DNA from: Sporosarcina psychrophila
GTDB lineage: Bacteria; Bacillota; Bacilli; Bacillales_A; Planococcaceae
Length of the DNA stretch: 64,000 bases
Assembly (NCBI RefSeq): GCF_001590685.1
Contig: NZ_CP014616.1
Location: 1,735,001 to 1,799,000 of the forward strand
Reading direction: 5' to 3'
A program made the translations under genes and the position numbers. Shown piece by piece: positions 1 to 64,000 of this stretch (its first letter is position 1; each line of letters starts with the position of its first letter). The notes below the pieces were generated by a model. It was not told the origin of the DNA and ran no database searches. It saw nothing but the letters and a program-made list of their open reading frames with translations.

Positions 1-147
1 CATGTCATAGCACGAGCGCAGACGATTAATAAACAATTATTAGATATTAATTCTTTGTGTTTAGCTAAGCCATCGGTCGAAGGTTGGAATCCCTCCTTGG
101 ACAAAAAATATATGAATGATATCAAACTAGTTTTTTTAAGTAAGTAG
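1..147 (+). CDS. C-terminal end of an unidentified gene, cut by the window edge
   Basis: Frame 1 is open from the first base to a TAG at 145-147 (48 codons, ending in VFLSK). It has no start inside the window. I do not recognise the protein. A further short open stretch (about 163-240, ending KMSAKRKLG) lies in another frame, so the gene could also be decayed. An intrinsic terminator follows at about 271-309. Low confidence that it is coding. Confidence 0.25.
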   Translation, partial: HVIARAQTINKQLLDINSLCLAKPSVEGWNPSLDKKYMNDIKLVFLSK

Positions 148-270
148 GGTAAAAGAACAGTCATCATCAGAACGCGACATTTACTGATGCTGGTAAAGAG
201 TACTTAAAACAGAAAATGAGTGCCAAAAGAAAGTTAGGATAGTCAAAGTAAAATAGGCCACGTATCCTTT

Positions 271-311
271 AAAAGTCGAATTACCCAAAACGGGGTAGTC
301 GGCTTTTTTGA
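271..311 (+). terminator. Probable intrinsic terminator
   Basis: AAAAGTCGAATTACCC pairs imperfectly with GGGGTAGTCGGCTTTT across a short A-rich loop and ends in a T run. It closes whatever is transcribed from the left edge. Confidence 0.6.
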
Positions 312-480
312 TATCACAAATAGAAAGGAGAATTCACTATGATCTTTTCCTTTTCAAGATTAAGTATCTACACAATGCGAAGAAGCGGCAAGGTTCATCA
401 ATTCCTTTTAATGTTCAATAAATATGCAACTAAAGTAGGTCAATTTCTTAACGATGAGTTTCTAGATAAACCAAGTTTGA

Positions 481-1025
481 ATCCTTTTCGGGACGTCCAT
501 CCAATTATCAACAAAACGTTCAAGTGAGAGTTCGGTTTCTTTATAATTACCACCAACATGCATGACACAGCGATGAGTCGGGTCAATCCCCATCGCCTTT
601 AGTAATAAGTAATGTAGCTTTAAGGTACTAATTTAATTTTTTAAGATATGCTTCTCTTTAGAATTAATCAGAACAAAGTGATCTGGATGAAAATCAACTC
701 TAATCTTATGTTTTTTTGCGAAATCTCCAATCTCACGAAGCGGTTCTATTAATGGCTTTATATAATTCCATTTAAGAAGCTCCTCGTGGTTTGCTAAAGG
801 AATAAGGCGAGAGGTTAGCCGATAAAAATGAATATCAGACGCTACATTATGTTTTAACAGTCTTAGTGTATTATGTAAATTCGAAAGTGCAATACGTTCT
901 AATTTACGGATGGCAGCTTCCCGATCATCAATTTTTTTGAATTGGGTAAAAGTCATTGTTTGCGAAGGGGATGCATTATCAAGTTCCATACTCATTGCGA
1001 CATAACCAAGACGTACAATCGTCAT
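481..1025 (-). pseudogene. Broken second copy of UV damage endonuclease UvsE
   Basis: The N-terminal part (633-1025) reads MTIVRLGYVAMSMELDNASP and continues to a family-typical FHPDHFVLINS segment, then stops after 130 residues. Homology resumes upstream of the stop in a shifted frame: the reverse complement of about 481-615 encodes LLLKAMGIDPTHRCVMHVGG followed by YKETELSLERFVDNW. These match the region around residues 140-190 of UvsE. Everything after PKRIQ is lost, including the LENDDK and LDYHHH-like metal-site motifs. The intact paralogue lies just upstream in the same orientation at 1298-2251. The two share the fold but differ at many positions, so the copy is either an old duplication or a second acquisition. 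A forward 62-codon ORF over 339-527 overlaps this remnant antisense and is probably spurious. Confidence 0.8.
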
Positions 1026-1055
1026 TTATTCCACCTCATCTGTATTATCATTATT

Positions 1056-1135
1056 CAGCAAATGTTTTTGTGCTGAAAGCGAAGCGTCAGCTACAGAAGA
1101 CTCTCACCTCCATAGGTGGGAGATGAATGCGTTTT
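1056..1135 (+). mobile_element. Possible right end / omega-RNA 3' end of an IS200/IS605 (TnpB) element
   Basis: Two adjacent hairpins are seen: GCTGA/TCAGC (1072-1076 with 1087-1091), then TCTCACCT/AGGTGGGA (1102-1109 with 1114-1121), followed by a T run. This order, and the phrase 'CTACAGAAGACTCTCACCTC', resembles the 3' end of TnpB-associated omega RNAs and right ends of IS200/IS605 elements in Bacillaceae. That resemblance is from memory and was not searched. No tnpA or tnpB is present, so it would be a solo remnant. The second hairpin plus T run could instead act as a terminator. Confidence 0.4.
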
Positions 1136-1194
1136 TTTTACCTGTTAAGCGGGTGTCAAAATATCCGCTGACCAAAGAAAGAACGGCAATCTAA

Positions 1195-1245
1195 GTTCGC
1201 CGCGTCCTGCGGCAACGGTTGCATGACCTACATCCTGTAGGCCTC
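1195..1245. repeat. Paired short hairpins, repeat-like
   Basis: GCCGC/GCGGC (1199-1203 with 1209-1213) and CCTACA/TGTAGG (1227-1232 with 1236-1241) stand side by side between the two uvsE copies, each with a TCC-containing loop. The arrangement resembles an interspersed intergenic repeat. No second copy was found in this window. Confidence 0.4.
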
Positions 1246-1297
1246 AAGCTCGATTCAAAATCTGGACTCAATAATTGAATAACTCTATTCTTCGCGG

Positions 1298-2251
1298 TTA
1301 CCATTCCACAGATGACCCTGAAATACGTTTGACTCCTCGAATTGCAGCTATTTCATCTACAAGTTTCAGCATGGCAAGGTTTTTTTGTTTTGCTTCTATC
1401 ATTATGTCAAAGTCCTTATTAAGCTCCTTTGCCATCTTTAAGAAGGGGAGGACAAAGTCTAAAGAAACAAAGTCAGCATGAGAACGATAGGCTTGATCTG
1501 ATTTCGGTGAAGAAATGTGAACTTTTGGGACAATATTAAAGTTATTCCAAGTCTTAAATATGCGGTCTAAGTAAAGAGGGAGGTCACTCTCCACGTTATT
1601 CGCCATATAGTGATGATAATCGAGTACCATTGGAATGTTTTCCTTTTCACAAGTAATGAGTGTTTCCCGAACATCATACGTTTTATCATCATTTTCTAGC
1701 GTCATCTGCTTCTTAATTTCCTTTGGCAATTTTTTGAGATTTTGATGGAAACGGTTTAATGACGCAGTTTTATCCCCATAGGCTCCGCCAATATGAATAT
1801 TAATTAATCCCGTATCAAGAATGTTCATAGCTTTGAGCATCCTAAAATGATATTCCATACTTCTTACTGCATTCGTTGTGACTTCTTCTCTTTGGCTTGT
1901 GAAAAGTGTAAATTGATTTGGGTGAAAGCTTACTCTAAGCTTGAAATTTCGGACTAAATTCCCGATTTCTTCCCATTCGTTTTTGAATGGAGTTAAGAAA
2001 TCCCACATCACTTCCGGATGGGTTGCTAAAGGGACAAGTGAGCTTGAAAACCGGTATAATTCTATTTCATGCGCGATATTATAATACAAAATTCTTTTTG
2101 TGTGCTGTAAATTTTGTGCTGTTATCGATTTCAATTTTTCCATTCTCTCGGTTATAGGGAGCGTTGAATACCGTGTAAAAGTTAGAGTTTTTGATGGACT
2201 CGCATCCCATAAGCCTAGTGCATTACCTACATATCCGAACCGGATTTTCAT
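1298..2251 (-). CDS. uvsE: UV DNA damage endonuclease (UvsE/UvdE)
   Basis: A metal-dependent AP-endonuclease-like TIM barrel that nicks DNA 5' of UV photoproducts and so starts the alternative excision repair pathway. At 317 residues it is the usual length for the Bacillus YwjD type. Visible family motifs are N-terminal IRFGYVGNALGLWDASPSKT, SFHPNQFTLF (metal His), INIHIGGAYGDK, MTLENDDKTYDV (Glu/Asp cluster), MVLDYHHYM, PKVHISSPK and DIMIEAKQKN. The start ATG follows the strand-typical MKIRFGY opening. It lies directly upstream of its degraded paralogue. No linked glycosylase or polymerase is present. Confidence 0.93.
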   Translation of the reverse strand: MKIRFGYVGNALGLWDASPSKTLTFTRYSTLPITERMEKLKSITAQNLQHTKRILYYNIAHEIELYRFSSSLVPLATHPEVMWDFLTPFKNEWEEIGNLVRNFKLRVSFHPNQFTLFTSQREEVTTNAVRSMEYHFRMLKAMNILDTGLINIHIGGAYGDKTASLNRFHQNLKKLPKEIKKQMTLENDDKTYDVRETLITCEKENIPMVLDYHHYMANNVESDLPLYLDRIFKTWNNFNIVPKVHISSPKSDQAYRSHADFVSLDFVLPFLKMAKELNKDFDIMIEAKQKNLAMLKLVDEIAAIRGVKRISGSSVEW

Positions 2252-2491
2252 CTACTTTTCCCCTTTATTCAATACTTTGAGGTTGAAATCTAATCTGACA
2301 CATAATTTCTAAGAGCATTTTAAACAGTGAGGGGAAATTTATACATAAATATTATCTGCATAAATCCATTTATGTATACACAAAATGAGAATGGTTAACC
2401 CGCTTCGTTAATTGAGTAGGCTTTATATAAGCTAACGGTCCATGAGATACAATTGGTTCAACCTTCCTTTTACTTGTTCATATAATGTATT

Positions 2492-2498
2492 GAGAGGA
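2492..2498 (+). promoter_or_regulatory. Strong ribosome binding site of the small membrane protein
   Basis: A GAGGAGGT-type Shine-Dalgarno lies about 11 bases before the ATG at 2510. This supports translation of a very short gene. Confidence 0.6.
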
Positions 2499-2509
2499 GG
2501 TTAAACTAA

Positions 2510-2698
2510 ATGGATCGATTTATTCTTTTGATGTTGGCTAGTATTTTAGCTGGATTTGCATTATTAAAGGTTCCCTTATCAGATACTTTTTTAGCGGGTT
2601 TAGAGCCGATAACTAACTTAATAGGTATTTTGGCAATTGTGATTTTCTCCCTTGTCCTAATGTATAAAGGTTTAATGGCGCTACTGGGGAGAAAATGA
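2510..2698 (+). CDS. Small two-helix membrane protein of unknown function
   Basis: 62 residues. Two hydrophobic segments are visible, about residues 4-20 (ILLMLASILAGFALL) and 36-58 (LIGILAIVIFSLVLMYKGL), with a basic C-terminal GRK. A strong Shine-Dalgarno precedes it and a perfect terminator follows 10 bases after the stop, so it looks like a monocistronic gene. I cannot assign it to a named family. The size and topology would also fit a holin-like or stress-related peptide, which is speculation. Confidence 0.7.
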   Translation: MDRFILLMLASILAGFALLKVPLSDTFLAGLEPITNLIGILAIVIFSLVLMYKGLMALLGRK

Positions 2699-2708
2699 TA
2701 AGAAGTTT

Positions 2709-2737
2709 AGACTCAGAAGTTATTCTGAGTCTTTTTA
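2709..2737 (+). terminator. Intrinsic terminator of the small membrane protein gene
   Basis: AGACTCAGAA (2709-2718), loop GTTA, TTCTGAGTCT (2723-2732), then a T run. The stem is 10 bp and perfect. Confidence 0.85.
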
Positions 2738-3148
2738 AGTTACTACTCACAAATATATTATTATCTAAAAGGTTGCAAACATACAATGGCATTGTAAAAA
2801 ATATGGTATTTCACTCTTATGGGTAACACTTATTCAACTAACGAGTACGTTACTGAAAGAGGGAATAGAAATATGAGAAATGAAGATAAGATATGCTATC
2901 TAGATTGTACAGGCTAGAATAGTTTGAGTTTTTTTGATACTTTCACTTGAATCCCCTATTATAGAAGGAACAAGTCTAGTCTGAAGTGGTGGCGATTTTG
3001 ACGAAGATAATACCATACAGAACTAGGCAGCAATTATAAATAGAAAAGGCGGTTAAAGTATGCACGTGTGGAAGCCCGCTTGGGATGGGAAGAAGCAAAT
3101 TGGCACAATGTAGTAGATAGAGAAACGAAGTATGAGGGGGGCAATTTA

Positions 3149-3772
3149 TTGATAAAGTATGAGTGGCGAAAAAAGGATAAAAAAATCTATTTACCAAAAC
3201 AGATACCTACTATTTACAATGATACCGAAAAGTCGTATATCAAATTGCAAGGTGCAGGACATCCAGATAGCGATTCATTCCGGATAAATGTGGAAATTTT
3301 ATACGCATTGTCTTATAGTATTCGAATGATGCCAAAGGGTGGCTACACACCAAAAGACTACTATGAATATACAGTATTTCCGCTTGAAGGAATTTGGGAT
3401 TTAGATGAAGAGGGAAGAAAATTAGATTACCTGGATAAAAATCATTTTGTCTATCAATTAATGATCAGACAGCCTGACTTTGTGACGAGGGAACTTTTTC
3501 AAAGGGCTGTTGAAAGTGTACGAGCAAAAAAGAAACATTTACTAGTTGATACAGCAACACTCGAATCTTTTTCTGATGGATTATGTGTTCAGATGATGCA
3601 CCATGGTAGCTACGATAAAGAACCAGAAACGTTTTCTAAGATGGAAAAGTATTGTGAGGAACAAGGTTTGATACGAATTGAAAAAAGCCATAGAGAAATC
3701 TATATTACAGATGCAAGAAGAACAGCTCCAGAAAAATTAAAGACTGTGCTAAGATTTAAAGTTTCTAAATAA
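3149..3772 (+). CDS. GyrI-like small-molecule-binding domain protein
   Basis: Stand-alone member of the GyrI-like / AraC effector-binding superfamily that binds small hydrophobic ligands. Family-typical stretches are YEWRKKDKKIYLPKQ, GAGHPDSDSFRINVEILYAL, YEYTVFPLEGIWDLDEEG, FVYQLMIRQPDFVT, LCVQMMHHGSYDKEPETF, REIYITDARRTAPEKLKTVL. I chose the TTG at 3149 as start. It has a GAGGGGG Shine-Dalgarno at 3134-3140 with 8-base spacing and gives the family-typical opening just before KYEWRKK. The frame is open further left from an ATG at 3068, but that extension has no ribosome binding site and is not family-like. The gene is isolated, so its ligand is unknown. Confidence 0.8.
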   Translation: MIKYEWRKKDKKIYLPKQIPTIYNDTEKSYIKLQGAGHPDSDSFRINVEILYALSYSIRMMPKGGYTPKDYYEYTVFPLEGIWDLDEEGRKLDYLDKNHFVYQLMIRQPDFVTRELFQRAVESVRAKKKHLLVDTATLESFSDGLCVQMMHHGSYDKEPETFSKMEKYCEEQGLIRIEKSHREIYITDARRTAPEKLKTVLRFKVSK

Positions 3773-4565
3773 AAAAATGTTCGTTTCGCGCTTTATTTAT
3801 AACGAATCGTATTCTCGAATACCCCAAGCTGTATTTTGTATATTCCCATTCAATTAGTAATGCTATTCTATGCCAGACGAATGAATTCGAAAAAGAGTAT
3901 TTGAAGTTGCAAAATACATAAGTGGTCAGTGTATATAGTTAAAGAGAATATTGGGTAGCGTTAACTCGAAAAAGTAAGTCTTTATAACAAATAACGTCAT
4001 GAAAAGCCTTACACATATTATAGAAATTGAATAGAAGAAACCTAGGTATATCAGGAATTAAACGCTCTAAAAACGTCCTCGTGGGACATTATGTAACGAA
4101 AATTGATTCAATAAAAAACACCTAAAACATTGTTGATTTCAATGTTTTAGGTGTTTTTTTATGGTAAGAATTTGGTTGGAATTGATTGTTTATAAAAAGT
4201 GAAAAAAACGTCTCTTTCAAATTGAACAGCAGTGTGCTCAGTGATCAGGCTCTTTAATAAGGGGGAACGAAAAAAGCCCAATATCTTAATATTAATACTA
4301 AGGAATTAGGCTTTTTAATATTGGAATTTCTTAATGTTTTAAATCCGTATTTTCCTGATGCTACACTAAATAATTGGATATCATTTTTCATCTTCGAATT
4401 CGCAACAATTATGATTGCATAAATTCATTGAAAAAAATGAGAAACTGTGGTAAATTTATATAGTTATACGCTATTTAAGCGGATTATGTATAGGTTACCC
4501 TATTTTAATTATACATCATAAAGCCCTTTTTAGTCAATATTTTTTTGAGAAAAGAAGTGTTTGAT
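3773..4565. other. Gene-free stretch with two terminator-like hairpins
   Basis: No convincing gene. It holds a perfect bidirectional terminator at 4115-4160 and an imperfect A/T-flanked hairpin at about 4268-4316. The latter resembles the one at 8735-8782 in arrangement (AACGAAAAAAG..CCAAT before the stem). Short open stretches around 4040-4130 are not recognisable. Confidence 0.5.
4115..4160. terminator. Bidirectional intrinsic terminator
   Basis: An 18-bp perfect stem, AAAACACCTAAAACATTG (4115-4132) with its complement at 4140-4157, loop of 7, A run before and T run after. It lies between the GyrI-like gene and rph. Confidence 0.85.
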
Positions 4566-4619
4566 ATGAATATGGAACTTCGCCAGGAGCAAGATCGAGT
4601 GGACAGCGTAATTGGTTGA
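4566..4619 (+). CDS. 17-codon leader ORF resembling the HelD N terminus, upstream of rph
   Basis: The ATG at 4566 opens MNMELRQEQDRVDSVIG followed by TGA. The pattern L-x-x-EQ-x-RVD-x-VI matches the first residues of many Firmicutes HelD-type helicases, which act on RNA polymerase. That comparison is from memory. The ORF ends 63 bases before the rph start. It may be the remnant of a helD gene that once preceded rph, or a leader peptide. The upstream Shine-Dalgarno (GAAAAGAAGTG) is weak. Nothing else of helD is seen. Confidence 0.4.
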   Translation: MNMELRQEQDRVDSVIG

Positions 4620-4667
4620 TCAGATGAACAACTTTTGTCATATGATTCGTCTGGTATTGAGCGATAA

Positions 4668-7295
<2,628 letters not shown>

Positions 7296-7635
7296 TTCAA
7301 TACATTTAAATCTTAAAAGAAGAGCATTCGATTTAGGAGAATCATTGACATCATGGTGCTTTGCGGTCTATGTTTAGAACCCTGTGACAAGGATATATGA
7401 GCAGTCATTTTCTAACTAGGGAGATCCGAATTTTTTTATAAATAATAATGAAACCCAGCTATCTTCTCATTTGAAGGTAGCTGGATTTTTAAAGTTGGAT
7501 GTGCAAAATAACAATTTAAATAAGCGCAAATTATTGGGGAAAGTGAAAATCATGATGGTTCGGGCTAAGGTTACTTCTTGAGTTTATGAAGTGAACTTTG
7601 GTAGTTGGAAAAAGGATTGTATGCATCCGGTTCGA
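7296..7635. other. Gene-free stretch between rph and arsR-like gene
   Basis: Holds the rph terminator (7455-7490) and nothing else recognisable. The promoter/operator of the following gene begins at 7636. Confidence 0.5.
7455..7490 (+). terminator. Intrinsic terminator downstream of rph
   Basis: CCAGCTATCTT and AAGGTAGCTGG form an 11-bp stem with one mismatch around CTCATTTG, followed by ATTTTT. Confidence 0.8.
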
Positions 7636-7665
7636 TTGACAAGCAACTACACGGTTGCTTATACT
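7636..7665 (+). promoter_or_regulatory. SigA-type promoter with palindromic operator, for a leaderless arsR-type gene
   Basis: TTGACA at 7636-7641 and TATACT at 7660-7665 are 18 bases apart. The spacer is filled by AAGCAAC (7641-7647) and GTTGCTT (7654-7660), a perfect 7+7 inverted repeat with a 6-base centre. The expected transcription start, about 7 bases after the -10, coincides with the ATG at 7672, so the mRNA should be leaderless. The repeat is well placed for autorepression. Confidence 0.75.
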
Positions 7666-7671
7666 TAATGT

Positions 7672-7947
7672 ATGAAGGACAAAGACGCTATATTCAAAGC
7701 ACTTGGCGACTCGACTCGGCGGCTGATATTAGACGAACTATCCGAACGCAACGAGCTAACGTTGTATGAACTTACGGTACGTCTCATTACGAAGCACAAC
7801 CTTACCATTTCGCGACAAGGGATAGCTAAACATCTTACTGTATTGGAAGATGCAGGGCTTGTAAAATCAAAACGAAAGGGAAAATATCGAGTACTTATGT
7901 TCAACACCGAACCACTTAAAAACTTGCTGAATGGATGGATAAAGTGA
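7672..7947 (+). CDS. ArsR-family winged-helix transcriptional regulator
   Basis: 91 residues with the classic opening IFKALGDSTRRLILDELSER and the recognition helix region TISRQGIAKHLTVLEDAGLV followed by a basic wing KSKRKGKYRVL. No cysteine pair for metal sensing is present, so it is of the non-metal type common beside VOC or AHSA1 genes. There is no Shine-Dalgarno; the promoter position implies a leaderless start at this ATG. The VOC protein gene follows 205 bases downstream and is the likely target. Confidence 0.9.
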   Translation: MKDKDAIFKALGDSTRRLILDELSERNELTLYELTVRLITKHNLTISRQGIAKHLTVLEDAGLVKSKRKGKYRVLMFNTEPLKNLLNGWIK

Positions 7948-8151
7948 TTTTGTGGAAAAACAAGAAAAAGATATTCCAAAGACGTAAGTAAGGGGATAAA
8001 AGGCGGATGAAGTCACTGAGTGTGTTTTGAATGGTATATTAAAAAGGGTATTGTAGGAACAGGATTTCGAACGAACGTGCGTTTTTTACTTGCAACCAGA
8101 TTGTTAGCACAGCACGATACATCGCAAATATCGAAGGAGGCAAAAAACAGT

Positions 8152-8535
8152 ATGAAAATTATTGTTACTAGTATATTCGTAGAAGATCAAGACAAGGCAC
8201 TAGAGTTTTATTCAGAAACGTTGGGCTTTGTAAAAAAGCATGACGTTCCTACCGGAGAATTTAGATGGATTGCACTTGTTTCTCCCGAGGAGCAAGAAGG
8301 TACTGAGATTTTGCTTGAACCAAATAATCATCCAGCAGCCAAGGAGTATCAAAAGAAACTATTTGAAGAAGGCATACCTGTAACAATGTTTGGTGTTGAA
8401 GATGTTCGCAAAGAGTACGATAGGTTATTGAAACACGGCGTGAACTTTTCTATAGAGCCAACAGAAATGGGCGAAGTTACAATAGCTGTCTTCGACGATA
8501 CATGTGGAAACCATATTCAGATAATCCAGCAGTAA
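8152..8535 (+). CDS. VOC-family (glyoxalase/bleomycin resistance-like) protein
   Basis: 127 residues. Two beta-alpha-beta-beta-beta modules of the vicinal oxygen chelate fold: MKIIVTSIFVEDQDKALEFY then LGFVKKHDV, and later VTMFGVEDVRKEYDRLLKHG, CGNHIQIIQQ. Candidate metal ligands are the terminal His/Gln and a Glu in ILLEPNNHP. The ATG at 8152 is chosen because AAGGAGG lies 12 bases before it. The frame is open further left to 8020 but without family similarity. Paired with the upstream ArsR regulator. Substrate unknown. Confidence 0.88.
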   Translation: MKIIVTSIFVEDQDKALEFYSETLGFVKKHDVPTGEFRWIALVSPEEQEGTEILLEPNNHPAAKEYQKKLFEEGIPVTMFGVEDVRKEYDRLLKHGVNFSIEPTEMGEVTIAVFDDTCGNHIQIIQQ

Positions 8536-8982
8536 CTTTATGCGGATAACAGAATAGAGTTAAGCTAAGCAACCTATTAACGCGTGGCACCAAAGCGTTT
8601 GGTATAGGAATGAACTGAGTATCTGCGTATGTAGGGAGTTTTTATTTAAACTAGCTAGTGATTCACTGAGCGGTTAATCAGCATTGCTTCAGAATTAAGG
8701 TTATTCCATCAAAGGGCACTTTTCCGGAGTAACGAAAAAAGTCCAATTTCTCAATTATTATACTGAGAAATTGGACTTTTTTATATTTACTTATAGTGTT
8801 ATGCAACTTAGAGAATAAAAAAGCTTGTTGCCTTTCAAAATCCTCTACTGTATTGGTGTCGAATCAAAGCAGTGGAGGTCGAAAGGAATACTGGCAATGC
8901 TGAAGTGAATGTGCACATAAGCATAAGGGCAATGATGAATGCTTAAATAAAATCGTGTAGTTTGATTCACTGTTTGGGTCAT
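8536..8982. other. Gene-free stretch between convergent VOC and siderophore ABC genes
   Basis: Contains one strong bidirectional terminator (8735-8782). No other gene or recognisable signal was found. Confidence 0.5.
8735..8782. terminator. Bidirectional intrinsic terminator
   Basis: AAAAAAGTCCAATTTCTCA (8735-8753) pairs perfectly with 8764-8782 around a 10-base loop. A and T runs on the two sides allow it to serve both converging transcripts. Confidence 0.85.
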
Positions 8983-9798
8983 TTAAGGAGTACATTCATT
9001 ATTAACATGATAACGTCCTTTTGGTATGGCAAAAGGAGAGCCTGAAACAGGGTCTTTTATCACCATACAATCGAGGCCGAATATGTCTTTAACTAATGTG
9101 CTTGTAATAACCTTTGATGGCTCACCCTCAACTATAAGCTTTCCTTTACGAAGTGCAAAAATATAGTCTGCATAGCGCGCGGACAAGTTTATATCATGAA
9201 GAACCATTACAATCGTAGTTCCGTGCTTTCGGTTAAGGTCTGTGAGTAGGTCAAGAATTTCGACTTGATATGTGATATCTAAAAAGGTTGTTGGTTCATC
9301 AAGAAATAAAATATCTGTTTGTTGAGCCAGAGCCATTGCGATCCAGACGCGCTGTCTTTGACCGCCAGAAAGCTCGTCAATATCATTATTTGCAAGCTCA
9401 GTTATATCCATAATACTCATAGCTTCGGCGACTGCATCATAATCCTTTTTTGTCCAACCGCTGAGCAATGATTGGTGCGGAAATCTTCCGCGTCCAACCA
9501 AATCAGCGACAGAAATTCCTTCTGGAACAATGGGGGATTGCGGTAGCAGTCCTAAAACACGAGCTAATTGTTTTGATGGGATTTTGCTGATGGGTCTTCC
9601 GTCAAGGGTGATTTTTCCAGACGTAGGCTTTATAAGCCTTGATAGTGTTTTAAGAAGCGTAGACTTTCCGCAGGCATTTGCTCCAATAATAACACTTATT
9701 TTATTACTTGGGATAATAAGGCTGACTCCATGGATAATCGTTTTATTATCATAGCCCGCTACTATCTCTTCGGCTTGAAAAACATGTGTCGGTTTCAT
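8983..9798 (-). CDS. Ferric-siderophore ABC transporter ATP-binding protein (FecE/FhuC type)
   Basis: 271 residues. Walker A GANACGKST (about 38-46), Q-loop LPQSP, signature LSGGQRQRVWIAMAL, Walker B ILFLDEPTTFLD, switch His in VMVLHDINLSARYAD. It has the FecCD-associated ATPase layout and powers uptake of Fe3+-siderophore. Last gene of the leftward operon SBP-permease-permease-ATPase; its start touches the end of the upstream permease gene by one base. Expected to be iron-regulated from the Fur box at 13128-13146. Confidence 0.93.
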   Translation of the reverse strand: MKPTHVFQAEEIVAGYDNKTIIHGVSLIIPSNKISVIIGANACGKSTLLKTLSRLIKPTSGKITLDGRPISKIPSKQLARVLGLLPQSPIVPEGISVADLVGRGRFPHQSLLSGWTKKDYDAVAEAMSIMDITELANNDIDELSGGQRQRVWIAMALAQQTDILFLDEPTTFLDITYQVEILDLLTDLNRKHGTTIVMVLHDINLSARYADYIFALRKGKLIVEGEPSKVITSTLVKDIFGLDCMVIKDPVSGSPFAIPKGRYHVNNECTP

Positions 9799-10829
9799 TA
9801 TAATTCTCCCCTTCGATTCATTCGGATTAGCAGGAAGATCAGATACGGCGCTCCGAGTATTCCAGTAATGACGCCCACGGGGTATCTGGCCACAAAAGCA
9901 AATTGTCCGATTAGATCTGCCGCCAAAACTAAATTAACGCCAACAAGACCTGCGGGAATTGCGCTTGAGAAGCCAACTCCGACTAGTCTTTTTGCAATCG
10001 GTCCGGAGAGGAAGGAGACAAATGCTATTGGGCCCGTGGTAGCAGTAGCAAGAGAAATCATGCAGACGGAACTAAAAATAAGCACAATTCTTGTCTTGTC
10101 CGTGTTCACTCCGAGAGAAGTGGCCGACTGTTCTCCAAGTTCCAATATACTTAGGTGTTTTCCTAGCACTATAATAATAGGCGTAAAGATGAAAACTGAT
10201 AGTATCAAAGGCGGAAGTTCGTGCATTTGTGAGCCATTGAGGCTACCGCTGAGCCATCTGAACGCTGCGGGGAGATCTTGTTCTGCACCGATCAGCAAAA
10301 GATAGGATATCAAAGCGCCAAGCATGGCTTGTATGCCTATTCCGATAAGAATTAATCTCCCGATTGAAAATGACTTTCCCCTAGATAATATGTAAATTAG
10401 TATTACAGTAGCAAGGCCAGCAATCACGGAAGCAATGGAAACAACAGCTCCGCTAGTATGAAGTATGACTATACAAAAAACAGCCGCTGCGCTCGAGCCG
10501 CTAGTAATACCGATTACATTCGGGTTAGCTAGGGGATTGCGCAACATAGTCTGAAAGGTGTTTCCGGCAATGCCGAAAGCGAATCCAGCGAAAAGACCTG
10601 CCAGCATTCTTGGTAGACGTATGGTATTAATGGCAAAAGAAGCACCTTGGAGTTCTTCTCCAGAAAGTACTCGGATTACATCTATTACGGGATAGATGGT
10701 GTTCCCCAGTAAAAGCATCGCACAGCAAAGAATGAATGCAAGTGCTGCCAGGGAGCCGGTAACAAGTATCCATCGACGGTGTCTTTGACGTCTGCCCGCC
10801 ATAATAAACTTAACAGATTCATTTTTCAT
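9798..10829 (-). CDS. Ferric-siderophore ABC permease (FecD type)
   Basis: 343 residues with about nine or ten hydrophobic helices of the FecCD/BtuC family. Motifs LAGLFAGFAFGIAGNTFQTM, RNPLANPNVIGITSGSSAAA and GPIAFVSFLSGPIAKRLVG (coupling region) are seen. The basic N terminus (RRQRHRRWI) precedes the first helix. The start overlaps the stop of the upstream permease gene by 4 bases, so the two are translationally coupled and should form a heterodimer. Confidence 0.92.
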   Translation of the reverse strand: MKNESVKFIMAGRRQRHRRWILVTGSLAALAFILCCAMLLLGNTIYPVIDVIRVLSGEELQGASFAINTIRLPRMLAGLFAGFAFGIAGNTFQTMLRNPLANPNVIGITSGSSAAAVFCIVILHTSGAVVSIASVIAGLATVILIYILSRGKSFSIGRLILIGIGIQAMLGALISYLLLIGAEQDLPAAFRWLSGSLNGSQMHELPPLILSVFIFTPIIIVLGKHLSILELGEQSATSLGVNTDKTRIVLIFSSVCMISLATATTGPIAFVSFLSGPIAKRLVGVGFSSAIPAGLVGVNLVLAADLIGQFAFVARYPVGVITGILGAPYLIFLLIRMNRRGEL

Positions 10830-11866
10830 AATGACCGCACTTTCGATTTCATAGCTAATAGTATTAGTATCGGTGCTCCTATAAATGCTGTAACTACACC
10901 GACTTCAAGCTCTCCAGGGCTACCGATGAGCCTGCCGCTTACATCTGATACAGTCAAAATGATGGCTCCTGAAATAGCAGACATCGGTATAACAAAACGC
11001 AGGTCAGGGCCAAGAATAAGGCGCATGACGTGGGTTGATAAAAGCCCAACAAAGCCAATTGGACCTGCCAGGGCAGTAGCTGAGCCGCACAAAAGAACGG
11101 CCCCTAGAGCTGCAACAAGCCTCAGTATTCCTGTTTTAACGCCGAGTCCGGTTGCAACATCGTCTCCCAGGGCAAGTGCATTTAGTGCTGGTGCAGAAAT
11201 AATAGCTATCAGTATTCCAATTATCAAAAAAGGGGTAAAAGTCGTAATAGCGCTCCAGTTTGCTGAGCCAACACTTCCTACCTGCCAAAACCTGAATTGA
11301 TCCATGACATGAGAACGTGGGATCATTATTGCGATGACTAGGGAAGAAAGGGCGGCACTTGTAGCGGCTCCCGCCAAAACAAGCTTAATGGGCGTAGCTC
11401 CACTACGCCCCATAGAGCCAATACCAAATACGAAAATCGCAGTAAGCGCAGCACCAGCTAAAGCTAGCCATATATATTGATTGGCGCTGCTTATGTTAAA
11501 GAATGCAATTCCGCAAACGACAAACAATGATGCACCTGTATTAACTCCCAGTATACTCGGGTCTGCAATCGGGTTGCGAGTGACCGCTTGCATAAGCGCT
11601 CCTGAAACTCCGAGTGCTGCACCGCAAAGTAAACTGAAAACTGTTCGTGAAATCCTTTTGCGAACCACATTTGCTTCGTAGGAGTTTACGTCAGGGTGAA
11701 ATAAACCGTCCATCACTTCATTTAATCCCACCATACGAGAACCTAAAGCCAGGGATGCAAACATGCACAAGCCGAGCAAGACAAAACAAATCACTAGAAC
11801 CGTTATAAAATTCTTCGGAATATGTAAGCTTGACTTTTTTATTTTGGAAGCCGATATACTATTCAT
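10826..11866 (-). CDS. Ferric-siderophore ABC permease (FecC type)
   Basis: 346 residues of the FecCD family. Motifs RISRTVFSLLCGAALGVSGALMQ, RNPIADPSILGVNTGASLFV and GPIGFVGLLSTHVMRLILGPDLR (the typical coupling helix sequence) are seen. Its start overlaps the end of the binding-protein gene by 8 bases (ATGAATAG). It should pair with the FecD-type permease. Confidence 0.93.
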   Translation of the reverse strand: MNSISASKIKKSSLHIPKNFITVLVICFVLLGLCMFASLALGSRMVGLNEVMDGLFHPDVNSYEANVVRKRISRTVFSLLCGAALGVSGALMQAVTRNPIADPSILGVNTGASLFVVCGIAFFNISSANQYIWLALAGAALTAIFVFGIGSMGRSGATPIKLVLAGAATSAALSSLVIAIMIPRSHVMDQFRFWQVGSVGSANWSAITTFTPFLIIGILIAIISAPALNALALGDDVATGLGVKTGILRLVAALGAVLLCGSATALAGPIGFVGLLSTHVMRLILGPDLRFVIPMSAISGAIILTVSDVSGRLIGSPGELEVGVVTAFIGAPILILLAMKSKVRSL

Positions 11867-12941
11867 TTAATTTCTTAATGGCTCCTCCTATTAATTCAAG
11901 ATATTCATCAATCGTATAAGATATCGCAAGTGGATTTGGATTTCCAGAAGCGGCCATAGGAGTATCGTTACCAATGAACACAACAGAACCTCTTTGAATC
12001 GCTGGAATTTTGCCTAACAGGGGATCAGCTTTAACTGCTTCATATAGGCTTTCATCACCATATCCAATTATGATATCAACGTCGTTAAGAATGTCAGCAT
12101 TCTCAGCGCTTAATGACAATGAATAGCTAGTAGGATCAGTAATCTGATTCGTGATACTTTCAGGATATTCCATACCTAGCTCAATTAGAAAAGCACCTCG
12201 AGGATCTTTAGGTGTATAAAGATGGAGTTTAGACATATCTTTAGCCGAGAAGTTGACCCAGGCAACCTTTTTGCCTTCCATCTCAGGATATTTACTTGAT
12301 TCCTCCTCAATTAGTTTCTCAGTGTCCTTAATAAGTTGTTCGCCTTCTGCTTTCATTCCCATACCTGTTGAATTTAATATAACTTGGTCACGCCATTCGG
12401 TTGCCCAAGGAGCGTCCTGATAGGCTACGACTGGAGCGATTTTACTAAGAACATCATAGTCTTCCTGTGTTATACCCGAGTAAGCTGCAAGAATTACATC
12501 AGGATTTGCATCTGAAATAGCCTCAAAATCAAGACCATCGGTATCCTGGAAGATATTAGGTTCATCTGCGCCGAGTTCCTCGAGTTTTTTAGCTGTCCAA
12601 GGCAAAAGTCCGCTGTCATCCTGAACCCCGTAATTAGCGGCTGAGAAGCCTACAGGTATAACTCCAAGAGCGAGAACAACATCATGATTAGCCCATTGAA
12701 CTGTAACAACTCGTTCAGGCTTGCTAGCAATTTCAGTTTCGCCAAATGCATGCTTTATTACGATCGGAAATTCAGTATTTTCATCTTGAGAAGCAGGTTT
12801 TTCTGTTTTAGATGTTTCGGTACTTTCCGATGATGAATCAGGTGTTGAACTTGATTTCTCACCTGAACAACCAACTAGTAGTATCATAGCCATTGCCGAA
12901 ATTAGTAATGCTTTTAATGAGATTTTTAGCTTCGTATTCAT
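11859..12941 (-). CDS. Iron-siderophore ABC transporter substrate-binding lipoprotein
   Basis: 360 residues. Signal peptide with lipobox LLVGC (Cys 25), then a Ser/Thr/Glu-rich linker and a FecB/FepB-type TroA fold: FPIVIKHAFGETEI, ERVVTVQWANHDVVLALGV, DANPDVILAAYSGIT. The ATG at 12941 is chosen because GGAAGG lies 8 bases upstream. The frame is open to 13142, but that part runs through the Fur box and promoter region. First gene of the operon. The siderophore cannot be told from sequence. Confidence 0.9.
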   Translation of the reverse strand: MNTKLKISLKALLISAMAMILLVGCSGEKSSSTPDSSSESTETSKTEKPASQDENTEFPIVIKHAFGETEIASKPERVVTVQWANHDVVLALGVIPVGFSAANYGVQDDSGLLPWTAKKLEELGADEPNIFQDTDGLDFEAISDANPDVILAAYSGITQEDYDVLSKIAPVVAYQDAPWATEWRDQVILNSTGMGMKAEGEQLIKDTEKLIEEESSKYPEMEGKKVAWVNFSAKDMSKLHLYTPKDPRGAFLIELGMEYPESITNQITDPTSYSLSLSAENADILNDVDIIIGYGDESLYEAVKADPLLGKIPAIQRGSVVFIGNDTPMAASGNPNPLAISYTIDEYLELIGGAIKKLNE

Positions 12942-13127
12942 TTTCATAACCTTCCTTATCGTAAAATGTATTTTTAGTGGTTGGTGACTAACTTTACGGA
13001 ATAAACTCACATGAATTATTATTTTGTAAAGTTTTTGATAAAAGATGTTTTTACTTTCTGCACCGAAGATGATCAGAGATTCAGTAAGGGAATGAAAATT
13101 TCCTTTTTTGGTCTCCTTTTTATAATT

Positions 13128-13146
13128 GATAATGATAATCATTCTC
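13128..13146 (-). promoter_or_regulatory. Fur box of the siderophore ABC operon
   Basis: GATAATGATAATCATTCTC matches the 19-bp Fur consensus GATAATGATAATCATTATC at 18 of 19 positions. It sits about 190 bases upstream of the binding-protein start and should give iron repression of the leftward operon. Confidence 0.9.
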
Positions 13147-13621
13147 TATTTAATGTATATTCTCTTTGATGGGTTGTCAATGAAAATTTATAAGAGCTAC
13201 TTGTGATGTACGATGGGGGATGGGTACCCGAATCTCCGGTGATTATCGCGAATCATTGGTGCTTAATTGCGCACTCTAACCGCTCTAACATCCCTTCTGG
13301 AATTGGTACTCGAATTTTCGCCTTTTACTCCCATGAAAAAAATTTATAATTGATAATAATGCATAACAAAAAAACTCAGAAAAAATAAGGCTGAGCCTTG
13401 AGTTGGGTTCTCTGCAATCTTTGGAATCAAGAAAACTTACAGCTTGTAGTTTCTGATGCCGTGGTTAATGCCGAAACGTATAATAATCAGCATAAGTTGA
13501 TAAAACTAAATTGGATGAAACACTCCATAACATTGCTGTATAAGTAACACTTGGAAGCTAAGTATGTATATATGATTACTTAGATCTGGCCATAGTTGTG
13601 CATATTTCAAGTTGCGATGCA

Positions 13622-13627
13622 TATAAT
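13622..13627 (+). promoter_or_regulatory. Possible -10 element of the candidate RNA
   Basis: A perfect TATAAT places a transcription start near 13634, exactly where the first long stem (TGACCATT, 13633-13640) begins. The -35 is not clear: TTGTGC at 13596 is 20 bases away. Confidence 0.4.
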
Positions 13628-13633
13628 AAAGTT

Positions 13634-13856
13634 GACCATTTGCCTTGAATAGGATTTTATTCAAAGGAAATGCTAATGGTCATCGGGATGTCTTTTATGG
13701 GATCCTGGGGTTAGAGATCTGGTGATGATTAGGCACCGTGAAAACTTGATACACTTCCCGGACTTCGGGTGCCGGAGGTTGGCAAGCAACATAAAAACCT
13801 AATCATTATATTCAAGAAGAAGGGAGGAAGTAGTCATACTTTCCTCTCTTCTTTTT
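13634..13856 (+). ncRNA. Candidate structured non-coding RNA or cis-regulatory leader
   Basis: Nested pairings cover about 220 bases. Domain 1: TGACCATT (13633-13640) with AATGGTCA (13675-13682), and an inner CCTTGAATA/TTCAAAGG stem. Domain 2: ATGATTAGG (13725-13733) with CCTAATCAT (13798-13806), a perfect 9-bp closing stem. It encloses GGCACC/GGTGCC (13732-13737 with 13768-13773), the alternative hairpin CCCG/CGGG (13757-13760 with 13766-13769), and GTTG/CAAC (13778-13781 with 13787-13790). An intrinsic terminator follows at 13816-13856. A closed multi-branch domain followed by a terminator is riboswitch-like, but I cannot match it to a known class. The only ORF just downstream is 20 codons (13879-13941), so a free sRNA is equally possible. 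Confidence 0.45.
13816..13856 (+). terminator. Intrinsic terminator after the candidate RNA
   Basis: AAGAAGGGAGGAAG pairs with CTTTCCTCTCTTCTT (one wobble, one bulge) and is followed by TTTTT. Confidence 0.75.
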
Positions 13857-14418
13857 GATTGAAAATAGGTGACTCATTATGATGAATGATAAAAGGACAA
13901 TTGAAATGTTATGCAAGGGTTTTCGGCATTTGAAGAAGTAGTGAGTAAAGAAATTCATTAACGTATAGGTATATCGAATTCATCCCATCAATGTACACTC
14001 TGTCTCACTCCTTCCAAAGGCAGCGTATGTGACCTTAAGAGAATCATTTAGCGCTTTGTCTTTAAATTGCTAGTATGAAAAATATTGATTTGGACCCAAA
14101 ATCTGAATTTAATCTGGAGACTCCCTTTTTAAAAATTTCAAAACAGATAAATTACCAAATATATCAAAAATACTACTTTGACTTATTGTTACAACGATGA
14201 GGATAGGCACATGCCCTGTTAAATATCGCCCAATAGCAGGTCCGTGAAGTCTAGAAGACGGTAATTGAAAGAAGTCTCTTTATTTTTTGGGAAGGAGGAA
14301 CTACAGAAGAATTGAACTATATATTAACAATAAATAGCAAAAATTCATCGATAATTGGTGAAATGCGACCGGGGTGATACATTCTTATAACCATAATCAC
14401 CATTATAAGTACAATATT

Positions 14419-14447
14419 AAAAAGTCATCTTAAATGATGGCTTTTTT
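14419..14447 (+). terminator. Terminator-like hairpin before the GntR operon
   Basis: AAAAGTCATC and GATGGCTTTTTT form a short stem with a T run. It isolates the following promoter from upstream transcription. Confidence 0.6.
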
Positions 14448-14502
14448 CATGCTGATTTTTAGGTGTTTTGGCTGTTCAGGATAACATTTTTAAAATTAAA
14501 AT

Positions 14503-14551
14503 TTGACAAAATAAAATAAACTATGTATGGTTGATTAGTCGACTAATCAAC
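14503..14551 (+). promoter_or_regulatory. Promoter and perfect palindromic operator of the GntR/ABC operon
   Basis: TTGACA (14503-14508), a 17-base spacer and TATGGT (14526-14531). A perfect 22-bp palindrome of two halves GTTGATTAGTC and GACTAATCAAC covers 14530-14551, overlapping the end of the -10 and the start of transcription. It is the obvious operator for the YtrA-type regulator encoded next. Confidence 0.85.
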
Positions 14552-14579
14552 TGAACTTCCGCTGAAAAGGAGAAATACA

Positions 14580-14951
14580 ATGAAAGTTAAATTAAATGAT
14601 CAATCACCTATTTTTATTCAAATAGCGGACATGGTAAAGGATGCCCTTGTTGAAGGTGTGATCAAAGAAGGCGAGAAGATTCCTTCTACTACAGAGTTAT
14701 CAAATTTTTATCAGATTAATAGAGCAACTGCTCAAAAAGGTGTCGGGATTTTAGTTGATGAGGGAATTGTTGAAAAAAGACGTGGGATTGGTGTATTCGT
14801 TGTCCCGCATGCTCGCGATAAATTAATTAATGAAAGAGCGCAAGGCTTCTCTGAAACGTATATTAAATTATTAGTTGAAGAAGCGAAACGATTAGAAATG
14901 TCTAAAGAAGAAGTAATGAAAAAGGTGAGTGAATACTATGACAATCATTGA
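14580..14951 (+). CDS. GntR-family regulator, YtrA subfamily
   Basis: 123 residues: a winged helix (MKVKLNDQSPIFIQIADMVK, GEKIPSTTELSNFYQINRATAQKGVGILVDEGIVEKRRGIGVFV) followed only by a short C-terminal dimer helix. That is the hallmark of the YtrA subfamily, which controls ABC operons and lacks a large effector domain. Shine-Dalgarno AAAAGGAG. Its end overlaps the ATPase gene by 14 bases. It probably represses its own operon through the 22-bp palindrome at 14530. Confidence 0.93.
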   Translation: MKVKLNDQSPIFIQIADMVKDALVEGVIKEGEKIPSTTELSNFYQINRATAQKGVGILVDEGIVEKRRGIGVFVVPHARDKLINERAQGFSETYIKLLVEEAKRLEMSKEEVMKKVSEYYDNH

Positions 14952-15798
14952 CGTACGAAACGCTAATTTTAAGTATAAAGATGAGTTGATTCTAGAAAAC
15001 ATAACATTCAATGAAGATAGTCCTGTTATAACAGGACTATGGGGCAGAAATGGTGCAGGAAAGACAACGTTAATGAAATTATTATCCGGCCAAGAACGTG
15101 AGGTTTCAGGCAAAGTATTGGTACTGGGTACACATCCGTATAATAATAGTGCAGTTTCAAAAAAGATTAGCTATTTAAGGGAGGATCATTATTTCGGGAA
15201 AAGTTGGACTGTGAAAGATGCATTGCATTTTGCTGCCCTTTTCAACGAAAATTGGAATCAGGAAGAAGCGGATGCACTGATTGAACAATTCAAGTTACCA
15301 AGAAAAAAGAAAATTACTTCCTTCTCTAAAGGGATGCATACGATGATTCAGCTTGTCATTGGTTTAGCAAGTCATTCGAAAGTGACAATTTTTGATGAGC
15401 CAACAAACGGTTTAGATGCTCATGCACGTAAACAGTTCTTTCAGGCTTTAAAGGATTCTTACGATAATGATCCGCGTTTTATTTTGATTTCTTCACACCA
15501 CATTAATGAAATTGAACCACTTTGTGAAAAGCTAATGATTATATCAGACCACAGCATTAAATTTCATCAACCAATTGAATATTTTCAAACACAGGGTGTC
15601 AGTATGATGGGGAAAATCGAGGATATACAAAGAGTCGTTAAGCCTGAAGAAATTTTGGAAACAACGCATATAATGGGACAATCCAAAGTGATGGCTGATA
15701 TTGCTTTAACAAAGGAACTACAAGTATCCTGTGAACAGAATAATATTCAATTAGAAAAAGCATTGATGCAAGATTATCTCGTTAATATAACGGCTTAG
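14938..15798 (+). CDS. ABC transporter ATP-binding protein (YtrB-like)
   Basis: 286 residues. Walker A GRNGAGKTT, signature region SFSKGMHTMIQLVIGLAS (SKGM replaces SGGQ, as in YtrB/EcsA-like exporters), Walker B VTIFDEPTNGLD, switch His in ILISSHHINEIE. The ATG at 14938 is preferred to the GTG at 14929 because the AAGGTG Shine-Dalgarno is 10 bases before it. It pairs with the following membrane protein. Confidence 0.92.
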   Translation: MTIIDVRNANFKYKDELILENITFNEDSPVITGLWGRNGAGKTTLMKLLSGQEREVSGKVLVLGTHPYNNSAVSKKISYLREDHYFGKSWTVKDALHFAALFNENWNQEEADALIEQFKLPRKKKITSFSKGMHTMIQLVIGLASHSKVTIFDEPTNGLDAHARKQFFQALKDSYDNDPRFILISSHHINEIEPLCEKLMIISDHSIKFHQPIEYFQTQGVSMMGKIEDIQRVVKPEEILETTHIMGQSKVMADIALTKELQVSCEQNNIQLEKALMQDYLVNITA

Positions 15799-15809
15799 GA
15801 GTGATATAC

Positions 15810-16490
15810 ATGAACGATTTAAAAGGCCCAACTACAATCATATTAAAAGATTTAAAAATACAGTTTTATATATTTACTGCTATTACCCTATTGTTAGTAA
15901 TCATCTATAATATGGTCGGCTATTATGTAAGCCCGGATAATTTTTATCCCTTTATATCTGGACCGATCTATGGCATCTTGTTGTTCTTACCGTTTTTTAT
16001 GTTTGGCGATGCATTTAAATCTACGATTGGACTTGGGGGTACCCGCACCAATTATTTAACCAGTCTTATTATCAGTTACTCGTTATTTATAGTTTCATTG
16101 ATGATTGTTCATAATATTTTATTCCAACTTTCTGAATTAATAACAGGTAAGACGGAGAGTACAACGCATATTTTCCACTTTGCTAGTTTATTCGGGGCAT
16201 CAAACATACTATCCTATTTCTGGGTGGATGTACTTATTGGTATCTTTTTCGTTGGAACAGGTACCATTGTTTCAGCTGCTTTATATCGATTTGGTTATAT
16301 ATGGATGTTAGGGGTAGCATTAGGCATAAGTGTTTTTGGATTTCTTTGGTTTACACTAGGAGATATGAGCGGGATATTGAAATGGACATTGGAAAATATG
16401 TATTTGTCACTTCATTTATTAGGCGGGTTAGGTATTATATGTATAGTACTCACATATCCGCTCATTAAACAGGTCACATTAAAGCTTTAA
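15810..16490 (+). CDS. ABC transporter membrane subunit of the YtrA-type operon
   Basis: 226 residues with six hydrophobic segments (about residues 18-40, 50-70, 90-112, 130-155, 165-190, 200-222). There is no conserved catalytic motif. It starts 11 bases after the ATPase gene with TAGGAG before the ATG. Such GntR-ATPase-permease sets often respond to cell-envelope antibiotics. The substrate here is not known. Confidence 0.85.
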   Translation: MNDLKGPTTIILKDLKIQFYIFTAITLLLVIIYNMVGYYVSPDNFYPFISGPIYGILLFLPFFMFGDAFKSTIGLGGTRTNYLTSLIISYSLFIVSLMIVHNILFQLSELITGKTESTTHIFHFASLFGASNILSYFWVDVLIGIFFVGTGTIVSAALYRFGYIWMLGVALGISVFGFLWFTLGDMSGILKWTLENMYLSLHLLGGLGIICIVLTYPLIKQVTLKL

Positions 16491-16594
16491 TTCAATGTGG
16501 ATTTGGACTTGGACTTCTGATTCATAAGGTAAATTGAGCTAGTAATATATAGTGGTGGAAGTTTACGTGAATGTAATTAGTATATAAAATAAGC

Positions 16595-16642
16595 GGTAAA
16601 ACAACCATGAAATAGCGACATTTTCATGGTTGTTTTACCTAG
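16595..16642. terminator. Bidirectional intrinsic terminator
   Basis: An 18-bp perfect stem, GGTAAAACAACCATGAAA (16595-16612) with 16622-16639, downstream of the ABC membrane gene. Confidence 0.85.
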
Positions 16643-17057
16643 ACTGCTATTATTTATCACAAAGCATATGAATTTGTTGATGTTATGAAGTGATAAACAG
16701 TCTGTCATTTTAGCTTCGAAGTTTTAGTTGAAAAATCTTACTATCCAAAGTATGATTTTTAATACCAAGTATCTTTTCCATTAACGGATAATCGAATAAA
16801 ATCGTGTCTTCCAGAATCGGGCCAGATTGCTTAACAACAGAGAACTAAAGAGGGGCAACAAGAGGTTGCATCTTGATGCACTTTTTATTGTTTTAGCCCT
16901 TGTAGCGGGGAGCCCAATACTGTAGACACTTAAAATCGCAGCCATCATTTCTTCGCTATCTTCATCCTCATAACCCTTTCCGCATGTTTCCATTACTCTT
17001 TTAGTGTTTTAAGTTAAAAATACAAGCATCTATATTCTTAAGATACTTTGACTACTA

Positions 17058-17198
17058 CAGATCAAGACATCTCAGTAACCGTATAGAGGTAGTTCAATCT
17101 AAAGCAAACCAAACCAAACCAAACATACTGTACACGAAGCGCCTAGTGTTTTATTCAGTTAGTTACTGGTTGTTTTTGGTCAATCAACACTTGTGATG
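17058..17198 (+). repeat. Dispersed repeat, copy A
   Basis: About 140 bases, closely similar to the reverse complement of 59972-60102. Shared blocks include ATCAAGACAT, CGTATAGAGGT, GTTCAATCTAAAGCAA, TGTACACGAAG and TTACTGGTTGTTTTTGGT. Copy A carries four AAACC units (17106-17123) where copy B has a shorter different sequence. Confidence 0.8.
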
Positions 17199-17557
17199 TA
17201 TAACATTTGTTGATTGGACCAAACTTTGCATTTTAGCTTTATTATCAATAGTTTCAATGCCTTTAATCCATAAAAGACTAGACCAATAATGGTAATTGGT
17301 ATCACACTTCTTACTAAATTATTAGTATCCATAAAAAATGTTGAAGGGAACTTTTGTACGAGCCTAGTGACTAACCCAAACACAAATATTAACAGTGGAA
17401 TTCGTAATTTCCACTACACACTATCTACGGCTTCCCCTTAGTATGATTGAAAGCATAACATTACTTAACAAATATTATGATTTTAATAGAATTTATCAAA
17501 TAGAGCTCTTCTTTATATCTATTGTAGCTTTAATTTAAAACCCTCACCTTAGATAAA

Positions 17558-17995
17558 TTAATCCACATATAGATTCTCTTGCAAAAATTTGTCTGCGAGT
17601 TTAACGTTTTCCTTTAGGTATACAGGTAAGTCTGTATGAGCAAGAATTTCTGAAGTAGTCATCCAGATTACTTTATCAACTTCTTCATTACTTTTAGCGT
17701 AAGGCTCTCCAGATTTATGATGACATAGAAAAACAATATCTACTACATTGATCCCCGATTCAGTAACAAAAGAAGAACTATTTACGTATCTTAAATCAGT
17801 AACTTCGCAGCCTACTTCTTCAAGGATTTCCCGTTTCAATGTTCTTTCTAGAATATTAGATGAGTCGCCTTCTATTTCGCACTTTCCACCAACTAGTGAA
17901 AGAGAACCCCCAGCGTGTTCTTCATTTGCGCTCCTTAAAATTAGTAACCATTTACCATTGCGGTGTATAGCGCCTTCTACATTCACTACAAACAT
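17558..17995 (-). CDS. Nudix hydrolase
   Basis: 145 residues with a Nudix box GGKCEIEGDSSN...LKREILEEVGCEV; the REILEEVG core is intact. The spacing between the first Gly and the first Glu is slightly longer than the textbook box. The N terminus MFVVNVEGAIHRNGKWLLILR is the usual first strand of MutT/ADP-ribose-pyrophosphatase-like members. The substrate cannot be predicted. It is monocistronic on the minus strand with AGGAGGGC before the ATG. Confidence 0.9.
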   Translation of the reverse strand: MFVVNVEGAIHRNGKWLLILRSANEEHAGGSLSLVGGKCEIEGDSSNILERTLKREILEEVGCEVTDLRYVNSSSFVTESGINVVDIVFLCHHKSGEPYAKSNEEVDKVIWMTTSEILAHTDLPVYLKENVKLADKFLQENLYVD

Positions 17996-18477
17996 AATCT
18001 AGCCCTCCTAAAGCTTTATTGTTATCTGCTTTAACCTTACCACTTGGAAAACTTAAAACCTATCATTTATGGTATGCTTGGTCATGGTTTCCCTTATAGT
18101 TTGGGATTTGGACAGAATTACCCATGTCTATATTTATAAGGTTTTTTTATTAGATTGATAGTTGAGTATTCCGCATTACCCATAGAGTGAGCAGTGCACT
18201 TTGCTTGATCATTTGAATTCATTTTCATGAAACACTAGTAATATAATTTAAACATTCTGTACGGAGGTGGATGCCATCTCTCAAGAAGGTTTTTACTATG
18301 CGAAACAGGTACGATTGACTATTGTATTGAGGACTAAATTAAACTTGCATTTGACTTTATTCGGACTTCAAATTTTGTAAATGATAGTATCAAGATGGAG
18401 ATATAGGCGGTGGGAAAAAGGTAGGTATTACTATATTATGCCAACGACAGACCCTCTTCAGGAGTTGATATCATACT
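17996..18477. other. 482-bp divergent intergenic region
   Basis: It lies between the Nudix gene (leftward) and the AraC-type regulator (rightward) and must contain both promoters. I see no clear Fur box and no other gene. A Shine-Dalgarno-like GGAGGTGG at about 18262 is followed by only a few codons. Confidence 0.4.
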
Positions 18478-20232
18478 ATGATTGTGGAAGATCATCTTTT
18501 ACTTTGGAACCATGCATCGCTGAAAGTAATTGAGGTGAAGCGCATTGAGCTACCGATTGGCGAGCAGCTGCACACATCTCAACTTTCTGCGAGTACTCTA
18601 ATTTACACAATTCAAGGTCGTGGTAGGTTGCTATTGGACGGGGAGGAACAGCATCTAGAGAACGGATATGTTTGCCACGCTGGCAAGGGCGCTGTTCTTA
18701 CTATCACTGATATCGCCGATCATCTGAGCTATTATATGATTCAGTATAAGGCCACTCTGCCGCTGCCGTGTTGCCAGGATCTGCTTCAATTAATGGATCA
18801 CACGGAACCGTTTGAAATCCAATATGGTTTTGCAGCCCTTCATGCTGCATCGCTGCTCATTATCTTAGCTCGTATGGAGCAGGAATGGAGCCAGCCGGAA
18901 GCGATGGCAAAGCTGCAGGTGAAATCATTATTTTATCAGTTCGTTTGCGAGCTGATGAGGGAACTGCAGCACGGGCGTTTGAACCATGCTTCACCGGATA
19001 CGGTCCTACAGGCTACCAGATATATGGATGAGAACTATGCGGAACCAATCACTGTAGACACACTTGCAGCTCTATTGAATTGTAGCTCTCGAGCGATGCA
19101 GCGGATGTTCAAAAAGCGTCTGTCGCTTGGGCCGATTGACTATCTGTTGCAAGTGCGCATGGACAAGGCAAGGGAATTGCTCTGCCGCACAAATATAGGG
19201 CTCAAGGATATTTCCCTAGCAATCGGTTATGTGGATAGCTACTATTTCAGCCGCTTGTTTAAACGCCACACAGGTGTTTCTCCAAGTACATATCGAGAAT
19301 TGATGCTACATTCCAGAGGTGATAAACCAGAGGCGGTTACTGCGAGCTCACTACAGGCGGGGACAGATTCACTGGATACCGCAATCCGCCGCTCACGGCG
19401 GTTGGTTATCCATCTAAAAGGCGAACTACAGTTGGAACGGCAGCCTGAGAAAATTGCCGTACTAGATCCCCAGTTTATGGACCATATGCTGGCCCTAGGA
19501 GGACAGCCGGCCGGAAGCGTCATAGTGAGCGGAGATCTAAATAGCTTTCCTGAGTATCTGACTAGCAAGCTGGGCGTGGTCGAGAACTTGGGCACTAAGG
19601 ATGAACCTGATCTAGAAGTACTGCGTGCTATGTTGCCTGATCTGATAATCTGTACCGAGTTCCAGAAGAGCATTTACGGAAGCCTCGCGCAGATAGCACC
19701 AACCATCATGCTTGAGCGGAACCGCGACTGGAGAGAAACATTACGAATCATCGGGCGTATTATGGGTAAGGAACTGGAGGCAGAGCAGGTCCTACAACAA
19801 TATAAACAAAAAATCGGTAGGCTGAAGTCGGACTTGGCGGTAAAGATGGAAGGGCAGTCGGTATCAGTCATTCGACCGCGGGATAACAACATAAGATTGC
19901 ATACAAGCGTTCATCGTACAGCGGCGATTCTATACAACGATCTGGGGCTGCATCCACCGAAGCAAGCGGTTGACCGCAAACGGACTAGCTCGATGATTTC
20001 TTTGGAGGGGTTGCCGGAGCTGGATGCCGACCATTATTTTGTATTGACCGACAATAATTTTCAACTATGGTCGGATGAGATCCAGAACACGACTACCTGG
20101 AAAAGTCTGCGTGCTGTGCAGCAAGATCATGTTTACCAAGCCAAAGTGAGCATGTGGATTGCTTATTATGGTCCGATAGCGATGAATCGGGTGGTGGATC
20201 AGGTGGCAAAAGTGTTCTTGGATGCGAAATAG
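18478..20232 (+). CDS. AraC-type regulator fused to a siderophore-binding domain (Btr-like)
   Basis: 584 residues. N-terminal cupin-like part (about 1-100), AraC double helix-turn-helix (about 165-270; ITVDTLAALLNCSSRAMQRM, GLKDISLAIGYVDSYYFSRLFKRHTGVSPS), then a FeuA-like periplasmic-binding domain (about 305-584; ERQPEKIAVLDPQFMDHMLALG, YGPIAMNRVVDQVAKVFL). Same architecture as Bacillus Btr, which activates siderophore uptake when it binds the ferric siderophore in the cytoplasm. The C-terminal domain is clearly paralogous to the lipoprotein encoded next. The start is uncertain because AGGAG is about 18 bases upstream. Likely target: the transport genes around it. Confidence 0.9.
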   Translation: MIVEDHLLLWNHASLKVIEVKRIELPIGEQLHTSQLSASTLIYTIQGRGRLLLDGEEQHLENGYVCHAGKGAVLTITDIADHLSYYMIQYKATLPLPCCQDLLQLMDHTEPFEIQYGFAALHAASLLIILARMEQEWSQPEAMAKLQVKSLFYQFVCELMRELQHGRLNHASPDTVLQATRYMDENYAEPITVDTLAALLNCSSRAMQRMFKKRLSLGPIDYLLQVRMDKARELLCRTNIGLKDISLAIGYVDSYYFSRLFKRHTGVSPSTYRELMLHSRGDKPEAVTASSLQAGTDSLDTAIRRSRRLVIHLKGELQLERQPEKIAVLDPQFMDHMLALGGQPAGSVIVSGDLNSFPEYLTSKLGVVENLGTKDEPDLEVLRAMLPDLIICTEFQKSIYGSLAQIAPTIMLERNRDWRETLRIIGRIMGKELEAEQVLQQYKQKIGRLKSDLAVKMEGQSVSVIRPRDNNIRLHTSVHRTAAILYNDLGLHPPKQAVDRKRTSSMISLEGLPELDADHYFVLTDNNFQLWSDEIQNTTTWKSLRAVQQDHVYQAKVSMWIAYYGPIAMNRVVDQVAKVFLDAK

Positions 20233-20289
20233 CCATATTTGTTGTAAAGAGTAAGGAATAACTGACGCTATAGCAATCTATATCTTATA

Positions 20290-20335
20290 AAAACACTGTT
20301 GTTAGGATTCGATGATCCTAACAACAGTGTTTTTC
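20290..20335 (+). terminator. Terminator-like hairpin after the AraC-type gene
   Basis: AAAACACTGTTGTTAGGATC and its complement GATCCTAACAACAGTGTTTTT form a long perfect stem ending in a short T run, between the regulator and the Fur-boxed lipoprotein gene. Confidence 0.8.
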
Positions 20336-20411
20336 ATGTCGCAATAATCCATTGTATTTGTCGCAAACATCCATTGCCGAGAATGGCTTGAGTCGTTATA
20401 GTGAGGTAGAT

Positions 20412-20430
20412 GGTGATGATAATCATTCTC
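20412..20430 (+). promoter_or_regulatory. Fur box of the lipoprotein/FhuF operon
   Basis: GGTGATGATAATCATTCTC fits the Fur consensus GATAATGATAATCATTATC, with mismatches mainly in the left half. It lies 28 bases before the lipoprotein start codon. Confidence 0.8.
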
Positions 20431-20457
20431 AATTATATAAGTGGAGGGGTTACATAT

Positions 20458-21438
20458 ATGTTTTCAAAAATCAGTTCGGTATGGGTCTTTAGTTTAGTTT
20501 TAGCTCTGGTTATGTTGCTGGGGGCATGCTCAAACAGTTCAAATCAAGATAGTACTAGCACGGGGGATCAAGAGCCAGCTACTACTGACGGAGTGGATCC
20601 GGTACAGGAATCACCGGTCACAATCCAGCATCTCAAGGGTGAGATGACATTTGAGAAAGTACCTAAGAAAATTGTCGTGCTAGACGTCCAGTATGCGGAT
20701 CAAATGCTGGCACTGGGCAAGCAGCCAATCGGTAGCGTAATAGCCGAAACCGACAACGCGCTCCCGGAATATTTGGGCGATAAGATGGACAATGTCTCGT
20801 TACTCGGAACATATGTAGAACCGAGTTTGGAAGGAATCCTTGCACTAGAACCGGATCTCATTATCGCTACGGAGTTCCATGATGCGATCTACGAGGATTT
20901 ACTCAAAATTGCACCGACACTTACGCTAGAGCGCAATGAGGATTGGCAGACAGTCATGTTGAAGTTTGGGCAAATTTTGAATCAGACGGAAGAAGCGCAG
21001 CAGTTGGTTGATGATTACAAACTGAAAGTGAGCGATCTAAAAACGACATTGGCAGACAAAATGAAGGGCCAAACCGTAGCTCTGATTCGACCTAGGGATA
21101 AAATGATTCGTCTCCAGACGACATCTCATCGTACCTCACAAATTTTGTATGACGATCTGGGCTTGACTCCACCCGAAATGGCAGTCAACAGCACGGATTC
21201 AAGTACGATGATTTCAATTGAAGTCTTACCGGAGCTGGGGGCAGATCATATGTTTCTGCTGCAAGACGATACGAATATGGAACTGACATCTGAATTTCAA
21301 AACACCTCAATTTGGAAAAATATGAGCGCGGTTACGACCGAACAAGTGTATATAGAGGACACAGCGCAGTGGATTGGTTATTATGGACCAATTGCCATCA
21401 ATTTGGTTGTCGATCAAATCGCTGATGCACTTAACTAA
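20458..21438 (+). CDS. Iron-siderophore substrate-binding lipoprotein (FeuA-like)
   Basis: 326 residues. Lipobox LLGAC (Cys 24), acidic Ser/Thr-rich linker, then a TroA-type fold: EKVPKKIVVLDVQYADQMLA, EPDLIIATEFHDAIYEDL, IRPRDKMIRLQTTSHRTSQI, IGYYGPIAINLVVDQIADAL. It closely parallels residues 305-584 of the upstream AraC-type protein. The ATG at 20458 follows GGAGGGG. No permease or ATPase is encoded here, so it may feed the FecCDE-type transporter at 8983-11866 or a distant one (inference). Confidence 0.92.
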   Translation: MFSKISSVWVFSLVLALVMLLGACSNSSNQDSTSTGDQEPATTDGVDPVQESPVTIQHLKGEMTFEKVPKKIVVLDVQYADQMLALGKQPIGSVIAETDNALPEYLGDKMDNVSLLGTYVEPSLEGILALEPDLIIATEFHDAIYEDLLKIAPTLTLERNEDWQTVMLKFGQILNQTEEAQQLVDDYKLKVSDLKTTLADKMKGQTVALIRPRDKMIRLQTTSHRTSQILYDDLGLTPPEMAVNSTDSSTMISIEVLPELGADHMFLLQDDTNMELTSEFQNTSIWKNMSAVTTEQVYIEDTAQWIGYYGPIAINLVVDQIADALN

Positions 21439-21473
21439 ATCTTTGTGGACTGAGAATCCAAGGAGGGGTGCGG

Positions 21474-22241
21474 ATGAATAAGCATTCCAGGCTCGTACAA
21501 AATGAATGGGATTACTTGAACCAACATTTTGGCTTATGTGAACAAGCCGCAATCAGTCGTATTTATTCGGTTAGCACGTTGGACTTGCTCGACCCGGAAA
21601 CGTGCGCTGATAATCTGGACAGGCTAACCGTGCTTCTCCAGTCTCCCTCGAGGATGATCACAGCTTCGCAATTTTTGAAAAGGTATGCTTTCCTAACCTC
21701 TGTTCCGCTGCTATACGCCATGACAGTTTATAATAAGGGGTTAGATTTATCGGTCGAAAATTGCTCGCTTGAGTCATCACCGGGTCACTCCTGGCTGGAG
21801 CGTGTCAGTCTTGTTGACGTCGATGCCACTATGCCTGAAACTAACGAGAGGCATGTTTGGCGCGATACAGTTATTAAAGCGTGTTTTGCCGAAAATCTAG
21901 GCAAACTCATACAAGTGATGTCTAGAGTTGCCAACGTGCCAAAACCTATTCTATGGGAAAACGTAGCAGTTCGTGTGTTTTCGCTTTACGAGAAACGAAT
22001 TGGTGTAACAGAGGATCAGCAGGAGCAAGCGTGGGGCAAGGCAGACTTTCAGTACCTGATTCATGAGGCTCCTGGTGCGCTATTCGGGGAAAAGCAAAAC
22101 CCACTAAGCCGCTTTTATGGCGAACATACATCTTCATACGTCTCTAATCCGCCTATGCGAGTTCGCAAAACCTGCTGCTTCTACTACGAGGTCTCCTGTG
22201 TTAAAGAATACTGCTCTAACTGTCCGAAAGTTAGAGGTTGA
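21474..22241 (+). CDS. FhuF-like ferric-siderophore reductase / (2Fe-2S) protein
   Basis: 256 residues. The C terminus carries the FhuF-type iron-sulfur motif: a CC pair, 11 residues, then Cys-x2-Cys (TCCFYYEVSCVKEYCSNCP). The rest matches the helical FhuF/IucA-C-terminal fold (GHSWLERV, WENVAVRVFSLYEKR). Such proteins reduce the Fe3+-siderophore in the cytoplasm to free the iron. The ATG at 21474 is chosen 5 bases after AGGAGGGG. It is co-transcribed with the lipoprotein gene (35-base gap) and closed by a terminator, so it is part of the Fur-controlled unit. Confidence 0.88.
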   Translation: MNKHSRLVQNEWDYLNQHFGLCEQAAISRIYSVSTLDLLDPETCADNLDRLTVLLQSPSRMITASQFLKRYAFLTSVPLLYAMTVYNKGLDLSVENCSLESSPGHSWLERVSLVDVDATMPETNERHVWRDTVIKACFAENLGKLIQVMSRVANVPKPILWENVAVRVFSLYEKRIGVTEDQQEQAWGKADFQYLIHEAPGALFGEKQNPLSRFYGEHTSSYVSNPPMRVRKTCCFYYEVSCVKEYCSNCPKVRG

Positions 22242-22286
22242 GGGATACAGGTATTGTAAATTCAATAACAGCATACGAATTGAAAA

Positions 22287-22334
22287 GCACCCCAAATTAT
22301 TAGCTAAAACTAATAATTTGGGGTGCAGTTTTTT
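22287..22334. terminator. Intrinsic terminator
   Basis: GCACCCCAAATTATTAG (22287-22303) pairs perfectly with 22310-22326, then GTTTTTT. It lies between the convergent FhuF-like and DUF1456 genes. Confidence 0.9.
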
Positions 22335-22348
22335 ATATCCACGGTTCC

Positions 22349-22855
22349 TTATTCTCTATATCTTATAGCTAATCCTTTTAAGAAATTCCTTGCGTATCTG
22401 TCAAGGCACTCTTTATAATTCTTGTGTCCTTCTTTTCTTAATACAGCACCTAATTCACCTTTTGTTATAACGACTCCTGCTTCTTCTAATATTTCAAGCA
22501 TATCATCGCTTGTTAATGATAGTGCTATTTTCACTTTTTTTAGAAGGATATTATTAACGCTTTCATAATTTTTTATAGCCAGTGCCGGTTTTTCAGCTTG
22601 TCCTGGTTTTGGATCTTGTTGCCCTCTTTTGAAAATAATAAAGCCATTTAAAAATGAATCTAACATACTATTACTACACTTTAAAGTCCCTTCATTTTCA
22701 GCTGCATCATGGTAATTGTCATCTGATTTTATGAGCAACATGGACACTTCTTCTTGTGTTACTTCAACGCCGCCAAGTTTAAATATCTCTACCATAACCG
22801 AGTCTTTTATATCTAGAGCATATCGTAATCTAATTAATATATCATTATTATTCAT
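22349..22855 (-). CDS. DUF1456 family protein (YehS-like)
   Basis: 168 residues made of two homologous halves, each beginning with an IxxRxRxAL / LLKKVKIALSL-type helix and containing an S-D-D-M-L-E-I-type segment. This is the duplicated DUF1456 architecture: MNNNDILIRLRYALDIKDSVMVEIF and NNILLKKVKIALSLTSDDML. Function unknown. A Pro/Lys-rich linker (DPKPGQAEKP) joins the halves. Monocistronic, minus strand. Confidence 0.88.
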   Translation of the reverse strand: MNNNDILIRLRYALDIKDSVMVEIFKLGGVEVTQEEVSMLLIKSDDNYHDAAENEGTLKCSNSMLDSFLNGFIIFKRGQQDPKPGQAEKPALAIKNYESVNNILLKKVKIALSLTSDDMLEILEEAGVVITKGELGAVLRKEGHKNYKECLDRYARNFLKGLAIRYRE

Positions 22856-23165
22856 TTATAAACCTCCAGTAAAATTGTTATATATACACAATAGTTTTAT
22901 CATTTTTAACGTAGAAAAAGGCAATCAAAGTTAACCTAATAATAGCACATAAAAATAGTTTAACCTTTTTTTTGTTATATCAGACTTTAAAAAAGATGAA
23001 TTCCCGTCTGCATTAAAAATTTAGAATAAGATGAGTGTGAAATCGTAGCTTTCCTCATCAATAAAATCCCTATATAATATAGTAGGAACGTCAATGCTTG
23101 TTCAGGTTGTGGACTGCATTAAATTATGAGGAATTATACTTAGTGAAGGAACAGGTGTAAAACAT
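22856..23165. other. Divergent intergenic region
   Basis: 310 bases between the DUF1456 gene and yfmM. No further gene or clear regulatory motif was seen. Confidence 0.4.
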
Positions 23166-24722
23166 ATGAGTTTATTGACTGTAGCAAATTTAAGTCACGG
23201 CTTCGGGGATCGCGCGATTTTCGAAGACGTCTCTTTTCGGTTATTGCAAGGAGAGCACATCGGCTTAATCGGCGCCAATGGCGAAGGTAAATCAACGTTC
23301 ATGAACATTATTACGCGCAAGTTAGAACCTGACGCGGGAACGGTAAGTTGGGCGAAGCGGGTGCGGGTCGGGTATTTGGATCAACACGTTGCATTGAAAC
23401 AAGGGATGAGCATTCGCGATGTGCTGCGGACCGCTTTTCAATATCTTTATGACCAGGAGACAGAAATGAATGCGCTCTTTGCCAAGATGGCTGAGGTAGA
23501 TGCAGATGAACTGGAGGTCCTTCTTGAGGAGACGGGTCAGATGCAGGAAGAATTGACGAACAATGATTTTTATATCGTCGATTCCAAAGTCGATGAAGTA
23601 GCGAACGGACTAGGATTAAATGAATTTGGTCTAGATCGGGACGTTCATGATTTGAGTGGGGGGCAGCGGACAAAAGTGTTGCTTGGTAAGTTATTATTGG
23701 AAAAACCGGACATTCTTCTTCTTGACGAGCCGACGAACTATTTGGATGTTGAGCATATTGATTGGCTACGCAATTATTTGCAGAACTATGCGAATGCTTT
23801 CATATTGATTTCCCATGATATACCATTCTTGAATAGCGTTATTCAGCTTATCTACCACATGGAAAATCAGCAGATCACTCGATATTCTGGGGATTACGAT
23901 GAATTTTTGCGCGTGCATGAAATGAAGAAGCAACAGGTGGAAGCCGCCTATAAAAAGCAACAGAAGGAAATTTCAAACCTTAAAGACTTCGTAGCACGTA
24001 ACAAAGCGAATGCAGCGACGAGTAAAATGGCTATGTCCAGGCAGAAGAAGCTAGATAAGATGGATGTCATCGAATTAGATGCCGAAAAGCCGAAGCCACA
24101 ATTCTCCTTTAAACAGGCAAGGACCCCGGGGAAATATCTGTTCGAAACAAAGGAACTTGTGATTGGCTATGATGAACCGTTGTCAAATGCCTTGGAACTG
24201 ACGATGGAACGTGGGCAGAAAATCGCTTTGTCTGGTGCGAATGGTATTGGGAAAACAACTCTCTTAAAGAGCATTCTAGGAGAAATCCCTGCACTTGCCG
24301 GTTCTGTTACTCGTGGTGACCATCTGGAAATCGGGTACTTCGAACAGGAAGCCAAATCGGAAAACAACAATACTTGCCTTGAAGAAGTATGGGAGGCTTT
24401 TCCGCATTTTACGCAATACGAAGTGCGTGCTGCCCTTGCGAGATGCGGGTTAACGACCAAACATATTGAGAGTAAGGTGAAGGTGCTAAGTGGTGGAGAA
24501 AAGGCGAAAGTGCGTCTTTGTAAACTGCTTAACCGCGAAACAAATTTGCTCGTCCTTGACGAACCGACAAATCACCTTGATAGAGACGCGAAAGAGGAAT
24601 TGAAACGTGCCTTAAAGGAATACAAAGGCAGCGTGCTACTTATTTCTCATGAACCTGATTTTTATGAAGGCCTTGTAACTGATGTTTGGAACGGCGAAAA
24701 TTGGACGACCAAGATGTTTTGA
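23166..24722 (+). CDS. yfmM: ABC-F family ATPase (YfmM-like)
   Basis: 518 residues with two nucleotide-binding domains and no membrane segments. NBD1: GANGEGKSTF, LSGGQRTKVLLGKLL, ILLLDEPTNYLD. A P-site tRNA interaction linker rich in Lys/Gln (about 245-300) follows. NBD2: GANGIGKTTL, LSGGEKAKVRLCKLL, LLVLDEPTNHLD. The opening MSLLTVANLSHGFGDRAIFE and the ending ENWTTKMF match Bacillus YfmM from memory. ABC-F proteins act on the ribosome, rescuing stalled translation or protecting against drugs. The role of this one is not certain. Monocistronic with a terminator. Confidence 0.9.
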   Translation: MSLLTVANLSHGFGDRAIFEDVSFRLLQGEHIGLIGANGEGKSTFMNIITRKLEPDAGTVSWAKRVRVGYLDQHVALKQGMSIRDVLRTAFQYLYDQETEMNALFAKMAEVDADELEVLLEETGQMQEELTNNDFYIVDSKVDEVANGLGLNEFGLDRDVHDLSGGQRTKVLLGKLLLEKPDILLLDEPTNYLDVEHIDWLRNYLQNYANAFILISHDIPFLNSVIQLIYHMENQQITRYSGDYDEFLRVHEMKKQQVEAAYKKQQKEISNLKDFVARNKANAATSKMAMSRQKKLDKMDVIELDAEKPKPQFSFKQARTPGKYLFETKELVIGYDEPLSNALELTMERGQKIALSGANGIGKTTLLKSILGEIPALAGSVTRGDHLEIGYFEQEAKSENNNTCLEEVWEAFPHFTQYEVRAALARCGLTTKHIESKVKVLSGGEKAKVRLCKLLNRETNLLVLDEPTNHLDRDAKEELKRALKEYKGSVLLISHEPDFYEGLVTDVWNGENWTTKMF

Positions 24723-24767
24723 GTGGCTTGAACTTAGGTAGTTGAAATTAATTCGAATAGAATAATG

Positions 24768-24822
24768 AACCAAACAAAAGTCTCTCACAATTTGCGAATT
24801 GGTGGGAGATTTTTGTTTGGTT
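24768..24822 (+). terminator. Intrinsic terminator of yfmM
   Basis: A long stem, AACCAAACAAAAGTCTCTCA..AATT with AATT..GGTGGGAGATTTTTGTTTGG, a few mismatches, T-rich 3' arm. Confidence 0.8.
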
Positions 24823-24979
24823 ATTTTTGATAGCCCTCCATTTGCACATATAAAATAGTACTGGTCGAATGCTAATCTCATTTTGCATAAACGATTTTAT
24901 TCCGCCCCTTTTACTAGCTGAAAAACTCCTCTTTCATCGAAAAGCTAAAAAAGTATAGTAAATGTTGAAAAAATGCTAT

Positions 24980-24993
24980 TGATAGCGCTTTCA
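24980..24993 (+). promoter_or_regulatory. Catabolite-responsive element (cre) before the sugar transporter
   Basis: TGATAGCGCTTTCA fits the CcpA consensus TGNAARCGNWWNCA with one mismatch and is near-palindromic. It lies 68 bases before the binding-protein start, a position that would give carbon catabolite repression. Confidence 0.7.
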
Positions 24994-25060
24994 TATTGAA
25001 TTTTCAGAGTTTATGATTAAGTAGTAAATACTTTTTATTCGAAAAGAGAGGGGTAAAAAA

Positions 25061-26167
25061 ATGATTAAGAAATTTAAGGGGTTAACATTTTTGGCAATCT
25101 TGATGGTGTTCGCACTCGTCGCAGCTGGATGTAACAATGACGGAGGTAGTTCGGTTGACGTAGGTATCGTATTACCGACGAAGGATGAACCTCGATGGGT
25201 ACAGGATGAGCAACGTTTCAAGGATGCATTAGCAGATTCAGATTATTCAACGGAAATTCTATTTAGTCAAGGATCTTCAGCGAAAGAGAAAGAAAATGTA
25301 GAGGCATTATTAAATAAAGGCATCAAGGTATTAATTATCACTCCTCATGATGGTGCGGCAGCTGCATCTGCAGTAGAAGCAGCGAAAAAAGAGGGTGTAA
25401 CTGTTATTGCGTATGACCGTTTAATTACAGATACGGATGCAGTAGATTATTATGTAACATTCGATAGTTTAGCAGTAGGTGCTGCACAAGCACAGTATTT
25501 AGTGGACAATGCACAGGGGTCTGACGTTCCTCTTTACCTTTATGCAGGTGCGGCTTCAGATAACAACGCATTTTTATTCTTCGAAGGGGCCTGGAAAGTG
25601 CTTCAACCGAAAATTGCAGATGGTACCTTTAAAATTGCTAACTCAAGTGAAGCAGAGGGGTTAAAAGATTCAGCCGAACTTTCGCGCGACCAACTGGGAA
25701 AAATTATTGGTCAAGTTACAACGAACTGGGATGCAAATGATGCGAAAAACAAAGCGCAAACACACTTAACAGCTGCGGGTGACGACTTAAAAGGTGATGT
25801 TGCAGTTCTAGCTCCGAATGATGGAACAGCTCGGTCAATCGCAGACGTATTTGCTTCTGATAGTGTAATTTCAAGTTACTTTGTGACTGGGCAAGATGCA
25901 GAGAAAGCATCTATCCAATATATAATCGACGGAAAACAGTCGATGACGGTATTCAAAGACGTTCGTGCACTGGTGAAAGATGCGATGGGTATGGCAGTTG
26001 AAATCTTAGATGGCAATACACCAGAAACAACAGGTTCTTATGATAATGGTTCAGTTGAAGTTAAAGCGAAACAAACGGACGTAATCGTGGTGAATGAAGA
26101 TAATGTGAAATCTGAGCTAATCGATTCTGAATACTACGAGGCAAGCGAATTCACAGGTTTAGAGTAA
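25061..26167 (+). CDS. Sugar ABC transporter substrate-binding lipoprotein (ChvE/XylF-like)
   Basis: 368 residues. Lipobox LVAAGC (Cys 24), then a type I periplasmic-binding fold: VDVGIVLPTKDEPRWVQDEQ, LIITPHDGAAAASAVEAAKK, VIAYDRLITDTDAVDYYVTF, VLAPNDGTARSIADVF, VTGQDAEKASIQYII. These are typical of the ChvE/xylose-binding group that takes monosaccharides such as xylose, arabinose or galactose. Shine-Dalgarno AGAGAGGGG. First gene of a binding protein-ATPase-permease operon. A hairpin after its stop may raise its level over the other subunits. Confidence 0.92.
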   Translation: MIKKFKGLTFLAILMVFALVAAGCNNDGGSSVDVGIVLPTKDEPRWVQDEQRFKDALADSDYSTEILFSQGSSAKEKENVEALLNKGIKVLIITPHDGAAAASAVEAAKKEGVTVIAYDRLITDTDAVDYYVTFDSLAVGAAQAQYLVDNAQGSDVPLYLYAGAASDNNAFLFFEGAWKVLQPKIADGTFKIANSSEAEGLKDSAELSRDQLGKIIGQVTTNWDANDAKNKAQTHLTAAGDDLKGDVAVLAPNDGTARSIADVFASDSVISSYFVTGQDAEKASIQYIIDGKQSMTVFKDVRALVKDAMGMAVEILDGNTPETTGSYDNGSVEVKAKQTDVIVVNEDNVKSELIDSEYYEASEFTGLE

Positions 26168-26189
26168 AAGTATCACATTGGAAAATGGA

Positions 26190-26219
26190 AAATAGTGATA
26201 GTGTAATCTATCACTATTT
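26190..26219 (+). promoter_or_regulatory. Intercistronic hairpin after the binding-protein gene
   Basis: AAATAGTGATAG (26190-26201), loop TGTAAT, CTATCACTATTT (26208-26219). No real T run follows, so it is more likely an mRNA-stabilising or partial attenuation element that favours expression of the binding protein. Confidence 0.7.
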
Positions 26220-26257
26220 CTCCATTTCTATTTTGTTTGGGTTAGGGAGGCGATAGA

Positions 26258-27778
26258 ATGAGCGAATATATTTTAGAGATGAATGACATATCTAAAGAGT
26301 TCCCGGGAGTCAAGGCCCTATCGAACGTGAATTTCAAAGTGAGAAAAGGAGAAATTCATTGTTTGGTTGGTGAGAATGGTGCAGGAAAATCGACGCTGAT
26401 GAAAGTGTTGAGTGGAGTCTATCCATATGGCACATACGACGGAGATATCGTATTTGAAGATCAAGTTCAACAGTTCAATGAAATTAGCGATAGTGTGAAG
26501 GCTGGTATTGGCATCATTTATCAAGAGTTGGCACTTTTTCCGGATTTGTCCGTCTATGAAAATATATTTGCAGGCAATGAAGTGAAAAAGGGTCCGTTCG
26601 TTGATTGGAATCAAACAATCGTTCAAGCTACGCAGATACTGAAAAAAGTAAAGCTAAAAGTGACGCCGGAAACACTGATTAGGGAATTAAGTGTAGGAAA
26701 ACAACAGCTCGTAGAAATTGCCAAAGCATTAAGTAAAGATGTAAATCTTCTGATTTTAGATGAGCCGACGGCAGCACTGAATGAAGATGACAGTGAAAAT
26801 CTGTTAAAACTCCTAAAGGAATTAAAAAGCCAAGGAATTAGCTGCATTATGATTTCTCATAAGCTGAAGGAAGTTATCGAGATAGCGGATAAAGTAACGA
26901 TTTTGCGGGACGGCAAGACGATTTGTACGCTAGATGCAAGTAAAGGGGAAGTAGCGGAAAGTGTCATTATCAAAAATATGGTAGGACGTGAAATCGAAGA
27001 CATTTACCCGAAACATCCTGATAAGAAAATCGGGGATACTGTCCTCAAATTGGATAACTGGTCAGCGTATGACACGCAACTAGGAAGAAATGTTGTGAAA
27101 AACATCAATCTTCACGTGAAAAAAGGCGAGATTATTGGGATCGCTGGTCTGATGGGGTCCGGTCGTACAGAACTTGCTCTTAGCATTTTTGGGAATCCGA
27201 AAAACTATAAGTTACAAGGGGATTTGGAAATTCAAGGGGCGCCAAAAGTACTGAAGCATACAAGTGATGCGATTAAGGCTGGTATTGCGTATGTGACGGA
27301 GGATCGAAAAGGAGACGGATTATTTTTATTACAGGATATTAAGAGTAATGTCTCGGCGGCACATCTGAAAGGTATTTCGACGAAGGGGATTCTCAACTTA
27401 AATGAAGAAGTGAAGGTTGGTAAAGAGTACAAAGACTCGTTGTATATTAAAGCGAGTTCACTAGAGCAAATAGTTGGCAAATTGAGTGGTGGAAACCAAC
27501 AAAAAGTATCGCTTGGGAAATGGTTGTTTACTGGACCTAAGATCTTGATCTTAGATGAACCGACAAGGGGAATCGATGTTGGGGCGAAATTCGAAATTTA
27601 TACGATTATGAATCAGTTGATTGACGAAGGTATGAGTATTATTATGATCTCCTCTGAACTTGGTGAGGTGCTAGGGATGAGTGATCGTATCTATGTTATG
27701 GCAAATGGCTCGATCAAAGGAGAACTGGCCATGAAGGAAGCGACACAAGAAGCGATTATGGAACTTGCGACGCAATAG
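26258..27778 (+). CDS. Sugar ABC transporter ATP-binding protein (XylG/GguA/MmsA type)
   Basis: 506 residues with tandem nucleotide-binding domains. NBD1: GENGAGKSTLMKVLSG, LSVGKQQLVEIAKAL, LLILDEPTAALN. NBD2 has a degenerate Walker A, AGLMGSGRTEL, but an intact LSGGNQQKVSLGKWL and ILILDEPTRGID. This asymmetry is normal for the CUT2 sugar-importer family. The TYDGDIVF segment after NBD1 Walker A is typical of XylG/GguA. Energises uptake of the sugar bound by the preceding lipoprotein. GGGAGGCG precedes the ATG. Confidence 0.94.
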   Translation: MSEYILEMNDISKEFPGVKALSNVNFKVRKGEIHCLVGENGAGKSTLMKVLSGVYPYGTYDGDIVFEDQVQQFNEISDSVKAGIGIIYQELALFPDLSVYENIFAGNEVKKGPFVDWNQTIVQATQILKKVKLKVTPETLIRELSVGKQQLVEIAKALSKDVNLLILDEPTAALNEDDSENLLKLLKELKSQGISCIMISHKLKEVIEIADKVTILRDGKTICTLDASKGEVAESVIIKNMVGREIEDIYPKHPDKKIGDTVLKLDNWSAYDTQLGRNVVKNINLHVKKGEIIGIAGLMGSGRTELALSIFGNPKNYKLQGDLEIQGAPKVLKHTSDAIKAGIAYVTEDRKGDGLFLLQDIKSNVSAAHLKGISTKGILNLNEEVKVGKEYKDSLYIKASSLEQIVGKLSGGNQQKVSLGKWLFTGPKILILDEPTRGIDVGAKFEIYTIMNQLIDEGMSIIMISSELGEVLGMSDRIYVMANGSIKGELAMKEATQEAIMELATQ

Positions 27779-27789
27779 GAGGGATAACG

Positions 27790-28965
27790 ATGGGATTTTA
27801 TAAAGAAACTAAAGCGCTCGTCAAAGCCAATATTCGAGATTACGGGATGTATATTGCTTTAATCGTTATTTTGTTAACATTTACGATTATGACGAACGGC
27901 TTGTTTATGTCTTCTCGAAACATAAGTAACTTACTGGATTCCGCTGGTTATATTGCGGTTTTGGCGGTTGGGATGACCCTTGTTATCGTCATTCGTCATA
28001 TTGATTTATCGGTGGGCTTTTTAGCAGGATTTCTAGGTGCGATTACAGCCATTTTCTTGACGCAAATGGGCTTGTCAGTATGGATTACTATTCCGCTGAT
28101 TTTAATTTTAGGTGCTATCATTGGATTATTTAACGGGGTATTAGTTGCTAAAATTGGAATTCCATCATTCGTTGCTACGCTGGCGGGGATGTTGATTTTC
28201 CGTGGTGCACTCCTTCAGGTTACAGAAAAAACGGGAACGATTATTGTTAGGGATGAACAATTCAATGCGATTGGGAATGGATTTATTCCATCGATTATGC
28301 AAATTAATGGCTTGCATCTACTGACGTTATTAGTAGGGTTTGTCGGAGTACTTTTATATATATACAATGAAATCGCCAATCGTCGTAACAAATTGACGTA
28401 TGGCTTTGATGTAATGTCTAAGGGGATATTTAGTGTAAAGCTTGTTTTGATATCAGCGATTATTGCTTACATTACTTGGATTTTAGCTGGCTATAACGGA
28501 TTTTCTTGGACGGTTGTCATTATAATAATCGTTGTCATAGTTTATCACTTCTTAACGACTAAAACAGTACTCGGTCGTCACATTTATGCAGTCGGTAGTA
28601 ATCCTGAGGCCGCGCATTTGAGTGGGATCAATGTACAAAAGATTACATATATCGTCTTCGGTTCCATGGGGATGCTCGCGGCGTTATCAGGAATTCTTTT
28701 TACATCTCGGCTTCAATCGGCAACGACCACAGCTGGAACTCTCTTTGAGCTTGACGCGATTGCAGCGGCATATGTTGGTGGAGTATCTTCTGCAGGTGGT
28801 GTCGGTAAAGTAACAGGTGCTATTATCGGAGCCATCGTGATGGCCTCGTTATCGAGTGGGATGAACTTACTAGGTGTAGGAATTTCCTATCAATATATGA
28901 TTCGCGGTGGTGTTTTAGCTGGAGCGGTAATCTTTGACGTCATGACACGGAAGCAACGGGGTTAA
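27790..28965 (+). CDS. Sugar ABC transporter permease (XylH/GguB type)
   Basis: 391 residues and about ten or more hydrophobic helices of the CUT2 permease family. Motifs VLAVGMTLVIVIRHIDLSVG, GLFNGVLVAKIGIPSFVATLAG, HIYAVGSNPEAAHLSGINVQ, DAIAAAYVGGVSSAGGVGKV are seen. Starts 11 bases after the ATPase stop with AGGAGGG. The long central insertion with extra helices (about residues 195-260) is usual in XylH/GguB. Confidence 0.94.
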   Translation: MGFYKETKALVKANIRDYGMYIALIVILLTFTIMTNGLFMSSRNISNLLDSAGYIAVLAVGMTLVIVIRHIDLSVGFLAGFLGAITAIFLTQMGLSVWITIPLILILGAIIGLFNGVLVAKIGIPSFVATLAGMLIFRGALLQVTEKTGTIIVRDEQFNAIGNGFIPSIMQINGLHLLTLLVGFVGVLLYIYNEIANRRNKLTYGFDVMSKGIFSVKLVLISAIIAYITWILAGYNGFSWTVVIIIIVVIVYHFLTTKTVLGRHIYAVGSNPEAAHLSGINVQKITYIVFGSMGMLAALSGILFTSRLQSATTTAGTLFELDAIAAAYVGGVSSAGGVGKVTGAIIGAIVMASLSSGMNLLGVGISYQYMIRGGVLAGAVIFDVMTRKQRG

Positions 28966-28986
28966 AAGAGAATAGTAGAATAACTG

Positions 28987-29020
28987 GGCACCCTATTTGT
29001 AGGGTGCCTGATGTCGTTTT
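28987..29020 (+). terminator. Hairpin between transporter and sensor genes
   Basis: GGCACCCTA (28987-28995), loop TTTG, TAGGGTGCC (29000-29008), then a weak T stretch. It could be a partial terminator separating the transporter operon from the sensor operon. Confidence 0.65.
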
Positions 29021-29090
29021 GTAAGACATTGTTAATTCCTAGACAGGTTGATAAGATGAAAGAAACAAGCTTTAGGAAAGGGGAAGGGAT

Positions 29091-30071
29091 ATGCGGAAAA
29101 AAGTTGTTTTAATACTTGTCGCACTCATTATGATTTTTAGCTATTTGACTATTGTATCCGCAACTAAAGCGTATCGTTTAACTAGTGATAGGCCAGCTAA
29201 CCTCCCCATTTCCCCGGAATCTATTCGTCTCGTGCTCATTACCCAAGAGCTTGATACTCCATTTTGGAATAAGGTTGGCCAAGGGGCATTGAAGCAGGCA
29301 CAAGAAGAAAATGTTCAGCTTGAAGTGTGGGGAAGCTATGGAAATAACCAAGATGATTTTTTGAAGACAATGGAGATTGCGATTCATTCTAAGGTGAATG
29401 GTATTATCGTTCAGGGGCTAGATAATGAAGAATTTAAAGAACTGACAAAGGTTAAGGCGGCTTTTTATGGGATTCCTATCATTACCATCGCTAATGATGT
29501 ACCAGTGGAAGAGAGCTTGCGAAAAACATATGTTGGTTCAGATCAATTTGGGGCAGGACAAATGGTTGCTCGTCAATTGATAAAAGAAATGGGCACCACA
29601 GGAGAAGTGATTATACTTGGTGATCAAGAGCAAGCATATTATCAAAAAGAACGTTTAGCTGGTATCCAGAATGTATTGGGTGGCTATCCAGACATCGAAA
29701 TGATTGTTAAAGGAACGGCAGATGCAAAGGAACAAGTAATGACAACGACGCAACAGCTGATGAATGAAGTACCGCGAGTCACTGCATTTATAGCCATCAA
29801 TGCAAATTATACAGGTCCAATGATTCAAGAGATCGGAAGACGTACTCAAGTAGAGCCGTATTATATTTATACCTTCGATGACGGCGTTGGATTAACTGCC
29901 CTCTTAGAGCAAGGCAAGATCGATGGAATTTTGGAGCAAAAGCCAGAAGCGATGGGCAGCGAGAGTGTTGAGCGGTTGATGGAGTGGATTTCTGGCGAGA
30001 CCGTCCCGCTCGATTCAAATGGTTACCTCACTGAAACGCGCATGGTTGACGCGGAAGGTGAAGAACTATGA
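29091..30071 (+). CDS. Membrane-anchored periplasmic-type sugar-binding protein, probable sensor component
   Basis: 326 residues. One N-terminal hydrophobic segment (about 4-25) without a lipobox, so it is probably an uncleaved anchor. Then a type I periplasmic-binding fold (RLVLITQELDTPFWNKVGQG, VNGIIVQGLDNEEF, TYVGSDQFGAGQMVARQL, TAFIAINANYTGP, GILEQKPEAMGSESVERLM) resembling ribose/galactose binders. It overlaps the histidine kinase gene by 4 bases. The arrangement is that of binding protein-kinase pairs where ligand binding outside the cell switches the kinase on. Not itself a transport component (inference). Confidence 0.88.
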   Translation: MRKKVVLILVALIMIFSYLTIVSATKAYRLTSDRPANLPISPESIRLVLITQELDTPFWNKVGQGALKQAQEENVQLEVWGSYGNNQDDFLKTMEIAIHSKVNGIIVQGLDNEEFKELTKVKAAFYGIPIITIANDVPVEESLRKTYVGSDQFGAGQMVARQLIKEMGTTGEVIILGDQEQAYYQKERLAGIQNVLGGYPDIEMIVKGTADAKEQVMTTTQQLMNEVPRVTAFIAINANYTGPMIQEIGRRTQVEPYYIYTFDDGVGLTALLEQGKIDGILEQKPEAMGSESVERLMEWISGETVPLDSNGYLTETRMVDAEGEEL

Positions 30072-31531
30072 TGACGATTCAAAAAAAGATTTGGATACTC
30101 GTTTCCGTTGTGTTGCTGATAATGGGAATTATTTGGTTGACGCTTACATCTTATAATCAGAAAACTCAGGAAAAATCCAATGATATTTTACAACGCTATT
30201 TGCGGATGAATGAAGTAACAACAGCAAGTCAGCAAATAATTACCAACTTAAATAACTATTTACTTGACCCAACAGCTAATCATAAGCAACAGATAGAGAA
30301 AAGCGTAGCCGTTATTGAGGAGGTACAACAGGATGTAGCGGAGTTGCGGAATGTGGAAAATGCATTTTCAATAACCAACTATATTCATTTAATCGATAGT
30401 CTTATTGAGACGACGAATCGCTCCATTATGTTTTCAGAGGAGCAAGAAATGGAAGGGTCGACGAACGAATTTAATGAAGCAAACCGTATTTCTATGTACA
30501 TATCTGAAATGACCTTAACGATTTTAGACCGAGAGCTGAAGACCTCTAATCGGTTTTATCGAGGTATTATCAAGCAATCGGAGGAGTTGAAAAAGCTAGG
30601 AATCTGGCTGTTGCTATTGATTACTGCTGTGTTACTTTTGGCTATCTACTGGTTTTCACTTAGTATTACGCGGCCGATTCATCAGCTCACGAAGGCCGCT
30701 AACGCATTGTCTCAAGGTAGTTTTAATGAACAGATTGAAGTGAAGTCTAATGATGAGATAGCCTTTTTAGCAAAGACCTTTGATGAGATGCGTGTAAACA
30801 TTAATGATTTAATAGTAGAAATTCAACAAAAGGCACAGCTCGAGCATGAGCTTCAGCAAAGTAAGTTGTTATTGAAGGAGAGTCAATTTAGAAGCTTGCA
30901 GAACCAGATAAATCCACATTTTTTATTCAACACATTAAACACATTGTCGAAAAAGGCGTATTTAGATGGTGCGGAGGAGACGAGCGATCTTATAGTCAGT
31001 GTAGCCGGCTTGCTACGTTATAATTTGAAGCGGATTGACCGCTCTGTGACGGTGTATGAAGAAGTAGTCGTTTTGAATCAGTATATGGAAATCCAAAAGG
31101 CTCGTTTTACGGATCGCTTACAATTTAAATCTGACATCAACGAATCTTGCTTAGATGTAAAAATTCCGGGACTAACCCTTCAACCCATCATTGAAAATGC
31201 GGTAATTCATGCTATTGAGCCGGAGCAGGATGGAGGCGTTATTTGGTTTAGGATTAAGAATGACGGTCCATGGGTCATCATTGAAATCGAGGATAGTGGG
31301 CAAGGGATGTCCCCAAAGAAAGTGGAGCAGTTGCTGAAGGGGCACATTATACCAATCGAAGGACATTCTACAGGAATAGGCTTTCAAAATGTGGTGAAAA
31401 GATTGCATTTATTCTATGGAATAGAGGATTTGGTCACGATTGAAAGTAGAGAAGGTCGGGGGACAAAGGTGGTCATACAAATTCCAAGGGCCAGGGAAGA
31501 GGGAAATGATGATGAAGCTTCTAATCGTTGA
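30068..31531 (+). CDS. Sensor histidine kinase, YesM/LytS-like (HisKA_7TM-less) type
   Basis: 487 residues. TM1 about 8-29, extracellular part about 30-175, TM2 about 178-199, HAMP domain about 200-252 (RPIHQLTKAANALSQGSFNE), coiled coil about 252-275, His_kinase domain with QNQINPHFLFNTLNTLSKKA (phospho-acceptor His 284) and the ATPase N box LQPIIENAVIHAIEP, then IEDSGQGMSP (G1) and TGIGFQNVVKRLHLFYG (G2). The family phosphorylates YesN-type regulators. The extracellular part is small, so signal reception probably goes through the binding protein encoded just upstream. Confidence 0.93.
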   Translation: MMTIQKKIWILVSVVLLIMGIIWLTLTSYNQKTQEKSNDILQRYLRMNEVTTASQQIITNLNNYLLDPTANHKQQIEKSVAVIEEVQQDVAELRNVENAFSITNYIHLIDSLIETTNRSIMFSEEQEMEGSTNEFNEANRISMYISEMTLTILDRELKTSNRFYRGIIKQSEELKKLGIWLLLLITAVLLLAIYWFSLSITRPIHQLTKAANALSQGSFNEQIEVKSNDEIAFLAKTFDEMRVNINDLIVEIQQKAQLEHELQQSKLLLKESQFRSLQNQINPHFLFNTLNTLSKKAYLDGAEETSDLIVSVAGLLRYNLKRIDRSVTVYEEVVVLNQYMEIQKARFTDRLQFKSDINESCLDVKIPGLTLQPIIENAVIHAIEPEQDGGVIWFRIKNDGPWVIIEIEDSGQGMSPKKVEQLLKGHIIPIEGHSTGIGFQNVVKRLHLFYGIEDLVTIESREGRGTKVVIQIPRAREEGNDDEASNR

Positions 31532-33056
31532 TGATGAACCGATTGAGCGAGAAGGGATGCAGGCAATCTTACAAAAAGCGTTCCCTGAACTTTCCATTTA
31601 CCAAGCAAGAAATGGGGAAGTAGCAATAGAATTAGCAGATACAATTCAACCAGATTTGGTCTTAATGGATATTAAGATGCCTGGTATGACAGGACTTGAA
31701 GCCTTAGAAAAGATTCAAGATAAGCATTCTACTATCAAATTTGTTATGGTGACGGCCTTTGATATGTTCGATTATGCGAGACAAGCGCTCAAGCTCGGTG
31801 TGAAGGATTACTTACTGAAACCCAGTAGAGCAAGTGAGATTGTTGCAACGGTAGGGAGAGTATTAGAGGAATGCAGGCTAGAACGTATTGCAGAGGCTAC
31901 GAGCCAAATGCAGCATGAAAAGTGGCAAAAGGCGTTGACATTAGTGGAAACAGATATCGTGACACAGCTATTATTTGATCATGTTCATGAAGTTCATATC
32001 GATATGCTCGTCGAGATGCTAGATATTCGCTCTACTCATGAAAAGTTTGTAGTAGTAGTGTTGTTGCCAGAGGGAGCAGAACACTATTATGTGAGGATTA
32101 AGGAAAAGGTGCGTGAAGCGGGAAATGCTTGGGTAGGTGCGTTATATGGACGGCAGCTGCCGATCATTGTGTTTCGTGATCCAGTGAAATCCTTTCGTTC
32201 GCAAGCAATGACATTAGCCAAAGCGATTTTATCGTTGGCTAAGGAACAAATGAGCTTAGACTGGTTTATTGGGATTGGTCAGGTTTGCGAACCATTAGAC
32301 GAGATTCGTCAGTCGTACCAAGAAGCGCTTATTGCGACTATGGATACAACGCTAGCGGTCAAGAGTCGGTTTTATGCTGACGCTCCAGTGCTCAGTTTAG
32401 AGACAGATAATCAGGTTATCAAGCAGCAGCAGAAAGACTTTTTTGACCAAATTCGTTTAGGGGACTGGGTGTCCATTCGCTCCGGGATATTGGATTTGAT
32501 ACAACAGCATGAGAATGAGGGGAATTCCCTAATTTACACGCAACAGCGAATGCTTGAGTTGCTTTGGATTGCGAACAGAGTGATGGATGAAATGGGAATG
32601 GAAGCGAATGCCCCATTTTTTTCGTTTCAAGCACAGGACTACCGACAATTGCGTACGGAGACGCTCCTGCTACTCGAACGGATGAATGCTGCCTATGAGG
32701 CACATTACGAACGAGTAGAGGCTGATAAGATACATCAAATTAAACAATTTATCAGTGAGCATTCACATAAAGATATTTCACTGAACATTCTCGCGCAAAA
32801 AGTCGATTTAAGCCCGATTTATATTAGTAAAATGTTCAAAGAGAAGTTGGGCATTAACTACATCGATTTTCTGACGGAGTGCCGAATTGAAAAAGCAAAG
32901 AAGCTATTGAATGATCCAGAGCGAAGCCTAAAAGAAATTACGTTTGAGGTCGGTTATCATGAGCCGAATTATTTCAGTAAGGTGTTCAAGAAAATGTGTG
33001 GAGTGTCCCCGAAGGAGTACCGGAAAACGTTAATGAGTAAAAAAGTCGAAGTCTGA
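31512..33056 (+). CDS. Response regulator with AraC-type DNA-binding domain (YesN-like)
   Basis: 514 residues. Receiver domain 1-120 (LLIVDDEPIEREGM, phospho-acceptor Asp 53 in LVLMDIKMPGMTGLEAL, KDYLLKPSRASEI), a long central domain about 125-405 and C-terminal AraC helix-turn-helices about 410-510 (ISLNILAQKVDLSPIYISKM, SLKEITFEVGYHEPNYFSKV). Three ATGs stand at 31506, 31509 and 31512. The last has the best distance (8 bases) from AGAGGG and gives the normal MKLLIVDDE opening. It overlaps the kinase gene by 20 bases. Probable activator of the sugar transporter operon at 25061. Confidence 0.93.
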   Translation: MKLLIVDDEPIEREGMQAILQKAFPELSIYQARNGEVAIELADTIQPDLVLMDIKMPGMTGLEALEKIQDKHSTIKFVMVTAFDMFDYARQALKLGVKDYLLKPSRASEIVATVGRVLEECRLERIAEATSQMQHEKWQKALTLVETDIVTQLLFDHVHEVHIDMLVEMLDIRSTHEKFVVVVLLPEGAEHYYVRIKEKVREAGNAWVGALYGRQLPIIVFRDPVKSFRSQAMTLAKAILSLAKEQMSLDWFIGIGQVCEPLDEIRQSYQEALIATMDTTLAVKSRFYADAPVLSLETDNQVIKQQQKDFFDQIRLGDWVSIRSGILDLIQQHENEGNSLIYTQQRMLELLWIANRVMDEMGMEANAPFFSFQAQDYRQLRTETLLLLERMNAAYEAHYERVEADKIHQIKQFISEHSHKDISLNILAQKVDLSPIYISKMFKEKLGINYIDFLTECRIEKAKKLLNDPERSLKEITFEVGYHEPNYFSKVFKKMCGVSPKEYRKTLMSKKVEV

Positions 33057-33070
33057 TAGGGGGCAAGTAG

Positions 33071-34141
33071 ATGAAACGAAAGGCTATAATCGTATGGCTT
33101 TTGGGAATGATTTTGATACTAGTTACTTGTATAGCTATACCAAAGCAGACATTGGAGACCGTTGAGTTAGAAGAAACGATACCTTTTAGTGCAATCGACA
33201 GTCCAATCCGTATTGGATTTTCGATGGACACACTACTTGAAGAACGATGGCTGAGAGACCGTGATTTGTTTAAAGAAGCCGTTGAAGCATTAGGAGCAGA
33301 AATCGAGATTGTCGCTGCGAATGGAGATGATGCGCTTCAAATTTCACAGGCAGAGGCGCTCATTCAAAGCGGGATCGACCTTTTGGTAATTGTCCCACAT
33401 AATGCTGAGGCAACAGCCGCGATTGTTCACAAGGCGCATCTTGCAGATATCCAAGTAATTGCCTATGATAGACTCGTCAAAAATGCGGATCTCGATCTAT
33501 ACGTTTCTTTTGATAATGAACAAGTGGGCGAAATGCAGGCGAAAGCCATCACTGCTCTCGTACCGAAGGGGAATTACGTCTTTATTGGTGGTGCGATTAC
33601 CGATAACAATGCACATTTATTGAAAAAAGGTGTGTTCAATGTGCTGCGTCCCTATATTGAACGAGGTGATATTAAGATTGTCTATGATCAGTGGACGAAG
33701 GATTGGACTCCAGTGAATGCACAAGCCAATATGGAAGAAGCTCTTCGGACAACGAACAAGCAGATTGATGCGGTAATTGCTGCGAATGATGCCACGGCAG
33801 GTGGTGTTATTCAAGCACTTTCGGCTGTTGGACTAGCAGGTCAAGTACCAGTTGCCGGACAGGATGCGGATTTGGCAGGAGTGCAGCGAATTGTTACTGG
33901 AACACAAACGATGACAGTCTATAAACCAATCAAGATGCTTACACAGGAAATGGCGAAATTAGCGGTTGCGATGGCAAAAGGTGAGAAAGTATCTGCTGAA
34001 CAAAAAGTTAATAATGGGAAAATCGAAGTTCCTTCCGTACTACTAACACCAATCGCTGTAAATGAACACAACCTAGATAGTACGGTGATTTTCGATGGAT
34101 TTCATTCATTTAAAGATGTGTATCAAGTAACATCGAAGTAA
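33071..34141 (+). CDS. Second XylF-like sugar-binding protein of the sensor operon
   Basis: 356 residues. N-terminal hydrophobic segment (about 5-25) with a poor lipobox (LVTC, Thr at -1), so anchoring is uncertain. The type I binding fold is clearly in the xylose-binding group: IRIGFSMDTLLEERWLRDRD, IDLLVIVPHNAEATAAIVHK, VIAYDRLVKNADLDLYVSFD, VIAANDATAGGVIQAL, PVAGQDADLAGVQRIVTGTQ. It follows the response regulator by 14 bases and is closed by a terminator. It resembles the ChvE-like lipoprotein at 25061 more than the sensor protein at 29091. Role: extra binding protein for the transporter or co-sensor (XylFII-like); unresolved. Confidence 0.88.
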   Translation: MKRKAIIVWLLGMILILVTCIAIPKQTLETVELEETIPFSAIDSPIRIGFSMDTLLEERWLRDRDLFKEAVEALGAEIEIVAANGDDALQISQAEALIQSGIDLLVIVPHNAEATAAIVHKAHLADIQVIAYDRLVKNADLDLYVSFDNEQVGEMQAKAITALVPKGNYVFIGGAITDNNAHLLKKGVFNVLRPYIERGDIKIVYDQWTKDWTPVNAQANMEEALRTTNKQIDAVIAANDATAGGVIQALSAVGLAGQVPVAGQDADLAGVQRIVTGTQTMTVYKPIKMLTQEMAKLAVAMAKGEKVSAEQKVNNGKIEVPSVLLTPIAVNEHNLDSTVIFDGFHSFKDVYQVTSK

Positions 34142-34152
34142 ATCGGGTGTCC

Positions 34153-34202
34153 AACACTTAGCGAGAGACCATTTTTGGTAACTCTTGCTAAGTGTTTATT
34201 TT
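34153..34202 (+). terminator. Intrinsic terminator of the sensor operon
   Basis: AACACTTAGC..AGAG and CTCT..GCTAAGTGTT pair around a loop that itself contains ACC/GGT, then TTATTTTT. Confidence 0.85.
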
Positions 34203-34205
34203 TCA

Positions 34206-34234
34206 TTGCAATACGAACGTGTATTCTATATGAT
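34206..34234 (+). promoter_or_regulatory. Promoter with probable LexA (SOS) box before the uvrX operon
   Basis: TTGCAA (34206-34211), 17 bases, TATGAT (34229-34234). The spacer contains CGAACGTGTATTCT (34214-34227), which fits the Firmicutes LexA/DinR consensus CGAACNNNNGTTCG with two mismatches in the right half. Damage induction of the polymerase operon is expected. Confidence 0.65.
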
Positions 34235-34257
34235 GACTGAAAGAGGAGGGAACGAGT

Positions 34258-34479
34258 GTGCGTGTCGAGTTGGTTAAGTCAATGGAATGGAATCACGTCT
34301 CAGATATGATATCCGCGGTGAAAGACGATGCGATAGGCAAGCGAAGCATTAAAATACTACAAGTAGGTGATGTCTCATTTAGGGCCAATTGCTATTCACG
34401 AAAATCCGATTGTACATTTAAAATCGACACTATCCTTGCACTCGTTCCCGTTACTCCAAGAGAGCGGATTGTTGTATGA
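34258..34479 (+). CDS. Small unidentified protein, first gene of the uvrX operon
   Basis: 73 residues (GTG start, MRVELVKSMEWNHVSDMISA, RSIKILQVGDVSFRANCYSR). A strong GAGGAGGG lies 8 bases before the GTG and the stop overlaps the polymerase start by 4 bases (ATGA), so it is very probably translated and coupled. I do not recognise the family. Position suggests an accessory of the Y-family polymerase. Confidence 0.75.
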   Translation: MRVELVKSMEWNHVSDMISAVKDDAIGKRSIKILQVGDVSFRANCYSRKSDCTFKIDTILALVPVTPRERIVV

Positions 34480-35735
34480 TTGACTACGGTAAGTTTCCAA
34501 ATCGGCACATCGCCTGTATTGATATGGTGAGTTTTTATGCTAGTTGTATGGCTTCGTGGTATAGCTTAGATGTACAAAAGGTGCCGATTGCGGTCGTTGG
34601 GAATCTTGAAAGAAAAGGGTCTGTTGTGCTCGCGGCATCGCCTCCAATGAAAAAAAGATTTCGTGTTAAAACAGGTTCTCGTTTGTACGAAATTCCACAA
34701 CATCCTGACATTAGGCTATTCAATCCAAAAATGAGTTATTTTCTAGAAATGTCGATGGCTATTACATGCCTACTTCATAAATACGTTCCGGCTGAAGCGA
34801 TTCATGTCTACAGTGTAGATGAAAGCTTTATTGATCTAACTGGAACCGAAAAGTTGTGGGGCGACCCAGTGCAAACTGTTAAAGTTATTCAACAGGAAAT
34901 AGTTGCGACGCTAGGCTTACCTTCAACTGTCGGCATGGGACCGAATATGTTAATGGCAAAGCTTGCACTAGATCTAGAGGCAAAGGATACAGGCTTTGCG
35001 AAATGGACCTTTGAGGATGTAGCGGGGAAATTATGGCCAATTTCTCCATTAAGTGAAATGTGGGGGATTGGTCGTCAAACGGAAAAAAATTTAAACAATA
35101 TGGGGATATTTTCAGTTGGTGATTTGGCCAATGCCGATTTACAAAGGCTTGAAAAAAAGTTTGGAGTAATGGGCAATCAGTTATTCCATCATGCGTGGGG
35201 AATAGACCTCTCCAAGATGGGTGCACCAATTCTTGAAGGCCAGGTTAGCTATGGGAAGAGTCAAATACTTATGCGAGATTATAATTTGCGGGAAGAAGTA
35301 AACGTGGTCTTGTTAGAGATGTGCGAGGATATCGCCAGAAGAGTAAGGGAAGAATACAAGGCCGGACGCACTATATCGCTCGGTATCGGATATAGTAAAA
35401 ATGCTTTTGGAGGTGGATTTCGTCGTTCTCGTACTATTGTGGAAGCCACAAACGACACAATGAAAATTTATAACGTTTGCAAAGAATTGTTGAATGAAAA
35501 TCATGGCAATCAAGCCGTGCGGCAAGTCACCGTTTCGATTACGAAGTTAGAAGATGAGCGTTCAATGCAATTAAGTTTATTTGATACGAAAAAATGGCAA
35601 GTACGGAAGCTAGGTACAACAATGGATACTATTCGTACTCGTTATGGGGATAACGCTATATTAAGGGCGGTATCACTCACAAATGCAGGGACATCTATTA
35701 AGAGATCTACATTAGTTGGCGGTCATCAGGGATAG
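34476..35735 (+). CDS. uvrX: Y-family DNA polymerase / UV-damage repair protein (UvrX type)
   Basis: 419 residues. Translesion polymerase of the ImpB/MucB/SamB type. Catalytic residues lie in RHIACIDMVSFYASCMA (first Asp) and IHVYSVDESFIDLTG (Asp-Glu pair). Then the thumb/HhH region (MWGIGRQTEKNLNNMGIFSV) and little-finger domain (about 255-360; SYGKSQILMRDYN, ISLGIGYSKNAFGGGFRRSR). The C-terminal QLSLFDTKKW segment fits the QLxLF beta-clamp-binding motif. Close to the phage SPbeta UvrX / YqjW group, usually carried with a YolD gene as here. Mobile-element cousins are common, but no phage genes surround it. Confidence 0.93.
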   Translation: MIDYGKFPNRHIACIDMVSFYASCMASWYSLDVQKVPIAVVGNLERKGSVVLAASPPMKKRFRVKTGSRLYEIPQHPDIRLFNPKMSYFLEMSMAITCLLHKYVPAEAIHVYSVDESFIDLTGTEKLWGDPVQTVKVIQQEIVATLGLPSTVGMGPNMLMAKLALDLEAKDTGFAKWTFEDVAGKLWPISPLSEMWGIGRQTEKNLNNMGIFSVGDLANADLQRLEKKFGVMGNQLFHHAWGIDLSKMGAPILEGQVSYGKSQILMRDYNLREEVNVVLLEMCEDIARRVREEYKAGRTISLGIGYSKNAFGGGFRRSRTIVEATNDTMKIYNVCKELLNENHGNQAVRQVTVSITKLEDERSMQLSLFDTKKWQVRKLGTTMDTIRTRYGDNAILRAVSLTNAGTSIKRSTLVGGHQG

Positions 35736-35745
35736 GAGTTGTACT

Positions 35746-36075
35746 ATGATTAGGGACCGAGGAAATATTAAATGGACAGCGATGATGCTGTCGGAGCATG
35801 TAAGGGAGTTACGAAAATGGATGGATCAGGATAATTACACTGAAAGACCGGAACTAAACGAGTGGGATCTTCAATCGATTCAAGAAGAGCTTGAATTAGC
35901 GTATAAGAGGCAATGTGAAACGCTAATTAAAACCTGGGATAGTGGACGAATTATTCAACATCACGGGATAGTTGAAGACATCGATTTGAGGGAGCTGTGC
36001 ATTGAATTAAAGAATCCGCTCGGTACAGAAATAATACGGGTAGCTGCTATTACAAATGTGCAAAGCATGGAGTAG
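35746..36075 (+). CDS. YolD-like protein
   Basis: 109 residues. Opens IRDRGNIKWTAMMLSEHVRE, the YolD-family signature, and ends with IELKNPLGTEIIRVAAITNV. YolD-like proteins accompany Y-family polymerases in Firmicutes and are predicted functional partners of UmuC-type proteins. The ATG at 35746 is used (TAGGAG about 8 bases upstream). A longer frame from 35716 overlaps uvrX and is less likely. Two decayed YolD-like C-terminal segments occur at about 38113 and 41493. Confidence 0.9.
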   Translation: MIRDRGNIKWTAMMLSEHVRELRKWMDQDNYTERPELNEWDLQSIQEELELAYKRQCETLIKTWDSGRIIQHHGIVEDIDLRELCIELKNPLGTEIIRVAAITNVQSME

Positions 36076-36465
36076 AGAGACAATAACGCCAATTTAAAAC
36101 TGATAATAGTATCCCTATGTTAAGGGATACTATTTATTTTGGAGGTTAATTAATGGGGTATAATGGTTTTTTGAGAGTTGAAATGGTTAACTTTATCGAC
36201 CAATAAACAGTAAGAGGCATTCCGGACTAATTCAAACAAGAAAGTCCGTCCTTTTCAGTGGTCGGTATCGTGTCGTATCTGGATGGTGTTAATCGCAGGA
36301 AAAGAAAATAGCGGACATTAATCGTGAAAACATGTTAAGAGTATGTAAAGCTTCTTGATTACATCTTGAATGTATTATTTGAAATGGTATATTTATCTTG
36401 TTGCAAAACAATATCGATATTAAGGGAATAGTGGCATAGAAGATAAAGTATTAAGAGGAGTCAAT
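36076..36465. other. Intergenic region before chrA
   Basis: The uvrX-yolD terminator (36105-36140) is the only clear signal. The remaining 320 bases hold no gene I can support. Confidence 0.5.
36105..36140 (+). terminator. Intrinsic terminator of the uvrX-yolD operon
   Basis: AATAGTATCCCT (36105-36116), loop of 6, AGGGATACTATT (36123-36134), then TATTTT. Confidence 0.85.
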
Positions 36466-37659
36466 ATGAAAAAAGCTAAATCAAATAGGGGATTAAAATC
36501 ACTTTTGGAACTATTTTTAGTTTCAACACGACTTGGATTGACCTCCTTTGGTGGGCCAACAGCTCATTTGGGGTATTTTCATGAAGAATATGTACGAAGA
36601 AGAAAATGGATGGATGAAAAAAGCTATGCAGATTTAGTTGCTTTAGCTCAGTTCTTACCTGGCCCAGCTAGTAGTCAAGTAGGTATTGGTATAGGTGTTA
36701 TGCGGGCGGGCGTTTTGGGTGGAATTATATCCTTCATTGGGTTCACAATGCCTTCAGTTATTGCACTTATTTTATTTGCCTTGTTGCTCACAGGGGGTGA
36801 CGTCGGAAATGCTGGATGGATACATGGCTTGAAAATTGTAGCAGTGGCGGTAGTTGCGCATGCTATTATCGGAATGGCTAAAAATTTGACACCGGATTTA
36901 ACAAGGAAATCCATTGCTCTATTCGCACTAATAGGTACTCTTTTTTTGCAAACAGCTTTTGCTCAAGTAGGCGTCATTGTAATCGCTGCATTTTTGGGGT
37001 TCATTCTGTTCAAGCAACACAAAGAAAATGATGAAGTGAGTTCGCAATTTCCAATCGCTAAGAGTGTTTCAGTGATCTGTTTACTGCTATTTTTCGGGTT
37101 ACTCTTTTTGTTACCCGTAATCAGGGAAGTAACTGGATCCTACTGGGTAGCTATGTTCGATAGTTTTTATCGGTCAGGTGCTTTAGTTTTTGGTGGCGGT
37201 CATGTCGTCTTACCTTTACTAGAACAGGAATTTGTACCAACTGGATGGATAAGCGAAGAATCATTCTTAGCTGGTTATGGTGCTACACAAGCAGTACCAG
37301 GCCCTTTATTTACATTTGCAGCTTATTTAGGAACGGTAATGAAGGGCTGGCAAGGTGGTTTAGTAGCTACGTTTGCAGTATTCCTACCTGCATTCCTGCT
37401 TATTCTCGGTGCACTCCCTTTTTGGGATAGTTTACGAAGCAATCCTAAAATTAAAGGAGCCATCATGGGCGTAAATGCAGCAGTTATAGGGATATTAATA
37501 GCCGCTTTTTATTTTCCTATTTGGACGAGTTCCATTTTAGCGCCTATTGATTTTGCTTTAGCTGCCCTATTGTTTAGTATGCTTGCCTTTTGGAAGCTTC
37601 CACCTTGGATTATTGTAGTTACAGGAGCTATCGGTGGTTCATTACTGACACTATTATGA
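36466..37659 (+). CDS. chrA: Chromate transporter (ChrA, two-domain)
   Basis: 397 residues of the CHR superfamily, long-chain type with two homologous halves. First half: STRLGLTSFGGPTAHLGYFH, RRRKWMDEKSYADLVALAQF, LPGPASSQVGIGIGVMRAGV. Second half: DSFYRSGALVFGGGHVVLPL, SEESFLAGYGATQAVPGPLF. About ten hydrophobic helices. Exports chromate; alternative anions are possible. Shine-Dalgarno AGAGGAG. Monocistronic with a terminator. Confidence 0.94.
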   Translation: MKKAKSNRGLKSLLELFLVSTRLGLTSFGGPTAHLGYFHEEYVRRRKWMDEKSYADLVALAQFLPGPASSQVGIGIGVMRAGVLGGIISFIGFTMPSVIALILFALLLTGGDVGNAGWIHGLKIVAVAVVAHAIIGMAKNLTPDLTRKSIALFALIGTLFLQTAFAQVGVIVIAAFLGFILFKQHKENDEVSSQFPIAKSVSVICLLLFFGLLFLLPVIREVTGSYWVAMFDSFYRSGALVFGGGHVVLPLLEQEFVPTGWISEESFLAGYGATQAVPGPLFTFAAYLGTVMKGWQGGLVATFAVFLPAFLLILGALPFWDSLRSNPKIKGAIMGVNAAVIGILIAAFYFPIWTSSILAPIDFALAALLFSMLAFWKLPPWIIVVTGAIGGSLLTLL

Positions 37660-37662
37660 AAT

Positions 37663-37709
37663 AAATAACGTCACGCATGGGGTTTTTCCTCAGGTGTGAC
37701 GTTTATTTT
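37663..37709 (+). terminator. Intrinsic terminator of chrA
   Basis: AAATAACGTCAC..GGGG and CCTC..GTGTGACGTTTATTTT form the stem; T-rich 3' arm. Confidence 0.8.
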
Positions 37710-37739
37710 ATTTCTACTATTATTGTCATTTTATCATTT

Positions 37740-37885
37740 CAATCTAACTCGATAGACATTCATCACACAGATGGTGTACAATAAAACCAAGAAAACTAAA
37801 ATGGGTTTTTTAGTTTTCTTGATAGTTGAAGTTGAAAACAAGAAATTTAAATGCATTTAAAGAAGGAATCGAGCATATTAAAAAT
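37740..37885 (+). pseudogene. Decayed duplicate of the tetR promoter and 5' coding end
   Basis: Matches the region before and inside the TetR gene at 39356-39500: TAGACATTCATC.CACAGA.G.TGTA (promoter) and TTGAAAACAAGAA..TAAATGCATTTA (start of coding). The reading frame is destroyed by a stop (TTTAA) after ten codons. It carries a hairpin, AAGAAAACTAAAA with TTTTTTAGTTTTCTT, that the intact copy lacks. This suggests the cassette or its promoter was duplicated once. Confidence 0.65.
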
Positions 37886-37950
37886 TAGGGAAGAAGATTT
37901 ATCTCCTACATTTGCATCAGTTATGAATTTAGAGTGTGAAAAAGGTTGGT

Positions 37951-38105
37951 ATATATGTTGAACACATGAATACCTAAATAAACTGAATGAAGGCGCCACC
38001 TCGAGTTCAATGGAATTTTTATTTCGACGAAAGCTATATTGCTAAGATAATGAATGTGAGCATTAGAAGAGATCGAATCGTTAATAATGCTGTGACAGGC
38101 AATAC
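37951..38105. repeat. Partial member of the TTGAAC...GCGAAGGCGCC repeat family
   Basis: Starts ATATGTTGAACACATGAATA then CCTAAATAAAC and GAAGGCGCC, like the starts at about 42188 and 46010. The left end is the inverse of the sequence at 38776-38803 (GTATTCATTTGTTCAACATA), so the two may be terminal inverted repeats of one element. Confidence 0.5.
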
Positions 38106-38184
38106 AGAATACTATATACGTTGAATTAAAGAATCCCATTGAATCTACTATGGCGCTCAATAAGGAGAGAGTTGTAATTCGGGG

Positions 38185-38380
38185 GGCACTGAAAAAGTAC
38201 GATATCCTTCAATCCCGTTGATTTCCGTTCCGAGCGGACGCTTTCCGCGGGCACGGCTTCAGCCTCCTCGTCACTGCGTTCCTGCGGGGTCTTCAGCTCG
38301 CGCTGTTCCCGCTGGAGTCGCCGCTCTTCACTACAATCAACTAGTTCTTACTATATAAAAGAACTTTTTCAGTTTCCTCT
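38185..38380. mobile_element. MITE-like GC-rich interspersed element with target-site duplication
   Basis: Bounded by the 10-bp direct repeat TAATTCGGGG (38175-38184 and 38381-38390). Left end GGCACTGAAAAAGT and right end ACTTTTTCAGTTTCC are imperfect terminal inverted repeats; subterminal GTTGAT and ATCAAC also pair. The core, TTTCCGTTCCGAGCGGACGC onward, is the GC-rich repeat seen between genes of many Bacillaceae and Planococcaceae (from memory). The core runs CTTTCCGCGGGCACGGCTTC, TGCGGGGTCTTCAGCTCGCG, CTGTTCCCGCTGGAGTCGCC. No transposase inside. Direct repeat copy 2 at about 41549 shows the uninterrupted target. Confidence 0.8.
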
Positions 38381-38589
38381 TAATTCGGGGTGTGGATAGT
38401 AGAACGCTTGGCGCTTTGGGGATGCCTTTGCCACGCCTGCGCTAGGTTGTTCATTATCGAGAGAAATGTGATTTTGAGATGTATATGCCGAGATTGTAAG
38501 GTGATTATTTTTGCTACTAATTCTATTCAAGAAAGACACACTTCAGGTTGCAGATTTCATCGCAGATAATGAAATGCTCTTTCTCACAT

Positions 38590-38692
38590 AGACCATCCAG
38601 CGAAGGCGCGACTTCGTGGTAGCCGGAGCGATAAGACTGAAAGCGGTCTTCTTTCTGGCTTATCGCGGGAGGCATCCACAAAGCGTCCAAGC
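38590..38692. repeat. Structured repeat, copy 1
   Basis: Nested stems: GGCGC (38605-38609) with GCGTC (38683-38687), GCC (38622-38624) with GGC (38671-38673), GCGATAAG (38628-38635) with CTTATCGC (38659-38666). Internal loop GGA/GGGA. The apical part contains GAAAG/CTTTC. See copies 2 and 3 for compensatory changes. Confidence 0.75.
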
Positions 38693-38876
38693 GGTATTGG
38701 GGGAATTCTAATTAGTTCTAAGTATTGGGACTTTTTCAGTGGCCTTCCAAATGCCCATGTAAAGCGTATACGCCGTATTCATTTGTTCAACATATATAGA
38801 TGTTAAAGTGTTAGACGGCCATTATTAGTTGTATATTCTTATATAAATCTAGTCTTTAAATATGAAAGGAAAAATG

Positions 38877-39326
38877 ATGACAGTAATTATAAATGAAGTT
38901 ACAAAAGACAATATAAACGATATTCTAAAACTGCGTATTAATGAAGAACAACAGTCTTTTATTGAAACGCCGCAACAATGTTTAGATGAGGCAAAGGTAT
39001 GCAGCAACTTTCAACCAGTAGGGCTTTATTGGGAAAAGAATTTAGTTGGTTTTGCTATGTATGGATTTTTTCCTGATGAAGGAATAAATGGACGAGTGTG
39101 GCTGGATCGGTTTTTAATCGATTCTAAATATCAAGGTCTTGGATTAGGAAGCATTATGTTAAGCGCATTAATTCAACGGTTAGAACAAGAATATAGTTGC
39201 AATGAAATCTATTTAAGCATCATTGCCGATAATCAAGGAGCACTTCACTTGTATCAGAAATTTGGCTTTAAGTTCAATGGTGAAGTGGATAGTAATAATG
39301 AAAAGCTAATGGTGAAAAGTTTATAA
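38877..39326 (+). CDS. GNAT-family N-acetyltransferase (diamine/BltD-like)
   Basis: 150 residues. GNAT fold with acetyl-CoA-binding motif A: RVWLDRFLIDSKYQGLGLGS (Q-x-x-G-x-G), followed by NEIYLSIIADNQGALHLYQK (motif B). The opening resembles spermidine/spermine acetyltransferases of the BltD group. The ATG at 38877 is preferred (AAAGGA 6 bases before). BltD-type genes are often next to a multidrug efflux gene, and here a TetR regulator and a MATE pump follow. Confidence 0.85.
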   Translation: MTVIINEVTKDNINDILKLRINEEQQSFIETPQQCLDEAKVCSNFQPVGLYWEKNLVGFAMYGFFPDEGINGRVWLDRFLIDSKYQGLGLGSIMLSALIQRLEQEYSCNEIYLSIIADNQGALHLYQKFGFKFNGEVDSNNEKLMVKSL

Positions 39327-39368
39327 TGTTTTTTGGTTTATCGTTTAGAACTTGACCTACTTAACTCT

Positions 39369-39399
39369 GTAGACATTCATCTCACAGAGGTTGTATAAT
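39369..39399 (+). promoter_or_regulatory. Promoter of the TetR/MATE unit
   Basis: TAGACA, 18 bases, then TATAAT, about 50 bases before the TTG start of the TetR gene. The same sequence with TACAAT is found in the decayed copy at about 37752. Confidence 0.65.
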
Positions 39400-39449
39400 G
39401 AAACTGGTAAAACTACAAACGGATTATTAGTTTCTGGGGAGGTCGAAAA

Positions 39450-40004
39450 TTGAAAACAAGAATCAGAAATGCATTTATTGAAGAAACGCGAAATAATGGC
39501 ATTAAGTTCACGATGGATGATTTGGCAAAGCGTCTTGGAATTAGCAAGCGGACGTTATATGAAAATTTTTCATCTAAGGTAGATATCCTTGACTCAATTA
39601 TAGATATGACGCTCGTTGAGTTCGATGAACAAACACGGCGTATAATTGACAATCCAGAACTTACGCTGTTAGAAAAAATCCGTAAGGCGATTGTCGTCAT
39701 GCCAAAATACAATGAGTTTTACGATCTCCGGATTCTGAACCAATTAAAACGGACTTACCCTGTACAGTGGGAACGGGTGAACCGTGAGTTGCATCAGTGG
39801 GATGATTTAAAGGGTCTTCTTGAAGAAGGGATCCGAACAGGTATTATTGTGGATCGAAATATCGATCTGCTGATGAAATTGATTATTGAAGCTTCGAATG
39901 CAACGCTCGACCGACAATTTTTTTTAGAACATAGTATTTCTGTTACGGAAGCGTACGGGGCGATTGTGGATGTGTTATTGACAGGTATGGTGAAGGAAAA
40001 ATAA
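39450..40004 (+). CDS. TetR-family transcriptional regulator
   Basis: 184 residues, TTG start after GGGGAGG. N-terminal helix-turn-helix: TMDDLAKRLGISKRTLYENF followed by SSKVDILDSII. The C-terminal ligand domain (about 60-184) is unclassified. It lies 115 bases before the MATE pump gene and probably represses it and itself, with derepression by a pump substrate. Confidence 0.92.
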   Translation: MKTRIRNAFIEETRNNGIKFTMDDLAKRLGISKRTLYENFSSKVDILDSIIDMTLVEFDEQTRRIIDNPELTLLEKIRKAIVVMPKYNEFYDLRILNQLKRTYPVQWERVNRELHQWDDLKGLLEEGIRTGIIVDRNIDLLMKLIIEASNATLDRQFFLEHSISVTEAYGAIVDVLLTGMVKEK

Positions 40005-40119
40005 GGTGAGCTTACTGGCATTTTAACTGCCAGTCTATTTTTTTGACTGACGAAACTATAAAAACTAAAATCGTTTCCGTGTTTTATGGAACGACAAAAG
40101 ATAAGGAATTGAATTGGTA

Positions 40120-41448
40120 ATGAAAAAGGAACAAGTAGTAAATCGCTTAGATACGGAATCTGTTGGGAAATCTTTTTTAAGGTATTTAATCCCGTCGATG
40201 ATTGGGATGCTACTGATGGCTGTCAATATTGTGATCGACGGAATTATGGTAGGCAATCGCTTAGGTCCAGTCGCCCTTGCCGGGGTAGGGATTGCAGCGC
40301 CAGTTTATACGGTTTTTGTCGCGATGTCACTGTGGATTGGAATTGGTGCAGCGACCCGTTATTCCGCAATGATGGGAGCTAAACGACCTGATAAGGCGCG
40401 TGTTATTTTTTCACATGCCATTGTCTCTATATTTATTTTAACGCTGATTGTCGGGCTTACTGCCTTTGTTTTTAGGACGGAACTTGCGTATTTATTGGGC
40501 GCGAATGCCGACACATTTCAGTACACTGCAGGTTATATGAAGGTCATGTTGCTATTTGGATTCATCTTCACTGTTGAAAATGCATTCAGTATTTTGGTGC
40601 GAAATGACGGTGGACCGAACTTATCAATGATTGCACTTGTTGCTACGGCAGTCGTCAATATCGGATTGAATTATGTGTTTTTATTCATACTTGATTATGG
40701 TGTAGAGGGTGCTGCAGCGGCAACGGTCATTGGTGCATTTGTGGGGCTTGTCATATTGAGCACGCATTTTTTCAGAAAGAAAAGTAATTTGCGTTTTGTT
40801 CGCTTTAAGTTCAATCGAAAGCTTTTTCTATTAATATTAGTGATTGGATTTCCGAGTTTTCTTGCGGAAGTTGGATTTTCGGTCTTTACAATCTCGCATA
40901 ATATTACGTTTGAATACCTCGCTGGAACCGCAGGCGTGTCTGCATTTACGATATTGAATTATGTTCACAGTGTTATGTTGCTGTTATTTTTAGGTATGGG
41001 TGCGGCGATTCAACCGCTGATTAGCTATTACCGTGGGGCAGGTAGCGAAATCAAGATGAAAAAGACTGTTCGTATGGCTATTGGGACAGCACTCGGGGCC
41101 GGCATCTTCTTTCTGCTTGTCGGCCAATTTGCAGCCGCTCCAATTGCAAGTTTGTTCGGCGATTTTCCAGAAGAAGTAATGAAAATTGCGGTTCCGGGTA
41201 TTAAACTGTTCTTTATCGCCTATCTTTTTATGGGCACAAACTTTGTCATGATGACGTATTATCAATCCATCGGACAGATCCGAATGGCAACGTGGATTAC
41301 TGCAGCAAGGGAAATTGTTGTTTTGCTAATCTTGCTCGCCATCATGCCACGACTATTTGGATTAACAGGTGTCTGGCTCGCTATACCAATATCGGAATTC
41401 ATCGTTCTGATGACAATTTATTATTACCACAAAAAATGGAACAATTGA
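40120..41448 (+). CDS. MATE-family multidrug efflux transporter
   Basis: 442 residues and twelve predicted helices in two six-helix halves, MepA/NorM type. First half: FLRYLIPSMIGMLLMAVNIV, GNRLGPVALAGVGIAAPVY. Second half: GFPSFLAEVGFSVFTISHNI, GMGAAIQPLISYYRGAG. Na+ or H+ driven drug export is expected. The ATG at 40120 is used; an in-frame TTG two codons earlier is less likely. It belongs to a GNAT-TetR-MATE resistance-like cassette bracketed by long direct repeats. Confidence 0.93.
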   Translation: MKKEQVVNRLDTESVGKSFLRYLIPSMIGMLLMAVNIVIDGIMVGNRLGPVALAGVGIAAPVYTVFVAMSLWIGIGAATRYSAMMGAKRPDKARVIFSHAIVSIFILTLIVGLTAFVFRTELAYLLGANADTFQYTAGYMKVMLLFGFIFTVENAFSILVRNDGGPNLSMIALVATAVVNIGLNYVFLFILDYGVEGAAAATVIGAFVGLVILSTHFFRKKSNLRFVRFKFNRKLFLLILVIGFPSFLAEVGFSVFTISHNITFEYLAGTAGVSAFTILNYVHSVMLLLFLGMGAAIQPLISYYRGAGSEIKMKKTVRMAIGTALGAGIFFLLVGQFAAAPIASLFGDFPEEVMKIAVPGIKLFFIAYLFMGTNFVMMTYYQSIGQIRMATWITAAREIVVLLILLAIMPRLFGLTGVWLAIPISEFIVLMTIYYYHKKWNN

Positions 41449-41479
41449 GATGTGACTTTATAAGGAATGTTGTAAGAGA

Positions 41480-41999
41480 AATAACCTATATATGTTGAAT
41501 TAAAGAATCCTATTGAATCTGCCGTGGCGCTCAATAATAAGAGAGGTGTAATTCGGGGTGTGGATTGTAGAACGCTTAGCGCTTCGGCGACCCCTTTGCC
41601 GCGCCTGCGCTAGGATATTCATTATCGAGAGAAATATGATTTTGAGATGTATATGCCAAGATTATAATGTGTTTATTTTTTGCTACTAATTCTATTCAAG
41701 AAAGACACATTCCAGATTGCAGTTTTCATCACAGCTAATGAAATGCTCTTTCTCACATAGACCATCCAGCGCAGGCGCATCTTCGTGGTAGCCGAAGCGA
41801 TAAGACTAAGGAGGGATGCAGTTCAATCCCTCCCAAGTGGTTTCCTTTCTGGCTTATCGCGGGAGGCATCCACAAAGCGTCGAAGCGGTATTAGTGGTAA
41901 TACTAATTCATTCCAATTACTAGGGATTTTTCAGTGGCCTCCTAAAATCCCTTGTAAAGCGCATACGCCGTATTCATTTGTTTAACATATCTAGAAGGT
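41480..41999 (+). repeat. Long direct repeat, copy 2 (uninterrupted)
   Basis: See copy 1 at 38107. At 41549 it reads GTAATTCGGGGTGTGGAT without the 196-bp element, so it preserves the empty target site. It carries a 28-base apical extension in its structured repeat that copy 1 lacks. Confidence 0.85.
41760..41886. repeat. Structured repeat, copy 2
   Basis: Stems GGCGC (41774-41778)/GCGTC (41877-41881), GCC (41791-41793)/GGC (41865-41867), GCGATAAG (41797-41804)/CTTATCGC (41853-41860), plus an extra perfect apical hairpin GGAGGGAT (41810-41817)/ATCCCTCC (41826-41833). Internal loop GAA/GGGA. Confidence 0.75.
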
Positions 42000-42016
42000 A
42001 TTGGGGGATAAATATG

Positions 42017-42060
42017 AAAAAAGTAGTGCAGACTAAGTGATTGGTCTGTACTACTTTTTT
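42017..42060. terminator. Intrinsic terminator
   Basis: AAAAAAGTAGTGCAGAC (42017-42033) pairs with GTCTGTACTACTTTTTT (42044-42060), one mismatch. It separates the repeat region from the nag operon. Confidence 0.85.
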
Positions 42061-42136
42061 GTTGTAAGAAGAACAATTTCTTTAGGGATATTTTTTCTAG
42101 TGAGTACATATAATTTATTTTATTAGATTATAAACT

Positions 42137-42154
42137 GGTATAGACAACTATACC
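42137..42154 (+). promoter_or_regulatory. Probable NagR operator before nagA
   Basis: GGTATAG, ACAA, CTATACC: a perfect 7+7 inverted repeat about 145 bases before the nagA start. GntR/HutC-type sites (dre) have this form, and a NagR-type regulator is encoded third in the operon. Confidence 0.65.
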
Positions 42155-42187
42155 GATTGAGTGTATAGTGAAAATTAAGAATACTAG

Positions 42188-42238
42188 ACATGTTGAACAA
42201 ATAATACCTATATAAACCAGCGAAGGCGCTGTAAGCGG
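42188..42238. repeat. Partial member of the TTGAAC...GCGAAGGCGC repeat family
   Basis: ATGTTGAACAAATAATACCT, ATATAAACCAGCGAAGGCGC: matches the 5' parts at 37951 and 46010, then stops being similar. It lies in the nagA leader. Confidence 0.5.
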
Positions 42239-42298
42239 CGGATTTGAATGGAATTTATTTCTATTTTTACAGGATATTCAAAAGGGATGAGGAATTTG

Positions 42299-43465
42299 AT
42301 GAAGACATTGTTGATTTCAAATATTACAATTGCCAATGCAACAAAGGATGGTATATCGGGAGACATTTATATAGAAAATGGCGAAATTATAGAAATCGCT
42401 ACTTCTATAAATAAAGTTGCAGATATACGAATCGATGCGGCGGGTAAGGATTGGATTGTTGTGCCTGGTTTTATTGACATTCACATTCACGGTTCTTCAG
42501 GTTTTGATGTAATGGATGCGACGCCGGAAGCATTAAATGGTTTGGCGAGCGCGCTTCCCCGTGAAGGGACGACGAGTTTTTTAGCAACAACAATGACGCA
42601 GTCGGATGAAGCGATAGCAGGGGCGTTACGCAATGCGGGTTTATTCAATGCGGATGAAAGGCAAGCTGAAATGTTGGGGGTTCATTTGGAAGGGCCTTTT
42701 ATTTCAGCTATACGAGCGGGTGCACAACCGGTTGAGCATATTACAACACCGTCTTTTGCCCTTTTTGAACAATGGCAAGAGCTGAGTGGTAACCGCATTA
42801 AAATTGTAACTGTTGCTCCTGAGGTGGAAAACGGTCTTGCTTTCATTGAAAAGGTAACGACGAGTGGTGTGATTGCATCTATTGGACATACGGATGCAAC
42901 ATCGGATATCGTTCGTAATGCGGTTGAGGAGGGTGCTACTCATGTGACTCATTTATATAACCAAATGAGCCCGTTTCATCATAGGGAACCAGGGGTTGTT
43001 GGAGCTGCTTTTTTAGAGGATTCACTTCTCGTTGAAATTATCGTCGATTGCATTCATAGTCATCCGAAATCGGTTGAACTCGCTTATCGTCAAAAGACTT
43101 CCAATCGAATTATTCTTATTACGGATGCAATGCGTGCGAAAGGGCTTCCACCTGGCATTTATGATTTAGGAGGCCAAGATGTAGAAGTATCACACAAAGA
43201 TGCGCGGCTTCGCGATGGAACGCTTGCAGGAAGCATATTAACGATGGAACAAGCGGCGCAGAATATGAAGGCTATTACAAATTGTTCATTAGCTGAATTA
43301 GTTGCAATGACCTCAACAAATGCTGCCGAACAACTTGGCCTATCCAATAAAGGCAGGATTGAGCCTGGAAAAGATGCGGATCTTACCATCATCGATGGGG
43401 AGTGGAATGTCCAGATGACTATTTGTAGGGGGGAAATTGCTTATACTAAGGAGGTAATGGGATGA
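42299..43465 (+). CDS. nagA: N-acetylglucosamine-6-phosphate deacetylase
   Basis: 388 residues, amidohydrolase fold. Removes acetate from GlcNAc-6-P to give GlcN-6-P. Metal motif GFIDIHIHGSSGFDVMD, HLEGPF, IGHTDATSD (His), THLYNQMSPFHHREPGVVGA, ITDAMRAKGLPPG (catalytic Asp). The ATG at 42299 (MKTLLIS) is chosen over the frame start at 42248; TGAGGAA precedes it. It overlaps nagB by 4 bases. Confidence 0.94.
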   Translation: MKTLLISNITIANATKDGISGDIYIENGEIIEIATSINKVADIRIDAAGKDWIVVPGFIDIHIHGSSGFDVMDATPEALNGLASALPREGTTSFLATTMTQSDEAIAGALRNAGLFNADERQAEMLGVHLEGPFISAIRAGAQPVEHITTPSFALFEQWQELSGNRIKIVTVAPEVENGLAFIEKVTTSGVIASIGHTDATSDIVRNAVEEGATHVTHLYNQMSPFHHREPGVVGAAFLEDSLLVEIIVDCIHSHPKSVELAYRQKTSNRIILITDAMRAKGLPPGIYDLGGQDVEVSHKDARLRDGTLAGSILTMEQAAQNMKAITNCSLAELVAMTSTNAAEQLGLSNKGRIEPGKDADLTIIDGEWNVQMTICRGEIAYTKEVMG

Positions 43466-44190
43466 AGGTAGTCATATGTGCTAATTATGATGAAGTAAGC
43501 GTAAAGGCCGCACAATTGGTAGAAGCACAAATTCTTGGAAATGATCACTCGGTGCTTGGACTTGCAACAGGATCAACGCCACTAGGGCTTTATGAACGAT
43601 TAGTTGAAGGTGTTAAATTACGTGGGATATCGTATAAAAATGTGTGCACGATTAATCTAGATGAATACCTAGGTCTAGATAAAGGGCATCCGGAAAGTTA
43701 CCGCACATTTATGACTGAAAACTTATTTGATAAGATTGACATTGTAATTGGAAATACGTATATTCCGGATGGGACATCTGATTCAGCAGAAGAATGTCTG
43801 CGTTATGAACAAGTAATTGATAGCGTAGGGCCGATTGATCTGCAGGTATTGGGGATAGGAAGAAATGGGCATATCGGCTTTAACGAACCGGGAACGGATT
43901 CAAACAGTCTGACACATGTCGTTGAACTTGTTGCATCTACCCGAGAAAGTAACGCACGCTTCTTTACTTCCATTGATGAAGTTCCAACACATGCGATTAC
44001 AACGGGTATCAAATCGATATTAAAAAGTAAGGAAATTATTTTACTGGCATCCGGAAAAGATAAAGCAGAAGCTGTGAGAACATTATTAAATAAAGATGTG
44101 ACTGAAAGTTTTCCAGCATCAATTTTATGGAATCACGATAATGTTACACTTATTGTTGATAGGGATGCATATGAACTGGTTAAATCATAA
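43462..44190 (+). CDS. nagB: Glucosamine-6-phosphate deaminase
   Basis: 242 residues, typical of the short Bacillus NagB. Converts GlcN-6-P to fructose-6-P and ammonia. Motifs: LGLATGSTPLGLYERL, CTINLDEYLGL (catalytic Asp), LQVLGIGRNGHIGFNEPGTD (catalytic His). The usual ...GxDGHIAFNEPG reads RNGHIGFNEPG here. ATGA overlap with nagA gives translational coupling. Confidence 0.95.
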   Translation: MKVVICANYDEVSVKAAQLVEAQILGNDHSVLGLATGSTPLGLYERLVEGVKLRGISYKNVCTINLDEYLGLDKGHPESYRTFMTENLFDKIDIVIGNTYIPDGTSDSAEECLRYEQVIDSVGPIDLQVLGIGRNGHIGFNEPGTDSNSLTHVVELVASTRESNARFFTSIDEVPTHAITTGIKSILKSKEIILLASGKDKAEAVRTLLNKDVTESFPASILWNHDNVTLIVDRDAYELVKS

Positions 44191-44204
44191 GGGAAGTGAG
44201 TATT

Positions 44205-44927
44205 ATGTTAGATAAACAGTCACCGATACCCATGTACGTCCAGATCGAGGACTATTTGAAAAATCAAATTCTGCAAGGGGATTTTGTAATTGGAGAGGCA
44301 ATCCCTTCCGAACGTGAACTGACGGATACGTTTGACGTAAGTCGCATGACTGTCCGCCAATCCATAACGAATCTAGTAAATGAGGGGCTCCTTTATCGTG
44401 AAAAGGGGCGCGGAACATATGTGGCGACACCCAAGATTGAACAGCCTCTTAGTGGTCTTACAAGCTTTACGGAAGATATGCTGTCACGTGGGATGAAACC
44501 TAGTAACAAACTTATTAGTTTTGAGAAAATGATACCTGAAATAGATATTATGCATGAGTTACAGTTGGCTAAAGATGAAGAAGTATTCGTCGTTAAGCGA
44601 ATTAGGTATGCGGACGACAAACCGATGGCGATCGAAAGGTCATATCTTCCTGTTAAGCTCGTCCCAAATCTTGAATTGAATGACATAGAAGGATCACTGT
44701 ATTCGTTTATAGAGAAGGATAAACGGCTAATAATTAGCCATGCCTCGCAACGCATGGAAGCTGTGTTAGTGAAAAAGGAAGATGCAGAGTTCCTTCAAAT
44801 TTTTATGCCTTCAGCAGTTTTGTTGATAGAACGAATCAGTTATTTAACGAACGATGTTCCGATTGAAATTGTTCGAAGTACATATCGGGCAGATCGTTAT
44901 AAATTTATCAGCGAGATTCGGAGATGA
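44205..44927 (+). CDS. nagR: GntR/HutC-family regulator of the nag operon (NagR/YvoA-like)
   Basis: 240 residues. Winged helix (IPMYVQIEDYLKNQILQGDF, IPSERELTDTFDVSRMTVRQ) and a UTRA effector domain (about 85-235; LTSFTEDMLSRGMKPSNKLI, IRYADDKPMAIERSYLP). In Bacillus the homologue represses nag genes and is released by GlcN-6-P or GlcNAc-6-P. The ATG at 44205 follows a GGGAAGTGAG site. Likely binds the 42137-42154 inverted repeat. Confidence 0.93.
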   Translation: MLDKQSPIPMYVQIEDYLKNQILQGDFVIGEAIPSERELTDTFDVSRMTVRQSITNLVNEGLLYREKGRGTYVATPKIEQPLSGLTSFTEDMLSRGMKPSNKLISFEKMIPEIDIMHELQLAKDEEVFVVKRIRYADDKPMAIERSYLPVKLVPNLELNDIEGSLYSFIEKDKRLIISHASQRMEAVLVKKEDAEFLQIFMPSAVLLIERISYLTNDVPIEIVRSTYRADRYKFISEIRR

Positions 44928-44931
44928 TTGA

Positions 44932-45654
44932 ATGAATGCGTATTTCAAGGAAATCGAATCATTGATGAAAAAAGTTATTCGAGAAGAACAGCGATCTGTT
45001 GAAAAGATTGCAGCAGAGATAATGAAACGCCTTTCGCGTGGTGGTATTGTTCAGTTATTCGGCTCAGGTCATTCTCACTTAATAGCGGAGGAGCCGTTTT
45101 TCCGTGCGGGCGGTTTAGTACCAGTACGACCAATTATTGTCGAGACTTTGATGCTTCATAATGGGGCTTCACAGGCATCTACGAATGAAAAAGACCCTGA
45201 ATTTACCCAAACATTTGCGGGTCAGCTAGACATTCGTTCTGAAGATGTAGTCATTATTATTTCAACTTCTGGACGAAATGTGGTACCAATAGATGTGGCG
45301 TATATTGCAAAAGAGTCCGGGGCTTATGTTGTTTCTCTCCAGTCTCTTTACTACAATGCGTCTGAACAGCCATCTAAACACCATTCAGGAAATAGACTTG
45401 AAGATGTTGCGGAAGCAGTTTTGAATACGCATGTAACGGTTGGGGATGGGCTTCTGCTATCGGAGGGAACACCTTATGCACCGGCTTCTGGCGTCATTGG
45501 GAATATGCTTCTTCATGCGACATTCAGTCGTGTGATTGGTATGATGATTGAAAGTGGGATAGAACCTCCAATATTTAAAAGCGCAAATTTGGATGGAAGC
45601 TCAGCACATAATGAGCAAATGATTGCTACTTATGGCAAGCGAATTAAGTTTTAA
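44932..45654 (+). CDS. SIS-domain protein (UPF0309-like sugar isomerase)
   Basis: 240 residues. Phosphosugar-binding SIS fold: GGIVQLFGSGHSHLIAEEPF, VVIIISTSGRNVVPIDVAYI, and a C-terminal SGVIGNMLLHATFSRVIGMM. Matches the UPF0309 group of uncharacterised sugar isomerase/etherase-like proteins. It lies inside the nag operon, 4 bases after nagR, so it may act on an amino-sugar phosphate such as a muropeptide-derived product (inference). Confidence 0.88.
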   Translation: MNAYFKEIESLMKKVIREEQRSVEKIAAEIMKRLSRGGIVQLFGSGHSHLIAEEPFFRAGGLVPVRPIIVETLMLHNGASQASTNEKDPEFTQTFAGQLDIRSEDVVIIISTSGRNVVPIDVAYIAKESGAYVVSLQSLYYNASEQPSKHHSGNRLEDVAEAVLNTHVTVGDGLLLSEGTPYAPASGVIGNMLLHATFSRVIGMMIESGIEPPIFKSANLDGSSAHNEQMIATYGKRIKF

Positions 45655-45691
45655 CTTGATTCGACTAATCTATTAAAAGGGAGAGTTTAAA

Positions 45692-45958
45692 ATGATTAAG
45701 AAAAATTACAAAGTTACTAGCAACGAGGGCCTTCACGCCCGTCCATCATCCGTATTAGTTTCAGCGGTGACACCATTTACGTCAGATGTGAAACTTGCAT
45801 ACATGGAAAAGACAGTGAACTTGAAATCGATTATGGGTGTTATGTCACTGGGAATTTCAGCTGGAGCCGACATTAAAATCATCGCTGATGGTGAGGATGA
45901 AGAAGCATTAATGGCTAAAGTGGATGAAGTAATAAAATCAGAAGGAATCGGTGAGTGA
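45692..45958 (+). CDS. HPr-family phosphocarrier protein
   Basis: 88 residues, the full HPr length. His 15 in NEGLHARPSS is the PEP-dependent phosphorylation site. Ser 46 in NLKSIMGVMSLG is the HPr kinase site. Both are present, so it could take part in PTS transfer and, with CcpA, in catabolite control. The sequence is divergent from canonical PtsH in the middle (SDVKLAYMEKTVNLKS). Last gene of the nag operon. No PTS permease or enzyme I is nearby, so it may be a dedicated HPr for a GlcNAc PTS elsewhere. Confidence 0.9.
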   Translation: MIKKNYKVTSNEGLHARPSSVLVSAVTPFTSDVKLAYMEKTVNLKSIMGVMSLGISAGADIKIIADGEDEEALMAKVDEVIKSEGIGE

Positions 45959-46009
45959 TTTCAACGATTTAAGGCATTTCACTTTTGCATGCTTTTAGCG
46001 TTTTGAATG

Positions 46010-46145
46010 CATCTATATATTGAACTACTAAAAACTATATAAACTAAGCGAAGGCGCCTGACAAGGGGTAGCCGAAGCCCTAAGACTGATGGCGAAGCTG
46101 TCTGGCTTAGGGCGGGAGGCATCCCAAGCGCCGAAGCGAAGTCAA
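46010..46145. repeat. Structured repeat, copy 3
   Basis: Stems GGCGC (46053-46057)/GCGCC (46128-46132), GCC (46071-46073)/GGC (46118-46120), GCCCTAAG (46077-46084)/CTTAGGGC (46106-46113). Relative to copies 1 and 2 the third stem has three compensated pairs (GAT..ATC becomes CCT..AGG), and the outer stem gains a Watson-Crick pair where copies 1 and 2 have G-U. Internal loop GAA/GGGA conserved. Confidence 0.8.
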
Positions 46146-46197
46146 TGGGATTATTTATTTCATCAAATATAAAACAAAGATGTTTCAAGTCCTTGTG

Positions 46198-46236
46198 AAA
46201 GCGTCACCGAGCTCTAGTCGGGTGACGCTTTACTGT
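46198..46236 (+). terminator. Intrinsic terminator of the nag operon
   Basis: AAAGCGTCACC (46198-46208) and GGTGACGCTTT (46221-46231), loop of 12, then ACTGTTTT. Confidence 0.8.
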
Positions 46237-46341
46237 TTTACGGGATAGCTCATCGACTTTTTTTACCTAATTGACCAATTATCAATGTTAAAACAGAAAT
46301 CGCTGTGATATAGTGGGAAATGATGAAAGAAGGTGTGCGTA

Positions 46342-47313
46342 TTGAGAAAGAAATACGGAAGACTCAGGAAAAAAGAAAATGTTATCGTCTTTCCAGGAAC
46401 ATTTGAAAAGCTTGTTGAAAATGGCCATGTAGCCGTCGAACAGGAGAACTATGAGTTAGCGGTGGAAGCATTTGACCAAGCTATTGTATATGAACCTGAC
46501 AATCCGGAATTTCTGGGACCATACGCGGTTGCCCTTTATGAGACAAAAGACTTTCAACGTGCAAAAGAAATTGCAGCAAGGCTCCTTCATAGCGGAACCG
46601 CCGATTACGTCGATGCAATGGAGCTGTATTTGACAATTAGCATTCAACTGCAGGAGTACGATGAAGTTGAAATGACAATTGATGCGCTAATTGATGAAGG
46701 AATCGTTCCGCCTGATATGCTGAACAAATTCAATTATCTGCGGGAATTGAATGGTCGTTTGTCTGACCGCTATGCACAGGACGAGCCCAGCTATCGGATG
46801 GAATTATTCACACTAGACGAATTCATGAAGATGGATGCTTTGGCACAACAGTATGCACTGGCTTCACTTGAAGGTAGTGATTTAACTGATTTAGTCCCTT
46901 TACTTGCGATAATTGTAGCGCGGGACGATGTGGCACCATTAGCAATTACGTTCGCATTAACGCTACTGCATCAGACAGGGCACTCTGATGAACTTACAGT
47001 GCGGAAATTCGGCTGGGAGAAGCGTATTGTTCCAGCAGCTATGACATTACCTGGGCAAGATGATTTAACGAAACAAGTTCTTGAAGAAGTGGATCGTCGG
47101 TTACTGCAGGATCCATCTAGATTAGAAATGGCTCAAGGTCTCATTGAGAAATTTGCAATTACTGCTTTCCCTTTCGGCTGGGGGACTCATCAAGCAGAAG
47201 AAGTCGCAACAGCCTATGTAAACTACATAGAAAGTCTGTTTTCAGGTGAGCAGTTACCCGAGACAGCACTGAACTTACTTATTCAACAGATTGACAACGA
47301 TTCGGACCTTTAA
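46342..47313 (+). CDS. ysoA: TPR-repeat protein (YsoA-like)
   Basis: 323 residues. Tetratricopeptide-like helices are visible in the first 130 residues (NGHVAVEQENYELAVEAFDQ, PEFLGPYAVALYETKDFQRA). The remainder is helical and acidic. In Bacillus the homologous gene ysoA also stands directly before tig. Function unknown; probably a scaffold. The TTG at 46342 is preferred: the AGAAGGTG Shine-Dalgarno (46329-46336) would be inside the coding sequence if the GTG at 46333 were used. Confidence 0.85.
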   Translation: MRKKYGRLRKKENVIVFPGTFEKLVENGHVAVEQENYELAVEAFDQAIVYEPDNPEFLGPYAVALYETKDFQRAKEIAARLLHSGTADYVDAMELYLTISIQLQEYDEVEMTIDALIDEGIVPPDMLNKFNYLRELNGRLSDRYAQDEPSYRMELFTLDEFMKMDALAQQYALASLEGSDLTDLVPLLAIIVARDDVAPLAITFALTLLHQTGHSDELTVRKFGWEKRIVPAAMTLPGQDDLTKQVLEEVDRRLLQDPSRLEMAQGLIEKFAITAFPFGWGTHQAEEVATAYVNYIESLFSGEQLPETALNLLIQQIDNDSDL

Positions 47314-47426
47314 CAAAGTGTGAAATCTGTTGAAAGATGAAGAGACTATGATATACTGAAATGGTTGTCAATGGAGTATATACGGAACAAAAGATATTGG
47401 CCAAAACGATTCGGAGGTATTTAATT

Positions 47427-48713
47427 ATGTCAGTTAAATGGGAAAAGCAAGAAGGAAACACAGGGATTCTAACAGTAGAAGTACCTGCAGAAGCAGTAAC
47501 GGTAGGTCTTGATAAAGCATTCAAGAAAGTTGTGAAAACAATACAAGCACCAGGATTCCGTAAAGGGAAAATGCCACGTCAAATGTTTGAAAAAATGTAT
47601 GGCGTAGAATCACTTTACAATGAAGCACTTGATTTCATCCTTCCAGAAGCATATTCAAATGCTCTTGACGAAGCAGGCGTTGAACCAATCGATCGTCCTG
47701 AAATTGACATCGAGCAAATGGAAAAAGGAAAAGACCTTATTTTCAAAGCGGTTGTTACATTGAAACCAGAAGTGAAACTTGGCGATTATAAAGGCCTTGA
47801 AGTAACACGTCAGGAAACAACAGTTACTGACGAAGAAATCGAAGAGCAACTGAAAGATCGTCAACAAAAATTCGCTGAATTAGCTATTAAAGAAGATGGC
47901 GCAGTTGAAAATGGCGACACAGTGAAAATCGATTTCGAAGGTTCTGTTGATGGAGAAGTTTTCGACGGCGGAAAATCTGAAGGGTACGACCTTGAAATCG
48001 GTTCAGGTTCATTTATCCCTGGATTCGAAGAACAATTGGTTGGCATGAAACAAGACGAAGAAAAAGACGTCGAAGTGAATTTCCCTGAAGAATACCATGC
48101 AGCAGAACTTGCTGGTAAACCAGCGATTTTCAAAGTGAAAATTCATGAAATCAAGTCAAAAGAAGTTCCAGCACTTGATGACGAACTTGCAAAAGAAATT
48201 GATGAAGAAGTAGAAAGTCTTGAAGCATTACGTACGAAGCTGAAAGAAACTACTTTGGAAGAGAAGAAATCGGCATCTGAAGTAGCACTTCGCGACGATC
48301 TTGTCGAAGCGGCTGCGAGAAATATGGAAGTCGAAATTCCTGAAGTAATGATCAATTCTGAAATTGAACGTATGATGGAAGAGTTCGGACAACGTCTTCA
48401 ATCACAAGGTATGAACCTTGAGCTTTACTTCCAGTTCTCTGGACAAGATGAAGAAGCACTTCGTTCACAAATGAAAGACGATGCACAAAACCGTGTTCGC
48501 GTTTCACTTGTACTTGAAGCGATTGGTAAAGCTGAAAACATCGTAGTTGAAGAAGCTGATATTAACGCAGAACTTGAAAAAATGTCCGCGCAATTCGGTA
48601 TGGATGTTGAGCAAATTAAAACAACACTTGGTGGAACTTCTGTTCTTGAAAATGACCTTCGTTTCAATAAAACAGTTGAATTCCTTGTTGAAAATGCAAA
48701 GATTACTGAATAA
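47427..48713 (+). CDS. tig: Trigger factor, ribosome-associated chaperone and peptidyl-prolyl isomerase
   Basis: 428 residues. Ribosome-binding domain 1-145 with the signature [17 protein letters not shown] (G-F-R-x-G-x-x-P), FKBP-type isomerase domain about 150-245 ([40 protein letters not shown]), C-terminal substrate cradle 250-428. Holds nascent chains at the ribosome exit. The ATG at 47427 follows CGGAGGT; a longer frame from 47361 is not family-like. Closed by a terminator, so largely monocistronic. Confidence 0.97.
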
Positions 48714-48728
48714 TAAAGTGAAATAAGG

Positions 48729-48757
48729 ACAAGGTACGGAAGACCGTACCTTGTTTT
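48729..48757 (+). terminator. Intrinsic terminator of tig
   Basis: ACAAGGTACGG (48729-48739), loop AAGA, CCGTACCTTGT (48744-48754), T run. Confidence 0.9.
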
Positions 48758-48862
48758 TCATAGAAAGACATAGAATTACCTTCTTGAATAGGGAAGAATT
48801 CTAATTAGTTGATAAAAACGGGGGAATCTTGTAAGATTGTCACTTGAATAGGGGTGAGCATA

Positions 48863-50128
48863 ATGTTCAAATTTAACGATGAAAAAGATAACTTGAACTG
48901 TTCTTTTTGCGGGAAATCCCAGGAACAGGTTCGTAAGTTAGTCGCTGGTCAAGGCGTCTATATTTGTGATGAATGTGTTGAACTTTGTGCTGAAATCGTT
49001 GAAGAGGAAGTCGGACTTGAAGAAGGTTTCGAGCTTAAAGACGTTCCGAAGCCGAAAGAAATACAAAGTATACTCGATGAATACCTTATTGGACAGGACC
49101 GTGCAAAGAAATCACTTTCAGTTGCTGTCTATAATCACTATAAACGTGTTAATTCGAACAGTAAGATTGATGATGTCGAGCTATCGAAATCCAATATCGT
49201 CTTAATCGGACCAACAGGGAGCGGTAAAACATTACTTGCTCAAACGCTTGCTAGAATCCTCGATGTACCTTTCGCGATTGCAGATGCTACATCTTTGACG
49301 GAAGCGGGATATGTTGGTGAAGACGTAGAAAATATTCTATTGAAACTGATTCAGGCTGCAGATTATGATGTAGATCGTGCGGAAAAAGGGATCATCTATA
49401 TTGATGAAATCGATAAAGTCGCGCGTAAATCCGAAAATGCGTCCATTACACGTGACGTGTCAGGGGAAGGTGTCCAACAGGCACTTCTTAAAATTCTTGA
49501 AGGGACAGTTGCGAGCGTGCCACCACAAGGCGGACGTAAACATCCACATCAAGAATTTATCCAAATCGACACGACGAATATTCTCTTTATTGTTGGGGGA
49601 GCATTCGACGGAATTGAAGAAATCATTAAACGCCGCATCGGACAAAAAGTAATTGGTTTCGGTGCTGAGCCGAACTTGGTTATTGAAGAGGAGTCTTACC
49701 TTGCTAAACTGATTCCGGAAGATCTTCAACGTTTTGGTCTGATACCAGAGTTCGTAGGTCGTTTACCTGTTCTTGCAAGTTTGGAGCAGTTGAGCGAAGA
49801 TACGCTGTATCAGATTTTGACGCTTCCGAAAAATGCGATTGTAAAACAATACCAAAAAATGTTTGGGCTGGACAATGTTGAACTGCGATTCGAAGATGAT
49901 GCCTTGCTTGAAATTGCAAAAGAGGCAATCACACGAAAAACAGGTGCTCGTGGTCTGCGTTCAATCATTGAGAATATCATGCTCGACGTAATGTATGAAC
50001 TGCCTTCACTTGAAGAAGTGACTGAGTGTGTCATTACTAAAGACTCCGTCTTGGGGCAATCAAATCCAATTCTTTTAACAGCGGACGGTACCCGAGTTCA
50101 TCTGGATAATGAGAAAGACTCGGCGTAA
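48863..50128 (+). CDS. clpX: ClpX, ATP-dependent unfoldase of the ClpXP protease
   Basis: 421 residues. N-terminal C4 zinc finger (Cys 13, 16, 35, 38), AAA+ domain with Walker [14 protein letters not shown], Walker [10 protein letters not shown], pore loop 1 GYVGED, sensor [20 protein letters not shown], and the IGF-type ClpP-docking tripeptide in KVIGFGAE. Recognises and threads tagged proteins into ClpP, which is encoded elsewhere. The ATG at 48863 follows GGGGTGAG; a GTG three codons earlier overlaps it. Confidence 0.97.
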
Positions 50129-50141
50129 CGCCTGAAGGATG

Positions 50142-50197
50142 AAGCTGACTCCGATGACGCGCGTGAAAATGCGCTCTTCGGATGTCAGCTTTTTTTA
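50142..50197 (+). terminator. Intrinsic terminator of clpX
   Basis: AAGCTGAC..CCGA..GCGC pairs with GCGC..TCGG..GTCAGCTTTTTTT, a long stem with small bulges and a T run. Confidence 0.85.
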
Positions 50198-50252
50198 AAT
50201 ATTTGATTGAACTAAAAGTTGGATATACATAATTAATGGAGGTGACTTCCGC

Positions 50253-52577
50253 ATGTTAACTAATGAATTGAACAATATACCATTGTTGCCGCTGCGTGGG
50301 CTGCTCGTATACCCTACGATGATTTTACATATTGATGTTGGAAGAGAGCGCTCCGTATTTGCCATTGAACACGCAATCGCACAGGATAACCTTATTTTTC
50401 TTGCTACGCAGAAAGATATAAGTATAGAAAATCCGGAACCGGAGGATCTGTATAAAGTAGGGACATTGGCGTTTGTTAAATCGATGACACAACTACCAAA
50501 CGGGACGTATCGTATACTTATTGAAGGAATTGAACGTGCAGAATGGTCGGATTATGAGGAAGCGGATCTTTATCCCGTGGTTAAAGTAATTGGTTATCCA
50601 GATGATGAGGAAATTGATGCTGAATCAGAAGCGCTAATGAGAACGCTACTTACATATTTCAAAAAGTACTCAAAAATCTCGAAAAAAGTGACAGAAGAAA
50701 CATATGATTCTGTCGCTTCAATTATAGAACCGGGAAGACTGGCAGATACGGTCGCTTCTCATTTACCGCTGAAATTGGTTGCAAAGCAAGAAGTACTTGA
50801 AATAAAAAATGTCAATGAACGCCTTGAATGGCTTATGAGTAGACTTTATAATGAGCAAGAAGTGCTGAACCTTGAAAAGAAAATTAATGAACGTGTCAGG
50901 GAAGCCATGGAGCGAACGCAAAAAGAGTTTTATTTGCGTGAGCAGATGAAGGCGATTCAGACTGAACTCGGTGATAAAGACGGTAAAGGTCTAGAAGTAA
51001 TAGACTTGACTGAAAAAATTGAGAGTTCCGGTATGCCGGCAGGTGTTAGAGAAGCCGCGTTGCGTGAACTCGACAGATATGAAAAACTACCATCTGCTGC
51101 AGCTGAAAGCGGAATCATCCGTAATTATATCGAGTGGCTCGTTACGTTGCCATGGTCCGATGCATCAACAGATCAGCTTGACATTAATCGCTCGGAAGAA
51201 ATCTTAAATCGCGACCACGATGGACTAGAAGCTGTTAAAGAACGTATACTTGAATATTTGGCAGTTCGTCAATTAACGAATTCATTACGGGGACCAATCC
51301 TTTGTCTTGCGGGTCCACCAGGTGTCGGAAAAACGTCTTTAGCTAGGTCTATTGCAGAATCTCTAGGTAGGAAGTTTGTTCGAATCTCACTTGGCGGAGT
51401 GCGTGACGAGTCGGAAATTCGTGGTCATAGACGGACATATGTGGGCGCAATGCCTGGGCGAATTATTCAAGGTATGAAAAAAGCTGGCAAGATTAACCCC
51501 GTGTTCTTACTGGATGAAATCGATAAGATGTCGAATGACTTCCGTGGGGATCCATCGTCCGCGATGCTTGAGGTGCTTGACCCAGAACAAAACAATAAAT
51601 TTAGTGATCATTACATCGAAGAGCCTTATAACTTATCGAATGTTTTGTTCATTGCGACTGCCAATGATTTAAGTGCAATTCCGGGACCACTTCGTGACCG
51701 GATGGAAATCATTTCAATTGCCGGTTACACAGAAATTGAGAAGCACGCTATTGCGAAAAATCACTTGATCCCGAAACAGTTGAAAGAGCACGGACTGACA
51801 AAATCGCAGGTTCGTATCAATGATCCTGCGATTCAGGACATTGTAAGGTATTATACACGCGAGGCAGGTGTACGTGGCCTAGAACGACAAATTGCTGGTA
51901 TTTGCCGTAAAGCTGCGAAACTGATTGTCACGGGAGAGAAGAAAAGTATAACGGTTAGTTCTAAAACACTTGAATCTCTTATTGGTAAAAAGAAATACAG
52001 GTATGGACAGGCGGAGACAGTGAATCAAATAGGCGTCGCGACAGGACTTGCTTATACGCAAGTTGGTGGAGATACATTGCAGATTGAGGTTTCTTTATCG
52101 CCAGGAAAAGGTAAACTTATACTGACGGGTAAACTTGGAGATGTTATGAAAGAGTCTGCCCAAACTGCATTGTCCTACGTGCGTTCGAAAACGGTGGAAT
52201 TCGGTATTGATCCAGATTTCCATGAAAAGTGTGATATTCATATCCATGTACCTGAAGGTGCGATCCCTAAAGATGGTCCTTCAGCCGGTGTGACGATTGC
52301 TACATCACTGGTCTCTGCATTGACTTCACGGCCAGTACGCCGTGAGGTCGGGATGACTGGTGAAATTACACTGCGCGGTAGAGTTTTACCGATTGGTGGC
52401 GTGAAAGAAAAAACATTAAGTGCCCATCGAGCTGGCTTGACGACGATTATCTTGCCAAAAGAAAATGAGCGCGACATCGAAGATATTCCAGAAAGCGTCC
52501 GAGAGGAACTGACATTTAAACTCGTTTCTGACGCAGAAGAGGTCCTCGAAATTGCATTGGAGGAGACTTCCAAATGA
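50253..52577 (+). CDS. lonA: ATP-dependent protease Lon (LonA)
   Basis: 774 residues. Lon substrate-binding N domain (1-205; [20 protein letters not shown]), coiled coil (about 205-300), AAA+ domain with [13 protein letters not shown] and [10 protein letters not shown], and C-terminal protease domain with the Ser-Lys dyad: Ser in [15 protein letters not shown] (about 676) and Lys in [14 protein letters not shown] (about 719). Degrades misfolded and regulatory proteins. Start follows GGAGGTGA. It overlaps ysxC by 4 bases. lonB, which separates clpX and lonA in B. subtilis, is absent. Confidence 0.97.
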
Positions 52578-53155
52578 AAGTCCATAACGTAGAAATGATA
52601 ATGAGTGCTGTACGCCCCGAACAATATCCGGCGGAAGGGTATCCGGAATTTGCGTTAGCAGGCCGGTCGAACGTCGGTAAATCATCTTTCATAAACAAGA
52701 TGATTGGTAGAAAAAGCCTTGCTCGAACTTCTTCGAAGCCAGGTAAGACACAAACATTAAACTTTTATAAAATTGAAGAGCAATTATTTTTCGTCGATGT
52801 ACCGGGATACGGGTATGCAAAAGTATCCAAGTCTTCTCGTGAAACATGGGGGAAATTCATTCAACAATATATGACTGAACGGGAGCCACTTCGAGCTGTC
52901 ATTCAAATTGTAGATTTACGCCACGCTCCAAGTGCTGATGATTGTGCAATGTACGATTTCCTTGTAGAGAATAATATGCCTGCAATCATCATTGCGACGA
53001 AAGCGGACAAGATTCCAAAAGGGAAATGGGAAAAGCATAAAAAAGTCGTTCGTGAAACGCTTGCAATGCGACCATACGATGCATTAATTGTCTTTTCATC
53101 TGAAAAGGGAATCGGAATGGACGAAGCATGGAAAGAGATTGAAAGCAGAATGTAA
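52574..53155 (+). CDS. ysxC: Ribosome-assembly GTPase YsxC/EngB
   Basis: 193 residues of the EngB family. G1 [14 protein letters not shown]2 region [14 protein letters not shown]3 DVPGYG, G4 TKADK, G5 SSEKG. Essential for 50S subunit assembly. Its start overlaps lonA by 4 bases (ATGA), the conserved lonA-ysxC arrangement. Followed by a terminator. Confidence 0.97.
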
Positions 53156-53173
53156 TTGTAGAATTGGAAAATC

Positions 53174-53208
53174 CGGAAGACGAGATATACATCGTTTTCC
53201 GTTTTTTT
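53174..53208 (+). terminator. Intrinsic terminator of lonA-ysxC
   Basis: CGGAAGACGA (53174-53183) and TCGTTTTCCG (53192-53201), one G-T pair, then seven T. Confidence 0.85.
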
Positions 53209-53237
53209 ATAGTGTGCTGGCGCACAGTTTAGTAATT

Positions 53238-53310
53238 CAGTCGTATACTATAATAATTTGTTCTTCAGTTTTCTTATCCAGTCGTATAGTTTAGTCAATC
53301 TGTCGTATAG
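53238..53310 (+). repeat. Three direct repeats of (C/T)-GTCGTATA upstream of hemA
   Basis: CAGTCGTATACT (53238), CAGTCGTATAGT (53279), CTGTCGTATAGT (53300). Spacing of 41 and 21 bases is close to four and two helical turns, which would place protein-binding sites on one face of the DNA. No known regulator is recognised. Confidence 0.55.
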
Positions 53311-53480
53311 TATTAGTAATCGGTAATGCAGTTCCAATAAATTTGATTTAGGATTGCACATTAATTGCATGTGAAATCGAAGGCTGTTAGGATTAGATTA
53401 TAATCATTATAAATAGTTACGTTTAACCGTTCGTAGTCATAGGTTGTTCACAATTTCCAACAAGAAAAGTGATAACTATA

Positions 53481-53489
53481 TGGTATAAT
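53481..53489 (+). promoter_or_regulatory. Extended -10 promoter of hemA
   Basis: TGGTATAAT is an extended -10 (TGN-TATAAT). The -35 is weak. Predicted start near 53496, giving a leader of about 33 bases. Confidence 0.65.
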
Positions 53490-53513
53490 GGGAAGCGTGA
53501 AATAGAACGTGAG

Positions 53514-53527
53514 AGGTGTGAACACCT
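53514..53527 (+). promoter_or_regulatory. Hairpin masking the hemA Shine-Dalgarno
   Basis: AGGTG (53514-53518), loop TGAA, CACCT (53523-53527), ending one base before the ATG at 53529. The Shine-Dalgarno AGGTG is in the 5' arm, so the stem would limit translation initiation unless opened. Confidence 0.5.
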
Positions 53528-53528
53528 G

Positions 53529-54893
53529 ATGCATACAATCGTAATCGGTGTCAATCACCGGACAGCACCTGTTGAAATAAGAGAGAAATTATCCTTTATT
53601 GAATCAGAACTGCCGCAGGCGATGCAAACATTGCAACAGCAAAAAAGTATATTAGAAAATATTATTATATCAACTTGTAATCGAACTGAAATTTATGCAG
53701 TTGTTGATCAGTTGCATACGGGTCGTTATTACGTGAAGAATTTCTTGGCTGAGTGGTTCGATTTGCCACTTGAGTCTTTCTCTTCTCATTTAATTATCAT
53801 GGAAAATGATGGTGCGATTGAGCATCTGATGCGCGTATCGGCAGGTATCGATTCTATGGTACTTGGTGAGACACAGATTTTAGGTCAAGTGAGGGACAGT
53901 TTCCTTGAAGGCCAAACAATTGGTACAACAGGTACTGTTTTCAATGAGCTATTTAAACAAGCCGTAACGCTTGCGAAAAAAGCCCACACTGAAACTGCAA
54001 TTGGCGATAACGCTGTCTCAGTTTCCTATGCTGCTGTAGAACTCGGTAAAAAGATCTTTGGTACATTGGACCAAAAGCATGTGGCCATTCTTGGAGCAGG
54101 CGAAATGGGTGAACTTGCCGTTAAGAACTTGCACGGAAGCGGTGCAAGCAAAGTGACAGTTGTTAACAGGACACTGTCGAAAGCGGAAGTCCTTGCCGAT
54201 AAATTCGGAGGTGTTGCGAAGTCAATGCAAGAACTGCAATGTACACTTCTTGAAGCAGATGTACTGATTAGTTCAACAGGTGCAAACGACTTCGTTATCG
54301 ATTTTGAACTTATGCAGTTAGTAGGTCGGTTGCGTAAAGGAAGACCAATATTTATGGTAGATATCGCAGTACCGCGGGATTTGGATCCACGTATCGGCGA
54401 TCTACCAAATGTTTTCCTTTACGATATCGATGATTTACAAGGAATTGTGGAAGCGAATCTCGCGGAAAGAAAGCGAGCAGCCGAAGAAATTGGCCTTATG
54501 ATTGAGCAGGAACTTGTCGTATTTAAAGAATGGGTTGCTACACTTGGAGTGGTTCCGATTATATCGGCACTTCGTCAAAAAGCGAATCGCATCCAATCGG
54601 AGACAATGGCGAGTATTGAAAACAAAATGCCAAATTTAACTGAACGTGAAAAGAAAGTATTAAGCAAGCATACGAAATCTATCGTTAATCAATTATTGAA
54701 AGATCCTATTCTACAGGCGAAAGAGCTGTCAATGGATCCGAAAGCATCCGAAAAGTTGGAATTGTTCCAGCAAATATTCGGTATTGATGAAGATGTAGTA
54801 AATGAGAAAGAAACGCTTGCAAAACAGGCGAAACAACGGTTAAAAGTCAGAGCTGAAAGACATGCGACGGCACAACCGGATTTGACATTTTGA
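53529..54893 (+). CDS. hemA: Glutamyl-tRNA reductase
   Basis: 454 residues. First committed step of heme synthesis: reduces glutamyl-tRNA to glutamate-1-semialdehyde with NADPH. Catalytic Cys 50 in [31 protein letters not shown] fold [19 protein letters not shown]-terminal dimer helices from about 320. The ATG at 53529 ([14 protein letters not shown]) is the conserved start; the frame runs to 53469 but without similarity. First gene of hemAXCDBL. In related species HemA is regulated by HemX and heme through protein level. Confidence 0.96.
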
Positions 54894-54904
54894 ACGTTTG
54901 TCAA

Positions 54905-54954
54905 AGGGGCGTTTCCGCATCAGTGTGATACACTATAGATGCAGAAACGCCCCT
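54905..54954 (+). promoter_or_regulatory. Long hairpin between hemA and hemX
   Basis: AGGGGCGTTTC (54905-54915) with GAAACGCCCCT (54944-54954), and GCAT/ATGC inside, around a loop of 18 bases. No T run follows, so attenuation or mRNA processing is more likely than full termination. Confidence 0.75.
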
Positions 54955-54982
54955 ATTAGTTCGGAAAGGCAGAGAGGTTATC

Positions 54983-55813
54983 ATGGCTGAAATGATGATG
55001 GCGAGACTGCATGAAGTAATGGTCGTACTCTATGCAGTAAGCCTTGTTTTTTATTTTATAGATTACTTGAATAAGGATACGTTTGCACACCGAAGCGCTT
55101 TTTGGATTTTAACCGTCGTCTACTTTCTACAAACATTCTTTCTTGTGATGTATATAATCGAATGGCAAAGGTTCCCTGTACTCACTCTTTTTGAGGGGAT
55201 TTACTTTTACGCTTGGTTGTTGATTACTTTATCAATTGTCATGCATCTGTTTTACAAAGTTGGTCACGCCGTCTTTTTCTTAAATGTGATTGGATTCATA
55301 TTTATGACAATTCATACATTTGGACCTGAACAAATTGAACAGTCGCCGATAGGGGAAGCGCTTATTTCAGAGCTGCTATTCATCCATATTACATTCGCGA
55401 TTTTGTCTTATGCAGCGTTTGCGATGTCATTCGTTTTTTCGATACTCTATCTTCTTGTTTATAAAGTTTTAAAGAAGAAGAAATGGTCAAAACAATTTAA
55501 TAGGCTTCCTTCTCTTCATCAAACAGAGATAGGCATGAAGGCGTCTCTTTATACAGGTATTCCGTTTCTGCTCGTCAGTTTAATTCTCGGCATGCAGTGG
55601 GCGATAGTTGCACTCGATGTATGGTCCTTTTTTGATATGAAGATTATTGGTTCATTTATCCTTCTTGCCATTTACGGTTCTGTATTATTCTTGAAGCGAA
55701 GTGGCAAGCTAACAGGAAACGACTTTGCATGGGCGAACGTATTTGCATTCCTTTTTGTTATCATCAATTTTTTTCTTGGAAGTAAGTTATCCGGGTTCCA
55801 TTTTTGGTTATAA
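54983..55813 (+). CDS. hemX: HemX, membrane regulator of glutamyl-tRNA reductase
   Basis: 276 residues and eight hydrophobic helices. CcsA/HemX-type cytochrome c assembly fold (EGIYFYAWLLITLSIVMHLF, LLFIHITFAILSYAAFAMSF, KASLYTGIPFLLVSLILGMQ). In B. subtilis HemX lowers the HemA protein level. Second gene of the heme operon. Its stop codon is part of a 14-bp hairpin. Confidence 0.94.
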   Translation: MAEMMMARLHEVMVVLYAVSLVFYFIDYLNKDTFAHRSAFWILTVVYFLQTFFLVMYIIEWQRFPVLTLFEGIYFYAWLLITLSIVMHLFYKVGHAVFFLNVIGFIFMTIHTFGPEQIEQSPIGEALISELLFIHITFAILSYAAFAMSFVFSILYLLVYKVLKKKKWSKQFNRLPSLHQTEIGMKASLYTGIPFLLVSLILGMQWAIVALDVWSFFDMKIIGSFILLAIYGSVLFLKRSGKLTGNDFAWANVFAFLFVIINFFLGSKLSGFHFWL

Positions 55814-55854
55814 CTTAATACAGCTTGGTTTCAAACCCCGGCTGTATTAAGTTA
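55811..55854 (+). promoter_or_regulatory. Long hairpin between hemX and hemC
   Basis: TAACTTAATACAGC (55811-55824), starting with the hemX stop codon, pairs perfectly with GCTGTATTAAGTTA (55841-55854). No T run follows. An internal control or processing site within the heme operon. Confidence 0.75.
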
Positions 55855-55969
55855 AAGCCTCTGGCGGATGCTACAGATTTTTTGGGGATTTATTATCAAG
55901 CAAACTCGAAAAAATCTGAACACAAATACGCCAAGGTGTATTCGATTAAGAAAGGTTGGATTAATTAAT

Positions 55970-56899
55970 ATGAGAAAAATAATCGTAGGTTCAAGAAGAA
56001 GTAAACTTGCATTGACACAAACAAACTGGTTTATAGACCAGATGAAAGCTGCCGGTGCTCCATTTGAATTCGAAGTGAAAGAAATCGTTACAAAAGGAGA
56101 TCAAATCCTAGATGTAATGCTATCGAAAGTTGGCGGTAAAGGGCTTTTCGTGAAAGAAATTGAGCAGGCATTATTTGATAAAGAAATCGATTTCGCAGTA
56201 CATAGCATGAAAGACATGCCAGCTGTTCTTCCAGAAGGACTTGTTATCGGTTGTATTCCTCCGCGTGAAGATGCGCGCGATGCATTCATTTCGAATGGTC
56301 ATGTGAAATTCATGGACTTACCAGTAGGTGCTAAAGTTGGAACGTCTAGTTTACGTCGTAGTTCACAATTACTGCTTCTGCGTCCCGATCTTGACATCCA
56401 ATGGATTCGTGGCAATATCGATACACGTCTGAAAAAAATGGTTGACGGTGAATACGATGCGATTCTTCTTGCGGCTGCCGGCATGAAGCGAATGGGCTGG
56501 AGCGCGGATGTGACTACGGAATATATGTCCGTTGAAGATTGTATTCCAGCAGTAGGACAAGGGGCACTAGCAATTGAATGCCGTTTTGATGATAAAGAGT
56601 TACTTGCAGAACTTGCGAAATTAACGGATGAAAAAACATGGAAAGAAGTTGAAGCAGAGCGTACTTTCCTAACTGAAATGGATGGTTCGTGCCAAGTTCC
56701 GATTGCCGGATTTGCGCAATATAACGGTAGCGAAGTCGAATTGACGGGCTATATTGCTTCTCCAGACGCAACACAAGTGTTTAAAAAGACTTTCTCAAGC
56801 ACGGATCCCGTTGAAGCGGGTATGGAAGTTGCAAAAATATTGCGTGCCGAAGGGGCTTCAGAAGTGATTGAGAAAGTGAAGGCGGATATGGATGCGTGA
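55970..56899 (+). CDS. hemC: Porphobilinogen deaminase (hydroxymethylbilane synthase)
   Basis: 309 residues. Links four porphobilinogen units to hydroxymethylbilane. Cys 241 in [15 protein letters not shown] carries the dipyrromethane cofactor. [46 protein letters not shown] and [18 protein letters not shown] are all present. The ATG at 55970 is the conserved MRKIIVGSR start. It overlaps hemD by 8 bases. Confidence 0.97.
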
Positions 56900-57650
56900 T
56901 CGTCAACCGCTGTTAGCTGAAACGGTCATCTTTACAGGGACTCCGAAGTCTAAAGATGTCTTTGAATTGGTAAAGCGCTACGGAGGGACGCCTGTTTCAT
57001 TGCCGCTTATCCAAGTGGCGGAGTTAGTGGAACAGACAGATGAACTTCGTTTGACCGCTTGTCCGATGTATGATTGGTTAATATTCACAAGTCAAAGTGC
57101 GGTTGCGGCGTTTGGTGCAAAACTCAATCGTCATGGTGTTTCTTCGGAATCAATTCCAGCGAAAATAGCAGCCGTAGGCACTCGAACTGCAGAAGCGCTT
57201 GAAAAAATTGGTTTTACAGTCGATTTCATCCCAACCGTGTTCAGTGCAGATACATTCGTAAAGGAATTTAATCCTGCTGAAACAGATATTCGACGTATTC
57301 TTTTTCTACGCGGATCAATTGCAGGCGTCACCATCAAAGAGGAAATTCCTTTTGAAGTGGATGAATGGACAGTTTATGCGACAGAGCGTGCAAATGATTC
57401 CATCGATTCACTAGTAGATTTATTGCAACAACAACAGCATTTGAGCGTTTTATTCGCAAGTCCTTCGGCGGTTGAAGTTTTTGCTGAAGAAGTGGCTCCG
57501 CGGACAGGTTGGAACGGCTTTACAATCGGGGCTATCGGACATGTGACGGAAAAAGCATTGCTAGAAGTTGGTGCGGTCGTTCATGTTAGACCCGATACAT
57601 ACACACTTATGGATCTCGTCGAGAAATTGGCGGGGCGAAAGGAAGGGTAA
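56892..57650 (+). CDS. hemD: Uroporphyrinogen-III synthase
   Basis: 252 residues. Cyclises hydroxymethylbilane with ring-D inversion. Two-domain HemD fold: [91 protein letters not shown]. As in most organisms the sequence is weakly conserved, and the assignment also relies on position between hemC and hemB. Confidence 0.93.
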
Positions 57651-57652
57651 TT

Positions 57653-58633
57653 TTGGATACTTTACAATTCAGACGCAACAGACGTTTGCGCACATCAACT
57701 ACATTGCGTTCTATGGTGAGAGAAACTGTTCTGAGGAAAGAGGACTTCATCTATCCGATTTTTGTTATAGATGGGGAAGACATCAATAATCCAATCGCTT
57801 CTATGCCGGGTGTGTTCCAGAAATCACTCGACCATTTTACAATTGAACTCGATGAAGTTGTGTCACTTGGAATTCCATCAATTATTTTATTTGGTCTTCC
57901 GGCAACTAAGGACGAATTGGGGTCGGAAGCTTATTCTGATCAAGGGATTGTCCAAAAAGCCACTCGTTTAGCGAAAGAACGTTATCCTGAACTTGTCGTC
58001 ATTGCGGATACTTGCCTGTGCCAATATACAGATCACGGACATTGCGGTGTTCTAGAAGACGGTAACGTATTAAACGACCCATCATTGGAACTGTTGACGC
58101 GTACTGCAGTAAGCCAGGCGAAGGCAGGCGCGGACATCATTGCGCCGTCGAATATGATGGACGGTTTTGTAGCAGCTATTCGCCAAGGGTTAGACGCAAC
58201 TGGTTTTGAGCATATCCCGATTATGTCATATGCAGTGAAATATGCATCCGCTTATTACGGACCATTCCGTGACGCTGCGGAATCTACTCCTCAATCAGGC
58301 GATCGCAAAACGTATCAGATGGATCCAGCAAACCGCATAGAAGCAATGCGTGAAGCGGAATCAGATGTTGCAGAAGGTGCTGACTTCCTAATCGTTAAAC
58401 CGGCGCTTTCGTATCTCGATATCATGCGTGATGTCAAAGACAATTTTACATTGCCAGTAGTTGCATACAATGTGAGCGGCGAGTATGCAATGGTTAAAGC
58501 AGCAGCGCAAAATGGTTGGATTGATGAAAAAGCAATCGTTCTTGAAACGTTGACAAGTATGAAGCGTGCGGGTGCGGATCTCGTTATGACGTACCATGCG
58601 AAAGATGCGGCACGCTGGCTGGAGGAGAAATAA
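57653..58633 (+). CDS. hemB: Delta-aminolevulinic acid dehydratase (porphobilinogen synthase)
   Basis: 326 residues, TTG start with GGAAGGG about 6 bases upstream. Condenses two ALA to porphobilinogen. Zinc-type metal site with cysteines in [17 protein letters not shown]; catalytic lysines in [20 protein letters not shown] and [17 protein letters not shown]. Directly after hemD (2-base gap) and before hemL. Confidence 0.97.
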
Positions 58634-59926
58634 TTGGGTAGAAATTATGAAAAGTCGAAACAAGCATTTGCTGAAGCGGTAAATCTTATGCCAGGAGGAG
58701 TTAACTCTCCTGTTCGTGCATTCAAATCTGTCAATATGGACCCGATTTTCATGAAGAGCGGAAAAGGCGCTATTCTTACAGACATCGATGGCAATGAATA
58801 TATCGATTATGTACTATCTTGGGGTCCGCTTATTCTCGGTCATTCTGATCAAGACGTAGTTGAAGGCATTAAGCGCGTTGCAGAAACTGGAGCAAGCTTT
58901 GGTGCACCAACGTTAGCGGAAAATGAACTTGCGAAACTTGTTATTGAACGCGTTCCTTCAATTGAAATGATTCGTATGGTGTCATCCGGTACGGAAGCAA
59001 CGATGAGCGCACTACGTTTGGCGCGCGGATATACTGGTCGCAATAAGATTTTGAAATTTGAAGGCTGTTACCACGGTCACGCTGACTCACTGCTCATTAA
59101 AGCGGGTTCTGGCGTTGCGACACTTGGCCTACCAGATAGCCCAGGTGTGCCTGAATCGGTTGCGAAAAACACAATCACTGTTCCTTATAACGATTTAGAA
59201 AGCATTAAAGTCGCAATTCAAGAATTTGGTGACGACTTAGCGGCAATTATTGTTGAGCCTGTCGCGGGTAATATGGGTGTTGTCCCACCTGAACCAGGTT
59301 TCCTTGAAGGATTGCGTGAGTTGACAGAGAAAAACGGCACGCTTCTTATTTTTGATGAAGTAATGACGGGCTTCCGTGTTGGCTATAATTGCGCACAAGG
59401 TTATTACGGTGTGACGCCGGATATTACATGTCTCGGAAAAGTAATTGGCGGCGGCCTTCCAGTTGGTGCATATGGAGGGAAACGTGAAATTATGGAAAAC
59501 ATGGCTCCTGCAGGAACGATTTATCAGGCAGGAACTTTATCAGGTAATCCACTGGCGATGACTGCAGGTATTGAAACGTTGAAAAAACTAACGCCTGCAT
59601 CTTATGAACACTTCATTAAACTTGGTGATCAGCTAGAAGCCGGTTTCCGTTCGGCGGCTGAAAAGTTTGATATCCCGCACACGGTAAACCGTGCAGGCTC
59701 GATGATCGGCTTTTTCTTCACCAACGAAAAAGTGTCGAATTACGACAAAGCGAAAACGGCTGACCTTGAATTATTTGCTGATTACTATCGCTTAATGGCT
59801 GAAGAGGGTATCTTCCTTCCACCATCTCAGTTTGAAGGCATGTTCCTATCAACTGCGCATACAGAAGCGCATATTGAGAAGACAATTGAAGCGTTCCATA
59901 CGGTGTTTGCTAAACTTCGTGCGTAA
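58634..59926 (+). CDS. hemL: Glutamate-1-semialdehyde 2,1-aminomutase
   Basis: 430 residues, TTG start directly after the hemB stop with GGAGGAG. PLP-dependent fold-type I. Catalytic Lys in [17 protein letters not shown] (about residue 268), [13 protein letters not shown] opening, [29 protein letters not shown]. Makes 5-aminolevulinate from the product of HemA. Last gene of the heme operon. Confidence 0.97.
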
Positions 59927-59971
59927 AAAAAGCTTAGTCAATTCAAATACGAATTCGATAGTTGTGTTTGT

Positions 59972-60102
59972 TTTCACATGTGTTGATTAACCAAAAACAA
60001 CCAGTAAATAACTGAATCAAACACTATGCCCTTCGTGTACAGTTACCTCTGGATTGCTTTAGATTGAACGACCTCTATACGATTACCGAAATGTCTTGAT
60101 GT
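59972..60102 (-). repeat. Dispersed repeat, copy B (inverted relative to copy A)
   Basis: Its reverse complement matches 17058-17198 over about 130 bases, with the main difference in the centre, where copy A has AAACC units. Smaller related blocks with GTACACGAAG or GTACAAAG followed by TGCTA recur at about 60188 and 60386. Confidence 0.8.
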
Positions 60103-60540
60103 GTAGGAATTCGACTCCGTCGCATTCCTGCACATTTTTTCCGATAATCGTATGGTGCTTATTCATCTATCGCTATCCAAATGCATAAGTACACGAAGTG
60201 CTAAAACTTTTCGGGACGAAAGAATAGCGGGGCTTCTTATCTGGATAGTAGCCGCCAAAAATACAATTTTGGCGACTGAAGCCTTCTCCATAGACTTGTC
60301 TTTTTTAGTTAAGGAAGAGTCACTTTCTTATAGTCCATCGCATGATAAGGTACATACTCTTTACTAATAGTAAGCAAGGAACACATTGTACAAAGTGCTA
60401 GAGTGCCCGAAATTGTATCTTCGGGCACTTATAACCTATATAAAAAGTCATCTATTCTTTTTTCTAAAGTAGCTGTATTTTTCACTTGAACGTTGTAGGA
60501 ACGCGACAGGCAACTATTCGTAACAGGATTACTGAAAAGG

Positions 60541-60577
60541 GTGTGGCTAGGAATGACGAAGTCATTTCTAGCCACAC
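60541..60577. repeat. 17-bp near-perfect hairpin without T run
   Basis: GTGTGGCTAGGAATGAC (60541-60557), loop GAA, GTCATTTCTAGCCACAC (60561-60577), one G-T pair. Very stable, tight loop. Function unknown. Confidence 0.7.
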
Positions 60578-60728
60578 TTGCTCCTCGGTAAAGTTGTCAT
60601 GAATAGTTCGTCAAAAGCGGACCGGAAATGATTCAGTGAAAATGGGGTTTTTCAAGCCTTTCTTACCTGTTCTTTATGCAAGAAAATGGTTAATCAACAG
60701 AAGTGGTTTTTTTTAATAATAAAGACAA

Positions 60729-60765
60729 TATCCTCCGACTAGTTTACTGGTCGGAGGATATTTGC
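60729..60765. terminator. Strong hairpin before the spoVID-like gene
   Basis: AATATCCTCCGAC and GTCGGAGGATATT pair perfectly around TAGTTTACTG. It lacks a T run on the plus strand, so terminator function is uncertain. Confidence 0.5.
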
Positions 60766-60843
60766 GTTCGATCTATTTAATCTTCTATTGTAACCATGCC
60801 GCGCATACAATTGTTTGTGAAGGAATAGAAGGAGGGAACAGGT

Positions 60844-61428
60844 ATGGAGAAAAAACAGTGGTCAATGGAGGAAAGTTTCTATTTCCCAGAACATGCTGGT
60901 GTACCGACTGGTGTACAGTCAGTCACAGTGACGCCAAGGTATACTGAAGAGCGTACAGAAGACTCAGTCCGGTTGACAGGCATTTATCATATTGCGGCGA
61001 ATGTCGAATTCGGTGAAGGGCTAAGGGCGGAGGAATGGGACGATTCATTTATCCTCATTGATGATGTCGAAGTGGATGGCAAAGACGGTTATTTTGAATA
61101 CGCGGTACCGCTTAATATTGACTTGCCTTCAGTAGCAGAGAGCCCATTGGAGATTGTAACAACGCAAGCAACAGGTAAATCAGACGGACAAGGTACTTAT
61201 GGAGTTGTCTGGAATGTAGAATGTACGTACACAGAAGCGGTTGCAATAGTGGAAGAGCCTGAGGAAGCGCAAGTAGCGGTCGCGGTTGCAGCGCCGATTG
61301 TAGCAGCAATTGACAGCACTCCGTTAGACGAGATGGACGAAGTGCTGTCGTTCATTGCGGAGCTTACGGATGGCATATCGACGACAGCCTACCGTTCAAA
61401 TGATGTTTTTGTAAAGAACGAAAGCTAA
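60844..61428 (+). CDS. Shortened SpoVID-like spore-coat morphogenetic protein
   Basis: 194 residues. The N terminus (MEKKQWSMEESFYFPEHAGV, VRLTGIYHIAANVEF, GYFEYAVPLNIDLPS) fits the N-terminal domain of SpoVID by pattern and by place: in Bacillus spoVID lies between hemL and valS. The long acidic middle and C-terminal LysM domain of the 575-residue B. subtilis protein are missing. The C-terminal part here is a Val/Ala/Glu-rich stretch (VAIVEEPEEAQVAVAVAAPI). GGAGGG before the ATG is good. Either a lineage-specific short form or a truncated gene. No LysM coding sequence follows before the T-box. Confidence 0.7.
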   Translation: MEKKQWSMEESFYFPEHAGVPTGVQSVTVTPRYTEERTEDSVRLTGIYHIAANVEFGEGLRAEEWDDSFILIDDVEVDGKDGYFEYAVPLNIDLPSVAESPLEIVTTQATGKSDGQGTYGVVWNVECTYTEAVAIVEEPEEAQVAVAVAAPIVAAIDSTPLDEMDEVLSFIAELTDGISTTAYRSNDVFVKNES

Positions 61429-61610
61429 ACCACACAGGAAACAGAACAATAGAAAGTCGCCTGTCGTCGGTATGATCAATAATCGTACCAACTGAAAAAG
61501 GCAAATAGGGATAATGATTCCTTTACAGTAAAATCGACATCTTCGAAGCCAAGGAGGAAGTAGGTAAGGGTTATATCCTCTACGCATAACACAATCCTTT
61601 CGTTATATAC
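61429..61610. other. Intergenic region before the valS promoter
   Basis: 182 bases without a gene; ysxE, found here in B. subtilis, is absent. The valS promoter begins at 61611. Confidence 0.4.
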
Positions 61611-61640
61611 TTGACGAGCAACCGGTTATTCCGTTACAAT
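61611..61640 (+). promoter_or_regulatory. Promoter of valS
   Basis: TTGACG (61611-61616), 18 bases, TACAAT (61635-61640). The start near 61647 gives a leader of about 300 bases, the usual length for a T-box leader. Confidence 0.75.
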
Positions 61641-61649
61641 TATTGCAAT

Positions 61650-61925
61650 TGCATATGGATGCGATGATTGGGATAGTACGTGAATGGATTAGACTAAAGA
61701 GAGGGTTCGAGTGCTGAAAGGACCTGTCGATTATTTACCGAATGTAACCCATGAGCAGTTTCCGTGAAAGTGTGTTCAAAAAGAAAAACATTTTTGAGCG
61801 TAGTAGCGGAAGCCGGTTTGAAGCCGTTATCGAAGTTTGAGGTGCACAGCTCTTTTGTGTGCACGAATAAAGGTGGTACCGCGAACAGCTCCTTCGTCCT
61901 TTAAGGCGATAGGAGTTTTTTTGTA
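61650..61925 (+). ncRNA. T-box riboswitch (tRNA-Val sensing) of valS
   Basis: The T-box sequence AATAAAGGTGGTACCGCG lies at about 61866-61883 and pairs with the CCA end of uncharged tRNA. Its antiterminator bulge competes with the terminator CTCCTTCGTCCTTT..AAGGCGATAGGAG followed by seven T (about 61890-61923). The upstream part from about 61650 should contain stem I with a Val specifier codon, which I did not locate with certainty. Uncharged tRNA-Val would favour readthrough into valS. Confidence 0.9.
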
Positions 61926-61949
61926 CCCAAAAATAAAGGAGGAAATAAC

Positions 61950-64000
61950 ATGTCAACTGAAAACAACACGTCGATGCCGACGAAATATGATCCACAGACA
62001 ATTGAAGCAGGTCGTTACGAATGGTGGCTGAAAGGGAAGTACTTTGAAGCGCAACCAGAAAGCGATAAAACGCCCTATACAATTGTTATTCCACCGCCGA
62101 ACGTCACAGGTAAACTTCACCTAGGCCATGCATGGGATACAACCTTACAAGACATCATGACGCGTATGAAACGTATGCAAGGCTATGATGCACTATGGCT
62201 TCCAGGAATGGATCATGCGGGAATCGCGACACAGGCTCGTGTTGAAGCAAAACTTCGTGAAGAAGGAACGACACGTTATGATTTAGGCCGCGAAAAATTC
62301 GTTGAAGAAACATGGAAATGGAAAGACGAGTACGCAGGACATATTCGTGCGCAATGGGCGAAACTTGGTTTGGGTCTTGATTATACACGTGAACGATTTA
62401 CCCTGGATGAAGGACTTTCGAAAGCAGTACAGGAAGTTTTCGTTAAACTCTACAACAAAGGGCTTATCTACCGTGGCGAATATATTATCAACTGGGATCC
62501 GGCAACGAAAACAGCTATATCCGATATCGAAGTTATCCATAAAGACATACAGGGTGCTTTCTATCATATGCGTTACCCACTAGCAGACGGAACGGGCAGT
62601 ATCGAAATTGCGACAACTCGACCTGAAACAATGCTTGGGGACACTGCGGTTGCAGTCCATCCTGAAGATGAGCGCTACAAGCATTTAATCGGCAAAACGG
62701 TTAAATTACCGATTGTCGGCCGTGAAATCCCGATTATTGCAGACGATTATGTCGACATGGAATTTGGAAGTGGTGCCGTGAAAATTACACCTGCACATGA
62801 CCCGAATGACTTTGAAATCGGTAACCGTCACAATCTTCCACGTGTTCTTGTGATGAATGAAGACGGTTCAATGAATAAGCTTGCTGGTAAATACGAAGGA
62901 ATGGATCGCTTCGAATGCCGTAAAGAAATCGTTAAAGACTTGCAGGAGATGGCTGTTCTATTCAACATTGAAGAACATAATCATTCTGTCGGTCACTCTG
63001 AACGCAGTGGTGCTGTCGTTGAACCGTATTTATCAACACAATGGTTCGTTAAAATGCAGCCCCTTGCTAATGAAGCGATTAAATTACAAGAAGCAGAAGA
63101 CAAAGTAAACTTTGTCCCGGACCGTTTCGAAAAAACGTATTTAACATGGATGGAAAATGTCCATGACTGGTGTATCTCGCGTCAACTTTGGTGGGGCCAC
63201 CGCATCCCAGCTTGGTACCACAACGAAACGGGCGAAATACATGTCGGTCATGAAGCGCCTGCTGACAGTGAAAACTGGAGCCAGGACAATGACGTTCTTG
63301 ATACATGGTTCTCATCTGCGCTTTGGCCGTTCTCAACAATGGGCTGGCCGGATCTCGACAATGAAGAATTTAAACGTTATTACCCAACAGATGCACTCGT
63401 AACGGGCTATGACATCATTTTCTTCTGGGTATCACGGATGATCTTCCAAGGCATCGAATTTACAGAACAGCGTCCATTTAAAGACGTCTTAATTCACGGA
63501 CTCGTACGTGCAGAAGATGGTCGTAAAATGTCTAAATCACTTGGTAACGGCGTCGACCCAATGGATGTTATTGAAAAATACGGAGCGGATGCACTTCGCT
63601 ACTTCTTGTCAACCGGTTCATCGCCAGGGCAGGACCTTCGCTACTCAACTGAAAAAGTTGAAGCCATCTGGAACTTTGCCAATAAAATCTGGAATGCATC
63701 CCGTTTCGCACTTATGAACATGGATGGCATGACTTACGAAGAAATAGATTTGACTGGTGAAAAATCCGTTGCAGATGCATGGATTCTGACAAGGTTGAAT
63801 GAAACAATCGACCAAGTGACGAAACTTGCAGATCGTTATGAGTTCGGTGAAGTCGGCCGTGCACTTTATAACTTCATCTGGGATGATTTCTGTGACTGGT
63901 ACATCGAAATGGCGAAACTGCCATTATACGGTGAAGATGAAACAGCGAAGAAAATGACACGCTCAGTACTGGCATACGTACTCGATAATACAATGCGTCT
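61950..64000 (+). CDS. valS: Valyl-tRNA synthetase (5' part, cut by the window end)
   Basis: The first 683 or so residues are in the window and the frame stays open to the edge. Class I synthetase: HIGH-type motif [16 protein letters not shown] (about residues 48-63), zinc/editing domain with [20 protein letters not shown] and [30 protein letters not shown] motif [16 protein letters not shown], then the start of the anticodon domain ([16 protein letters not shown]). GGAGG lies 7 bases before the ATG. Controlled by the T-box. Confidence 0.97.

Follow-up and report, generated by a model that had tools for sequence, protein, structure and literature searches.

The window, i.e. the whole analysed stretch of 64,000 nucleotides from the genome of Sporosarcina psychrophila, harbours three copies of a repeat whose 94-nt core adopts the same predicted nested fold in each copy (Table 1). 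These copies had been noticed in a sequence-only reading of the window, and the cores which a covariance model (R1) assigns all lie on the plus strand inside the intervals given there. The nested stems, the internal loop of GRA opposite GGGA and the extra perfect hairpin of copy 2 are present in the sequence as described. The 8-bp stem (GCGATAAG versus GCCCTAAG) is indeed altered on both sides, yet at two positions per side rather than at three. Because each core is located within a transposon-like element bounded by inverted ends (CTATATATGTTGAA...TTCAACATATATAG), the three copies are not a family of stand-alone RNA genes. A scan of positions 37600-46500 for promoters and terminators revealed no excess. 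Within element copy 1 a sub-threshold match to Rfam tsr24 is found at 38232-38326 on the minus strand (30 bits, gathering 50; E 0.0011).

Table 1. Elements and cores of the repeat family within the window; scores refer to covariance model R1.
Feature	Position	Strand	Description
Element copy 1, long form	38112..38799	.	Inverted ends CTATATACGTTGAA and TTCAACATATATAG; intact core on +, degraded core on -; repeat families D1-D3, D5, D8
Second core of copy 1, degraded, internally deleted	38405..38443	-	15.5 bits, E 0.031, weak alone
Core copy 1	38599..38693	+	97.2 bits, E 8.9e-29
Element copy 2, long form	41486..41994	.	Ends and repeats; site lacks the element in G151, G157 and G175
Second core of copy 2, degraded	41580..41611	-	15.5 bits, E 0.032, weak alone
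Core copy 2	41768..41887	+	78.6 bits, E 9.6e-23; extra apical-loop hairpin 41810-41833
Fourth (short) element, remnant, core hairpin deleted	42184..42271	+	Borders by eye; fuller copy at this place in G157
Element copy 3, short form	46011..46172	+	Decayed ends ATCTATATATTGAA and TTCATCAAATATAA; site filled in G157 and G151
Core copy 3	46047..46138	+	95.2 bits, E 4e-28

The search of the genome and its relatives by covariance model, which had been proposed along with the repeat, yields 110 matches in S. psychrophila and at least one match in 102 of the 261 genomes searched from the order, spread over six of 19 genera. Within the genus the spread is patchy, 43 of 68 genomes carrying matches. No match to positions 46014-46172 of the window is found in plasmid and phage collections. 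Rfam, searched at gathering and at relaxed thresholds, returns gathering-level matches elsewhere but no family over the cores, in agreement with the earlier statement that no known family could be named. A literature search, with subscription journals mostly outside its range, yielded no earlier description of the repeat family; a printed one may exist. Ten elements of the S. psychrophila genome are short (161-166 bp) and, as is characteristic of MITEs, non-coding and bounded by terminal inverted repeats (TIRs); long forms are present besides. The pattern also matches in a Caulobacterales bin and in a Cyclobacteriaceae bin; these matches are without the fold and, by eye, appear chance-like. 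A TIR pair 1.9 kb apart at locus L172 was likewise dismissed since, by eye, it reads as a pair of distinct elements separated by host genes.

The TIR pattern occurs at 330 sites compared to 66 for the reversed control. For 31 of the 50 S. psychrophila core copies with enough flank a spanning TIR pair is present within 800 bp, which is the case for none of the 50 with the reversed pattern; 19 copies have no spanning pair at this setting. Over all genomes, neither end is found within 80 bases in 171 of 324 copies. A nested insertion, for which the empty site (...GCTACTAATTC...) can be compared to the filled one (...ATACTA[TATAAATTG...CAACATATA]TAATTAT), reveals the duplication of a TA, hence a target site duplication as expected for a MITE and the TA target expected for an IS630-derived one. 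IS630 elements use TA as their target. This TA duplication is seen in several copies, yet they go back to one nested site inherited from a common ancestor, and its border is hard to place since the ends are rich in TA. The element of copy 2 is absent from its site in all three relatives read, the flanks being too diverged between relatives for an exact duplication to be read there.

A match to a DDE_3 transposase, which is usual but not required for an IS630-derived MITE, is absent from the S. psychrophila genome, while five of the 68 genomes of the genus contain one. In two related genomes IS630-family genes, both broken, are located between ends of this type. The catalytic piece of the gene at L357 (genome G195) scores 134.5 bits against NF033545 (cut-off 100), and the gene at L361 (genome G155) is a DDE_3 gene of 135.5 bits. 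The latter is flanked by the same ends as the element family and the former by ends with one mismatch each, so that the ends are shared as in a MITE; beyond the 13-nt repeat the ends at L357 match modestly (8/14 and 10/14, compared to 6 and 8 with the ends swapped). Since broken IS630-family genes lie between such ends in two related genomes, we read the family as IS630-type MITEs. Altogether, the three window copies probably represent the cores of a MITE family that possesses IS630-type ends and is mobilised in trans by IS630 transposases from other sources; one strand of the core is predicted to fold as RNA. Such a transposase would cut at TATATGTTGAA, and the element would be joined into TA.

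When the cores were folded singly as RNA, 13 of 200 shuffled sequences folded as well as copy 1, which is a weak result, two of 200 as well as copy 2 and none of 200 as well as copy 3. The short element L037 folds from end to end, again with none of 200 shuffles being as good. A motif pattern (TAAG fixed, TTA..GC nearly fixed, the two variable stem positions unconstrained) served to pre-select 59 diverse copies (set A1). Of their 1651 cells 96.7% pair, and both sides are changed in 10 pairs (94 cells); slid controls reach no more than 6 pairs and 21 cells. A second genus provided 44 distinct copies which were outside model building but whose alignment is fitted to the structure of the covariance model. 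Here 97.2% of the 1116 cells pair, both sides being changed at 21 of 28 pairs (141 cells), and the controls, which in both sets ignore kinship, do not exceed 6 pairs and 16 cells. As in structured RNA, compensatory change thus extends well beyond the controls, and the proposal of the sequence-only reading, namely that a single-strand structure is conserved through compensatory changes, is strongly supported. The notion of an independent RNA family, in contrast, did not hold, the cores probably being parts of IS630-type MITEs.

An indication of the folding strand was obtained from 419 HMM matches, 334 of which remained after duplicate removal and 281 of which have at most 12 gaps. In these 281 copies one-sided events lead to G-U in 147 and to A-C in 76 cases (p 2e-6), whereas the TIR arms are without such a bias (G-T 39, A-C 33 cells). 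Split by gene orientation, the ratio of G-U to A-C is 22:14 for ++ and 9:8 for --. G and A are opposed at columns 27/72 (271 of 280 copies), 29/69 (270 of 281) and 38/60 (270 of 281) and, furthermore, at columns 4/91 (253 of 267) and 6/89 (199 of 277). The plus strand is the better-folding one in 234 and the minus strand in 40 of 277 distinct cores. It is one strand of the core which folds, likely as RNA. Double-sided changes at 21 of 28 pairs in the second genus, mostly open internal loops and the excess of G-U over A-C among one-sided changes argue for selection on this fold.

Changes placed on the tree comprise 225 which break and 233 which keep a pair. Stem positions varying without pairing, which had been named in advance as evidence against a conserved structure, hence do occur in many single copies; an Rfam match, named alongside, is absent. 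As these pair-breaking changes are found in many single copies, selection appears to be partial, with settled copies decaying. The ratio of paired to unpaired changes amounts to 160:310 on internal and 344:382 on terminal branches (p 5e-6), which means that paired sites change less internally. Ortholog-like (fixed) copies have diverged at about the rate of their flanks. Selection may keep the fold in copies which go on spreading and may relax after a copy has settled.

Pairing might also be kept without selection if, in a near-palindrome, one arm were copied from the other by template switching. In favour of this, there are 58 double Watson-Crick changes each confined to one branch, with no sampled intermediate, and some copies show pairing at two variable loop positions (5/90 in 46 of 218, 40/58 in 86 of 281). 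Such copying, however, would erase the internal loops as well, most positions of which remain unpaired (the nine others tested pair in at most nine of about 280 copies each), and it predicts no excess of G-U over A-C, so that we regard it as very unlikely. It is less improbable, although still unlikely, that the core folds as single-stranded DNA serving transposition or replication in the manner of IS200/IS605, REPs or integron attC sites. Folded DNA would fit the one-strand signature too, and G-A pairs as well as GCGAAGC-like loops are stable in DNA. Yet the S. psychrophila genome is without a Y1 transposase (PF01797), for which reason a REP/RAYT system was rejected, and paired ends with a duplicated TA suit a DDE enzyme. 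Moreover, provided that the contig starts at the origin, there is no leading/lagging bias (60 of 110; isolated copies only, 44 of 72, p 0.08).

The fold being conserved across genera, even where no MITE ends are seen, would also agree with a host-useful structured RNA, either a small RNA or a 3' UTR element, which became attached to a MITE and is retained for its benefit to the host. Its patchy spread within the genus, however, speaks against such a role, and the core of window copy 3 differs from its counterpart in G151 at 16 of 91 positions compared to 4.9% in the flanks. Nor is the orientation to genes steady. An mRNA element of fixed orientation was considered and rejected since S. psychrophila copies lean towards sense (++ 21, -- 8) but those of other genomes do not (++ 36, -- 35); gene context was taken from a plain open-frame caller, copies inside an open frame being dropped (2 of 49 own, 14 of 132 other). 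We therefore hold a host RNA to be improbable.

For the IS630-type MITE with a folding core, the least certain steps concern the action of the fold. It may act in cis when a sense copy is included in a host transcript by read-through, and the folded core might constitute a stable rod which protects or insulates the transcript and renders the insertion tolerable. In other genomes the core also occurs in tandem arrays, and for 15 core copies in G118 inspection by eye revealed no adjoining MITE-type ends. A farther-reaching idea, which we rate as distinctly unlikely, is that of a mobile RNA module switching carriers between IS630-type MITEs and tandem arrays, whose nascent RNA would act as a tether recalling the elsewhere-made transposase to its template DNA, a DNA-transposon counterpart of Alu.

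The repeat, although without an Rfam name, is present in about four of ten genomes searched of the order. To our knowledge, selection for a fold of one strand has seldom been shown for bacterial MITEs. Since the family offers hundreds of natural variants and matches in six genera, with conserved loops and with double changes at the majority of its stem pairs, the question of what makes a non-coding transposon preserve an RNA-like fold can be addressed directly. The bcr1 repeats of the Bacillus cereus group are described as structured, about 150 bp long and dispersed, with traits of mobile elements and 11 to 130 copies per genome (PMC6542083, PMC2267715), and bcr mobility is tied to the motif TTTAT and a mechanism resembling recombination (PMC6542083). 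The Sporosarcina family resembles bcr1, by description, in being a dispersed structured repeat of a Gram-positive group that shares traits with mobile elements, but differs from it in targeting TA and in having ends of the IS630 type. Among known MITEs, RUP has been connected with a relative of IS630. RUP, NEMIS, ERIC, Nezha and EFAR have TIRs of 15-30 bp, are non-coding, often adjoin genes and are thought to be moved by TIR-recognising transposases (PMC3733652). In contrast to RUP and the other MITEs, the present family possesses a separate 94-nt core with strand-biased covariation, which forms tandem arrays in other genomes. Like the GTAG REPs of REP/RAYT systems, the Sporosarcina-type core consensus opens its inner hairpin with GTAG; unlike in these, the tag is replaced in another genus (CTAG, CGAG, TGAG), and the family has paired ends and a duplicated TA.

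Three intact copies of the structured core, all in + orientation, and two degraded ones, both in - orientation, are found in the window (G000:C1:1735001-1799000, G000 being the S. psychrophila genome itself). The sequence-only reading had described a three-copy structured repeat with compensatory base changes, and this structural description stands apart from one count: in the 8-bp stem two positions are changed on each side instead of three. Comparison of the cores with Rfam returned no matching family, just as that reading could name none. The core consensus, AGCGAAGGCGCC-(about 6)-GGGGTAGCCGAAGCnATAAGACTG-hairpin-GGCTTATnGCGGGAGGCATCCCC-AAGCGCCGnAGCG, forms stacked stems with 28 pairs in total.

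Structured cores and core-less remnant within the window
Feature	Positions	Strand	State
Structured core copy 1	38599-38693	+	intact
Structured core copy 2	41768-41887	+	intact
Structured core copy 3	46047-46138	+	intact
Core-less remnant element	42184-42271		deletion by eye between short repeats

In a set of 59 diverse copies, pairing is kept in 96.7% of the 1651 cells (a cell being one pair in one copy), and both sides are changed in 10 pairs and 94 cells; shifting the pairing partners gives no more than 6 pairs and 21 cells. In 44 distinct copies from another genus, g7, which lies outside the model-building set, 97.2% of 1116 cells are paired and two-sided changes affect 21 pairs and 141 cells (shifted partners: at most 6 and 16); two g7 loci (L273, L275) have GGGC/GCCC, GAC/GTC and AGC/GCT in place of the stems GGGG/CCCC and GCC/GGC. 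The internal loops mostly stay open, the UA/AU loop columns being paired in only 5 and 6 of 281 copies. G and A oppose each other at columns 27/72 (271/280 copies), 29/69 (270/281), 38/60 (270/281), 4/91 (253/267) and 6/89 (199/277), and the variable loop positions 5/90 and 40/58 pair in 46/218 and 86/281 copies, respectively. The apical loop of copy 2 harbours a hairpin insert, GGAGGGATGCAGTTCAATCCCTCC (window 41810-41833), close relatives of which occur at L361, a locus of genome G155, both within the core and beyond it. Thirteen of the 110 matches in the S. psychrophila genome measure at least 108 nt, 11 of them 119-120 nt; the hairpin insert was checked in part of these. A different insert, starting AACCGAACAACGAAGAGTTCGG, is a recurrent nested insertion in loci L145, L172 and L073, where, depending on the genome, it interrupts the core either behind GGGGTAGCC or within its apical part.

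One-sided changes away from a Watson-Crick pair lead to G-U in 147 events versus A-C in 76 (p 2e-6; tree of 281 copies). Counted as cells, the values are 309 versus 94, a ratio of 3.3, while shifted partners give 0.55 to 2.0; hence, base content can move this ratio in both directions, but not to 3.3. The inverted ends of 50 elements yield a nearly even cell count (39 versus 33), and the lower RNA folding energy belongs to the + strand in 234 and to the - strand in 40 of 277 distinct cores. Together, these observations argue that the + strand of the core folds on its own, as RNA or as single-stranded DNA. Genus g7 gives 19 versus 9 cells, which are small numbers. No C-to-T excess is present in the unpaired + strand columns (55 C>T versus 114 G>A, raw counts uncorrected for base content).

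The cores lie within elements whose inverted ends, CTATATATGTTGAA and TTCAACATATATAG, are located about 16 to 25 bases beyond the core. Ten short elements of the S. psychrophila genome measure 161-166 bp and long forms reach about 690 bp; one short element folds over its entire length (-65.7 kcal/mol), equalled by 0 of 200 shuffles. Of 50 copies in this genome with at least 850 bp of sequence on each side, 31 are spanned by an end pair within 800 bp and none by the reversed pattern. Of 21 close core pairs in the genome, 16 are oriented apart. Across all genomes, with ends sought up to 80 bases from the core at no more than 4 mismatches, both ends are present in 50 of 324 copies, one in 103 and neither in 171. 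A long element into which a short one has inserted (empty ...GCTACTAATTC... versus filled ...ATACTA[TATAAATTG...CAACATATA]TAATTAT) indicates duplication of TA at the target, the border being blurred by the TA-rich ends; since several long copies and contigs of another genome share this insertion, it is a single event inherited by descent. Element 41486-41994 is absent from the same site in genomes G151, G157 and G175. The copy 3 element is present in G157 and G151, internally deleted in G175 and was not seen at this site in G172. In several elements the core has been removed by a deletion whose borders, judged by eye, are short repeats such as GGC.

No Y1 or DDE_3 transposase match is found in the S. 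psychrophila genome; five of the 68 genomes of the genus contain 11 DDE_3 matches. At L357 (G195) an IS630-family gene, broken across separate frames, is flanked by TATATAAGTTGAA and TTCAACTTATATA (1145 bp end to end), and at L361 one with an internal stop is flanked by TATATATGTTGAA and TTCAACATATATA, a stretch that also contains a core. Catalytic pieces at L357 and at L358 (G161), where a single end is recognisable, score 134.5 and 145 with the IS630 model NF033545 (cut-off 100). Beyond the 13-nt repeat, 8/14 and 10/14 positions agree between the ends of the MITE and those of L357 (6 and 8 with ends swapped), a supportive but modest similarity.

Out of 150 candidates scored, the S. psychrophila genome has 110 core matches; only 10 of these fall within 2.0-3.0 Mb, perhaps the terminus surroundings. 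Order-wide, at E 1e-6 or better with strict filters and up to 16 candidates scored per genome, 102 of 261 genomes and 6 of 19 genera have a match, 43 of these genomes being among the 68 of the window's genus; among the matches listed, every genome belongs to its family. Genome G122 has 120 matches, many spaced consistently with a 401-bp unit (read out in L332) with alternating core orientation, and many of the 90 in G118 follow one another in tandem every 216 to 263 bp; no IS630-type ends were seen by eye within 110 bases of 15 G118 copies. These arrays point to a past of the core independent of the IS630-type MITE. Contigs L089, L100, L135 and L153, labelled Arthrobacter beigongshangensis REN13, contain the core repeat at 37-43% G+C, so this assembly looks mislabelled or contaminated by a Sporosarcina relative.

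Selection on the core fold is partial. A parsimony comparison on a tree built from the same alignment columns gives 233 pair-keeping versus 225 pair-breaking changes, the kept share being larger for internal (77:56) than for terminal (156:169) branches (p 0.06); paired-site change is relatively less frequent internally (paired:unpaired 160:310 versus 344:382; p 5e-6). An ortholog-like match was found for 20 of 51 copies of the S. psychrophila genome; summed over all matches listed, a set mixing true orthologs with repeats of common element sequence, the core differs at 339/3690 and the flanks at 2136/19935 positions. Copy 3 differs from G157 at 5/92 core positions (flanks 6.0%) and from G151 at 16/91 (flanks 4.9%). 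The branch contrast and the core and flank divergence favour selection acting on a spreading element rather than on a host function at each site. No steady orientation of cores relative to genes was found; copies between convergent versus divergent genes number 38 versus 9 in other genomes and 8 versus 10 in S. psychrophila. Selection, gene context and fold together suggest that the repeat is likely an IS630-type MITE carrying a predicted RNA passenger, which would likely act within read-through transcripts and presumably confer a benefit.

The first element is flanked by a duplicated stretch (37745-37868 and 39362-39486, 78-80% alike), ahead of a gene judged by eye to resemble TetR; this arrangement suggests that the region of the insertion underwent a local duplication or lost a gene. 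The interval separating copies 2 and 3 (42248-45958) contains, in series, nagA, nagB, a GntR-type regulator, a sugar isomerase domain protein and HPr. Segment 59928-60705 (778 bp; longest frame 71 aa among those of at least 50 aa) is present in G151 and absent at the site in G157 and G175, and pieces of it are repeated inverted at 17055-17196. Rfam matches at 1175-1241 and 61655-61904 are a Bacillaceae-1 RNA and a T-box leader; at locus L345 about 340 bp separate a Bacillaceae-1 match from a core.

Bacterial MITEs include RUP, bcr1, NEMIS, ERIC, Nezha and EFAR (PMC3733652), and the present family is likely of the same kind. No literature describing repeats of this sort from Sporosarcina, Planococcus or Planococcaceae was found in the incomplete collection searched. 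As described in PMC6542083 and PMC2267715, bcr1 comes closest in its size, its copy number and its structure; unlike the present family, it is linked to TTTAT. The present family is set apart by strand-biased covariation across genera together with a shift in the setting of the core, from MITEs to tandem arrays.
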